A stretch of 42,283 bases of DNA from contig JAUNGJ010000025.1 in assembly GCA_030524585.1 (NCBI GenBank), positions 1-42,283 on the forward strand, given 5' to 3'. Origin of the DNA: Eubacteriales bacterium (GTDB taxonomy: Bacteria > Bacillota > Clostridia > Lachnospirales > Lachnospiraceae). Of this stretch, positions 1-42,283 are shown piece by piece; within the stretch, counting starts at the first letter, position 1; each line of letters begins with the position of its first letter. The translations under genes were made by a program, and so were the position numbers. The notes below the pieces were generated by a model. The model was not told the origin of the DNA, did no database searches, and worked only from the letters and a program-made list of their open reading frames with translations.

Positions 1-2
1 AT

Positions 3-290
3 TATCGTGATATTGATACAGATATGGTTTATATTGATACGAATGCATTCAAGGAAGGTACCGTATTGTTAAAACCAGATTCCGGAGATACCTATACACT
101 GAAAGAGACAAAGTCTTTATCAGGTGTATATAATATAAATAAAGGATATGCCGTATTTCGGCAGATAGATATACTTTGCGAAAGTGAAGAGTATTATATT
201 ATCTCTACCGGAAATGATTATGGATTATCCAATTATGATCACATTGCACTGGACAGTGATACTGTCCTGGAAAATGATATTGTATTTTAA
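3..290 (+). CDS. C-terminal fragment, possible HlyD-like membrane-fusion protein
   Basis: The frame is open to the left edge of the window and ends at a TAA, so only the last 95 or so residues are visible; the true start lies outside. The fragment is beta-rich and acidic, with no transmembrane segment or catalytic motif. Its end lies 8 bases before the ylmE start, within whose ribosome binding site (gcggaggagtg) the intergenic space is used up, so the two genes are probably co-transcribed. In Lachnospiraceae a gene annotated as a HlyD-family efflux adaptor often sits directly upstream of the YggS/SepF cluster; that context and the barrel-like C-terminus are the only reasons for the call. It could equally be another cell-envelope protein. 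Confidence 0.45.
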   Translation, partial: YRDIDTDMVYIDTNAFKEGTVLLKPDSGDTYTLKETKSLSGVYNINKGYAVFRQIDILCESEEYYIISTGNDYGLSNYDHIALDSDTVLENDIVF

Positions 291-298
291 GCGGAGGA

Positions 299-997
299 GT
301 GAATAATATGCTGAAGAATAATTTTGATGAAGTTGAAGCCAGAATCCAGGCTGCCTGCGCGCGCAGCGGAAGAAAGAGGGAAGAAATCACCCTTATTGCC
401 GTAAGCAAAACCAAACCGGTGGAAATGCTTCAGGAAGCTTATGATTTTGGAACCAGAATATTTGGAGAAAATAAAGTGCAGGAGATTGTTGATAAATATG
501 AGGTGCTTCCAAAGGATATTTCCTGGCATATGATCGGTCATCTTCAACGAAATAAGGTAAAATATATTGTTGATAAAGTGAAATTAATCCATTCCGTTGA
601 TTCTCTGCGATTAGCAGAGGCAATTGAAAAAGAGGCTGCAAAAAGGGATATTATTGTGGATATTTTAATAGAAGTCAACGCTGCTAAGGAAGACACCAAA
701 TTTGGCGTGATGCCTGAAGAGGCAGAAGATTTAGTTTCAGAAATCGCACTTCTTCCCCACATAAGAATCATGGGATTGATGACGATTGCCCCTTTTGTGG
801 AAAATCCCGAAGAAAATCGTATATATTTTCAGCGTTTACGTAAATTAGCTGTTGACATTGACGAAAAAAAGTCAGATAATGTTAATATGAGTATACTTTC
901 TATGGGTATGACTAATGACTATGAGGTTGCAATTGAAGAGGGTGCTACTATGGTCCGTGTAGGAACCGGACTATTTGGCGCGCGTAATTACACTTAA
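299..997 (+). CDS. yggS: YggS/YlmE family pyridoxal phosphate-binding protein
   Basis: A 232-residue, single-domain alanine-racemase-like TIM barrel. The PLP-anchoring lysine is Lys37 in AVSKTKPV, and the phosphate-binding end carries SMGMTNDYEVAIEEGATMVR followed by VGTGLFG, both family signatures. Members of this family (PLPBP/YggS) bind PLP and control vitamin B6 and amino-acid homeostasis without a known catalytic reaction. The length matches the family (about 230). It is the first complete gene of a cluster with sepF and ylmH, the same order as ylmE-ylmF-ylmH of Bacillus. A second in-frame ATG lies 9 bases downstream (Met4); gcggaggag sits just before the first start, so the exact initiator is uncertain by three codons. 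Confidence 0.95.
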   Translation: MNNMLKNNFDEVEARIQAACARSGRKREEITLIAVSKTKPVEMLQEAYDFGTRIFGENKVQEIVDKYEVLPKDISWHMIGHLQRNKVKYIVDKVKLIHSVDSLRLAEAIEKEAAKRDIIVDILIEVNAAKEDTKFGVMPEEAEDLVSEIALLPHIRIMGLMTIAPFVENPEENRIYFQRLRKLAVDIDEKKSDNVNMSILSMGMTNDYEVAIEEGATMVRVGTGLFGARNYT

Positions 998-1028
998 GTC
1001 TAAATAACGCAAGATAGGAGAATTAAAA

Positions 1029-1580
1029 ATGGGAGTATTAGATAAGTTCCTTGATATTATGAAATTGAGTGATGATGAGGATTACGAGAATGACGACTTC
1101 TTTGATGACGATTACGATGATGATTTTGATGAGAAGCCGGCAAAGAAAAGTCTGTTTAGCCGTATAAAGAAAGAAGAGTATGATGATTCCGATGATTATG
1201 ATATGCCAGATGACAGACCGGCAAGAAAATCTACAGCAGTAAGCAGCAAGGTGACTCCAATGCGTCAGCCGGCCAGAAGGGCAAATGTAAGTATGGAAGT
1301 CTGTGTAATCAAACCTACTTCTGTAGATGATGCACGGGAAATTTCAGAGACATTACTCAGCGGACGTACTGTAATTCTGAATCTGGAAGGTTTGGACCTT
1401 GAAATTGCGCAGCGTATTATTGACTTTACATCCGGTGCGACATTTGCAATTAGCGGTAATCTGCAGAAAATATCCAATTACATATTCCTTGTCACTCCGA
1501 CAAATGTAGATATTTCCGGTGATCTGCAGGATTTGCTTGGATCATCCTTTGATGCATCACCGATTGGCAGCAAATATTAA
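1029..1580 (+). CDS. sepF: Cell division protein SepF
   Basis: A 183-residue protein beginning MGVLDKFLDIMKLSDDED. The first 10 or so residues form the amphipathic membrane-binding helix typical of SepF. Residues about 13-90 are a very acidic then basic, low-complexity linker rich in Asp. Residues about 95-170 form the conserved SepF core (DUF552), which polymerises into rings that bind the FtsZ C-terminus and tether the Z ring to the membrane. The start is preceded by gataggag. The stop overlaps the ylmH start by one base (TAATG), indicating translational coupling. The acidic linker is longer than in Bacillus SepF but normal for clostridia. Confidence 0.95.
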   Translation: MGVLDKFLDIMKLSDDEDYENDDFFDDDYDDDFDEKPAKKSLFSRIKKEEYDDSDDYDMPDDRPARKSTAVSSKVTPMRQPARRANVSMEVCVIKPTSVDDAREISETLLSGRTVILNLEGLDLEIAQRIIDFTSGATFAISGNLQKISNYIFLVTPTNVDISGDLQDLLGSSFDASPIGSKY

Positions 1581-2332
1581 TGAATAAGGAAGAGACCATG
1601 TTGCAGAAACGGCTGATAGAGCTCTCTCAGATAACCTATCGCCGTGATATTGTAACCTTTTCGGATTTTTTGAATTTGAATGAACTTCATATATTACATT
1701 CTACTCCGAAGAATTTATTGTCATCCCGCTATGAAACCTTTGGAGGTTATGAATATGCAGAGCGTCAGATGGTTGCTTTTCTACCTGATGCTCTTTATTA
1801 TGAGTATGAATATCCAATCTGTGTGCTGTGCATAACTCCCATAAACATAAAATATGCAGAAGATCTGACACACAGAGACTATCTGGGAGCAATACTGAAT
1901 CTTGGAATTGAACGCTGCAGGATTGGAGATTTAGCGGTTCAGGGACAAAACTGTTTTGTTTTCTGCCAGGAAAATATGGCAAACTATATCACAGAGCAAT
2001 TAACCCGGATCCGCCATACAGTGGTAACTGTAGTTCAGCTTAAATTAAATAATTTTTCTTATAAGCCTGATCTAAAAGAGACTACAGGAACCGTGGCTTC
2101 CGTCCGTCTGGATGCAGTGCCTGCAATTGCCTTCCCTATATCCCGCAGTAAGCTTGTGAACCATATAGAAGGCGGAAAAGTATTTGTAAATGGAAAGCTT
2201 ATTACGAACAACGGATATCGTCTGAAAGAGAATGATATTATATCGGTCAGAGGAATGGGAAGAATCATTTATGGAGGTATCCTCTCCGAAACCAGAAAAG
2301 GACGGTACCTTGTCAAAATCTATAAATATTAG
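1580..2332 (+). CDS. ylmH: YlmH-type RNA-binding S4-domain protein
   Basis: A 250-residue protein with a YlmH N-terminal domain (about residues 1-170) and a C-terminal S4 RNA-binding domain around residues 180-240 (ISRSKLVNHIEGGKVFVNGK and ENDIISVRGMGR). YlmH homologues bind the 50S subunit and take part in ribosome-associated quality control with RqcH-like proteins in Bacillus; whether this one does is inference. The start overlaps the sepF stop by one base, so translation is coupled. Unlike Bacillus, no ylmG or divIVA gene stands between or after these genes; lspA follows directly. Confidence 0.92.
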   Translation: MNKEETMLQKRLIELSQITYRRDIVTFSDFLNLNELHILHSTPKNLLSSRYETFGGYEYAERQMVAFLPDALYYEYEYPICVLCITPINIKYAEDLTHRDYLGAILNLGIERCRIGDLAVQGQNCFVFCQENMANYITEQLTRIRHTVVTVVQLKLNNFSYKPDLKETTGTVASVRLDAVPAIAFPISRSKLVNHIEGGKVFVNGKLITNNGYRLKENDIISVRGMGRIIYGGILSETRKGRYLVKIYKY

Positions 2333-2351
2333 ATGCTAAGAGGTGAAAAGG

Positions 2352-2867
2352 TTGAAAAATCTTTCAATAAAATTTAAATCATATGTTGCAGCCGGAATTT
2401 TTGTGGTAATCGGTGTTCTGCTCGATCAGTGGACCAAATCCCTGGCAGTTGCCGGATTAAAAGGTCAGAAGCCCATAATTCTGATCGATAAAGTATTTCA
2501 GCTCTGTTATCTGGAAAATCGGGGTGCTGCATTTGGTATATTTCAGAACCGAATTACATTTTTCCTGATCAGCACACCGATTATATTAATTATCATGATC
2601 TGGCTTTATGGCAGATTTCCGGAGGGCAAAAGGTATCTTCCTCTTCGAATCTGCAGCGCAGCTATCTGTGCCGGTGCAATTGGTAATATGATTGACCGTG
2701 TCCGGCTTGGCTATGTAATTGATTTTTTTTATTTTAACCTGATTGATTTCCCAATTTTTAATGTAGCAGATATTTATGTTACGGTTTCAACATTTGCACT
2801 GCTATTTCTTGTGTTTTTTTATTACAGGGAGGAAGACCTTGAACAAATATTTAAACGTAGAAAATGA
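2352..2867 (+). CDS. lspA: Lipoprotein signal peptidase (signal peptidase II)
   Basis: A 171-residue inner-membrane aspartic protease that removes signal peptides from prolipoproteins after lipidation. Four hydrophobic segments are visible (about residues 10-28, 66-87, 97-112 and 140-158). The catalytic pair is Asp124 in the GYVIDF motif and Asp140 in FNVADIYV, and GNMIDR precedes them as in the family. The start is placed at the TTG at 2352 because aagaggtga lies 6 bases upstream; a GTG nine bases earlier would be in frame but falls inside that ribosome binding site. The 3' end overlaps the rluD start by 29 bases. Confidence 0.93.
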   Translation: MKNLSIKFKSYVAAGIFVVIGVLLDQWTKSLAVAGLKGQKPIILIDKVFQLCYLENRGAAFGIFQNRITFFLISTPIILIIMIWLYGRFPEGKRYLPLRICSAAICAGAIGNMIDRVRLGYVIDFFYFNLIDFPIFNVADIYVTVSTFALLFLVFFYYREEDLEQIFKRRK

Positions 2868-3753
2868 AGAAGGAGTGCGTATCGACAAATATCTGGCAGA
2901 GGAACTGCCTGATATGTCCCGCTCACATATACAGAAATTGATTAAGGATGGGCATGTAATTGTCAATCAGAAGCCTGTAAAAGCGAATTACAGGCTTTCT
3001 CTTTATGACCAGGTAGAAATTTCCATTCCAGAGTTAAAAGAGCCTGAAATCAGGCCTGAAAATATTGCTCTGGATATTTTGTATGAGGATAAGGACATTA
3101 TTATTGTAAACAAACCTAAGCAGATGGTTGTTCACCCAGCACCTGGCCATTATTCCGGAACTCTGGTTAATGCCCTGATGTATCACTGCGGCTCCGAGCT
3201 GTCTGGAATTAATGGCATTATGCGTCCTGGTATCGTGCACCGTATCGACATGGATACTACAGGATCTCTTCTGGTATGCAAAAATGATATGGCGCATCAG
3301 AACCTGGCCGGGCAGCTGAAGGAACATTCTATAAAGAGAATCTACGAAGCGATTGTGCATGGCAATATCAGGGAGGATGACGGCACTGTAAATGCCCCTA
3401 TCGGAAGACATCCTACCGACCGAAAGAAAATGAGCATTCATGCAAAGCAGGGACGTCATGCAGTTACCCATTATAAAGTATTGAAGCGTTTTGGTTCTTA
3501 CACTCATATTCAGTGTGAACTGGAGACCGGACGGACACATCAGATTCGCGTCCATATGGCAAGTATCGGTCATCCACTTCTTGGCGATCAAATATATGGA
3601 CCTGCCAAATGCCCAATAAAAGGATTACAGGGACAGACACTTCATGCCAGGACATTGGGTATTATTCATCCACGAACAGGAGAGTATTTGGAAGTAAATG
3701 CACCCTTACCACTGTATTTTGTAAATTTAATTCAGACGCTGTCTAAACAATAA
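2839..3753 (+). CDS. rluD: RluD-family 23S rRNA pseudouridine synthase
   Basis: The TTG start at 2839 is chosen because agggaggaag lies 3-5 bases upstream and because the product then begins with the S4 domain expected of the family, giving 304 residues. Residues about 13-70 form an S4 RNA-binding domain (RIDKYLAEELPDMSRSHIQK). The catalytic aspartate is Asp137 in VHRIDMDTTGSLL; Ile replaces the more usual Leu in HRLD. RTHQIRVHMASIGHPLLGD is the second family signature. It isomerises uridines in the large-subunit rRNA; the specific positions cannot be read from sequence. The gene overlaps lspA, a very common arrangement (lspA-rluD) in Firmicutes. Confidence 0.95.
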   Translation: MNKYLNVENEEGVRIDKYLAEELPDMSRSHIQKLIKDGHVIVNQKPVKANYRLSLYDQVEISIPELKEPEIRPENIALDILYEDKDIIIVNKPKQMVVHPAPGHYSGTLVNALMYHCGSELSGINGIMRPGIVHRIDMDTTGSLLVCKNDMAHQNLAGQLKEHSIKRIYEAIVHGNIREDDGTVNAPIGRHPTDRKKMSIHAKQGRHAVTHYKVLKRFGSYTHIQCELETGRTHQIRVHMASIGHPLLGDQIYGPAKCPIKGLQGQTLHARTLGIIHPRTGEYLEVNAPLPLYFVNLIQTLSKQ

Positions 3754-3850
3754 TAGGATTCTCACATAATTATCTATGCATTTTCAGCATTATCGGTTAT
3801 AATAATAATAGATATTATGCTTAGTCATTATAAAAAGGAGCGTGATGTGT

Positions 3851-4495
3851 ATGGCTAAAACAAATACAATTATTACTATCGGCAGACAATTTGGAAGCGG
3901 TGGACGGGAAATCGGTCATATTGTTGCTGATAAATTAGGCATTAAGCTTTATGATAAAGAAATGTTGGAACGGGCTGCTAAAGACAGCGGTATCTGTCAG
4001 GAATTATTTGAAGCGCATGATGAGAAACCTACCAACAGTTTTCTCTATTCATTGGTAATGGATACCTATTCTTTGGGATATTCCGCAGGAAGCTATACAG
4101 ACATGCCAATTAATCACAAGATTTTCCTTGCACAGTTTGATACGATTAAAAGGATTGCCACCGAAGGTCCATGCATTTTGGTTGGGAGATGTGCAGATTA
4201 TGCTTTGGAGGATAATCCGGATGTACTACGATTATTTATTCATGCAGACATGGATGCGAGAATACGTAGGATCGCCAGAATTTACGACCTCACAGATGCA
4301 AAAGCTAAGGAAATCATTCAAAAAACAAACAAAAAGCGTTCCAGCTATTATAATTATTATACTAATAAGCGCTGGGGAGATGCAGAGAGCTATGATGCCT
4401 GCCTGAACAGTTCTATGCTGGGATTGGAAGGGACGGCAGAAGCGATTCTCAAGCTGGTCGAGCTGAAAGAACGTGAAGGAAATAAGAAAATATAG
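3851..4495 (+). CDS. Cytidylate kinase-like family protein
   Basis: A 214-residue P-loop protein of the cytidylate-kinase-like (AAA_26) family. The nucleotide loop is ITIGRQFGSGGREIG near the N-terminus; ILVGRCADY in the middle and RIRRIARIYDL are the other family blocks. It is not the housekeeping CMP kinase, whose loop is shorter and whose CMP-binding insert is absent here; the physiological substrate of this family is unknown. Three starts are possible (GTG 3842, ATG 3845, ATG 3851); aaaaggag ends at 3840, so 3851 (spacing 10) is preferred over starts almost touching it. A TATAAT at 3798-3803 could be a -10 element, but its -35 is poor. The gene ends before a strong terminator. Confidence 0.85.
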   Translation: MAKTNTIITIGRQFGSGGREIGHIVADKLGIKLYDKEMLERAAKDSGICQELFEAHDEKPTNSFLYSLVMDTYSLGYSAGSYTDMPINHKIFLAQFDTIKRIATEGPCILVGRCADYALEDNPDVLRLFIHADMDARIRRIARIYDLTDAKAKEIIQKTNKKRSSYYNYYTNKRWGDAESYDACLNSSMLGLEGTAEAILKLVELKEREGNKKI

Positions 4496-4540
4496 AACGA
4501 TAGATTTATATGAAGGTCAGTGTCCTTCGCTCCGTGTACA

Positions 4541-4586
4541 AAAATCCGGGAAAAATCAGCATCAAAAGATTCTTCCCGGATTTTTT
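4541..4586. terminator. Intrinsic terminator, probably bidirectional
   Basis: A perfect 12-bp inverted repeat (AAAATCCGGGAA at 4541-4552 with TTCCCGGATTTT at 4573-4584) and a 20-base loop. The stem starts with an A run and ends in a T run, so it can terminate both the rightward cytidylate-kinase-like gene and the leftward pucR-type gene that converge on it. Confidence 0.88.
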
Positions 4587-4653
4587 GCGTCCTTTCATAA
4601 GGCTGCTGGATTTATGCTGCCAAAGCATCCAGAAGAAACTTCCATCACAGGCA

Positions 4654-6075
4654 TTACTGCAGAAGCAGGTAGGAGACCATCAGGTGTGACCGGACATCTG
4701 CGTTGTCGAGATTCACATGGATCAGACTATTGATGCGGTGGATCCGGTATTGCAGCGTATTTCTGTGTATGTATAATTCTTCCGCCGCAAGCGTCGTGTT
4801 GCGCTCGCATCTCAAATAGTAAAAAAGCGTCCGGGCAAGCTCCGTATCATTCTCTTTATCGTATGCAGACAATATGCCGATGGCAGGATGGATTAACTGC
4901 ATGGATGCAGTGGTTTCTTTCAGATGTTCCAGCAGGCAGTTCCAGGAATAATCAAGGCACAGACAGATGAGATCCCCGTCGGGAGCATAGGAAAGGGCAG
5001 ACTTCGCCTGATCAAGATAAACTGCCAGGTGATTCCAGTCTTTAAAAGGGAGGGAGACGCCACATCTTAGTTTCAGATTCTGGCTGATATAGAGGATTTC
5101 CTTTTTTGATTTTTCAAGCAAGGGCTCGCTTAAGAGCATAATAATGTGATCGTTCCAGTATATCATCTTACACCCCGGGATATACCGTCCAATCTGTGCC
5201 ACCAGGCTTTTGGCATTACCCCGCCCATCCATAAGCTCGAAATAGACGAGATAGTAATTGATGTCCGGTGTATTCCACCCGAGAGAGGCAAGTATCCAAT
5301 CCAGCCGTTTCTGGTCTACCGCTTCTTTATTCAGCAGCTGGGAGAATAAGCAGGAGGCCGTTTCGCCGGATTCTGGCTGGTTCTCCCGGTAAGCTTTCTG
5401 CAGTACTTCTAACAGCGTATGTGCCAGTTTTACATCGGTATCTGTCAGCGGCTTGCTGTACTCTATAATCTGGAAATGTAATGCAATCTCATGATTGACA
5501 TGTACCAGTCCGAGAATGCAGCGGTAATGCAGTTCCCTAAAATCCAGCAGAGTTGCCTCATTCTCCAGAGTCAGAATCTGATGATATGATGAAGCGCGCA
5601 GATTCCGAAGGCAGGAGATGGGGAGCATTCCATTCTTTACAATATCTTTCCAGAAATCGCGCAGCGGGGCATCCGCATACTTCTTCGTATATCCCAGAAC
5701 CTTTCCCTGCCAGTTGGTAATCAGCATAGGATTCTGGAATACTTCTTCTGAGATATCAATAAGATTCTGGAAATCCGGGTTATTCCACACTCCCGTAATC
5801 AGTTTCTTTTCCCAGTGGTCGTAGAACTGACAGGCTTCTACCGCAAGTCCGCATACCTCTTCCAGCGAAATACCATAAAGAATGAAAAATGAACCCTGAC
5901 AGCGAAAACAGACAGAGGTATCATCCTGCCGGATTAAGGATAATATTTCCGGCCCATCAATCTGCTGTGTGCCAACACGGAGCGTCTCAAAGTGTTGATC
6001 CTTTCCTTCGATTTTTGTAATCTTATAACCTTTGGATGCGATAAATTCATGAACCATAGATAAATATAAAATCAT
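4654..6075 (-). CDS. PucR/CdaR-family transcriptional regulator
   Basis: A 473-residue regulator. The last 60 or so residues are the PucR C-terminal helix-turn-helix (HTH_30), with the characteristic AAEELYIHRNTLQYRIHRI. The middle (about 270-400) resembles the GGDEF-like CdaR sensor domain, and the N-terminal 200 residues are an unassigned sensing region with several Cys residues. Relatives activate catabolic operons in response to small substrates (purines, sugar acids). The ATG is preceded by aaggagatact. It is divergent from the lipoyl/flavoprotein operon, 183 bases away, with two inverted repeats in between, so it is very likely that operon's regulator. The ligand cannot be deduced. Confidence 0.88.
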   Translation of the reverse strand: MILYLSMVHEFIASKGYKITKIEGKDQHFETLRVGTQQIDGPEILSLIRQDDTSVCFRCQGSFFILYGISLEEVCGLAVEACQFYDHWEKKLITGVWNNPDFQNLIDISEEVFQNPMLITNWQGKVLGYTKKYADAPLRDFWKDIVKNGMLPISCLRNLRASSYHQILTLENEATLLDFRELHYRCILGLVHVNHEIALHFQIIEYSKPLTDTDVKLAHTLLEVLQKAYRENQPESGETASCLFSQLLNKEAVDQKRLDWILASLGWNTPDINYYLVYFELMDGRGNAKSLVAQIGRYIPGCKMIYWNDHIIMLLSEPLLEKSKKEILYISQNLKLRCGVSLPFKDWNHLAVYLDQAKSALSYAPDGDLICLCLDYSWNCLLEHLKETTASMQLIHPAIGILSAYDKENDTELARTLFYYLRCERNTTLAAEELYIHRNTLQYRIHRINSLIHVNLDNADVRSHLMVSYLLLQ

Positions 6076-6101
6076 AGTATCTCCTTACTGACTGTGCCTT
6101 C

Positions 6102-6120
6102 CTTGTTCAAAGTGAACAAG
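6102..6120. promoter_or_regulatory. 19-bp palindrome, candidate operator of the PucR-type regulator
   Basis: CTTGTTCA-AAG-TGAACAAG is a perfect 8-bp inverted repeat with a 3-base centre, lying 27-45 bases upstream of the regulator start codon and 32 bases outside the divergent promoter. No terminator-like T run follows. Its size and position suggest a protein-binding site, possibly for autoregulation; this is inference. Confidence 0.5.
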
Positions 6121-6151
6121 TGAATGGCGTGCTGGTTGTGCTTTGTGAATG

Positions 6152-6180
6152 TTGTAACAAAGTTGTAGTTACATTATACT
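6152..6180 (+). promoter_or_regulatory. Promoter of the flavoprotein-lipoyl operon with embedded inverted repeat
   Basis: TTGTAA (6152-6157), a 17-base spacer and TATACT (6175-6180) form a plausible sigma-A promoter about 72 bases ahead of the first gene's start. The inverted repeat TGTAAC (6153-6158) / GTTACA (6168-6173) covers the -35 and most of the spacer, and GTTGTA is repeated directly at 6151 and 6162; both are candidate regulator sites. On the opposite strand TATAAT (6178-6173) overlaps the same bases and could be the -10 of the regulator gene, though its -35 is weak. Confidence 0.6.
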
Positions 6181-6258
6181 ACAAATAACAGAAAAAATCG
6201 ATAAAAACTATCGCTTTTGCACAATTGTACTATGTTTAATTAAGAAAGGAGTTCAAAC

Positions 6259-7698
6259 ATGGAAACAAGAAAAAAGAAACACCACGAGCTTTATGATGCG
6301 ATTGCGGCGATCGTTGGCAAAAAATATGTGGTGGATGATGAGTTTGAGTTAATTCCCTACGCGCGTGATATCAGCTATTTTCATGGTGTCATGCCAGGAA
6401 TCGTTGTCCGTCCGGCTTCAACCGAAGAAGTTGCTGCAATCGTTAAGGTAGCAAACAGCACAAAATATCCAATCGTTGTAAAAGGCGGCGGCAATGCAGG
6501 TGGCGGAGTAACACCCGGAGAGCCGGGACGCAATATCATGATTGATATGGGACGCATGGATCAGATCAAGGTAGATATTGATAACTTAAAAGTAACCGTA
6601 GGCGGCGGAGCAAGGCTGAGTACGATTGACGATGCGTTAAGACCGTATGGATACTATACAAATACGGTTATCGGACCTTATTTTTCCGCAACAGCGGCAG
6701 GATTGGTATCTGGAATTGCAGGCGCAGGATTCAGTAAGAATGTATCTTCCATCGGATGTAACTGGACACAGATCATTGGTCTGAAAGTCGTTCTTCCAAA
6801 TGGCGATGTCATCACAACCGGAGCAGGTCCGTCTCAGAATGTCAACCGTGACGAGATCATGTTCCGGGAAGTGACGGGACCGGATCTGACAGATCTGTTC
6901 GTATCAAGCGGCGGCGCTTTCGGATTGGTTACAGAAGTGGTTCAGAAGATTGTTCCGATTCCAAAACATATGAAAGCAATCAGTTATCTGGTGCCGACGA
7001 TGGAAGATGTATGGGATATCTCGCTGGAGCTGAGCAGGATGGGACGCTGTCCATATACCAATATGATTATGTTTGAGATGTCCAATTACATGGTAAAGCC
7101 GATTGCTGGGGATACGGATGCGTACGGAGTTCTGTTATACTGTGTAGAATCTGACAGCGAAGCAGATATTGAGATCCGTCTGGGAGAGATTAAAGAAGTC
7201 TGTGAAGCACACGGAGCGGTTCATGGCAATGAAAAACTGGATTATTTTGCTCTGCACGGCACAACAGGTACGATGGAGATGGTACATGATGTGGGCGCGA
7301 ACTCCTGTCCATTCATGACCTGGGAGTCTATGTTCCCGCGTGCAACCTCCTTAAAGTATGCAAAAGGACTGATGGCGGCCTTCGCTTCCGTACCGGGACA
7401 TCGTGAGAATGCTACCGCAGTCGGAATGTATCTGGTACCAATGGGCAATGTATTCCTGATTGGCGCCACACTTCGTTCCGGATTCCAGACACCGGAAGCA
7501 GAAGAGCATCTGAGAAAGACCTGGGCGGCAGGAGCAAAATACATGCGCAGTATCGGAACCTCTTCCGCATATGGTCAGGGAACAAACTCACAGTATATTG
7601 CAGAATCATGGTCTCCTACTTATGCAAAGACAATGTCACTGATTAAGAAGGCACTGGACCCGAATGGCATTATGTGTCCGGGACTTTGGAATTTATAA
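6259..7698 (+). CDS. GlcD-like FAD-binding oxidoreductase (VAO/PCMH superfamily)
   Basis: A 479-residue flavoprotein. The FAD-binding PCMH domain covers about residues 45-225: VVRPASTEEVAAIVKVAN, the pyrophosphate loop VVKGGGNAGGGVTPGEPG, and GGAFGLVTEVVQKIVPIP. A FAD-oxidase C-terminal domain follows, ending KKALDPNGIMCPG, close to the usual LDPxxxxNPG. Relatives oxidise 2-hydroxy acids (glycolate, D-lactate, 2-hydroxyglutarate) or phenolic alcohols. I do not see the HxxDGNxH metal motif of D-lactate/glycolate dehydrogenases, so the substrate is open. aagaaaggag precedes the ATG. It is first in a six-gene operon, directly followed by the Fe-S subunit, as in glcD-glcF pairs. Confidence 0.87.
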   Translation: METRKKKHHELYDAIAAIVGKKYVVDDEFELIPYARDISYFHGVMPGIVVRPASTEEVAAIVKVANSTKYPIVVKGGGNAGGGVTPGEPGRNIMIDMGRMDQIKVDIDNLKVTVGGGARLSTIDDALRPYGYYTNTVIGPYFSATAAGLVSGIAGAGFSKNVSSIGCNWTQIIGLKVVLPNGDVITTGAGPSQNVNRDEIMFREVTGPDLTDLFVSSGGAFGLVTEVVQKIVPIPKHMKAISYLVPTMEDVWDISLELSRMGRCPYTNMIMFEMSNYMVKPIAGDTDAYGVLLYCVESDSEADIEIRLGEIKEVCEAHGAVHGNEKLDYFALHGTTGTMEMVHDVGANSCPFMTWESMFPRATSLKYAKGLMAAFASVPGHRENATAVGMYLVPMGNVFLIGATLRSGFQTPEAEEHLRKTWAAGAKYMRSIGTSSAYGQGTNSQYIAESWSPTYAKTMSLIKKALDPNGIMCPGLWNL

Positions 7699-7715
7699 AA
7701 AAGGAGGATATAAAA

Positions 7716-8882
7716 ATGCTCGAGAAATATAAGAATAATGTCAATGCATGCAGCCGCTGTGGAATGTGTATCGTAGGCGAAGCAGGCTATATCTGTCCGG
7801 TTCAGCAGCATACCGGCGGATTTGACCAGTATGTAGCCCGTGGAAGGAACCAGATTGCAAAGGCAGTCTTAAACGGCGAATTGGAATATACAAAAGAGAT
7901 GGCGGACAGCTCCTATACCTGTCTTGGATGCAATGCCTGTCATACCCAGTGTACCAGAATGGATATGAAAACGGGACAGCCGGGTTATATTGATGAAACC
8001 AAGATCCAGTATGCATTAAGAGTGGATCTGTGCAAGGCAGGCTATGAGCCGGAACCGCTTCAGGAAGTAGATAAGGCGATTGATTCTACCGGCAACCCGT
8101 TCGGCGAAGAGCCGTCCAGACGTGCCGCATGGGCGGAAGGATTAGACCTTCCTTCCAAGGGAGATACGGTTTACTTTGCAGGGTGTTACGCTTCGCTTCG
8201 CAACACCAAGATTGCCAAAGCAACCGTTGCAATCCTGAAAGCAGGAGGCATCGACGTGGCATACCTTGGCGAGCAGGAATGGTGCTGTGGTGTTCCGCAG
8301 CTTGCAGACGGTAACCGTGAGCTTGCAGAGAAATTAATCGTTCACAATGTAGAAGCATTGAAAAACGCCGGAGTGAAGCGGGTAATTACCTCCTGTGCAG
8401 GATGCTTCCATGCTATAAAGAGCGAGTATCCGGAGATTATCGGAGAACTGCCTTTTGAAGTGGTTCACAGCTCAGAAGTGATTGCAGACCTGATCGCAGA
8501 AGGCAAGATCACGCTGGATAAAGAGATTGCAAAGAAGGTTACCTATCATGATCCATGCCATCTCGGAAGACATGAGAAGGTATTTGACGCACCGCGTAAC
8601 GTGATTCAGGCAGTTCAGGGAATGGAACTGGTTGAGATGGAACGAATCAAGGACAATGCGGTATGCTGCGGCGGAGGCTCCATCGTATCAACGGCATTTC
8701 CGGAGCTGACCAAGGATATTGCCTCAGACAGAGTAAAAGAAGCCAAGGCTACGGAAGCAGACATGATCGTATCCGCATGTCCATCCTGTGAGAGCATCCT
8801 GACGCCGGGCGCAAGAAAAGCGAAGATGAAAGTCTATGACCTGAGCGTTCTGGTTGCAGAAGCAATGGGTATGAAATTATAA
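7716..8882 (+). CDS. Fe-S oxidoreductase subunit with two CCG domains (GlcF/HdrD-like)
   Basis: A 388-residue soluble protein; aaggagg before the ATG at 7716 decides the start. Two N-terminal [4Fe-4S] sites are visible: Cys12/15/18/27, where the last spacing is an unusual eight residues, and Cys69/72/75/79 (CxxCxxCxxxC). Two complete cysteine-rich CCG motifs follow: Cys157-X32-CCG(190-192)-X34-CxxC(227,230) and Cys281-X35-CCG(317-319)-X35-CxxC(355,358). In heterodisulfide reductase such motifs hold non-cubane clusters that split disulfides; in GlcF they carry electrons from the FAD subunit. The family place (GlcF versus HdrD/HdrB) cannot be settled by eye. Next to a lipoyl protein, a lipoyl-disulfide reductase role is plausible but inferred. 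Confidence 0.88.
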   Translation: MLEKYKNNVNACSRCGMCIVGEAGYICPVQQHTGGFDQYVARGRNQIAKAVLNGELEYTKEMADSSYTCLGCNACHTQCTRMDMKTGQPGYIDETKIQYALRVDLCKAGYEPEPLQEVDKAIDSTGNPFGEEPSRRAAWAEGLDLPSKGDTVYFAGCYASLRNTKIAKATVAILKAGGIDVAYLGEQEWCCGVPQLADGNRELAEKLIVHNVEALKNAGVKRVITSCAGCFHAIKSEYPEIIGELPFEVVHSSEVIADLIAEGKITLDKEIAKKVTYHDPCHLGRHEKVFDAPRNVIQAVQGMELVEMERIKDNAVCCGGGSIVSTAFPELTKDIASDRVKEAKATEADMIVSACPSCESILTPGARKAKMKVYDLSVLVAEAMGMKL

Positions 8883-8899
8883 AAAGGAGAATAAGAACA

Positions 8900-9298
8900 A
8901 TGAGCAGTTATGAAGTAAGAGCACTTCCATTATACACGAAAGAACATACATGGATGAAAACAGTTGGGAATGGGATCGTAAGAGTTGGTATTACGGATTA
9001 TGCCCAGAAGATGTTAAAGGAAATTAATTATGCAGAACTTCCTTCCGAGGGAGATGAAGTCGTACAGATGGAATCCTGCGCGGAGCTGGAATCCACAAAA
9101 GCAGTTTCCCAGGTATACTGTCCGGTAAGCGGCACAGTGGCAGCGGTGAATGAGGAAGCGATGGATGAGCCTTCCCTGATTAACCAGAATCCATATGATG
9201 CAGGATGGCTGATAGATGTAGAGGCTTCTGATCTGGAATCAGAGAAAGCAAATCTGATGACAGCAGAGGAATATAAGGCTTTCCTAGACACGATCTAA
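8900..9298 (+). CDS. GcvH-like lipoyl-carrier protein
   Basis: A 132-residue protein similar along its length to glycine-cleavage H protein: YTKEHTWMKTVGNGIVRVGI, then ITDYAQKMLKEINYAELPSEG, then ELESTKAVSQVYCPVSGTV, NPYDAGWLIDV and a C-terminal EEYKAFL. The lipoyl-lysine is Lys67 (ESTK, matching ESxKA of H proteins). It has an insertion-free biotinyl/lipoyl fold and some 5 extra N-terminal residues. No gcvP, gcvT or 2-oxoacid dehydrogenase genes are nearby, so it is an orphan lipoyl carrier tied to the redox operon. aaaaaggagaataag precedes the ATG. It could still serve a glycine-cleavage system encoded elsewhere, but the neighbours argue for a dedicated partner. Confidence 0.9.
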   Translation: MSSYEVRALPLYTKEHTWMKTVGNGIVRVGITDYAQKMLKEINYAELPSEGDEVVQMESCAELESTKAVSQVYCPVSGTVAAVNEEAMDEPSLINQNPYDAGWLIDVEASDLESEKANLMTAEEYKAFLDTI

Positions 9299-9307
9299 GG
9301 TGACAGT

Positions 9308-9343
9308 CAGAGCGGGAGGTTGTATAGAAGACTTCCCGCTCTG
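9308..9343 (+). terminator. Hairpin after the GcvH-like gene, weak terminator or processing stem
   Basis: CAGAGCGGGA (9308-9317) pairs perfectly with TCCCGCTCTG (9334-9343). Only ttatta follows, not a real T run, so it would terminate poorly. It sits between the first three genes and lplA and may set different transcript levels (partial termination or 3' end protection) for the catalytic and lipoylation halves of the operon. Confidence 0.5.
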
Positions 9344-9387
9344 TTATTACCATACTGAATTTCTGCATTAGCAGATGGGAGAAGAAT

Positions 9388-10377
9388 ATGAGACAGTTAA
9401 TTTATTATATATCGGAGCAGATGAATCCCTGGCGCAATCTGGCGATCGAAGAAGCGCTGCTTATGAAAGTCCCAAAGGATACGGTGATTCTGTATCTTTG
9501 GAGGAATCAGAGAACTGTGGTGATCGGAAGAAATCAGAACTGCTTTGCGGAATGTAATGTAAAATGTCTGGAAGAGGAAGGCGGATATCTGGCAAGGCGG
9601 CTTTCTGGAGGCGGAAGCGTATATCATGATGATCAGAATCTGAATTTTACATTTTTGGCAAATGCGGAAGATTACAATGTCGATATGCAGATGGAAGTGA
9701 TTCTAAGAGCAGTTAAGTCCTTTGGACTCAATGCAGAAAAGACAGGACGAAATGATATTACGATTGATGGAAGAAAATTCTCCGGAAATGCATTTTACCA
9801 GAATAAAGAAAAGTGTTATCATCACGGGACATTACTGATACATACCGATTCGGAGGTTATGAGCCGATATCTGAATGTGTCCGGTGAAAAACTTAAGAGT
9901 AAGGGGGTCGCTTCTGTTAAAGCGAGGGTTGTGAATCTGGGAGAACTGTCCCCTGAGATTACGGTAGAGACTATGAAAAAGGCGATGCTTCAGGCGGCGG
10001 AGGATGTCTATGGGATTGCTCCGGTAAAGGCAGATGCCGGGGTGTGTGATCAGGAACTGATTGCGCGTCTGGAAAAAAAGAATGCTTCTTGGGAATGGCG
10101 TTATGGAAGAAAGATTCCATTCACCTGGGAAAAAGAGAGAAGGTTCGCCTGGGGGAACGTGCATATCCGGCTGGACGTGAATGAAGGGGTGATTCAGCAG
10201 GCAGTCATATATTCGGATGCGATAGATGTAGAATGGATCGCAGCATTAGCGGACTATATGGTTCAAAAGAGATTCAGGAGTCCATTGGTGACAGAAACGC
10301 TGGAGACAGATATGACAAAAGAACGTAGTATGATTCTGAAAGATATTGAGTTGATGATGATGGAGGAAGAAGAATGA
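9388..10377 (+). CDS. lplA: Lipoate-protein ligase A
   Basis: A 329-residue full-length ligase with catalytic and C-terminal accessory domains. It carries RRLSGGGSVYHD (residues 70-81, lipoate/ATP-binding loop) and the catalytic-lysine motif KFSGNAF with Lys130, followed by HHGTLLI. It activates free lipoate with ATP and transfers it to lipoyl-domain lysines. No lipA or lipB is in the window, so the organism may rely on scavenged lipoate. Its position directly after the GcvH-like gene indicates that protein (Lys67) as its main target. The stop overlaps the next start by four bases (ATGA). The start ATG follows gggagaagaat. Confidence 0.93.
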   Translation: MRQLIYYISEQMNPWRNLAIEEALLMKVPKDTVILYLWRNQRTVVIGRNQNCFAECNVKCLEEEGGYLARRLSGGGSVYHDDQNLNFTFLANAEDYNVDMQMEVILRAVKSFGLNAEKTGRNDITIDGRKFSGNAFYQNKEKCYHHGTLLIHTDSEVMSRYLNVSGEKLKSKGVASVKARVVNLGELSPEITVETMKKAMLQAAEDVYGIAPVKADAGVCDQELIARLEKKNASWEWRYGRKIPFTWEKERRFAWGNVHIRLDVNEGVIQQAVIYSDAIDVEWIAALADYMVQKRFRSPLVTETLETDMTKERSMILKDIELMMMEEEE

Positions 10378-11765
10378 AACAGTATGATTTGATAGTAATA
10401 GGTGCTGGGCCGGCGGGATATGTATCCGCAATCCGTGCAGCCCAGTTGGGACTAAAGACCGCCATCGCAGAGAAAAACAGATTAGGCGGCACCTGTCTGA
10501 ACAGAGGGTGTATTCCAACCAAAGCCCTGCTGCACTCTGCACAAAGCTACGCCTCTGTTCAGGAGATGAGTGCGCTTGGAATCGAAGTGAAGGACGTGTC
10601 TTATGACATTCAGAAGATTCATGCAAGGAAGCGAGAAGTGGTGAAGACTCTGACAGATGGGGTAGAGCAGCTTCTGAAGGCAAACGGAGTAGACATCCTC
10701 TGTGGGCAGGCGAAGGTTACGGCAGCTGATACTGTTGAAGTGGAGGGCGTCTGCTATCAGACGGATAAGATCCTTGTAGCGGCCGGCTCCTATCCGGCAA
10801 AACCGCCGATCCCGGGTCTGGAGCTTGACGGCGTGGTTACCAGTGATGATCTGTTAGAGGGAACTCCTGTAGATTATCAGTCGCTCATCATCATCGGCGG
10901 CGGAGTTATCGGAGTTGAGATGGCCAGCGTATATGCGGCGCTGGGATGCAAGGTAACGATTGTCGAGGGCATGGAACGTATGGTATCTGTGCTGGATAAG
11001 GAATTTTCGCAGAATCTGAAGATGAATTTTAAGAAAAAAGGCGTGGACGTATTCCTGAATGCAAAAGTCACCAGCGTTGAAAAGTCTGACGAGGGACTGA
11101 CAGTTCATTTTGAATCCAAAGGAAAAGAACAGAGTGTTTCCGCGCAGGGAGTACTGGTATCTGTCGGGCGTAGGCCGAATACTGCGGGATTATTTGCAGA
11201 AGAATGCATTCCGGAGATGAACAGAGGCTTCCTTACGGTGGATCATCAATACGAGACATCCATCAAGGGAATCTATGCGGTAGGTGATGCTATCGGGGGC
11301 ATACAGTTAGCGCATAAAGCCGAGGCGGAGGGCCTTGCTGCGGTTGCCATGATGTGCGGACGGGAACCGGAGACGAATCCGGCCTACGTGCCGTCATGTA
11401 TCTATACGAGTCCGGAGATTGCCTCCGTAGGCATTACGGCTGACGAAGCAAAAGCGCAGGGGCTTGATGTGAAGAAAGCCAAATACCTGATGACTGGTAA
11501 TGGAAAGAGTATTATCGAAGGAGAATCGCGTGGATTCATCAAAGTGGTATTTGATGCTAAAACCGAGAAGATTCTTGGAATCCAAATGATGTGCGGACGG
11601 GCAACAGATCTCATCAGTGAATTCACAGGAGCCATCGCGAACGGGCTGACCAGAAGCCAGCTGCTTGCAGGTATGCGTCCTCATCCATCTTTCTGTGAGG
11701 GAATTACGGAAGCAATGGAAGCGGTCGAAGGAATGTCGATTCATTCTGCTCCGGTTAGAAAGTAA
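10374..11765 (+). CDS. lpdA: Dihydrolipoyl dehydrogenase
   Basis: A 463-residue flavoprotein disulfide reductase. The FAD-binding motif GAGPAG is at residues 10-15, the redox disulfide is Cys41/Cys46 in GGTCLNRGCIPTKAL, and the NAD-binding loop IIIGGGVIGVEMASV is near residue 170. The C-terminal catalytic His-Glu dyad lies in MRPHPSFCEGITEA (the common form is HPTLSE). It reoxidises dihydrolipoyl groups with NAD+. Here the nearest lipoyl protein is the GcvH-like product of the same operon, rather than an E2 of a 2-oxoacid dehydrogenase. Start overlaps lplA by four bases, so the two are translationally coupled. Confidence 0.93.
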   Translation: MKQYDLIVIGAGPAGYVSAIRAAQLGLKTAIAEKNRLGGTCLNRGCIPTKALLHSAQSYASVQEMSALGIEVKDVSYDIQKIHARKREVVKTLTDGVEQLLKANGVDILCGQAKVTAADTVEVEGVCYQTDKILVAAGSYPAKPPIPGLELDGVVTSDDLLEGTPVDYQSLIIIGGGVIGVEMASVYAALGCKVTIVEGMERMVSVLDKEFSQNLKMNFKKKGVDVFLNAKVTSVEKSDEGLTVHFESKGKEQSVSAQGVLVSVGRRPNTAGLFAEECIPEMNRGFLTVDHQYETSIKGIYAVGDAIGGIQLAHKAEAEGLAAVAMMCGREPETNPAYVPSCIYTSPEIASVGITADEAKAQGLDVKKAKYLMTGNGKSIIEGESRGFIKVVFDAKTEKILGIQMMCGRATDLISEFTGAIANGLTRSQLLAGMRPHPSFCEGITEAMEAVEGMSIHSAPVRK

Positions 11766-11805
11766 CAGTTAGAAAACATATCATAAAAATACAGGAGGAA
11801 ATACT

Positions 11806-13218
11806 ATGAGTAAAAAGTATGATGTAGTAATCGTTGGTGCTGGTTTGTCAGGCCTTGCAACTGCAGGTTATCTTGCAAAAGCGGGAAAAAGTGTCAAGAT
11901 TGTGGAGAAACTTCCTGTAATCGGCGGAAGTACGGTTCCGAATAAGATTATGGATTGTACGGTATCTATGATCTATCCGATTACGGCAAAACACAGCTAC
12001 GGCAATGCCAACGGCTGGGCAAAGGTTGCACAGGATTTCGGAGCGGACGTAAGAATGATGAATTCAGGAGCGCCAAGAGTCTTCTTAAAAGGCGGCGAAG
12101 AGGGCAGGAATGACTTCAAGATTCCACAGTGTCTGTCTCCGGAAGGCGCGGCAAAATGGATGAAGGACCTGCTTCAGGCGGCAAAACCGGAATTGGTAAC
12201 CGAGACAACCCAGGAAGAACTGGTTCCGATTATGCGGGAAATCTACGAGACGCCTCTCGAGAAGATGACGATAGATTGGGGCGAGATGTCAATCAAAGAT
12301 TGGATTGAGCCAAGAACCGAGGATGAGGGAATCCGTTATGTATTTAACGTAATGATGACGGCTTCTATCTTTACTGGAGATTATGATTATACATATAACT
12401 ACGGCTCTGTCGGAAAAGGTCTGGTGCTCCTTCGTATGTGGCTGGGCGGTGACGGACTAATGTCTGTGCCATATCCGAATCCACAGGAAGGAATTGCAAT
12501 TCCGATCGCAGAAGCGGTTCAGAACATGGGCGTAGAGATTGAATTGGGCGTGGATGTTAAACAGGTATTAATCGAAGATGGAAAGGTAACCGGACTACAG
12601 GTTGCAAGAGGAGAACAGGAAGAAGTTCTGACTGCAGATGATTATGTAATTGCAACCAGGTGGGGAGCATGGCCGGCGTTATTTAACCCAATGCCAGATT
12701 TCATGGCGAAGATTGTGGGAGAGATCATGAAGCCGGAACACATGATCGGAAGTGCATTCAAGACTTATTTCCTGGATGATAAGATTCCTTTGGATGGAGC
12801 ATTCTTCATGGAATTCGATAATAAAGGGGATGGATCGCATGTTCTGGGCGGAACTGCACAGAGTACGGAGCAGCCGTGGAATGCTGCGGAAGGCAAACAG
12901 TTTATCTGGGCATATCGTATTATGACAGCAGAGAAATACAATCAGCTTGGACAGGAAGAGATCGAAAAGCAGATGCACGAGGATATGGACCGGATGTTCC
13001 CAGGCTTCAGCGAACATCTGATATTCGAGACGCCATTTGGCGGACGTCTGGCTCCATCACACTATTTCTACAATTGCCAGCCAAAACTTAGGCATCATTA
13101 TGACGCTGTCGGGAATCTGTATTTCGCAGGAGACTGTACGGCTCCAATGTATAGTATGCTTACGGACGGAGCGGCAAGCACGGGAGAGATTACCGCAGAT
13201 ATGATTCTGAACAAATAA
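11806..13218 (+). CDS. NAD(P)/FAD-dependent oxidoreductase, phytoene-dehydrogenase-like
   Basis: A 470-residue flavoprotein with the dinucleotide-binding GAGLSGLATAGYLAKAG loop at residues 12-28, followed by an acidic beta-2 end (KIVEKLPVIGG), and a C-terminal FAD-contacting block NLYFAGDCTAPMYSMLTDGA. This layout is that of the amine oxidase/phytoene desaturase/carotenoid isomerase superfamily, which contains dehydrogenases, isomerases and saturases; substrate cannot be read off. caggaggaaat precedes the ATG. It is the last gene of the operon, 40 bases after lpdA and just before a strong terminator, so it probably acts on the same substrate or product as the first flavoprotein. It lacks any membrane segment. 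Confidence 0.85.
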   Translation: MSKKYDVVIVGAGLSGLATAGYLAKAGKSVKIVEKLPVIGGSTVPNKIMDCTVSMIYPITAKHSYGNANGWAKVAQDFGADVRMMNSGAPRVFLKGGEEGRNDFKIPQCLSPEGAAKWMKDLLQAAKPELVTETTQEELVPIMREIYETPLEKMTIDWGEMSIKDWIEPRTEDEGIRYVFNVMMTASIFTGDYDYTYNYGSVGKGLVLLRMWLGGDGLMSVPYPNPQEGIAIPIAEAVQNMGVEIELGVDVKQVLIEDGKVTGLQVARGEQEEVLTADDYVIATRWGAWPALFNPMPDFMAKIVGEIMKPEHMIGSAFKTYFLDDKIPLDGAFFMEFDNKGDGSHVLGGTAQSTEQPWNAAEGKQFIWAYRIMTAEKYNQLGQEEIEKQMHEDMDRMFPGFSEHLIFETPFGGRLAPSHYFYNCQPKLRHHYDAVGNLYFAGDCTAPMYSMLTDGAASTGEITADMILNK

Positions 13219-13261
13219 GGCGGCTGCCGGATCATAAAAAATGTAAACCGATCATAAGATC

Positions 13262-13303
13262 AAAAGGGATTGTCGGGAAATATTTTCCGATAGTCCCTTT
13301 TTT
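13262..13303. terminator. Intrinsic terminator, bidirectional
   Basis: aaaaggga...gtcggg pairs with ccgatagtccctttttt, with a few G-U pairs and a short A/T loop. A run of As on the left and of Ts on the right let it end the rightward lipoyl operon and the leftward ttcA-like gene, which stops right at its edge. Confidence 0.85.
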
Positions 13304-14036
13304 ATCTGGTATGAGGGATCCGTTTCGGCCATCCCTGAATATTCCCGTTTAGTATTGCAGTAAACATCCGTTGCTTTACGCCAGGATGTTCCCGGTTCAG
13401 TTCGGCCAAAAGTTCTTTTGCATACTGACGCTTGGTATAGCCGTCAATCGGACACCGGCTGCTTACAACCGGAAGCTGATACTTATTCTTAAAGCCAATT
13501 ACATCCGCCTCATCTACAAACATAATCGGACGGATAACGGTAAGCTCCATCCGGTCCAGATACGTCCTCGGCGAAAAGGAATAGAATCTTCCCTCAAAGA
13601 ATAAAGATAATATCATAGTCTCGATAATGTCATCCTTATGATGGGCATAGGCAACCTTATTACAGCCCATTTCCTTCACAGCCTGGTTTAAGGCGCCTTT
13701 ACGCATTTTCGCGCAAAGGGAGCAGGGATTCGTCTCTTTGCGCTCTTCAAAGAGGATATGGGCAATATCAGTCTTTACAATATGATAAGGCACATCAAGT
13801 TCTTTACACAATTCCTCAACCGGTGTAAAATCACATTCGCTGTATCCCAGATCTACTGTAACAGCGCTTAATTCAAATTTCTTGGGGTAAAAACGCTGAA
13901 GTCCCTTCAGAGCATAGAGCAGTGTCAGACTATCCTTGCCGCCGGAAATTCCTACTGCAATATGATCCCCTTCCTCGATCATCTGATATTCATCAACTGC
14001 TTTTCTTGTATAACTTAATAACTGCTGTAATTTCAT
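13302..14036 (-). CDS. ttcA: TtcA-like tRNA 2-thiocytidine biosynthesis protein
   Basis: A 244-residue ATP-pyrophosphatase of the TtcA/TtuA family. The PP-loop is SGGKDS at residues 31-36, with the preceding AVGI. A central CSLCAKMRKGAL gives the CxxC that ligates the Fe-S cluster with a third Cys (SSRC) near residue 190. Enzymes of this type thiolate cytidine-32 in tRNA (TtcA) or other positions; the exact target is inferred. It is shorter than E. coli TtcA (about 310), typical of clostridial members. It lies 10 bases after the tyrosine recombinase gene and is probably co-transcribed with it. Confidence 0.83.
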   Translation of the reverse strand: MKLQQLLSYTRKAVDEYQMIEEGDHIAVGISGGKDSLTLLYALKGLQRFYPKKFELSAVTVDLGYSECDFTPVEELCKELDVPYHIVKTDIAHILFEERKETNPCSLCAKMRKGALNQAVKEMGCNKVAYAHHKDDIIETMILSLFFEGRFYSFSPRTYLDRMELTVIRPIMFVDEADVIGFKNKYQLPVVSSRCPIDGYTKRQYAKELLAELNREHPGVKQRMFTAILNGNIQGWPKRIPHTR

Positions 14037-14046
14037 CTGTCTATTC

Positions 14047-15108
14047 CTAACTTTCTCTTAATTTCACTGCCGATGCAGCCAAACGCCGTCTGTCCTCGTC
14101 AATGGCAGCATAATGCTTCTTGGTAGTATTTACGTCTTTATGGCCAAGCACATCAGCAACCAGATAAATATCACCTGTTTCCCGATATAACGAAGTGCCG
14201 TAAGTGCTGCGAAGCTTATGGGGGGTGATCTTTTTGTTTGGCGTTACCTGACGGGCATATTTTTTAACCATGTTCTCTACAGCCTGAACACCCATGCGGC
14301 GGCGCTGTGTAGAAAGAAATAAGGCATTCTCATGGCCGGAGAGGGGAGTAGTGGCCTTCCGCTCTCCATCGATATAATTTTTCAGGGCATCTGCAACTTC
14401 ATCCCCAAAATACACAACCATCTGGTTGCCGCCCTTTCGGGTAACTGTAATTCCATTATTCTTGAAATCCACATCATTTATATCAAGCCCAACGCACTCT
14501 GACACTCGGATTCCGGTACCTAACAGTAAGGTTAAAATTGCCAAATCGCGATTTTTCGTTTTATTATAATATGTAAGAGCCTGTCCCGTCAATTTGTTTC
14601 CCGCAGATTCAACGAAATCCAACAGTAAAGCGACTTCATCCGTATCCAGGCGGATAATGGCTTTTTCATGCTGTTTCGGCATATCCACCAATAAGGTAGG
14701 ATTTTTCGTAATGATCTGATGTTTATAATAATATCCATAATAGCTTCTAAGTGCAGACATCTTTCTTGCAAGGCCCTTTTCGCCATTGGTCATTAATTCA
14801 TCATCATCACGCTTATAAACCTTTAGATATTCCATGTATTCTTCAATATCTACCGGTTCCAAATGTTCCAGATCCGCCGGTCCGAACTGCTCAACGGAAT
14901 AATTACGGTAAATCGGATTATTCTCCATTAAATAATGATAGAATACACGGATGTCGTATGCGTAGTTTACCCTGGTTCGTATTGATGAAGTAGATTCCAT
15001 TGCACGAAAGAAATCCCTCGCAAATGGCGGCAGTGTCTTTAACAGTTCCCGTAATCGCAATGTATAATCAATTTTTGTCTGTTCGTGATAGTTTTTTTCA
15101 TTTCCCAT
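14047..15108 (-). CDS. Tyrosine recombinase/integrase, XerC/XerD-like
   Basis: A 353-residue recombinase from the ATG at 15108, preceded by ggggagattatt; longer in-frame starts would lie inside the promoter. An N-terminal SAM-like core-binding domain (about 20-130, with FARDFFRAMESTSSIRTRVN) precedes the catalytic domain. Catalytic residues: Arg in TGIRVSE, Lys in TRKGGNQ, HKLRSTYG (His-x-x-Arg), LGHKDVNTT (His) and Tyr333 in KKHYAAID. Such enzymes resolve chromosome dimers or integrate elements. No flanking repeats, phage genes or tRNA are seen, and it sits next to ttcA and the lexA region, so a housekeeping Xer-type role is preferred. Confidence 0.86.
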   Translation of the reverse strand: MGNEKNYHEQTKIDYTLRLRELLKTLPPFARDFFRAMESTSSIRTRVNYAYDIRVFYHYLMENNPIYRNYSVEQFGPADLEHLEPVDIEEYMEYLKVYKRDDDELMTNGEKGLARKMSALRSYYGYYYKHQIITKNPTLLVDMPKQHEKAIIRLDTDEVALLLDFVESAGNKLTGQALTYYNKTKNRDLAILTLLLGTGIRVSECVGLDINDVDFKNNGITVTRKGGNQMVVYFGDEVADALKNYIDGERKATTPLSGHENALFLSTQRRRMGVQAVENMVKKYARQVTPNKKITPHKLRSTYGTSLYRETGDIYLVADVLGHKDVNTTKKHYAAIDEDRRRLAASAVKLRES

Positions 15109-15172
15109 AATAATCTCCCCTATAATCTTTTGGAAAAATCGGTATTTTACGTATAGATTGATTTCCTTTTCT

Positions 15173-15201
15173 ATTATATTGCTATCACAAGATAAAGTCA
15201 A
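15173..15201 (-). promoter_or_regulatory. Promoter of the tyrosine recombinase gene
   Basis: On the minus strand TTGACT (15201-15196), a 17-base spacer and TATAAT (15178-15173) make a near-consensus promoter, with a 5' leader of about 57 bases to the start at 15108. Its position rules out the more upstream in-frame start codons. Confidence 0.85.
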
Positions 15202-15225
15202 GATTCAAGATAATAAAACAAATGA

Positions 15226-15270
15226 ATAAGACAGCCGGTCTTCCGATTCTGGATTACCAGGCTGTCTTAT
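15226..15270 (-). terminator. Candidate terminator downstream of the LysM gene and small ORF
   Basis: ATAAGACAGCC (15226-15236) and GGCTGTCTTAT (15260-15270) form a perfect 11-bp stem. On the minus strand it is followed by tcatttgttttatt, a broken T run, so it can end transcripts coming from the LysM gene. Confidence 0.6.
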
Positions 15271-15324
15271 CTGGGTAAAAGTATATAAATATATTAAGAA
15301 TAACTGAGTATTCAAAATACTGAA

Positions 15325-15441
15325 TTAATTTGATTCCAATATAAAATAAGAATCATATTCTGTGCCATCATGTCCGATAAGTCTATGATTGGTATGTAAA
15401 AAATTCAGATGCTGTGGGCAGCTCTGATACACGTCCATCAT
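15325..15441 (-). CDS. Small ORF (38 codons) downstream of the LysM gene
   Basis: Translation from the ATG at 15441 gives 38 residues, beginning MMDVYQSCPQHLNFLH and ending YFILESN, before TAA. A strong GGAGGA lies five bases upstream, overlapping the end of the LysM gene's 3' region (its stop is at 15458), which is much better than chance for a 117-base frame. The peptide is polar, with several His and Tyr residues and one Cys, no membrane segment and no motif I recognise. It would be co-transcribed with the LysM gene and therefore under LexA control. It may be a real small protein or a chance frame behind a good ribosome binding site. Confidence 0.5.
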   Translation of the reverse strand: MMDVYQSCPQHLNFLHTNHRLIGHDGTEYDSYFILESN

Positions 15442-15457
15442 AAAAATCCTCCAATAT

Positions 15458-15850
15458 TTAATGAAATACTTGATCGGTATAGGCTACAGTTAAGTATCGC
15501 CCCTCATGAATCTCTGTAGATTCTAACTGATTGATCTCTTTTAATATCTCTATGTATTCAGGTATGGAATCACAAGTGTCATCCATATATCTTTCAGCTA
15601 TGCTCCATAAAGTATCCCCGGCATCTACTTTAATGCTCTTATAATATCTGTAATCAACAGGGGCTTCCTGCTGGCTGCCATGGGCACTCACCAATTCGCT
15701 GCCGGACAATACACTGAAGCATACTGCGAAAACGAATGCTGCCATAAATAATGCCATCTTTTTCAAATATACGGTTCTTTTTCTCTTACTCTTCACATGT
15801 AATCTGCTTGTCCTCATAATAGCTCTTTTCCCCCTTGTATTCTTACTCAT
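15458..15850 (-). CDS. yneA: LysM-domain protein, YneA-like SOS cell-division suppressor
   Basis: A 130-residue protein: a very basic N-terminus (residues 1-31), one membrane segment or signal anchor (about 31-50) and a single LysM peptidoglycan-binding domain (about 70-123; SIKVDAGDTLWSIAERY, then EILKEINQL and EGRYLTV). Bacillus YneA has the same make-up and blocks division during DNA damage; it is also divergent from lexA. Here the gene has a consensus promoter with a LexA box in its spacer. ggggag lies nine bases before the ATG at 15850; a second ATG (15817) with ggggga is possible and would shorten the basic region. Sequence similarity to YneA outside LysM is not assessed. Confidence 0.8.
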   Translation of the reverse strand: MSKNTRGKRAIMRTSRLHVKSKRKRTVYLKKMALFMAAFVFAVCFSVLSGSELVSAHGSQQEAPVDYRYYKSIKVDAGDTLWSIAERYMDDTCDSIPEYIEILKEINQLESTEIHEGRYLTVAYTDQVFH

Positions 15851-15877
15851 AACACTCTGCTCCCCAAACGCCCGTTC

Positions 15878-15891
15878 CGAACGAACGTTCT
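15878..15891. promoter_or_regulatory. LexA (SOS) box 1
   Basis: CGAACGAACGTTCT matches the Gram-positive SOS box CGAACRNRYGTTYG at 13 of 14 positions. It lies just downstream of the predicted start of the LysM gene transcript, where bound LexA would block elongation or initiation. Confidence 0.82.
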
Positions 15892-15904
15892 TTTCTTATG
15901 GAAT

Positions 15905-15933
15905 ATTATATTAAACGAACAGATGTTTGTCAA
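15905..15933 (-). promoter_or_regulatory. Promoter of the LysM gene
   Basis: On the minus strand TTGACA (15933-15928), 17 bases, TATAAT (15910-15905): a perfect sigma-A consensus. The strength of this promoter would demand tight repression, which the LexA box lying inside its spacer can supply. Predicted transcription start near 15898. Confidence 0.9.
15916..15929. promoter_or_regulatory. LexA (SOS) box 2, perfect match
   Basis: CGAACAGATGTTTG fits CGAACRNRYGTTYG at all 14 positions. It fills the spacer and overlaps the -35 of the LysM promoter by two bases, a classic repressor position. Confidence 0.9.
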
Positions 15934-15953
15934 TGCTTTTTCGTAAAAAAAAT

Positions 15954-15980
15954 CGAACATATTTTCTAAACATTTGTTTG
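15954..15980. promoter_or_regulatory. Two adjacent weaker LexA-box-like sites at the lexA promoter
   Basis: CGAACATATTTTCT (15954-15967, 12 of 14) and TAAACATTTGTTTG (15967-15980, 11 of 14) share one base. The second overlaps the lexA -35. Weaker sites here would allow partial autorepression of lexA while box 2 keeps the LysM gene tightly shut; inference from match quality only. Confidence 0.55.
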
Positions 15981-16006
15981 CTTTTTGTAGTTCTCTATGA
16001 TAAAAT
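15978..16006 (+). promoter_or_regulatory. Probable lexA promoter
   Basis: TTGCTT (15978-15983), 17 bases, TAAAAT (16001-16006), about 30 bases ahead of the lexA start codon. The -35 is weak. It overlaps an SOS-like box. Confidence 0.6.
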
Positions 16007-16037
16007 TTAAGTATAGTTAAAGAAAGGAGCTACTATT

Positions 16038-16652
16038 ATGTCACAGGGTAAGATTTCGCCGAAGCAGCGAGAAATTTTAGAATACATTAAGTCTCAGATA
16101 CTGGAGCGTGGCTTTCCACCTGCAGTTCGGGATATATGCGAGGCTGTACATTTAAAATCTACATCTTCTGTACATTCTCATTTGGAGACATTGGAAAAGA
16201 ATGGATACATCCGGCGGGATCCTACAAAGCCACGTGCAATAGAGATCCTGGATGATACGTTTAATCTTCTGCGGCGCGAGGTTACCAATGTTCCTCTGAT
16301 TGGCCGGGTAGCCGCTGGTGAGCCGCTTTTTGCTGAGCAGAATATTGAGAACTATTTCCCGATTCCAGTAGAGATGCTTCCGAATAACAATACGTTTATG
16401 CTGAAGGTTCGCGGAGAAAGCATGATTAATGCAGGTATTCTGGATGGAGACTATGTACTTGTTGAAGAAAGACATACTGCCTCCAATGGTGAGATGGTGG
16501 TTGCACTTATTGAGGATGGTGCTACCGTTAAGACCTTTTACAAAGAAGAAGGGATTATCCGGCTTCAGCCTGAGAATGATTTCATGGAGCCTATTCTTGT
16601 TAAAGATGTGATGATTCTTGGTAAGGTGATAGGTGTTTTTCGCTTTATGTAG
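16038..16652 (+). CDS. lexA: LexA repressor (SOS regulator, autoprotease)
   Basis: A 204-residue LexA. The N-terminal winged helix-turn-helix spans residues 1-70 (KQREILEYIKSQI, STSSVHSHLETLEKNGYIRR). The autocleavage site is Ala93-Gly94 in GRVAAGEP, and the Ser-Lys dyad is Ser128 (VRGESM) and Lys165 (GATVKTF). It represses SOS genes until RecA filaments trigger self-cleavage. gaaaggagc precedes the ATG. It is divergent from the LysM gene with shared SOS boxes, the same layout as lexA-yneA in Bacillus, though here no yneB/ynzC follow. Confidence 0.97.
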   Translation: MSQGKISPKQREILEYIKSQILERGFPPAVRDICEAVHLKSTSSVHSHLETLEKNGYIRRDPTKPRAIEILDDTFNLLRREVTNVPLIGRVAAGEPLFAEQNIENYFPIPVEMLPNNNTFMLKVRGESMINAGILDGDYVLVEERHTASNGEMVVALIEDGATVKTFYKEEGIIRLQPENDFMEPILVKDVMILGKVIGVFRFM

Positions 16653-16720
16653 GAATATAGCCTGAAACTCATATAGAGCTAATCTGCATATTCCTGCAGA
16701 CTTCGCGTGTGGACGGACTA

Positions 16721-16760
16721 CAAAAACAGGCCAATTTACAAAATATGTAAATTGGCCTGT
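16721..16760 (-). terminator. Terminator of the rplU-rsfS operon
   Basis: ACAGGCCAATTTACA (16726-16740) pairs perfectly over 15 bp with TGTAAATTGGCCTGT (16746-16760), loop of five. On the minus strand a TTTTTG follows the stem. The T run is only on that side, so it serves the leftward operon rather than lexA. Confidence 0.9.
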
Positions 16761-16768
16761 AGTTCATT

Positions 16769-17119
16769 CTATAATTCTTCTCTTGCCACTTCTCTTCCAT
16801 CGTGCCAGATATGCTCCAGATTATAAAAGCTGCGGTTTTCTTTGTCAAAAACATGGACAATAATATCTGTGTAATCAAGAAGAACCCACGGACTATGTCC
16901 GCCGCCTTCCCGCTGCTTCATAGAAAATCCTCCCATATGCATCTTCTCTTCTACATTTTCCACAAGTGCACTGACCTGGCTGTTGCTGTTTCCTGTTGCA
17001 ATAACGAAGTAATCAGCAATAACGGAAATCTGTGATATATCTATGATCTTAATGTCTGTTCCTTTTTTTTCATCCAGCGCATCGTAGGCAATGCGTGCCA
17101 TTTCTTTTGCCTGATTCAT
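16769..17119 (-). CDS. rsfS: Ribosome silencing factor RsfS
   Basis: A 116-residue RsfS/YbeB/Iojap protein, with the typical ADYFVIATGNSNSQVSAL, GHSPWVLLDYTDIIVHVF and FYNLEHIW blocks. It binds L14 of the 50S subunit and prevents subunit joining when nutrients are short. The ATG at 17119 is preferred: aggagg lies 11 bases upstream and the length matches the family; a TTG at 17149 in frame would sit one base past the yqeK stop. Last gene of the operon, before the strong terminator. Confidence 0.93.
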   Translation of the reverse strand: MNQAKEMARIAYDALDEKKGTDIKIIDISQISVIADYFVIATGNSNSQVSALVENVEEKMHMGGFSMKQREGGGHSPWVLLDYTDIIVHVFDKENRSFYNLEHIWHDGREVAREEL

Positions 17120-17149
17120 ACTATAACAGCCCTCCTGTTTATTAAACAA

Positions 17150-17728
17150 TTATTCGTCCTCTAATTCTTGGTAATACTGGTAAGTTCTTTCTGTCATTGG
17201 ATCCAGTGGAATATTTTTCGACTCCAGATAGGCCAGCGAATCTTTCAAAATCCGGCAGATACAGGCATCCAGATCCCGAAAAGCCAGCTCACGTACAGCC
17301 TCCAGATTGGGCAGTGCAGCTCTGCCTGGCTCAATATAATCGGCAATATAAATGATCTTATCCAATGCGCTCATAGCAGGCCTTCCGGTGGTATGACACC
17401 GGATTGCACAGAGAATCTCCGAATCCGTTATATGATATTTGCTCTCTGCATAAAAAGCGCCAAGTTTTGCATGCAGTAATCCGGGATTTTCATATTCCAC
17501 TTCAGAAATCGGTATATTATTTTTCTTACAGATTTTAATTTTCTTATCTGCAGAAATACACTTCGCACAATCGTGCAGTAGTCCGGCAATTAAAGCCTTA
17601 TCTATATTGACTTTATGGCACATTGCGAGAGCGCCCGCGGTATACATAACACCCATCGTATGCTGATACCGGTCTTCGTCAAGATATTTTTTAACCTTTT
17701 TCTGCATTTTTACGATTTTCTCATTCAT
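17150..17728 (-). CDS. yqeK: YqeK-family HD hydrolase (Ap4A symmetrical hydrolase)
   Basis: An HD-domain protein with the metal ligands in DEDRYQHTMGV (His), AGLLHDCAK (His-Asp), LLHAKLGA, AIRCHTTG and IIYIADYIEPGR. YqeK proteins from Gram-positives cut Ap4A to two ADP. The start is uncertain: ATG 17728 gives 192 residues, close to the family length, with ggag 12 bases upstream; a TTG at 17779, four bases after the nadD stop, would add 17 residues but has no visible ribosome binding site. It lies between nadD and rsfS, the conserved Firmicute order. Confidence 0.9.
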   Translation of the reverse strand: MNEKIVKMQKKVKKYLDEDRYQHTMGVMYTAGALAMCHKVNIDKALIAGLLHDCAKCISADKKIKICKKNNIPISEVEYENPGLLHAKLGAFYAESKYHITDSEILCAIRCHTTGRPAMSALDKIIYIADYIEPGRAALPNLEAVRELAFRDLDACICRILKDSLAYLESKNIPLDPMTERTYQYYQELEDE

Positions 17729-17782
17729 CTTTTGCAATATCTCCAAATAATAGTTTACCTGTCTTTTATCGATTATCAAACA

Positions 17783-18397
17783 TCAGCAATTCGATAAGTA
17801 TAGCCTATGGTCGATAATATATCTCTCTACTGACTCAGGCACATACGCTGAAATGGATTGTCCTTCCTGTATCCTACTCCTCAGTTCATGGGATGAAACA
17901 TGTAAAAGCGGTGTAATTAAAAGCCGAATATCCGAATGATATTTATGATTGAGTTCTGCAATCTTTGTCTCCATAATATCGCGGCTATTCATCTCATCCC
18001 GATATGCAGCCAACAGTGTACAGGTTCTAAAAATACGTTCCGGATGCACCCATTTTTCAAGAGAAAACAGCGAATCCGCTCCTATAATAAAATAAAAGTG
18101 ATCTTCCGGATATCTTTCTTTAAAATATTCCATTGTCTGATATGAATAAGAGATATCCGTTCTGTTGAGCTCATACTTTTCCAGACAGAATGCATCCGTG
18201 CCATCAATTGCCAATCTGACCATCTCCGCCCTGTCCTTTGCATCTGTTCTCTGCCCGGTATTCTGTTTGTGGGGCGGATTGCCATTTGGCATGAACCAGA
18301 CCTTGTCCAGATCATATTCCCGATATGCATATTCTCCCAGCATTAAATGTCCATTGTGAATGGGATCGAATGTGCCTCCCATAATTCCAATTTTCAT
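17783..18397 (-). CDS. nadD: Nicotinate-nucleotide adenylyltransferase
   Basis: A 204-residue nucleotidyltransferase. GIMGGTFDPIHNGHL at residues 4-18 holds the (H/T)xGH motif, MPNGNPPHKQ is the nicotinate-side loop, and VSSHELRSRI near the C-terminus stands for the usual ISSTxIR; the Thr-to-His-Glu change is seen in other clostridial members. It makes nicotinate adenine dinucleotide from nicotinate mononucleotide and ATP in NAD synthesis. gaggtttgt precedes the ATG. Confidence 0.95.
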   Translation of the reverse strand: MKIGIMGGTFDPIHNGHLMLGEYAYREYDLDKVWFMPNGNPPHKQNTGQRTDAKDRAEMVRLAIDGTDAFCLEKYELNRTDISYSYQTMEYFKERYPEDHFYFIIGADSLFSLEKWVHPERIFRTCTLLAAYRDEMNSRDIMETKIAELNHKYHSDIRLLITPLLHVSSHELRSRIQEGQSISAYVPESVERYIIDHRLYLSNC

Positions 18398-18439
18398 ACA
18401 AACCTCTTTGAAGCCTTTACCGTTATTAACATAATTAAA

Positions 18440-18730
18440 TTATGGTAACACAATCTTCTTTTTCTCGTCTTTACCTTCTTTATACAACACAATTTTTTTG
18501 CCTATGACCTGCACAACCTGTGATCTAGTTCTCTCAGCAAGAACAGCAGCCAGGGATTGGGGATCATCCGCACAGTTCTGAAGAACACTGATCTTGATCA
18601 GCTCTCTGGCATCCAATGCCTCAGAAATTGCTCTGGTCACTTCCGGTGTCATACTGCTTTTACCAATCTGGAAAATCGGGTCCATTGTCATAGCCAGACT
18701 TTTCAAATAAGCTCTCTGTTTTGATGTCAT
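18440..18730 (-). CDS. yhbY: YhbY-type CRM-domain RNA-binding protein
   Basis: A 96-residue single CRM domain: KQRAYLKSLAMTMDPIFQIGK, then LIKISVLQNC and the GxxG-like VIGKKIVLYK. Family members bind pre-50S particles and assist large-subunit assembly. gaggaataaatc precedes the ATG. It lies between obgE and nadD, as in many Firmicutes. Confidence 0.93.
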   Translation of the reverse strand: MTSKQRAYLKSLAMTMDPIFQIGKSSMTPEVTRAISEALDARELIKISVLQNCADDPQSLAAVLAERTRSQVVQVIGKKIVLYKEGKDEKKKIVLP

Positions 18731-18749
18731 GATTTATTCCTCACTAATT

Positions 18750-20114
<1,365 letters not shown>

Positions 20115-20129
20115 TCATCTCATTTAAAA

Positions 20130-20414
20130 CTATTCTGCAACCGGATAGATAGAAACCTGTTTCTTATCTCTTCCTTTTCTCTCGAAACGTACAACACCAT
20201 CCACCAGTGCAAACAATGTATCGTCGCCTCCGCGGCCTACATTGATACCTGGGTGAATCTTTGTTCCACGCTGTCTGTAAAGGATGTTACCAGCTTTTAC
20301 AAACTGTCCGTCTGCTCTCTTGGCGCCCAATCTCTTAGACTCAGAGTCACGTCCGTTCTTTGTAGAACCAACTCCCTTTTTATGAGCGAAATACTGAAGG
20401 TTTAAATTCATCAT
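20130..20414 (-). CDS. rpmA: 50S ribosomal protein L27 with cleavable N-terminal extension
   Basis: A 94-residue L27 ([20 protein letters not shown] and the [15 protein letters not shown] block). It begins [14 protein letters not shown]: the LNLQYF/A extension is the Firmicute type that is removed before L27 joins the ribosome, by the protease Prp encoded just upstream. Cleavage is expected after the Phe. Two adjacent ATGs are possible; ggaggtg fits both. Confidence 0.97.
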
Positions 20415-20419
20415 GGTTG

Positions 20420-20752
20420 TTACACCTCCTCAAATGATAACTGAATATATTCTTCATAGTCTTCATTTTCCACCATGGTCTCGATTCCGAGGATCATAGC
20501 AGAAAGTAACAGCTCGGTCTGCTCGGACAGATTATCCTTTAACCGGAAATCAATCAGGCCTTCTTCCCCATTAGTCACCAATGAAAATCTTGCCGATGTA
20601 AATTTCTCGATTGCATTACAGGTATTGATTACCAGCATCGACAGAGCGGCACAGACAACATCTTCGCCCGCATCTGCATAATCTGCATGTCCGATTACGG
20701 TAAAACCGACGCATTCTTTGTTCTCGTTACGATAAATCGTTACATGTGTCAT
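20420..20752 (-). CDS. prp: Ribosomal-processing cysteine protease Prp
   Basis: A 110-residue protein of the YsxB/Prp family with the catalytic pair His22 (GHADYADAG) and Cys34 (DVVCAALS), the same positions as in the Staphylococcus enzyme. It removes the N-terminal extension of L27. Located between rplU and rpmA, as is usual when L27 is extended. ggagatttttc precedes the ATG. Confidence 0.95.
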
Positions 20753-20766
20753 GAAAAATCTCCGGA

Positions 20767-21075
20767 TTAAGCGTTGATCTTTTCAATCTTAACAGCTGTG
20801 TACTGCTGTCTGTGACCATTCTTCTTATGGTATCCAGATTTTCTCTTATACTTGTAAACGATTACTTTCTTAGCTTTTCCGTTCTCTACAACGGTTGCCT
20901 CAACAGTTGCTCCTGCTACTGTAGGGTCTCCAACCTTAAGCTCGTTATCGCTAACTGCAAGCACCTGGTCAAATGTATAAGTCTCGCCAGCCTCGACACC
21001 AAGCTTCTCTACTTTAATGATATCGCCTTCAGCTACTTTGTACTGTTTACCACCTGTTGCTATAATTGCGTACAT
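20767..21075 (-). CDS. rplU: 50S ribosomal protein L21
   Basis: A 102-residue L21 starting [14 protein letters not shown], with the C-terminal [19 protein letters not shown] signature. ggaggtgccat precedes the ATG at 21075; an earlier in-frame start would fall in the leader. First gene of the rplU-prp-rpmA-obgE-yhbY-nadD-yqeK-rsfS unit. Confidence 0.97.
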
Positions 21076-21160
21076 ATGGCACCTCCTATTATCATTACTC
21101 GCCAATTACGGTGACCGTATCTTCCGACACAGCACTTAAAACCTCATTGTGCGGCATACT
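21076..21160 (-). ncRNA. Candidate L21 ribosomal-protein leader
   Basis: About 85 bases of untranslated RNA lie between the predicted start of transcription and rplU. Stems visible on the minus strand are ACGGT-C-ACCGT and a longer arm CCGCACA...TGTGTCGG enclosing a purine-rich loop. Firmicute rplU genes often carry an L21 leader (an Rfam family) thought to bind L21 for feedback control. I match it on position and structure only. Confidence 0.5.
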
Positions 21161-21165
21161 TGTAA

Positions 21166-21194
21166 ATAATAACATATGATTATCATAAAATCAA
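21166..21194 (-). promoter_or_regulatory. Promoter of the rplU operon
   Basis: On the minus strand TTGATT, 17 bases, TATTAT. Starting RNA near 21159 would give the leader described. A small AT-rich hairpin (GAAATTT/AAATTTC) lies further upstream, near the asnA stop, and might be a poor terminator. Confidence 0.7.
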
Positions 21195-21244
21195 TATTTT
21201 TGCGTAATTTTCCAGGAAATTTTTACTTAAATTTCATTCAGCCT

Positions 21245-22255
21245 TTACAGCAGCTGGATTCCATGTTCTTCTGCTGTCTGAATCATATCCTCCGGCCAGA
21301 TGGAAGATTGTACTTCTCCAATATGGGCCTTTCTCAGATAATACATACAGATTCTGGACTGTCCGATACCACCGCCGATGGTATAGGGAAGCTCACCATT
21401 TAACAGCGCCTTCTGGAACGCAAGCTCCTTACGTTCCTCGCATCCTGCCGCTTTCAGCTGCTTCATGAGAGAAACTTCATCCACACGGACACCCATGGAG
21501 GATAATTCCAGTGCAATATCCAGAACCGGATAATACACGATGATGTCTCCGTTCAGTTCCCAATCATCATAGTCCGGAGCTCTTCCATCATGCTTCTCGC
21601 CAGATGCAAGGATTTTACCAATCTGAGACACGAAAATAGCTCCCTTCGCTTTGGCATAGGCATGCTCTCTTTCTTTTGCATCCATTCCCGGATACATATC
21701 TTCCAATTCCTGAGAAGTGATAAAGGTAATCTCTTCCGGAAGCAGTGGTTCAATATAGTTGTATCTTCTGGACATGTAGTCTTCCGTATCCTTCAGCGCC
21801 GCATACACCTTTCTCACAGTATACTGAAGGGTTTCCGTATTACGTTCTTCCCTGGAAATAACCTTCTCCCAATCCCACTGATCCACATAGATCGAATGGA
21901 TATTGTCAGTATCCTCATCTCTCCTAATCGCGCTCATATCCGTATACAATCCTTCGCCCGAATGAAATCCGTATTTCTTTAAAGCATGACGCTTCCACTT
22001 TGCAAGAGAGTGTACAATCTCTGCCGTCTCATCATTCTGCTCCTTAATTCCGAATGCTACCGGTCTTTCCACACCATTCAGATTGTCATTTAAGCCACTT
22101 TCCGGCTTTACGAACAATGGCGCAGACACGCGCGTCAGATGCAGGGATTTTGCCAGTGCACTCTGAAAATGATCTTTTACTTCTTTAATTGCAACCTCTG
22201 TTTCCCGGATGGTAAGTGGAGACACATAGCCCTCCGGGGTAATAATATTAGCCAT
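21245..22255 (-). CDS. asnA: Aspartate-ammonia ligase (asparagine synthetase A)
   Basis: A 336-residue class II aminoacyl-tRNA-synthetase-like enzyme that makes asparagine from aspartate, ammonia and ATP. Recognisable blocks: LTRVSAPLFVKPESGLNDNL, GLYTDMSAIRRDE, VDQWDWEKVI, ELSSMGVRVDE and the motif-3-like GGGIGQSRICMY. Length matches the E. coli enzyme (330). aaaggagtcag precedes the ATG. It is the last gene of an aspartate-related group, after lysC and an amidohydrolase. It uses free ammonia, in contrast to the glutamine-dependent AsnB. Confidence 0.96.
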   Translation of the reverse strand: MANIITPEGYVSPLTIRETEVAIKEVKDHFQSALAKSLHLTRVSAPLFVKPESGLNDNLNGVERPVAFGIKEQNDETAEIVHSLAKWKRHALKKYGFHSGEGLYTDMSAIRRDEDTDNIHSIYVDQWDWEKVISREERNTETLQYTVRKVYAALKDTEDYMSRRYNYIEPLLPEEITFITSQELEDMYPGMDAKEREHAYAKAKGAIFVSQIGKILASGEKHDGRAPDYDDWELNGDIIVYYPVLDIALELSSMGVRVDEVSLMKQLKAAGCEERKELAFQKALLNGELPYTIGGGIGQSRICMYYLRKAHIGEVQSSIWPEDMIQTAEEHGIQLL

Positions 22256-22277
22256 ATCAACTGACTCCTTTCCGAAT

Positions 22278-23087
22278 TTATTCTCGATGAACCGGGATCT
22301 TTATATCCAGCAGTTTTTCCGCATTGGAATGGAATATCATCTGCTTTTCCTCTTCTGTAAAAGGGAGACGGTTCATGTGCTCTACAAACGATTTCTGATC
22401 GCCCCAGGGAGAATCCGTAGCAAATAAAATCCGGTCAATTCCCTGTTTTCTTGCGATTCTCATAAACTGTTCATCTTCTATGTAGTCAAATACCACACCG
22501 GTGTCAAACCAGGCCGGAATCCCGATAAGCTCACGCTCCACTTCATCCCACATCAAAAAGCTTCCCATATGAGCCAGAATCAGCCTGTCAGGCCGTACAT
22601 CCTCAATCATATTGATGATCCGCTGTGGCGTACAGTGGGTCACCTCCTTATATCCCGGATCATAGCCCGCATGGGTGCTGACGATAAGACCCAGCTCACT
22701 GGCATAGGAAATGATTCGCTTATATTTTATATCGTCGATAAATTCCTGCTGGTAGTCAGGATGAAGCTTGATTCCTTTAAACCCCTGATCTTTTAAATAC
22801 TTTAATTCTTTTTTGTAATCTTCCGTCTGGGGATGAATGCCGCCAAAGGATAACAGCCGGTCCTCACCCCGAAACTGCATGGCAAAACGGGTGATGGAAT
22901 CAAACTGCTTAGGTTTGGTTACCACCGGCAGAATAATGGAACAATCAATTCCCGCCTCTCTGGATGAAGCCCGCAGACCTTCCGCCGTAGCGTCCGTCTT
23001 TGGTTCTGTTTCACATTTCACTTTCAAAATATCCCGTGTACTTTTTGCAATTCTGTCTGGAAATATATGTGTATGAAAATCTATCAT
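22278..23087 (-). CDS. Amidohydrolase-2 family metal-dependent hydrolase
   Basis: A 269-residue TIM-barrel hydrolase of the Amidohydro_2 type. Metal-site motifs: MIDFHTHIF (His5, His7), GIKLHPDYQ, STHAGYD, LAHMGS and the catalytic Asp in FATDSPWGD. It is related to uracil-5-carboxylate/ACMS decarboxylase-like and lactonase-like proteins; the substrate is unknown. It starts four bases after the lysC stop, without a good ribosome binding site, so it depends on coupled translation. Lying between lysC and asnA it might act on an aspartate- or asparagine-derived compound, which is inference only. Confidence 0.85.
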   Translation of the reverse strand: MIDFHTHIFPDRIAKSTRDILKVKCETEPKTDATAEGLRASSREAGIDCSIILPVVTKPKQFDSITRFAMQFRGEDRLLSFGGIHPQTEDYKKELKYLKDQGFKGIKLHPDYQQEFIDDIKYKRIISYASELGLIVSTHAGYDPGYKEVTHCTPQRIINMIEDVRPDRLILAHMGSFLMWDEVERELIGIPAWFDTGVVFDYIEDEQFMRIARKQGIDRILFATDSPWGDQKSFVEHMNRLPFTEEEKQMIFHSNAEKLLDIKIPVHRE

Positions 23088-23090
23088 CGT

Positions 23091-24410
23091 TTATACCTGC
23101 GTCGTTACAAAGATGTCGTAAATAGCCTTGATTGCATTATCAAAATCATGGTTTCGGACACCGATTATAATGTTAAGCTCGCTGGAGCCCTGATCGATCA
23201 TGCGCACATTCACATTGGCGTGAGCCAGTGCGGAGAAAATTCTTCCGGAAGTTCCCCTTGTAGATTTCATACCCCGGCCAACCACTGCAATCAGCGCAAG
23301 ATCTGATTCCATCTCTACGAAATCCGGCTCAACAGCACGGTGAATACCGGCAATGACCTTCTGTTCTTTCTCTTCAAATTCATCCTGATGCACCAGAATC
23401 GTCATGGTATCGATTCCGGAAGGCATATGCTCAATGGAGATCTGATTGTCGGCAAAAACCTCCAGCACCTTCTTACAGAAACCGACCTCTGAGTTCATCA
23501 TTGCCTTTTCAATCGTGATGGAAGCAAAATCCTTCTTTCCTGCCACGCCGGTAATTGTAAAGCGTGGCTTTCTGCAGGTAGCCTCCACGATCAGCGTACC
23601 TTTATCCTCCGGTGCGTTTGTGTTGCGAATATTGATTGGAATCCCTTCCTTCCGCACGGGGAAAATCGCGTCCTCGTGAAGAACAGATGCACCCATGTAA
23701 GAAAGCTCGCGCAGCTCCCTATATGTAATCACATCAATCGCTTTTGGATTCTTGACAACTCTCGGATCTGCAATCAGGAATCCGGATACATCAGTCCAGT
23801 TCTCATACATATCTGCATGAACCGCTTTGGCAACAATAGAGCCCGTCACGTCGGAACCGCCTCTGGAAAAGGTCTTTACTCTGCCGTCAGGCGCCGAACC
23901 ATAAAAGCCAGGGATAACAGCCTTTTCTACACGCTCCAATCTCTCGGATAAAATTTTATTCGTTTTTTCACTGTCAAAGGTCCCCTTCTCATCGAAAAAA
24001 ATAACCTCTGCCGCATCGATAAATTCATAGCCAAGATAGTTGGCCATAATAATACCATTCAGATATTCACCTCTGGAAGCAGCGTAATCTCTTCCAATCT
24101 TCTTGCTGAAATTCTCGCGTATGGTCTGGAACTCAGCATCAAGGCTGAGTTTCAGCTCCAGCCCGTCAATGATCTCCTGATAACGCTCCCTGATCTTTGA
24201 CAGCAGCTTCTCAAAATTCTCCTCCTGAATTGCCAGATGATAGCAGCTGTACAGCATATCTGTCACCTTAGTATCCCCTGAGAATCTCTTTCCAGGAGCA
24301 GATGGAATCACATATCTTCTGGATTCCTCCTGCCGAATGATTTTGCCAACCTTTTTAAACTGTTCCGCACTGGCAAGAGAGCTTCCGCCAAATTTAACAA
24401 CCTTTTTCAT
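23091..24410 (-). CDS. lysC: Aspartate kinase
   Basis: A 439-residue monofunctional enzyme: N-terminal KFGGSSLASAEQF (ATP/aspartate site), TFSRGGSDVTGS, and two C-terminal ACT domains (about 310-370 and 385-439) for amino-acid feedback. It phosphorylates aspartate, the entry to lysine, threonine and methionine synthesis. No lysine riboswitch fits into the 33-base gap to ybaK. The length and the single-protein form (no internal beta-subunit start visible) are of the class found in clostridia such as the ThrA-like/long LysC. ggaggttacaaagga precedes the ATG. Confidence 0.95.
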   Translation of the reverse strand: MKKVVKFGGSSLASAEQFKKVGKIIRQEESRRYVIPSAPGKRFSGDTKVTDMLYSCYHLAIQEENFEKLLSKIRERYQEIIDGLELKLSLDAEFQTIRENFSKKIGRDYAASRGEYLNGIIMANYLGYEFIDAAEVIFFDEKGTFDSEKTNKILSERLERVEKAVIPGFYGSAPDGRVKTFSRGGSDVTGSIVAKAVHADMYENWTDVSGFLIADPRVVKNPKAIDVITYRELRELSYMGASVLHEDAIFPVRKEGIPINIRNTNAPEDKGTLIVEATCRKPRFTITGVAGKKDFASITIEKAMMNSEVGFCKKVLEVFADNQISIEHMPSGIDTMTILVHQDEFEEKEQKVIAGIHRAVEPDFVEMESDLALIAVVGRGMKSTRGTSGRIFSALAHANVNVRMIDQGSSELNIIIGVRNHDFDNAIKAIYDIFVTTQV

Positions 24411-24443
24411 TCCTTTGTAACCTCCACATTTATCTATATCAAA

Positions 24444-24929
24444 TCATGAACTGCGAATCACATCACCAAAGCTGGCTCCGGCCGCCGTCCTTAAATCCTC
24501 AGGCGCCAGCCGGATCTGCATTCCGATCCTGCCGCCGCTGACATAAATCTGCTCAAATTCATTTGCACTTTCCTGAATCACGGTAGGAAACTTCTTCTTC
24601 ATGCCGATTGCGGTACATCCTCCCCGGACATATCCCGTCACCTTGGTCAACTCCTTCAGGGGGAGCATCTCCAGTGATTTCTCTCCCACTAATTTTGCAG
24701 CTTTTTTGAAATCAATCTCATCCTCAATTGGAATTACGAATACGTAATGCCCTCCGCTTTTGCCGGTAGTCACAATTGTTTTGAATACCTGTGCATGTTC
24801 CAATCCCAATTTATCAGCGACCTGAATTCCATCTGTAAATTCATCACATTCATACGTCTCGTATATATATGCAATCTTTTTGGCATCCAGAATACGCATT
24901 GCATTGGTTTTAATCTCTTTTTTACTCAT
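24444..24929 (-). CDS. ybaK: YbaK-type aminoacyl-tRNA deacylase (Cys-tRNA(Pro))
   Basis: A 161-residue YbaK/EbsC protein with the family lysine in VFKTIVTT and GxxVRGGCTAIGMKK as well as SGGRIGMQIRLAPEDL. It hydrolyses cysteine misattached to tRNA-Pro. gaggttacat precedes the ATG. It is the first gene of the unit that continues with lysC, the amidohydrolase and asnA. Confidence 0.92.
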   Translation of the reverse strand: MSKKEIKTNAMRILDAKKIAYIYETYECDEFTDGIQVADKLGLEHAQVFKTIVTTGKSGGHYVFVIPIEDEIDFKKAAKLVGEKSLEMLPLKELTKVTGYVRGGCTAIGMKKKFPTVIQESANEFEQIYVSGGRIGMQIRLAPEDLRTAAGASFGDVIRSS

Positions 24930-24965
24930 ATGTAACCTCGAATATATTTACTTCTCCAGTTCACT

Positions 24966-24995
24966 ATCATACCACCAGAATCATCTTTTATGCAA
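24966..24995 (-). promoter_or_regulatory. Candidate promoter of ybaK-lysC-asnA
   Basis: On the minus strand TTGCAT, 18 bases, TATGAT; the -10 is good and the -35 weak. It lies just after the upstream terminator and about 37 bases ahead of ybaK. Confidence 0.45.
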
Positions 24996-24997
24996 TA

Positions 24998-25044
24998 TAA
25001 AAAGAGCACTGCGGCAGACAAATTTTGTCCGATTTGCAGTGCCT
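24998..25044 (-). terminator. Terminator of the radical SAM gene pair
   Basis: On the minus strand GCACTGC and GCAGTGC (25042-25036 with 25012-25006) bracket a second, AT-rich arm GACAAA/TTTGTC, and CTTTTTATA follows. It lies directly after the TIGR03936-like gene. Confidence 0.82.
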
Positions 25045-25055
25045 TTTCTGGCATA

Positions 25056-25811
25056 TTATACAATGTCCCGCTCACCCGGAATCCTCCATCCAAGGGATTC
25101 CAGCGATACAAATTCCGGTTCACTGCTCTTTGGATTCTTTGCATACACCTCTGTGCGGTGGTAATGAAGAGGATAGGATTCCTCGTGAATGGATGTAAGA
25201 AATGTTTCCATAACGAGATCCGGTTTGAGATTCGCTTCGCTTCCGGCAGCCAGCTTCAGGCGGATTCCTGAAGGCTCCATGTGGAAGTCATAGATCATTG
25301 GCTTAATATCAACTTCCTTCTCACTCCGCTTGGTCTTCTTCAGAACTATAATTTCCGGCTGAGCCATGAATGCGGCAGCATACTGTTCCCAGGAAGCTGG
25401 AAATACCGGTTCTGTGCTGTTATGCTCTGTAAGAGCCTTAGCTTCTGCTTCCTTTGGAACTACCAGATAATCAGCCGCCGCTACAATAGTCATGCCACTG
25501 CTCTTCTTATCCTCATCAATCTGGCAGAAGCTGACGACATCAATCCCTTCTGCCATAACCCTGTTAAGTCTGAAAACAGCTTCTTCCGAAGATATCGCTT
25601 CTGCAAGCTCAATATCCAGATACTCTCCTTCACTGGTAATACCAAGGCCCAGGGGCTGTGCAAAGGACATGATCATATGGGGGCTGTATCCTGATGTAAA
25701 GGCTATTGGAATGTCCGCCCTCCGCATGGCCTTCTGGAAAAACCGCATCACATCCAGATGTCCGAGAAATTTCAGGACACCAAATTTGCGGAACTTAATT
25801 CTTACCTTCAA
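25056..25811 (-). CDS. TIGR03936-type radical SAM-associated protein (DUF2344)
   Basis: A 251-residue protein with the N-terminal KVRIKFRKFGVLKFLGHLD and IPIAFTSGYSPHM, QPLGLGITSEGEYLDIEL blocks typical of DUF2344, found next to or fused to the TIGR03960 radical SAM protein. The TTG at 25811 is chosen as start because ggggaggagggg lies six bases upstream; the gene overlaps the end of its partner by 17 bases. The pair is widespread in Clostridia, just ahead of rne/rng-type and L21 genes in many genomes; the reaction is unknown, with RNA modification suspected by context only. Confidence 0.85.
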   Translation of the reverse strand: MKVRIKFRKFGVLKFLGHLDVMRFFQKAMRRADIPIAFTSGYSPHMIMSFAQPLGLGITSEGEYLDIELAEAISSEEAVFRLNRVMAEGIDVVSFCQIDEDKKSSGMTIVAAADYLVVPKEAEAKALTEHNSTEPVFPASWEQYAAAFMAQPEIIVLKKTKRSEKEVDIKPMIYDFHMEPSGIRLKLAAGSEANLKPDLVMETFLTSIHEESYPLHYHRTEVYAKNPKSSEPEFVSLESLGWRIPGERDIV

Positions 25812-27660
25812 AGCAGACCCCTCCTCCCCATCTGGCCGCACCGCAGCCGGAACACTGGACGCGGCAGTTCGGAGTAACCTCCCCCTCCATAGCGCGCTTC
25901 CACTCTCTCTTTAAGAAATCTTTGGTTACGCCTACATCGATGAAATCCCAGGGGAATATTTCATCCAGTTCCCTTTTTCTAAGATTATAAAATGCAATAT
26001 CCACACCTGTATTTGCAAAGGCTTTCATCCACTTTTCGTTATCAAAGGCTTCAGTCCAGGAGTCATAGATACATCCCAATCGGTAAGCCTCTTCAATCAC
26101 CTTCGCTGTGCGCCGGTCGCCCCTGGCAAATACCCCTTCCAGAACGGTCACTTCCGCGTCGTGCCAGTTGTACCGAAGACTTTTCTTATTCAGCTGATTC
26201 AAAAAAGCATGCTTTACAATGGCCGCCCTTGCAATATACTCTTCATTAGTAAACATACTTGCCCACTGAAACGGCGTAAAAGGCTTCGGAATAAAGAACG
26301 AGGAACTTGCGGTAATCTGACATTTCCCGATGCGCTGGTCCTTAGGGATCTCATAATAGCGTCTTGCCACCTTATCTGCAAGAACCGCGATTGCTTCCAT
26401 ATCTTCCTCAGTCTCTGTGGGAAGTCCCAGCATAAAATACAGCTTCACTTTGTTCCAGCCGCCCTCAAAGGCCTGTCCGGCACCGTTAATAATATCTTCT
26501 TCGGTTAGTCCTTTGTTGATGACATTCCGCATTCTCTGAGAGCCTGCTTCGGGAGCAAAGGTAAGACTACTCTTTCGGATATCCTGAACTCTGCTCATCA
26601 CATCCAGAGAAAACGCATCGATCCGCAGCGAGGGAAGAGAAATATTGATTCCTTTTCCTTTAAATTCCTCAATCAGAAAGGTGACAAGTTCCTTCAGCTC
26701 ACTGTAATCACTGGTGCTTAAGGAGCTTAAAGAAATCTCCTCATGTCCGGTATTTTTCAACATCTTATAGGCATAATCCTTTAACATATCCACATTCCGC
26801 TCCCTGGTAGGGCGGTACAGCATTCCTGCCTGACAGAACCTGCAGCCCCGGATACATCCCCTCTGCACTTCCAGAACCACTCTGTCCTGTGTAACCTTAA
26901 TATAAGGTACCACCGGAGCTTCCGGATAGGTGGTATGAGTCACATCCATGACCACCTGCTTTTTAATCCGCGCAGGGGCCTTAGAATTGACCGGGTAAAA
27001 GCGCTCAATCGTCCCGTCCTCTTTATAGGTGGTCTCATAAAAAGACGGCACGTAGATGCCTTCAATCTGACAGGCCATCTCAAGAAAATCTTTCTTTGTC
27101 CCGCCGGCCCTTTTATTATCCTTGTAGGCGTCCAGCAACTGATCGTAGACGGTCTCTCCGTCTCCAATATAGAATAGATCGAAAAATTCTGCCAGCGGCT
27201 CCGGATTATAGGCGCAGGGACCTCCTCCGATCACGATCGGATCGGACTCTTCCCGATCTGCGGCGTGCAGCGCCATTCCGGACAGATCCAGTATTTGCAG
27301 AACATTGGTATAGCACATCTCGTACTGCAGAGTAATCCCCAGAAAATCAAATTCTCTGACCGGATCCTGGGATTCCAGTGCAAACAGAGGAATCTTCTGT
27401 CTGCGCATGATCTTATCCAGATCAATCCAGGGCGAATAGACTCTCTCGCACCACACGTCCTCGCGTCTGTTGAACATATCATAGAGAATCTGGATGCCAA
27501 GATGGGACATACCGATCTCATAGACGTCCGGAAAGCACATGGCAAACCGGATGTCCACATCCTCTTTGTTCTTTACAACTGCATTAACCTCGTTTCCGAT
27601 GTATCGGGCCGGTTTTTCAACTTTAAGCAGAATTTCATCTGATAACATTAATTTACTCAT
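25795..27660 (-). CDS. TIGR03960-type B12-binding-domain radical SAM protein
   Basis: A 621-residue protein. The N-terminal part (about 35-170) resembles a B12-binding fold (FAMCFPDVYEIGMSHLGIQI, VIGGGPCAYNPEPLAEFFD), followed by a radical SAM core with the cluster cysteines in RGCIRGCRFCQAG and the SAM-binding FAPEAGSQRMR. A Cys-rich tail (CRVQCSGCGAARWGGGVC) could hold another metal. The start at 27660 (MSKLMLSDEILLKVEKPARY) fits family members; longer in-frame starts, including a TTG at 27723, lack a ribosome binding site. It forms a pair with the overlapping TIGR03936-type gene. Role unknown. Confidence 0.85.
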   Translation of the reverse strand: MSKLMLSDEILLKVEKPARYIGNEVNAVVKNKEDVDIRFAMCFPDVYEIGMSHLGIQILYDMFNRREDVWCERVYSPWIDLDKIMRRQKIPLFALESQDPVREFDFLGITLQYEMCYTNVLQILDLSGMALHAADREESDPIVIGGGPCAYNPEPLAEFFDLFYIGDGETVYDQLLDAYKDNKRAGGTKKDFLEMACQIEGIYVPSFYETTYKEDGTIERFYPVNSKAPARIKKQVVMDVTHTTYPEAPVVPYIKVTQDRVVLEVQRGCIRGCRFCQAGMLYRPTRERNVDMLKDYAYKMLKNTGHEEISLSSLSTSDYSELKELVTFLIEEFKGKGINISLPSLRIDAFSLDVMSRVQDIRKSSLTFAPEAGSQRMRNVINKGLTEEDIINGAGQAFEGGWNKVKLYFMLGLPTETEEDMEAIAVLADKVARRYYEIPKDQRIGKCQITASSSFFIPKPFTPFQWASMFTNEEYIARAAIVKHAFLNQLNKKSLRYNWHDAEVTVLEGVFARGDRRTAKVIEEAYRLGCIYDSWTEAFDNEKWMKAFANTGVDIAFYNLRKRELDEIFPWDFIDVGVTKDFLKREWKRAMEGEVTPNCRVQCSGCGAARWGGGVCFEGKN

Positions 27661-27740
27661 AGCTACTTCACTTTCTTCTGATATCAAGCTCATCTTTATC
27701 CGTATAAAATACTTCCATCTCAAGTGGATCCAGTTAATTC

Positions 27741-27772
27741 AAAGAAAAGCGCTGATTCAAAATCAACGCTTT
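27741..27772 (-). terminator. Terminator of the lipoprotein-like gene
   Basis: On the minus strand AGCGTTGATT (27770-27761), a three-base loop and AATCAGCGCT (27757-27748), with one G-T pair, followed by tttctttg. It ends the leftward unit before the radical SAM genes. Confidence 0.8.
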
Positions 27773-27832
27773 CACCGCAAGAAAAATTATAGCAAATTAT
27801 GTATATCTCTGTCAATGGCTTGTACAACTATT

Positions 27833-28927
27833 TTATTCCATCGGGACAATGGTATCCATTAACAGATCATATTCTTCATTTTCCTGCCAAACATTCATCA
27901 TATTCATAGCATTCCAGGTTACGGTAATGGTAGTTTCTTCACCGTAACTCGGTGCGGAGGCATATTTGTCATAGAGCGTCAGAAATGCTTCTTTCGCCTC
28001 AGATTCACTGTAATAGGTTCCTCCCTCAAATTCGCTCATTACACTCAGGAAACTGGTATTTGGCGTTATGGTAATATCGAAAATATACTCTGTGAGAGAA
28101 ACTTGTTTTGTCGCACCTACTGTGTATTGACAGCTTTTGAAGATTCCCTTTGCAGCATTCTTTAACCGCGCGTTCTGCTCTTCGGATAATTCATCCATCT
28201 TAAACTCTGAAAAAGAATCTTCATACCATGCGGCAGCCTCCTCGTCAGATAAACCGGTATGCTCCTGATATCTTGCCGTTTCGCCCTTTAGACTGGCGTC
28301 CAGATATGCCTGTATAAAATCACGCATATCAAACACATCCGCTACCGCCGCATAGGGATCCATATAACCCTGAAGAGAATCCTTAAGAAGCTCCTTCATC
28401 TCTTCTTCATCGATAGAAAACTTATCGCCTGATTTTGTCACTGTAATCGTCCGGCTCTTCTTCTGCTGCTTTTCAGCAGATTCCAGCATAGCCCTGTCCT
28501 GTTCCAGCAGCGCTTCCACCTCTGCGCAAAAATCTGCCGAGGCAATATTTTCTGCGTATTCCAAATTCGCAGATTCCGTAGTGACAGCAATATCAATCGG
28601 TTCATAGGTGACCCTCACTGAATAGGTATGATCACCGGTTTCTTCAGCCTTATTTAGCTCAAACTGTACCTGTTTCAGCGCATCTTTTAGAAATTCTTCA
28701 TAAGATACTTTTAATTCTTCGGGGAAATCGACCACAAGGTCTTCCGTTTCTTTTACATCGGATATGCCATCTTCCAACACACCGGAAAGCTCCCCTTCTG
28801 TTTCCTTGGCCCTGGTAATCAGACGTCCCAGATAATCATCGGCAGCTTCTTTCTTTTCACAGCCACCTCCAGTTACCAGGATAAAAAGCAGCAGGCATGG
28901 CAGAAGGACCTTTATTTTCTTTTTCAT
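27833..28927 (-). CDS. Putative lipoprotein of unknown function
   Basis: I do not recognise this 364-residue protein. It has a lipoprotein-like signal (basic MKKKIK, hydrophobic run to residue 18, Cys23 in VTGGGC; a Gly at -3 makes the lipobox atypical), so it should be anchored outside the membrane. The rest is very acidic, largely helical (about 25-210) with two beta-rich parts that look alike (around TYSVRVTYEPIDIAV and YIFDITITPNTSF), which suggests a repeated domain of the kind seen in other Lachnospiraceae lipoproteins. gaggaaaaacc precedes the ATG. It follows a small membrane-protein gene by 26 bases and is likely in the same unit. Confidence 0.7.
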   Translation of the reverse strand: MKKKIKVLLPCLLLFILVTGGGCEKKEAADDYLGRLITRAKETEGELSGVLEDGISDVKETEDLVVDFPEELKVSYEEFLKDALKQVQFELNKAEETGDHTYSVRVTYEPIDIAVTTESANLEYAENIASADFCAEVEALLEQDRAMLESAEKQQKKSRTITVTKSGDKFSIDEEEMKELLKDSLQGYMDPYAAVADVFDMRDFIQAYLDASLKGETARYQEHTGLSDEEAAAWYEDSFSEFKMDELSEEQNARLKNAAKGIFKSCQYTVGATKQVSLTEYIFDITITPNTSFLSVMSEFEGGTYYSESEAKEAFLTLYDKYASAPSYGEETTITVTWNAMNMMNVWQENEEYDLLMDTIVPME

Positions 28928-28953
28928 TGGTTTTTCCTCATTTTCTTTCTTTT

Positions 28954-29250
28954 TTATAAATCTTTCCAGACTTCAGTCAGTTCAGAGTCTGCCTCAATTG
29001 CCTGCGTAACCATCTGACTGCTTACGTCGGCAATCCGCATATCCTGATAATCCATCACCACAAATGCCGCAAACAGCATACAGCATAAAATCATACGCAA
29101 TCCAAAACTCCCTGCGGGTTCTTCTTCCCCATACAGATCTGCATAGATATTTCCATATCTGGGGTGTATGGCTGGCGGAACATGACTGTCTCTATAAAGT
29201 GCTCTGGTAGACTCTAATAATTCTTTTCTTCTTTTCTCAGATTCGTTCAC
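28954..29250 (-). CDS. Small single-pass membrane protein of unknown function
   Basis: A 98-residue protein with a charged N-terminal half (KRRKELLESTRALYRDSH), one hydrophobic segment at about 50-66 and an acidic, short C-terminal tail. The start is a GTG at 29250, with aggag six bases upstream. No family recognised. It lies just after the histidine operon (68 bases) and directly before the lipoprotein-like gene, with which it may form a functional pair. Topology N-in with the tail outside would follow from the positive-inside rule. Confidence 0.65.
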   Translation of the reverse strand: MNESEKRRKELLESTRALYRDSHVPPAIHPRYGNIYADLYGEEEPAGSFGLRMILCCMLFAAFVVMDYQDMRIADVSSQMVTQAIEADSELTEVWKDL

Positions 29251-29317
29251 AGACTGCTCCTGAAAAATATCTTAGTACAATCTATGCAGAAAAGAAAGGA
29301 TATATGACTCTCAGACA

Positions 29318-30601
29318 TTATCTGTCAGCAAGTTCCCGCACAATATCTTCCCAGCTGACACCGCGTTCAACCATAAGAACCATCGCATGATACAGAAAAT
29401 CCGCCATCTCATACTTGATTTCCTCCGGATTTGGATTCTTGGCAGCGATGATAATTTCTGTCGCTTCTTCACCCACCTTTTTCAGGATCTTGTCAATTCC
29501 TTTGTCAAACAGATAATTAGTATAGGATCCTTCCTTCGGATTTGCCCGCCGGTCTTCGATGGTCGCATATACCGTTTCAAATACCTGAAGCGGATTCGTC
29601 TCGTCATAGTCGGTTCCGACGAGAGGCTGGAAAAAGCAGGTGTCATTTCCAGTATGGCAGGCTGCTCCTACCTGATCTACCTTTGCAAGTAATGTATCTT
29701 TATCACAGTCGATGGTAAGAGATTTTACATACTGAAAATGGCCGCTGGTTTCACCCTTTACCCACTGGCATTTTCTGCTTCTGCTGTAGTAGGTCATTTT
29801 TCCGGTCTTAACTGTGGAATAAAAAGCCTCTTCATTCATATAAGCCATCATCAGAACTTCCTGGGTCTTATAATGCTGTACAATAACCGGGATCAATCCG
29901 TCTGAGTTCAGTTTAAACTCGGAAAACTCCATAATGCTCTCAAAGGAAGTCATCTTGATTCCCTTTTCTTCACATTTTTCCTTAAAATCCGTAAAATTCA
30001 TATCCATTTGGCTGATATATTTGCCGGATATTCCCTTTACACCGGAACACTGCAAAATCTTAAACAGCTCCGGCTCTTCCAGTGTGTCAGTTACGATCAC
30101 GCATGGAATCTCCGTAATATTCATGACAGAATCCAGATCCAATCGGTGCATGAATATAATCTCACTGCAATTCTCGTTAATAGAATGCTGATGCTTGAAC
30201 AGCGCGTCAAAATCATTCAGAGAAACTGCTATCTTTTCCTTTCCAAAACGAAGAGCGGCAGCTTCCATCATCTCCACACTGTCTTTCTTTGAGAAATTCA
30301 GCATAACACGCTTTGCCCCGGTATACAGGATCTTCTTCACATCTTCCTGGCGCCTGATATTGCCTCCGGCCACCATCGGAATCCGGATGACACGGTTAAT
30401 CTTTTTCATAAGATTGATTGCTTCGTCGTGCTCTTCATCCGAATCTGACAGATCAAATACCAAGAGTTCATCTGCTCCATGAGCACTGTAGGATTTGGCC
30501 AGTGAAATCACGTCCTTACTGATTACGGTTCTGTCGTCAAACCATTTTACGGCTTTTCCCGCATCGATAAAAATACATGGAATAACTTTCTTATAACTCA
30601 T
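29318..30601 (-). CDS. hisIE: Fusion: degenerate HisF-like domain + HisI + HisE
   Basis: A 427-residue fusion. Residues 1-220 are a HisA/HisF-like barrel ([43 protein letters not shown]). The catalytic Asp11 of HisF is Phe11 here, and the second catalytic Asp probably reads Asn129, so cyclase activity is unlikely. Residues about 226-330 are HisI (phosphoribosyl-AMP cyclohydrolase; [10 protein letters not shown] metal site, [13 protein letters not shown]), and about 345-427 HisE (phosphoribosyl-ATP pyrophosphatase; [28 protein letters not shown]). It does steps two and three of histidine synthesis. The ATG at 30601 follows ggagaatagaa. The barrel may be a structural or regulatory remnant. Confidence 0.9.
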
Positions 30602-30612
30602 TTCTATTCTCC

Positions 30613-31200
30613 TCACAGCGTACCCTTTGTTGTCCACGCCTCTTTCATTCTTGGTTCCTTACTTACTGCCATATCCAGCGCTTTTCCGAATCCTTTGAAC
30701 AAGGCCTCCGCCATATGGTGATTATTACCTTCGTCCATTATTTTTAAATGTAAATTCATCATTGCACTGTAAGATACTGCATAGAAAAATTCTTTTATCA
30801 TCTCGGTATCCATATCACCCAGACGGTCGCAGGTAAATACTGCCTGATAATTCAAATAAGGTCTTCCGGACAGATCAACTGCACAGAGAGCCAGCGTCTC
30901 ATCCATTGGGAGCAGAAAACTTCCATAGCGCTTAATTCCTGCCTTGTCTCCCAGTGCTTCCCGGATGGCAGTTCCAAGTACAATACCGCAATCTTCTATC
31001 GTATGATGGCAGTCTACATGCAGATCACCGGCTGCCCGGACCGTCAGATCAAACAAACCGTGCCGCGCAAAGCCGTCCAGCATATGATCAAAAAAGCCGA
31101 TTCCGGTCTGTATGTCGTTCTTTCCCTGGCCATCCAGATTAATAGTCACCGTAATGTCCGTCTCTTTTGTTGTGCGTGTACAGGATGCTATTCTTTCCAC
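30613..31200 (-). CDS. hisB: Imidazoleglycerol-phosphate dehydratase
   Basis: A 195-residue IGPD. Metal-binding histidine motifs [14 protein letters not shown] and EGNNHHMAE are all present. It dehydrates imidazoleglycerol phosphate, step six of histidine synthesis. The start is GTG at 31200 (aggaggg six bases upstream). It follows hisD by 21 bases and precedes the hisIE fusion by 11. It is monofunctional, without the phosphatase domain of the E. coli fusion; a histidinol-phosphatase must be elsewhere. Confidence 0.96.
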
Positions 31201-31221
31201 AGGTATCCCTCCTTTTATCCC

Positions 31222-32511
31222 TTACTCAAATCTTACTTTTATTGAATTAGCATGAGCTGTCAAATGCTCTGCCTCAGCAAATGCTTCAATATCTTTGTGC
31301 ACCTTTTCCAGAGCTTCCCTGGAATATCCGATAATACTGGATTTCTTAATAAAATCATCCACCGAAAGCGCCGAGAAGAATCTGGCGGTTCCGTTAGTAG
31401 GCAGCACATGGTTCGGCCCTGCAAAATAGTCTCCCAGAGGCTCGCTTGCATATTCCCCGATAAAGATTGCACCTGCATTCCGGATACGGGTCATTGTATC
31501 ATACGGGTTTTTCGTCATGATTTCCAGATGCTCCGACGCGATCTCATTGGCAATATCAATCGCCTCGTCCATCGAGTCCGCAACCAAAATATATCCATAG
31601 TTATCCAGCGACTTACGGATGATCTCGCCCCGGGACAGCTCTTCTACAAAAGCATCCACCTGATCCGATACGGCTCTGGCAAGCTTCTCACTGGTTGTTA
31701 CCAGAATCGCCGATGCAAGTTCATCATGCTCCGCCTGAGACAGCAGATCTGCCGCCACGTATCTGGGATTTGCCGTTTCATCTGCAATCACCAGAATCTC
31801 ACTGGGGCCTGCAATGGCATCAATACTCACATGTCCATATACTGCCTTCTTTGCAAGCGCTACATAGATGTTGCCCGGCCCTACAATTTTGTCTACCTTG
31901 GGGATGCTTTCGGTTCCGTAGGCAAGAGCCCCGATCGCCTGTGCGCCTCCGACCTTGTAGATCGCGGTGGCGCCGGCCTCACAGGCGGCGACCAGTGTAT
32001 TAGGATTCACTCTTCCGTCACTGCCCGGCGGCGTGACCATAATAATCTCTTCCACACCGGCAACTCTGGCAGGAACAATATTCATCAATACGGAAGAAGG
32101 ATAGGCGGCTTTTCCTCCGGGAACATATACGCCTACACGCCGAAGAGCGGTCACCTTCTGTCCGAGAATCGTTCCGTCCGGCCTGCTGTCAAACCAGCTG
32201 TACTGCCGCTGCTTCTCATGATAGGTTCTGATATTCTCCATCGCTCTGCGGATGATTCGAATCAGTTCTTCTCCGGCCTCCCTGTAGGCCTCCTGAATCT
32301 CAGCCTCTGTCACACGGACATTTGACGCGGAAATTTCCGCATGGTCAAACTGGGACGTATATGCAAACAATGCTTTATCTTTATCCCTTTTTACATGCTC
32401 CAAAATCTCGGCAACACTCTTTTCGTACTGTCCATAGCTGTTCGGGCTTCGTTTCAGAAGATCCTCCAGAAGATTCTGTTTTGCTTTGGAATCCAATTTT
32501 TTAATTCTCAT
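31222..32511 (-). CDS. hisD: Histidinol dehydrogenase
   Basis: A 429-residue enzyme, length normal. Family blocks: VGVYVPGGKAAYPSSVLMN, VGPGNIYVALAKK, IDAIAGPSEILVIAD, SQAEHDELASAILVT and YFAGPNHVLPTNGTARF with the zinc and catalytic histidines. It oxidises histidinol to histidine in two NAD+ steps. aaggaag precedes the ATG. It sits between hisG and hisB. Confidence 0.97.
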   Translation of the reverse strand: MRIKKLDSKAKQNLLEDLLKRSPNSYGQYEKSVAEILEHVKRDKDKALFAYTSQFDHAEISASNVRVTEAEIQEAYREAGEELIRIIRRAMENIRTYHEKQRQYSWFDSRPDGTILGQKVTALRRVGVYVPGGKAAYPSSVLMNIVPARVAGVEEIIMVTPPGSDGRVNPNTLVAACEAGATAIYKVGGAQAIGALAYGTESIPKVDKIVGPGNIYVALAKKAVYGHVSIDAIAGPSEILVIADETANPRYVAADLLSQAEHDELASAILVTTSEKLARAVSDQVDAFVEELSRGEIIRKSLDNYGYILVADSMDEAIDIANEIASEHLEIMTKNPYDTMTRIRNAGAIFIGEYASEPLGDYFAGPNHVLPTNGTARFFSALSVDDFIKKSSIIGYSREALEKVHKDIEAFAEAEHLTAHANSIKVRFE

Positions 32512-32529
32512 ATCGAAACACTTCCTTTT

Positions 32530-33165
32530 TTAGATTACTGTGCGCAGTCGCTGAATCAAGTCTTTGATCCGATCACTTTCCATACGCATACTGACCGGAT
32601 TCACAATCATTCTCGCAGACAGCGGACACACCTCTTCCAGAACGGTAAGCCCGTTTTCCCGGAGAGTGGAGCCTGTCTCCACAATATCACAGATCACTTC
32701 CGACAGGCCTACGATCGGCGCAAGCTCGATGGAACCGTTCAGCTTAATAATCTCCACGGTCTGATGCTTAACGTTATAAAAATAATCCTTTGCAATATTC
32801 GGATATTTGCTGGCCACACGAATCAGCTCATGATGCTTTAAAAGCGGAGCAGCCTCCTTTGGTCCGCAGATGCACATCCGGCATTTTCCATATCCCAGAT
32901 CCAGCACCTCATGAACCTTCCGCCCTTCCTCCAGAATCGTATCTCTGCCGACCACGCCAATATCCGCCGCGCCATATTCCACATAAGTCGGAACATCCGG
33001 CCCTTTGGAAAGGAAAAACCGAAGCTTCAGTTCTTCATTCACGAAGATCAGCTTTCTGGAATTTTTATCCTTCATTTCTTCACAGGTTATACCAATTTTT
33101 TCAAACAGCTCCAGCGTTTGATTCGCCAGACGCCCTTTTCCCAGGGCAAATGTAAGATATCTCAT
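32530..33165 (-). CDS. hisG: ATP phosphoribosyltransferase, short (HisZ-dependent) form
   Basis: A 211-residue short HisG (LTFALGKGRLANQTLELFEK, DVPTYVEYGAADIGVVGRD, DIVETGSTLRENGL for the PRPP loop). It lacks the C-terminal regulatory domain and therefore needs HisZ, encoded just upstream. It starts histidine synthesis from ATP and PRPP. taggagcctgct precedes the ATG. Confidence 0.96.
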   Translation of the reverse strand: MRYLTFALGKGRLANQTLELFEKIGITCEEMKDKNSRKLIFVNEELKLRFFLSKGPDVPTYVEYGAADIGVVGRDTILEEGRKVHEVLDLGYGKCRMCICGPKEAAPLLKHHELIRVASKYPNIAKDYFYNVKHQTVEIIKLNGSIELAPIVGLSEVICDIVETGSTLRENGLTVLEEVCPLSARMIVNPVSMRMESDRIKDLIQRLRTVI

Positions 33166-33174
33166 AGCAGGCTC

Positions 33175-34425
33175 CTATCTATCTGATTGAATCAGTTTCT
33201 TTTCGCCGGTCATCAGGTTTATCATCATAATCGGATAATTCTCCTGAATATAGATCAGATTTCCGGCATAATTTTCCTTACCATACTCCATATAAGCTTC
33301 CAGTGTTTTTCCCGGAGAGCGTTTGATAAGCTCTGTATTCTTGCATTTGTTGCGAAATTCTCCAGCAAGGGAAATCGCGTCCGTAAGCTTCCCCTCATCA
33401 TATAGTATCAATGTATTTTTTCTCGTATAGGAAATACGAATATGCTGTCTTGTTAACGCGTTCATAAGCTGGTCAATCACAAGCGCAAATCCAATAGATG
33501 GAGACTGCTTGCCGAATTTTTCCAGCAGATGGTCATATCGTCCGCCCTTTACGATGGCATCTCCGGTGCCGAAGGTATATCCCCGGAAAATAATTCCCGT
33601 ATAATATCCATAAAGCCCGCTCATACTCAAATCAAAATTAATATACTTCTCTACGCCATAAATCTTCAGAATTTCATAAATTCGTTCCAATCTTCGAACA
33701 GCCATGACAGCCTTTGAATTCGGCGCAATATTTTTTGCCTGAACCAGTACCTCCTGTCCGCCATACAGATCTTCCAGAGCAACAAAGGCCTCCTTTGCAC
33801 TCCGTCTTACCTGTATACTGTCAAGGTATTCCTCCACACCTGGAAAATTACGGTTGCCAATTAACTCCCGTACCCGCTCTGTAGCTTCCTCATCCAGAGC
33901 AGCATCCTCTATCAGGCTCTGGAAATAATCCACGTTTCCGACACTCAGCTGAAAATCCCGAAGGCCAATCGTGGTAAGACAATCTGCAACCATGGCAAGC
34001 ATCTCGGCATCCGCTTCCACAGAATCCACTCCGATCAGCTCAGCGCCCATCTGGGTATTCTCCCGCAGACGCCCCTGATAGCTCTCCGTATAATTCACAA
34101 AGGTACTGCCGGTATAGCACAGCCGGATGGGCATATCATTATCCGGAAACAGAGTGGCCGCCGCTCTTGCAATGGACGGCGTAATATCCGGACGAAGCAC
34201 CAGCGTATTTCCCTCTTTGTCAAAAAACTTATATAATTCCTTAGAAGGAATAGTTCCAATTTCTTTGCGGAACACATCAAAAAACTCAAAAGTCGGCGTC
34301 TGAATATCGTGGTATCCATACATCTGGAGGACTTTATGAAGCCGGCTTTCCAGCGAAAGCTTTTTTGCACATTCAATGTTGTATATATCCCGAACTCCTT
34401 CCGGAGTATGCTGTAACTGTTTCAT
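33175..34425 (-). CDS. hisZ: ATP phosphoribosyltransferase regulatory subunit
   Basis: A 416-residue HisRS-like protein without a tRNA anticodon-binding role. Motif-2-like VLRPDITPSIARAAAT and the motif-3 region with GGRYDHLLEKFG are visible; the C-terminal part (345-416) is short. It forms the holoenzyme with the short HisG and mediates histidine feedback. caggaggaaaaca precedes the ATG. First gene of the his operon, behind a consensus promoter. A genuine HisS is longer at its C-terminus and would lie elsewhere. Confidence 0.93.
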   Translation of the reverse strand: MKQLQHTPEGVRDIYNIECAKKLSLESRLHKVLQMYGYHDIQTPTFEFFDVFRKEIGTIPSKELYKFFDKEGNTLVLRPDITPSIARAAATLFPDNDMPIRLCYTGSTFVNYTESYQGRLRENTQMGAELIGVDSVEADAEMLAMVADCLTTIGLRDFQLSVGNVDYFQSLIEDAALDEEATERVRELIGNRNFPGVEEYLDSIQVRRSAKEAFVALEDLYGGQEVLVQAKNIAPNSKAVMAVRRLERIYEILKIYGVEKYINFDLSMSGLYGYYTGIIFRGYTFGTGDAIVKGGRYDHLLEKFGKQSPSIGFALVIDQLMNALTRQHIRISYTRKNTLILYDEGKLTDAISLAGEFRNKCKNTELIKRSPGKTLEAYMEYGKENYAGNLIYIQENYPIMMINLMTGEKKLIQSDR

Positions 34426-34474
34426 TGTTTTCCTCCTGTCACTTTAGTTTGCTAATTCGCTAAAATCTCATTGA

Positions 34475-34503
34475 ATTATACGAATTTTCCAATTTATTGT
34501 CAA
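34475..34503 (-). promoter_or_regulatory. Promoter of the histidine operon
   Basis: On the minus strand TTGACA (34503-34498), 17 bases, TATAAT (34480-34475): perfect consensus, with a leader of about 43 bases. No T-box, leader peptide or attenuator fits in so short a leader, so control probably rests with a repressor or HisZ feedback. Confidence 0.88.
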
Positions 34504-34525
34504 GCCCCTCGTTCCTTTGTCCAGA

Positions 34526-35062
34526 TCAATCATCTCTTTGCTCCAGATCAAGATTCAGCGCATCCAGATAGGGCACAAAGCATCCTCCCTTCAGTTCCAG
34601 AAAAAACCGGGGCTCCAGTTCTTCGATCCGAAAGCTTTTCCTTCCGCCCTTCATTGCCCGGTTCCAGAAACCGGCAGCTTCCGAAAACCGCATATAATAT
34701 ATCTGATTTCTTGCAGTGTAATATATTAATAAAAAGGAAATCCCACCCTGCTTTTCAAAATTCTCCATAAATACGATCTGATGCTCGTGAATATTCTGCA
34801 GCGGGAATGTGTCCGTATTGCATTCTTTAGCGTCAAAGCACACTGGTATTCCCTGAACCGCTCCGATATAGTCCACCGTGCTCCGCTGTTCAAAATAAGC
34901 CAGCGTAATATGCCTATGCTCCTTGTCCATACGCACAGGAGTAATCGGAGTCGGAATCTTCTGGATCAGCGCAAGATTCTGTTCCAGATACCGCTCATTG
35001 GTTCTGTTGATCATGTCCTCCAATGTAGACCCTCTCAGGCCTCTTGTATTCCAGGTACCCAT
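34526..35062 (-). CDS. recU: Holliday junction resolvase RecU
   Basis: A 178-residue resolvase from the ATG at 35062 (ggggaggaatagc upstream); the start MGTWNTRGLRG is one base after the stop of the preceding gene. Catalytic core motifs: RSTVDYIGAVQG with the Asp, VCFDAKE with Asp and Glu-Lys, FPLQNIHEHQI. It cuts Holliday junctions in recombination and, in Bacillus, also modulates RecA. Here it is unlinked to a penicillin-binding protein gene (as it is in Bacillus), following instead a pseudouridine synthase. Confidence 0.93.
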   Translation of the reverse strand: MGTWNTRGLRGSTLEDMINRTNERYLEQNLALIQKIPTPITPVRMDKEHRHITLAYFEQRSTVDYIGAVQGIPVCFDAKECNTDTFPLQNIHEHQIVFMENFEKQGGISFLLIYYTARNQIYYMRFSEAAGFWNRAMKGGRKSFRIEELEPRFFLELKGGCFVPYLDALNLDLEQRDD

Positions 35063-35063
35063 G

Positions 35064-36053
35064 CTATTCCTCCCCAGCGTCCCCGGTAAGCTGATACTGA
35101 ATCTTCCGGAAAAGTTCCGGCTCTTTGGCAAGAAACGTCTGATTGGATAACTCCTTCAGTGCGCCCTCCATTTTTGGAAATTCCAATCGGTATGCGTGGA
35201 GAAGCTGTGAGCTCAGACCATATTTCGCTTTATAACGGTCATTCAGCCTGCGATTTCCATATTTATAATCACCGATAATCGGATGCCCCACAGATGCCAA
35301 ATGTGCCCGAATCTGATGGGTCTTTCCCGTAATCAGATGAACCTCCAGCAGCGTAATGCCATTGCCATAGGCAACCGGACGATATTCGGTCTCAATAAAG
35401 TCAGCTCCTTCTGAAGGTACGCTTTCGACGTTCACAAAATTCTTCTCTTCCTGTTTGATCAAATATCCTTTGATATGTTCTGCCTTCTTTATCTCTCCTG
35501 CCACCAGACAGCGGTAATATTTCCGAAAGGTACGCTTCTTAAATCCCAGGCTCAGTTCCTGAAGGCCTGCCAGACTCTTGCCGGCAGTGATAAGTCCTGA
35601 CGTATTACGGTCCAGTCTATTGCAGATGCCAGGATGAAACGTGCGAAGCTCTTCACCGGTAATCTGACCGGACTTCAGCAGATAATCCGTGATATATTCC
35701 ACCAGTGAAACATCGGAAGCCTTCGCCTTCTGGGAAAGCATCCCCACCGGTTTGTTGATAAAAAGTACATGCTCATCCTCATAAATAATATTCAATCTAT
35801 AATCGGTACGGGGCAGTACTTCTGTCCGGACAGCTCCGCTAAATTTATCAATCGTCTCATCAGATAAGAATAGCTTCACGGAATCTCCTGCTGCAAGTTT
35901 CTCCCTGCCGCAGGCTTTCTTTCCGTTTAATACAATATTCTTTTTGCGCATCATTTTATAAAAAAAACCGTTCGGCGCCTGGCTCATATATTTGCCAAGA
36001 AATTTGTCCAATCTTTGATTTGCTTCATAATCTGAAATAATTATCTCTCTCAT
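35064..36053 (-). CDS. RluA-family pseudouridine synthase with S4 domain
   Basis: A 329-residue protein: S4 domain at residues 12-65 (QRLDKFLGKYMSQAPNGFFY), then the catalytic domain with Asp148 in GICNRLDRNTSGL; Asn stands for the usual His in HRLD, seen in many clostridial RluC-like members. TGKTHQIRAHLASVGHP follows. It modifies rRNA (RluC type likely: 23S positions not certain). It lies directly upstream of recU. Confidence 0.93.
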   Translation of the reverse strand: MREIIISDYEANQRLDKFLGKYMSQAPNGFFYKMMRKKNIVLNGKKACGREKLAAGDSVKLFLSDETIDKFSGAVRTEVLPRTDYRLNIIYEDEHVLFINKPVGMLSQKAKASDVSLVEYITDYLLKSGQITGEELRTFHPGICNRLDRNTSGLITAGKSLAGLQELSLGFKKRTFRKYYRCLVAGEIKKAEHIKGYLIKQEEKNFVNVESVPSEGADFIETEYRPVAYGNGITLLEVHLITGKTHQIRAHLASVGHPIIGDYKYGNRRLNDRYKAKYGLSSQLLHAYRLEFPKMEGALKELSNQTFLAKEPELFRKIQYQLTGDAGEE

Positions 36054-36068
36054 AAAATATCAGTACCA

Positions 36069-36644
36069 TTACATGGAAATATTCAATATAATCTTACGGA
36101 TTGCCCGCTCCAGTTTTTTATCTGCAGCATGATTCACCTCTATAATGCTGTTCAGACCTTCCACACGGGATATAAAGGGAACATACTCTGAAAACACCTT
36201 TACCGTAGTCTTTGAATAGCGGTTCTCCGCAAGTATATTCTTAATATGCTTTGCCACCTCTTCCGGATTCGTCTTTGGATTTTTTGCATAGCCAAATACC
36301 GTGTGATTCGATATTACAATCGCATCTACCGGCATGATCTTGTCCCTGCTTGTAATCACCAGGTCATAGGCCGTGGTAAGCAGCGGAGCCTTTGTATCAA
36401 TCTCTTCTGCCACCTTCTTTTCAATAGTCTTATACGGCAGAATCGCGACAAATTCCACCAGTACCTTGGCCGCCGGCAGACAGCCAAGCACCGCAATCAC
36501 CGTAAACAGACTTACCCTGGTCTTTGTGACGATATATCCCACAATTAAAATGAGCAGCACCAGGCCAAAACCAAGAAGTGCCTGCAATCCTAATTTTCGT
36601 TTCTGGGCAGCAATATATCCTGCCTGTCCTTTTTCCATCTTCAT
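36069..36644 (-). CDS. Conserved two-pass membrane protein of unknown function
   Basis: A 191-residue protein with two hydrophobic segments (about 20-40 and 44-69) and a soluble C-terminal part of some 120 residues. The ATG at 36644 is chosen since gggggag lies six bases upstream. Longer in-frame starts would overlap the upstream ygiQ gene by up to 98 bases and give a basic tail translated from its poly-lysine codons. The C-terminal domain (VITSRDKIMPVDAIVISNHT) has no family I recognise; proteins of this shape occur next to ygiQ and RluA genes in Lachnospiraceae. Confidence 0.7.
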   Translation of the reverse strand: MKMEKGQAGYIAAQKRKLGLQALLGFGLVLLILIVGYIVTKTRVSLFTVIAVLGCLPAAKVLVEFVAILPYKTIEKKVAEEIDTKAPLLTTAYDLVITSRDKIMPVDAIVISNHTVFGYAKNPKTNPEEVAKHIKNILAENRYSKTTVKVFSEYVPFISRVEGLNSIIEVNHAADKKLERAIRKIILNISM

Positions 36645-36696
36645 GTTTTTCTCCCCCATATCTATTTTATCATTCCCATCCATATTCTGCCACCGT

Positions 36697-38622
36697 TTAC
36701 CGGGTTTTCTTTTTATGGACGTTGCGTATTTTTTTCTTCTTTTTTTCTTTTGACGGGACGTTCTGCTCTGTCCGGATGTGCTTCTGTCCGGCATTTCCCT
36801 TTTCGGAGCCCAAGGCGGTATGATTCCCCCGGGGACGTATCAGACAGCGTTTATCGTATCCGACAAGATCCATGCGGCCTTCTTTTTTCAGTGCTTCCAA
36901 AACCAGATCATAATTCCTGGGATCCCGATACTGGATCAGCGCCCTCTGCATCGCCTTCTCATGGGGATTCTTCGGCACATACACCGGCTTCATATCCCGC
37001 GGGTCCACGCCGGTATAGTACATACAGGTGGAAAGGGTCGACGGAGTCGGATAGAAATCCTGCACCTGCTCCGGCATATACCCGAAATCCCTCAGATGCT
37101 CCGCCATCTCAATGGCCTCCTTCAGGGTCGAACCCGGATGGGATGACATCAGATAAGGCACCAGATACTGATCCTTGTTAAGCTTTCGGTTCATCTGGTT
37201 ATACCTGGTTACAAACTGCTGATAAACCCTGTATTCCGGTTTTCCCATCTTTGCCAGAACCCGGTCTGACACATGCTCCGGAGCAACCTTAAGCTGACCA
37301 CTGACATGATATTCACACAGTTCTCTTAAAAATGTATCGTCAGAATCCGCCATCACGTAGTCAAACCGGATTCCGGACCGGATAAAGACCTTCTTGACTC
37401 CATCCACGCTCCTGAGTTTACGTAATAATTTTATGTAATCTCTATGGTCGGCAGTGAGATTTTTACATGGCTTTGGAAACAGACATTGTCTGTTTTTACA
37501 GACGCCCTGGGTAAGCTGCTTCTGACAGGAAGGCGCCCGGAAATTAGCGGTAGGTCCTCCCACATCGTGAATATATCCTTTAAAATCCTTATCTCTGGTC
37601 ATCATCTCTGCTTCCTTTAGCAGAGATTCATGACTTCTGGTCTGGATAATTCTGCCCTGATGAAAGGTAAGGGCACAGAAACTGCAGCCTCCAAAACACC
37701 CTCTGTTGCTGATCAGGCTGAACTTTACTTCCTGAATGGCGGGAATTCCGCCGTCCTTTTCATAGCTGGGATGATAGGTTCTCATATACGGATAGCTGTA
37801 TACCCGGTCCATCTCATCCTGAGACAGAGGCTTTGAAGGAGGATTCTGCACCACAAACAGATGCTCCCCGTAAGGCTCTATCAGACGCTTCCCGGTAAAG
37901 GGGTCCGTATTGCAATACTGGGTATAGAAGCTTCTCGCATATGCCAGCTTATCCTCCTGCAGTTCCTCATAGGATGGGAGCATTACTGCATCATAAATGC
38001 TGTCTGAATCCTTCACTTTACATACAGTACCGTCAATATAGGTCAGATCTTTGACGTCAATGCCCGAATCCAGAGCCTCGGCAATCTCTATCACCGACCG
38101 TTCTCCCATGCCATAGGAAATAAGATCTGCTCCGGAATCCAGCAGCACAGACCGCTTCAGCCTATCGGACCAGTAATCGTAATGCGCCATTCTCCGCAGG
38201 CTTGCCTCTATTCCACCAAGAATGATAGGCGTATGTTTATATACCTGACGAATCAGATTGCCATATACAACCGCCGCATAATCCGGTCTTTTTCCGATAG
38301 CGCCGCCCGGCGTATAGGCATCCGTTCTTCGGCGCTTTTTGGAAACCGAATAATGGTTGACCATAGAATCCATATTGCCAGCCGACACCAGAAAGCCAAG
38401 CCTTGGTTCTCCAAAGACCGTAATGCTGCTTCTGTCCTTCCAATCCGGCTGGGCAATGATTCCCACTTTATATCCGTAGGCCTCCAATATCCGGGTAATA
38501 ATTGCATGTCCAAAAGACGGATGGTCCACGTAGGCATCCCCGGAGACATAGACAAAGTCCACCTGCGTCCAGCCCCGTTCTTCCATATCCCTTTTACAGA
38601 TCGGTAAAAATCCCTGTTTCAT
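36697..38622 (-). CDS. YgiQ-family radical SAM protein
   Basis: A 641-residue protein. From the ATG at 38622 (agggg six bases upstream) it starts MKQGFLPICKRDMEERGW, then DFVYVSGDAYVDHPSFGHAI, the UPF0313 N-terminus. The radical SAM cluster cysteines are in GCFGGCSFCALTFHQGR. GPTANFRAPSCQKQL and CKNRQCLFPKPCKNL add more Cys. The C-terminus ends in an unusual very basic tail with many Lys (about 620-641). Function unknown; YgiQ proteins are common in anaerobes. Longer starts up to 38670 are possible but overlap the HAD gene stop. Confidence 0.9.
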   Translation of the reverse strand: MKQGFLPICKRDMEERGWTQVDFVYVSGDAYVDHPSFGHAIITRILEAYGYKVGIIAQPDWKDRSSITVFGEPRLGFLVSAGNMDSMVNHYSVSKKRRRTDAYTPGGAIGKRPDYAAVVYGNLIRQVYKHTPIILGGIEASLRRMAHYDYWSDRLKRSVLLDSGADLISYGMGERSVIEIAEALDSGIDVKDLTYIDGTVCKVKDSDSIYDAVMLPSYEELQEDKLAYARSFYTQYCNTDPFTGKRLIEPYGEHLFVVQNPPSKPLSQDEMDRVYSYPYMRTYHPSYEKDGGIPAIQEVKFSLISNRGCFGGCSFCALTFHQGRIIQTRSHESLLKEAEMMTRDKDFKGYIHDVGGPTANFRAPSCQKQLTQGVCKNRQCLFPKPCKNLTADHRDYIKLLRKLRSVDGVKKVFIRSGIRFDYVMADSDDTFLRELCEYHVSGQLKVAPEHVSDRVLAKMGKPEYRVYQQFVTRYNQMNRKLNKDQYLVPYLMSSHPGSTLKEAIEMAEHLRDFGYMPEQVQDFYPTPSTLSTCMYYTGVDPRDMKPVYVPKNPHEKAMQRALIQYRDPRNYDLVLEALKKEGRMDLVGYDKRCLIRPRGNHTALGSEKGNAGQKHIRTEQNVPSKEKKKKKIRNVHKKKTR

Positions 38623-38659
38623 TTCCGTCCCCTGCTCCTTACTGACCTTTGTTTTCATA

Positions 38660-39334
38660 TCACCGGTCATTCAGTTCATCATAATCTTCTATGTAATAAT
38701 CTGCCATCTGCTTTTTCTTTTCTTCCTGTATTCTTGAAAATTCATCGTCTACGGCACAGGTACGCATACCAGCGTTCTTCCCCGCAAGGATTCCCATCGG
38801 GACATCTTCAAATACAAGGCAGCGGCCTGGTTTTACATTCAGTTCTTCTGCAACCAGTAAATAAATATCCGGCGCCGGTTTTCCCTTTGCCACCTCGCAT
38901 GCCGTATGGACCGAATCGAAATACTTCTGAATATCCAGCGCCCGAAGAGTTGCATTCACAAGCTCCATTCCGTTGCTGGTGGCAATTCCAAGCTTTAGCC
39001 CGCGGCGCTTCTGCGTCTCAAGAAATTTCCGGATACCTTTCTTTAGCGGCACCTCAGTCGTATATTTCTGATATGCCATGTCTGTCCACATATCCTGAAT
39101 CTCTTCCAGTGACAGCGGCAGTGCGGGGAAGGAATCCAGATATAGCTGAGCAACCTCCCGGTAGCTCTTGCCCTCCATCGCTTCATAAAAGCCCTCCGGC
39201 TCCACCAGATCATATCTGGCGTAAAATTCCTCATCTACTGCCCGCCACACCCACATGGAATCAATCAGCGTGCCGTCCATATCAAAAATAATCGCGTCGA
39301 TACCCTCAAGCATCTCTGTCTTTTTCTCTGTCAT
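38660..39334 (-). CDS. HAD-superfamily phosphatase, beta-phosphoglucomutase-like
   Basis: A 224-residue HAD hydrolase. Nucleophile Asp18 and Asp20 are in IIFDMDGTLIDS, motif II Ser in GIATSNGME, the motif III Lys in AKGKPAPDIYL and motif IV in LVFEDVPMGILAG. The helical cap (residues 25-90) is of the C1 type, as in beta-phosphoglucomutase and phosphoglycolate phosphatase, so the substrate is a small phosphorylated metabolite. The start overlaps the end of rsuA by four bases. Confidence 0.9.
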   Translation of the reverse strand: MTEKKTEMLEGIDAIIFDMDGTLIDSMWVWRAVDEEFYARYDLVEPEGFYEAMEGKSYREVAQLYLDSFPALPLSLEEIQDMWTDMAYQKYTTEVPLKKGIRKFLETQKRRGLKLGIATSNGMELVNATLRALDIQKYFDSVHTACEVAKGKPAPDIYLLVAEELNVKPGRCLVFEDVPMGILAGKNAGMRTCAVDDEFSRIQEEKKKQMADYYIEDYDELNDR

Positions 39335-40041
39335 AGTAACTTCTCCAATTCTTCTTTTGTCAGTTCCCGGTATTCCCCCAAAGCCAATGTCTCATCCAGC
39401 AGCAGGGTCCCCATTGCTTCCCGCTTCAGATATAATACCTCCATCCCCACAGCCTGAAACATCCGCTTTACCTGATGAAACTTTCCTTCCTGTATGGTTA
39501 ATCTGATCAGGGAAATATCTCCTGACTGAATGATCTCAAGCTTTGCCGGCATAGTCATCTCAACGTCTCCGGCTCCGATATCCAGGCCTTCTCCAAACCT
39601 TTGCACCGTATCCGCCGTCACCAGACCCTTTACTTTTGCAAAATAAGTCTTGTCTACATGCTTCTTTGGTGATAAAAGTCTGTGGGCCAGGGCGCCGTCA
39701 TTGGTAATAAGGAGCAGCCCTTCCGTATCCTTATCCAGCCTTCCCACCGGAAACAGATCTTTTCGTCTCCGGCTGTCAATCAGGTCGATGACAGTCTTAT
39801 CCCGACCATCCTCGGTTGCCGACACGACTCCGGCCGGCTTATTTAACATATAATATTCCCAGCGCACGTAGGACAGCGCTTTCCCATCTGCCTGCACCAA
39901 AGAAATACTCTCATCAATCCGGGTCTCCGGCTTTTTCACCACGATACCATCCACAGATACCTTTCCCTTTTTAATCAACTGCTTTACTTCTGTTCTGGTT
40001 CCGATTCCCATATCAGCCAGATATTTATCCAAACGAATCAT
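39331..40041 (-). CDS. rsuA: RsuA-family 16S/23S rRNA pseudouridine synthase
   Basis: A 236-residue protein from the ATG at 40041 (aaggg eight bases upstream). S4 domain at 1-50 (IRLDKYLADMGIGTRTEVKQ). The catalytic Asp is in VGRLDKDTEGLLL, as in RsuA/RluB/RluE/RluF, and GKFHQVKRMFQAVG is the second signature. The family makes a single pseudouridine in 16S rRNA (RsuA) or 23S rRNA; the exact site cannot be decided. Upstream gene rsmF ends 18 bases inside the longer frame that starts at 40071, which has no proper ribosome binding site. Confidence 0.9.
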   Translation of the reverse strand: MIRLDKYLADMGIGTRTEVKQLIKKGKVSVDGIVVKKPETRIDESISLVQADGKALSYVRWEYYMLNKPAGVVSATEDGRDKTVIDLIDSRRRKDLFPVGRLDKDTEGLLLITNDGALAHRLLSPKKHVDKTYFAKVKGLVTADTVQRFGEGLDIGAGDVEMTMPAKLEIIQSGDISLIRLTIQEGKFHQVKRMFQAVGMEVLYLKREAMGTLLLDETLALGEYRELTKEELEKLL

Positions 40042-40058
40042 CGTCCGCGCCCTTTCTG

Positions 40059-41456
40059 TTACGACTGCCATCTCCAGCCGGGAAGATATTTATTTTTCAG
40101 CGTTCCGCCCGTAAGCTTTCCCCAGCCAAGCGGATACCTGTCCACACAGATCAGATACCATCCCTTTGCTTTTTCGGACACCAGCTCCTCCACATCCAGG
40201 GTCTCTCCCTTCAGGTAGCGCAGAATCCTCTCATCCTCCAGTTCCAGAGAAATAGTATTAGGGTAGGCCTCACTGCTCAGACACATAGCCAGCGCCTGAC
40301 TTGGTTCAAACCGGTTTTTCTTCAGCTCGCCAAGCAATAATCCCGTCCTTAAGAAACGGATTCCAGTTACATCCGGCAATCCATCCGGCATATAGTAAAC
40401 CCGTTCCCCATGTATCTCAATCCGTTTTGCATCAAAACTTCCACCGATAACAGACCAATCGATCTGACGAATAAAGTCCGCCAGTTCTTCCGGAAGCTTT
40501 TTGCAGCTCTTCCTTCCGGATACGGGCAGAGGTTTTGCATTCTCCCCGCCCTTCTTTAGAAGTGCGATATAGTGACCTTCCCCGTGCATCTTATGAGGAA
40601 AGATCCTCACCGTACGCACAAGTTCCGGAACAGCAGGCGTACAAAGCTCCGGGATTCCATGGCAGAACCCCTCATAAGGGAAGATGGATTCAATGATAAA
40701 TTCCGGGTGCTGTTCCAGCAGATAACCAATCGTTCCTTCATTCTCCAATCCATCAAAAGTGCAGGTGGAATACAGAAGATACCCGCCCGGACGCAGCATC
40801 TGGGCAGCCTGCATAATAATGCTCCGCTGAAGCTTACTGAAAAATTCCGGCCCATGCTCTTCCCACGCTTTTACCATCTTCTTATCTTTGCGGAACATTC
40901 CTTCTCCGGAACAGGGAGCGTCGATCAGAATCTTATCAAAATATTCCGGAAAATATTCCGCAAGCTTTCCAGGTTCTTCGCTGAGCACCAGAACATTGCC
41001 AATACCAAAGACTTCTATATTCTTAAGAAGCCCTTTTGCCCTGGAACTGCTGATGTCATTGGCGATCAGAATTCCCTGTCCCTGAAGCTTTGCTCCAAGC
41101 TCCGTAGCCTTCCCGCCAGGTGCGGCACACACATCCAGCACACGGTCTCCAGGCTCTATCGGAAGCCGGTTGGCAGGCGTCATGGCACTTGGCTCCTGAA
41201 GATAGTAAAGCCCTGCAAAATAATAGGGATGTTTGGCAGGCGATACCTGATCCCCATCATAATAAAATCCATTCTCGATCCACGGAACAGGGTGAATCTC
41301 AAAGGGACAGATTCGAGCAAACTCTTCAACCGATATTTTTTTTGTATTTACACGCAATCCATAGTATCGGGGTTCCTGATAGCAGGCAATATAATCTTCA
41401 TATTCATCGCCCAGGAGCCCTCGCATCTTTTCCTCAAATTCTACAGGCAGATACAT
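40059..41456 (-). CDS. rsmF: RsmF-type rRNA cytosine-C5 methyltransferase (NOL1/NOP2/Sun)
   Basis: A 465-residue SAM-dependent RNA methyltransferase. The SAM loop is VLDVCAAPGGKATEL; the catalytic cysteines are in DAPCSGEGMFRKD and YSTCTFDGLENEG. The N-terminal part (PVEFEEKMRGLLG, YYGLRVNTKKISVEEF) and a C-terminal RNA-binding (PUA-like) extension of about 120 residues (SLELEDERILRYLKGETLD) fit RsmF. It likely methylates 16S rRNA cytosines. The ATG at 41456 is preceded by ggaggaagctgc. Confidence 0.93.
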   Translation of the reverse strand: MYLPVEFEEKMRGLLGDEYEDYIACYQEPRYYGLRVNTKKISVEEFARICPFEIHPVPWIENGFYYDGDQVSPAKHPYYFAGLYYLQEPSAMTPANRLPIEPGDRVLDVCAAPGGKATELGAKLQGQGILIANDISSSRAKGLLKNIEVFGIGNVLVLSEEPGKLAEYFPEYFDKILIDAPCSGEGMFRKDKKMVKAWEEHGPEFFSKLQRSIIMQAAQMLRPGGYLLYSTCTFDGLENEGTIGYLLEQHPEFIIESIFPYEGFCHGIPELCTPAVPELVRTVRIFPHKMHGEGHYIALLKKGGENAKPLPVSGRKSCKKLPEELADFIRQIDWSVIGGSFDAKRIEIHGERVYYMPDGLPDVTGIRFLRTGLLLGELKKNRFEPSQALAMCLSSEAYPNTISLELEDERILRYLKGETLDVEELVSEKAKGWYLICVDRYPLGWGKLTGGTLKNKYLPGWRWQS

Positions 41457-41520
41457 GCAGCTTCCTCCATAATGGTACAAGTACAAACCATAATCCCCTA
41501 TCGTTTGCCATTATCGTTTT

Positions 41521-41549
41521 ATTATACCCTATATATAGTAATATTTCAA
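41521..41549 (-). promoter_or_regulatory. Promoter of the rsmF-recU unit
   Basis: On the minus strand TTGAAA (41549-41544), 17 bases, TATAAT (41526-41521); 5 of 6 and 6 of 6 to consensus. It overlaps the end of the M23 peptidase gene and gives a leader of some 58 bases. Confidence 0.85.
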
Positions 41550-42227
41550 CTTTTTGTCTTCCAGCGCAAGCAGCACATAGTAGGGATTCACACTGATCTC
41601 CTTCCCCTCTTTAAAGCTGTAAATTCCAAGGTGTAAATGAACCGGAAACTGTCCCACGGTTCCTTCCTCTCCATATCCGGAATCACCCATAAACCCCAGA
41701 AGCTGTCCTGCAATCACCCGGTCCCCCTTTTCAATCTCTGCATAGGATTCCAGATGTGCATAATAAAAATATACCCCGGAAGGCGAAGTAATACCGATCC
41801 GGTAACCGCCCTTTTCCAGCCACCCCAGATTCGTAACCGTCCCGTCGCTGATACTTACCACCGGATACAGACCTCTCTCATTCCTATCTGCCATAATGTC
41901 CGTACCCTCATGGACACCTTTTCCTTTATAATTCCGCTCTCCCATCCAGGAATCTACGTAGGAGATTCCAAGAGACTCATCCACTGCCGACAGCGGAATT
42001 GGGAAATAGCAGATATCCCGCTCAACAGCTGACAGAAAGGAAGAACAGACATCCGACAGATTCTCTCTGTTCTCCCGCATTTCCTCGCAGTAAAAATTTT
42101 CACGGAATTCTTCATTTTCAATTCCTTCGCGGTCAAATCTGATTTCCAATGCAATGTTATAGAGGGTATTCTGAAGCAGAGCGCTGAACAAAGAAAATAG
42201 TAATACAAGAAGGAGCAGCTTACGCAT
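41529..42227 (-). CDS. M23-family metallopeptidase with N-terminal membrane anchor
   Basis: A 232-residue protein with an N-terminal hydrophobic anchor (residues 4-20) and a C-terminal LytM/M23 domain. Zinc-site motifs are VHEGTDIMA (His, Asp) and FPVHLHLGIY (HxH). Such enzymes cut peptidoglycan cross-bridges, or act as inactive partners in sporulation (SpoIIQ-like) when ligands are lost; all ligands appear present. It acts outside the membrane. ggga precedes the ATG. No neighbours are visible upstream. A sporulation role is possible but unsupported. Confidence 0.88.
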   Translation of the reverse strand: MRKLLLLVLLFSLFSALLQNTLYNIALEIRFDREGIENEEFRENFYCEEMRENRENLSDVCSSFLSAVERDICYFPIPLSAVDESLGISYVDSWMGERNYKGKGVHEGTDIMADRNERGLYPVVSISDGTVTNLGWLEKGGYRIGITSPSGVYFYYAHLESYAEIEKGDRVIAGQLLGFMGDSGYGEEGTVGQFPVHLHLGIYSFKEGKEISVNPYYVLLALEDKKLKYYYI

Positions 42228-42238
42228 ATGATATGCTC

Positions 42239-42255
42239 CCTGTCAAGTAGACAGG
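42239..42255. repeat. Small inverted repeat upstream of the M23 gene
   Basis: CCTGTC (42239-42244) and GACAGG (42250-42255) flank five bases, adjacent to the ribosome binding site region of the M23 peptidase. Could be an operator or an RNA hairpin that affects translation. Too short to weigh heavily. Confidence 0.3.
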
Positions 42256-42283
42256 TCAAATATCTAAAATAAGATGCTCTAAA

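Follow-up and report, generated by a model that had tools for sequence, protein, structure and literature searches.

A compact set of seven genes was found on contig JAUNGJ010000025.1 of a Lachnospiraceae genome (Eubacteriales bacterium, GCA_030524585.1). The window (i.e. the whole stretch of DNA analysed) spans positions 1-42,283 of the + strand, and all coordinates are window positions. Six intact genes lie on the same strand at 6259-13218 (+); Pfam and NCBIfam assignments gave, in order, a GlcD-like flavoprotein, a CCG Fe-S protein, a GcvH-like protein, LplA, Lpd and an amine-oxidase/phytoene-desaturase-type flavoprotein, with a divergent PucR-type regulator making seven.

4496..13301, no strand assigned: whole cassette (tblastn and blastn of the flanks against L158-L165; flank families from Pfam)
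4540..4585, no strand assigned: terminator-like 18-nt inverted repeat with a 10-nt loop and AT-rich ends, separating the kinase-like gene from the regulator
4654..6075, - strand: PucR/CdaR-type transcriptional regulator with a C-terminal HTH_30, divergent (Pfam/NCBIfam)
6076..6258, no strand assigned: divergent intergenic region of 183 bp, presumed to hold the promoter/operator
6259..7698, + strand: GlcD-like FAD flavoprotein (VAO/PCMH-type FAD domain) lacking the 2-hydroxyacid dehydrogenase His motif
7716..8882, + strand: CCG Fe-S protein; ferredoxin motif CxxCxxC present twice, as is the complete CCG motif
8900..9298, + strand: GcvH-like lipoyl carrier with Lys67 as its lipoyl lysine, and Thr17 and Gln71 at the positions of E. 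coli Glu14 and Asp68
9388..10377, + strand: LplA-type lipoate-protein ligase, two-domain
10374..11765, + strand: dihydrolipoyl dehydrogenase (Lpd) with redox CxxxxC (Cys41/Cys46)
11806..13218, + strand: FAD flavoprotein of the amine oxidase/phytoene desaturase superfamily

Intergenic gaps across the six-gene row were 17, 17, 89, -4 and 40 bp, and a Shine-Dalgarno-like GGAG was read by eye ahead of all six starts. The CCG gene most likely starts at the ATG at 7716 rather than at the mechanical ORF start at 7674, since this ATG falls 17 bp past the GlcD gene and two homologues also begin MLEKY. The six-gene operon proposed in a preliminary description was confirmed, both in the identities of its members and in the assignment of Lys67 of the GcvH-like protein as the lipoyl lysine. 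The PucR-type regulator belongs to the same unit.

The cassette is flanked on one side by a cytidylate-kinase-like gene and on the other by a PP-loop (TtcA-like) gene. These flanking genes are adjacent in all eight genus-mates whose site was fetched (L158-L165; tblastn and blastn), and the cassette is absent at the same site in these relatives; the seven genes are one discrete inserted block. Horizontal acquisition of this block forms part of our preferred explanation, which as a whole is given an even chance of being correct.

Relatives of the cassette were sought in overlapping samples of one phylum, with one genome per species and sizes that are not additive. The GlcD query (E <= 1e-30) matched its own genome only among 11 genus, 392 order and 291 class genomes, and the best non-self match among 398 phylum genomes was just 37% over 249 aa. 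Class searches around the nearest GlcD kin returned the known G688 match from four genomes and nothing from three. With the GcvH query, matches were obtained in 48 of 299 family genomes (own genome included; best non-self identity 52%). Neither GlcD nor CCG genes were present near GcvH at any of 29 loci from 29 of the 47 other matching family genomes (L004-L032; flanks mostly ~1.5 kb per side), and L030 was the sole locus among these to show Lpd and LplA beside GcvH. A GcvH scan of genome contigs gave three loci, none with the cluster. Viral contigs yielded no relative when scanned with the second flavoprotein or with GlcD, the latter both by itself and as alignment A1. Among plasmids, 385 records had a GlcD-type match, all at <60% identity and at <=26% among the 20 matches listed, and a single record matched the second flavoprotein (24%). 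Another orphan GcvH-like/LplA/Lpd set, accompanied by thioredoxins and arsenic-type genes, was observed in one same-family genome (L073).

The cassette gene order was thus seen in no sampled relative at genus, family, order, class or phylum level. Conservation of this order, on which the preliminary description had made the relay idea depend, drops out as evidence; we read its absence as the rarity of a transferred cassette, which weakens the case all the same. As no second cassette was found and GcvH, LplA and true Lpd were absent from all of the 74 Bacillota GlcD neighbourhoods fetched from phylum-sample matches (14 first, then 60), the co-occurrence of GcvH/LplA/Lpd with GlcD/CCG has n = 1.

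Elsewhere in the genome, a complete glycine cleavage (GCS) operon, gcvT-gcvH-gcvP(two subunits)-lpd, is located on contig C70 and a 2-oxoacid-type E1/E2/Lpd cluster on contig C67. A second LplA is 44% identical to the cassette LplA, and two further Lpds are 51% and 42% identical to the cassette Lpd. The earlier statement that no partner from glycine cleavage or a 2-oxoacid dehydrogenase is present therefore holds for the operon and fails for the genome. Given the separate GCS operon, second LplA and two other Lpds, the cassette copies are diverged and unneeded for housekeeping, i.e. an extra set, as had been suggested. The cassette LplA, composed of catalytic and C-terminal domains (PF21948 and PF10437), scored 343.7 bits for TIGR00545 (cut-off 280), and the cassette Lpd scored 506 bits for TIGR01350 (cut-off 408.8).

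The GcvH-like protein resembles the glycine cleavage H protein in its family model (GCV_H, 134 bits, Pfam), in Lys67 and in scores above the cut-offs of PRK01202 (144 against 117 bits) and TIGR00527 (132.8 against 115.85). It differs at two positions: residue 17 is Thr, against Glu in 34 of the 36 rows compared (E. coli Glu14), and residue 71 is Gln, against Asp in 31 of the 36 (E. coli Asp68); the equivalents of E. coli Glu12 (i.e. Glu15) and Ser67 are kept. In E. coli H-protein simulations (PMC7733448), the aminomethyl arm is locked by Glu-12 and Glu-14, and its release involves Asp-68/69. The cassette protein has thus kept the lipoyl lysine and lost two acidic residues implicated in aminomethyl-arm handling. 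In a tree of GcvH proteins without LbpA it formed a long branch, weakly joined (76/61) to L030. The cassette has no P or T gene, and a housekeeping gcvP/gcvT without a gcvH, previously named as grounds against a relay, is not what the genome holds since the C70 operon carries its own.

The GlcD-like protein contains FAD_binding_4 and FAD-oxidase_C domains (Pfam) and scored 84 bits for the GlcD model TIGR00387 against a cut-off of 567.9. The His motif of 2-hydroxyacid dehydrogenases (GHxGDGNxH), which has a metal-binding role, is replaced by YLVPM-GNVFLI. Among the GlcD-like proteins of the 74 neighbourhoods, 67 had the full motif, 70 the core HxGDG and 69 GEHGxG; the cassette protein has neither the core nor GEHGxG. 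The His motif is likewise absent from the GlcD-like proteins of L067, L071, L074 and L080, the first of these being the nearest match within the neighbourhoods (36% over 257 aa). The previous reading as a hydroxyacid-oxidase-like enzyme was accordingly abandoned, and the substrate is probably not a simple 2-hydroxyacid. Phenol chemistry of the 4-cresol dehydrogenase type was also considered; PDB matches to that enzyme span only residues 15-254, and its Tyr-Arg active-site motif was not seen by eye. The second flavoprotein did not reach the cut-off of any NCBIfam equivalog listed. An anti-phage role was discarded, as a PADLOC scan of five of the seven proteins gave a single match, which was weak, partial and to a desaturase model.

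Fer4_8 and two CCG stretches (Pfam) were identified in the CCG protein, with complete motifs at C171-C204C205-C241xxC244 and C295-C331C332-C369xxC372 (402-aa ORF numbering). A CCG gene was present in 62 of the 74 neighbourhoods, on the same strand and within 300 bp in 60 of these 62. Both motifs were complete in 45 of the 62 best CCG proteins near GlcD genes, and both occurred in 9 of 13 CCG-type proteins of the first 14 neighbourhoods. The two motifs are thus present as first described, but their completeness was dropped as proof of disulfide chemistry. The nearest CCG matches within the neighbourhoods were from L080 (31%) and L067 (29%). Similarity to TfrB, the top NCBIfam match (179.9-181.3 of 385 bits, below the cut-off), was not regarded as distinctive since all six other GlcD-partner proteins scanned scored higher. 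The pair resembles GlcD/GlcF-type pairs in the succession of an FAD_binding_4 flavoprotein and an Fer4_8 protein with two CCG stretches, and differs in its missing His motif, attached lipoyl module and lack of a visible quinone. A UbiA-type prenyltransferase was not found in the genome (0/1; 91.8% complete; controls 14/14 positive), consistent with the suggestion of a bacterium lacking quinones and making a quinone an unlikely electron acceptor.

These comparisons bear on whether two unrelated modules are merely travelling together, i.e. a GlcD/CCG pair (perhaps with the flavoprotein) that has an acceptor of its own, and surplus GcvH, LplA and Lpd copies still serving GCS or lipoate salvage. 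The frequency of GlcD-CCG pairs without lipoyl genes, the GcvH scores and a gene order seen nowhere else in the sampled genomes would all fit; however, the two sets are intermingled in a single tight run of genes, with the flavoprotein after Lpd and a single divergent regulator, the genome's GCS is already complete, the acidic arm-contacting residues have been lost from the GcvH-like protein and no quinone is in sight for the GlcD/CCG pair. This explanation is therefore considered rather improbable.

GCS-independent lipoyl carriers beside oxidoreductases are already known and the cassette is a variation on them; searches of the open-licence literature brought up no description of such a system. 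In the sHdr/LbpA systems (PMC6067878), a GcvH-like lipoyl protein and a dedicated ligase are tied to CCG Fe-S proteins, as in the cassette, and Lpd is linked to the hdr clusters of sulfur-oxidising archaea. The cassette differs in lacking an Hdr-like set and sulfurtransferases, in having a two-domain ligase where the sHdr criterion is a single-domain LplA and in having GlcD-like and desaturase-like flavoproteins instead. LbpAs, with the exception of some archaeal examples, have two conserved cysteines near the N and C termini according to the same source (PMC6067878). An LbpA identity was dropped because these end cysteines are absent (the only cysteines are at positions 60 and 74 of 132), there is no hdr set and LplA is two-domain. 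The sHdr precedent and the known function of lipoyl arms in 2-oxoacid dehydrogenases raise the possibility that the arm bears substrate (an acyl, sulfur or other adduct) and not only electrons, but the seven genes include no acyltransferase, decarboxylase, sulfurtransferase or TusA-like gene and the LbpA cysteine pattern is missing, rendering this alternative very unlikely.

A second likeness is to the SirTM extended operon (GcvH-L/LplA2, OYE, LLM), where a GCS-independent carrier and dedicated LplA stand beside flavin oxidoreductases and the Streptococcus pyogenes OYE flavoprotein is reported to bind GcvH-L only when lipoylated (PMC4518038). The seven cassette genes include no sirtuin or macrodomain gene and do include Lpd and a Fe-S CCG protein. 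The cassette carrier is also closer to ordinary GcvH, matching PDB 5a35 (which we take to be GcvH-L) with an E of only 5.8e-5, and a GcvH-L identity was dropped on both counts. TfrAB of methanogens, in which a CCG subunit couples dithiol/disulfide to a flavin acting on an organic substrate, offers an analogy in function. Unlike TfrAB, the cassette has an FAD_binding_4 flavoprotein that is not TfrA-like and the dithiol would be protein-bound rather than CoM/CoB.

The genes present and their motifs, the extra copies, the discrete insertion and the altered GcvH residues lead us to infer an acquired, self-contained seven-gene redox cassette in which a lipoyl relay of its own links NAD(H) with the GlcD-like/CCG flavo-Fe-S pair, a proposal for and against which the scales stand level. 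The cassette LplA would lipoylate Lys67 of the GcvH-like protein, and the lipoyl arm would act as a two-electron shuttle linking Lpd (NAD+/NADH) with the CCG protein. Electrons would be exchanged between the CCG [4Fe-4S] clusters and the FAD cofactor of the GlcD-like protein, the putative site of substrate transformation, and the second flavoprotein may use this substrate too or else the product formed from it. The net result would be a soluble, quinone-free connection of NAD(H) with a flavo-Fe-S oxidoreductase, presumably regulated by substrate. Single-sequence structure predictions had mean pLDDT values of 33-34.

Electron flow from NADH to substrate (i.e. an electron sink) is somewhat more likely than the oxidative direction because the lipoamide/dihydrolipoamide couple is of low potential. 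The couples of ordinary 2-hydroxyacids (glycolate, lactate) lie above it, so their oxidation to NAD+ would be uphill, and the substrate-to-NAD+ path originally outlined was not borne out for such substrates. That path, in which the GlcD-like protein would oxidise a substrate and pass electrons through CCG, lipoyl-GcvH and Lpd to NAD+, needs the same parts as the preferred relay and accords with the normal oxidising function of GlcD-type enzymes; it is disfavoured by these potentials and by the missing His motif, and we regard it as unlikely. Reoxidation of dihydrolipoyl by Lpd with NAD+ reduction, which speaks for this path, was proposed by Cao et al., who place the lipoamide couple at about -0.29 V (PMC6067878).

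As the cassette is discrete, small and equipped with its own regulator, the relay idea is directly testable by expression. More tentatively, the cassette could represent a new type of soluble electron-transfer chain, used by anaerobes that lack quinones and built around protein-bound lipoyl as a mobile two-electron carrier linking NADH/Lpd to a CCG/flavin enzyme. The compound acted on would be organic and might come from the diet or the host, and the cassette would then serve as a portable module for xenobiotic metabolism or as an electron sink, although this broader view is doubtful. If the relay is real, quinone-less gut-type anaerobes would gain a soluble coupling of NADH to unusual oxidoreductions, and the cassette would point to one possible partner for electron exchange by the GlcD/CCG pairs of quinone-less bacteria.

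The six-gene operon claimed in the preliminary description at positions 6259–13218 was recovered in full: six intact genes follow one another on the plus strand, with identities as claimed, gaps of 17, 17, 89, −4 and 40 bp and a Shine-Dalgarno-like GGAG ahead of all six starts. The start of the CCG gene (i.e. with the cysteine-rich Fe-S motif) was corrected and is now placed at 7716. A PucR-type regulator with an HTH_30 domain diverges from the operon across a 183-bp gap. No transporter gene was present within the cassette, whose genes are as follows.

4654–6075, minus strand, PucR-type regulator
6259–7698, plus strand, GlcD-like FAD protein
7716–8882, plus strand, CCG Fe-S protein
8900–9298, plus strand, GcvH-like protein
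9388–10377, plus strand, two-domain LplA
10374–11765, plus strand, dihydrolipoyl dehydrogenase (Lpd)
11806–13218, plus strand, flavoprotein of the amine-oxidase/phytoene-desaturase superfamily

The strongest evidence for the cassette being a self-contained function was its insertion as seven genes. A genus search with the downstream neighbour, a PP-loop protein (TtcA-like by eye), as query covered 11 genomes including the window's own and produced matches in 10, own counted. One genome (G303) had no match and the site of another (G305), with a match of only 34%, was left out of the comparison. In 8/8 fetched genus sites, a cytidylate-kinase-like gene directly adjoins the PP-loop gene, and DNA similarity to the window stops at ~4446–4493 and restarts at ~13296–13326 inside the PP-loop gene. 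These uninterrupted flanks in all eight relatives indicate that exactly seven genes (i.e. regulator plus operon) form an ~8.8-kb block in an otherwise conserved locus. As both flanks are syntenic with the genus, a contaminating contig is ruled out. The G+C content was 46.7% in the block versus 44.0% in the remaining window. At the left cassette edge, just past the cytidylate-kinase-like gene, an 18-nt inverted repeat with a 10-nt loop (4540–4585) is terminator-like on both strands.

Conservation of the gene order in relatives was not borne out; the order was found in no other sampled genome, which counts against a relay linking the GlcD-like FAD through the CCG protein, lipoyl-Lys67 and Lpd to NAD(H) and is an outcome that the preliminary description had named as refuting. 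The GlcD query had no match at E ≤ 1e-30 beyond its own genome in 11 genomes of the genus, 392 of the order and 291 of the class. At E ≤ 1e-20, 138 of 398 phylum genomes matched (own counted), the best non-self match being 37% over 249 aa. The last flavoprotein (E ≤ 1e-20) matched its own genome alone among 291 class genomes, and two further small class searches (4 and 3 genomes) added nothing; the samples overlap and are all from one phylum. A CCG gene was present in 62 of 74 GlcD neighbourhoods (5–17 kb), in 60 of these on the same strand and no more than 300 bp from GlcD. GcvH, LplA or a true Lpd occurred in none of the 74, with one weak 27% match to Lpd. The combination is therefore seen in one genome only. 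This missing conservation was not considered decisive, given that the insertion reveals a transferred block that is rare.

The lipoyl genes of the cassette are spare copies. The genome (2.8 Mb, 115 contigs, 91.8% complete), which probably belongs to Lachnospiraceae judging by its gene content, carries on another contig a glycine cleavage system (GCS) operon, gcvT-gcvH-gcvP(two subunits)-lpd, in which Pfam matches confirm the identity of the T and P proteins. The GCS thus has a gcvH of its own, contrary to what the preliminary description would have taken as refuting. A second LplA is encoded on contig C67, in a stretch that also contains a 2-oxoacid-type E1/E2 cluster and the Lpd belonging to it. 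Identities of the cassette proteins to these counterparts were 44% for LplA, 51% and 42% for Lpd against the two others seen, and 48% over 103 residues for the GcvH-like protein. No UbiA-family gene was detected in this 91.8% complete genome (0/1), with 14/14 control genomes positive, which fits a cell without quinones.

Lys67, the lipoyl lysine, is conserved in the GcvH-like protein, which exceeds the GcvH score cut-offs. It was compared with 36 rows comprising the genome's own GcvH, 29 sequences from same-family genomes (including the orphan locus L030, which has GcvH, Lpd and LplA), three sequences from other phyla and three PDB fragments. The cassette carrier has Thr17 where 34/36 rows have Glu, Gln71 where 31/36 have Asp, and Lys40-Glu41 in place of Gly-Asp (35/36 and 32/36 rows). 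According to a simulation study of E. coli GcvH, Glu-12 and Glu-14 keep the aminomethyl arm locked inside the cavity; a role in its release is ascribed to Ser-67, Asp-68/69 (numbered both ways) and Tyr-70 (PMC7733448). By alignment, the equivalents of Glu12, His13, Ser67 and Tyr70 are retained and those of Glu14 and Asp68 lost, a pattern suggestive of a lipoyl carrier that may no longer serve the aminomethyl step. In a tree, the carrier lay on a long, weakly supported branch with orphan L030, a join that the program flagged as possibly false.

The GlcD-like protein scored 84 of 568 bits against the GlcD model and lacks both GHxGDGNxH and GEHGxG, the metal- and substrate-binding motifs of D-2-hydroxyacid dehydrogenases. 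Among the 74 Bacillota GlcD-like proteins, the full GHxGDGNxH was present in 67, its core in 70 and GEHGxG in 69; the core is missing in L067, L071, L074 and L080, as in the window. Within this set, the closest GlcD was that of L067 (36% over 257 aa), and the closest CCG proteins were those of L080 (31%) and L067 (29%). These two loci (L067 at G688:C34 and L080 at G717:C80) share, by eye, a cluster with a GntR-type regulator, zinc-type dehydrogenases, a xylulokinase-like kinase, a DhnA/LacD-like aldolase, a GlcD without the His motif, a CCG protein and an amidohydrolase. In the window CCG protein, the two ferredoxin motifs and the two CCG motifs are all present. Neither its CCG motifs nor its TfrB likeness alone indicates disulfide chemistry, as 45/62 comparable CCG proteins have both CCG motifs and 6/6 other proteins scanned exceed its TfrB similarity. 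Larger CCG-protein relatives lie near GlcD-like genes in L077 (10929–13073; 715 aa, two complete CCG motifs) and L079 (6101–8035; 645 aa, none), both lengths being counted from stop to stop.

In the mechanism proposed as most likely, the cassette LplA would charge the GcvH-like carrier, whose lipoyl arm would connect Lpd and NAD(H) with the CCG protein and thereby with the FAD of the GlcD-like protein; the flavoprotein encoded last may share its substrate with the GlcD-like enzyme. The NAD couple lies at −0.32 V, and those of glycolate and lactate at ~−0.09 and ~−0.19 V. A value of ~−0.29 V is given for lipoamide (PMC6067878). As lipoamide, near NAD, is well below the glycolate and lactate couples, the passage of electrons from substrates of this kind to NAD+ would run uphill, implying either a low-potential substrate or a chain running from NADH to an acceptor. 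The reductive direction is somewhat favoured over the oxidative one.

Two established cases of lipoyl carriers that function apart from glycine cleavage and have their own ligases are LbpA of the sHdr pathway (PMC6067878) and GcvH-L/LplA2 of the SirTM operon, in which binding of the OYE flavoprotein to GcvH-L strictly requires lipoylation (PMC4518038); in archaea, Lpd is linked to hdr clusters (PMC6067878). No published description of a cassette like the present one was among the open-licence papers listed by literature searches. A second orphan lipoyl set was observed in a same-family genome (L073, G136:C90, 108–13569), comprising a thioredoxin-like protein, Lpd, a DGC-domain::GcvH fusion, two DGC proteins, LplA, thioredoxin, a DsbD/CcdA-type membrane protein, an ArsP_1 permease, an ArsR-type regulator, an SBF-type transporter (Acr3-like by eye) and an LMWPc-type protein (arsenate-reductase-like by eye). 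No glycine cleavage genes were seen by eye in this stretch. The set suggests that other members of the family use lipoyl carriers as partners in thiol redox reactions. Unlike the sHdr/LbpA system, the cassette has no hdr genes and no single-domain ligase, and its carrier is without the terminal cysteines of LbpA; unlike the SirTM operon, the cassette has no sirtuin and no macrodomain. The cassette belongs to neither system and is a new combination among GCS-independent lipoyl carriers.
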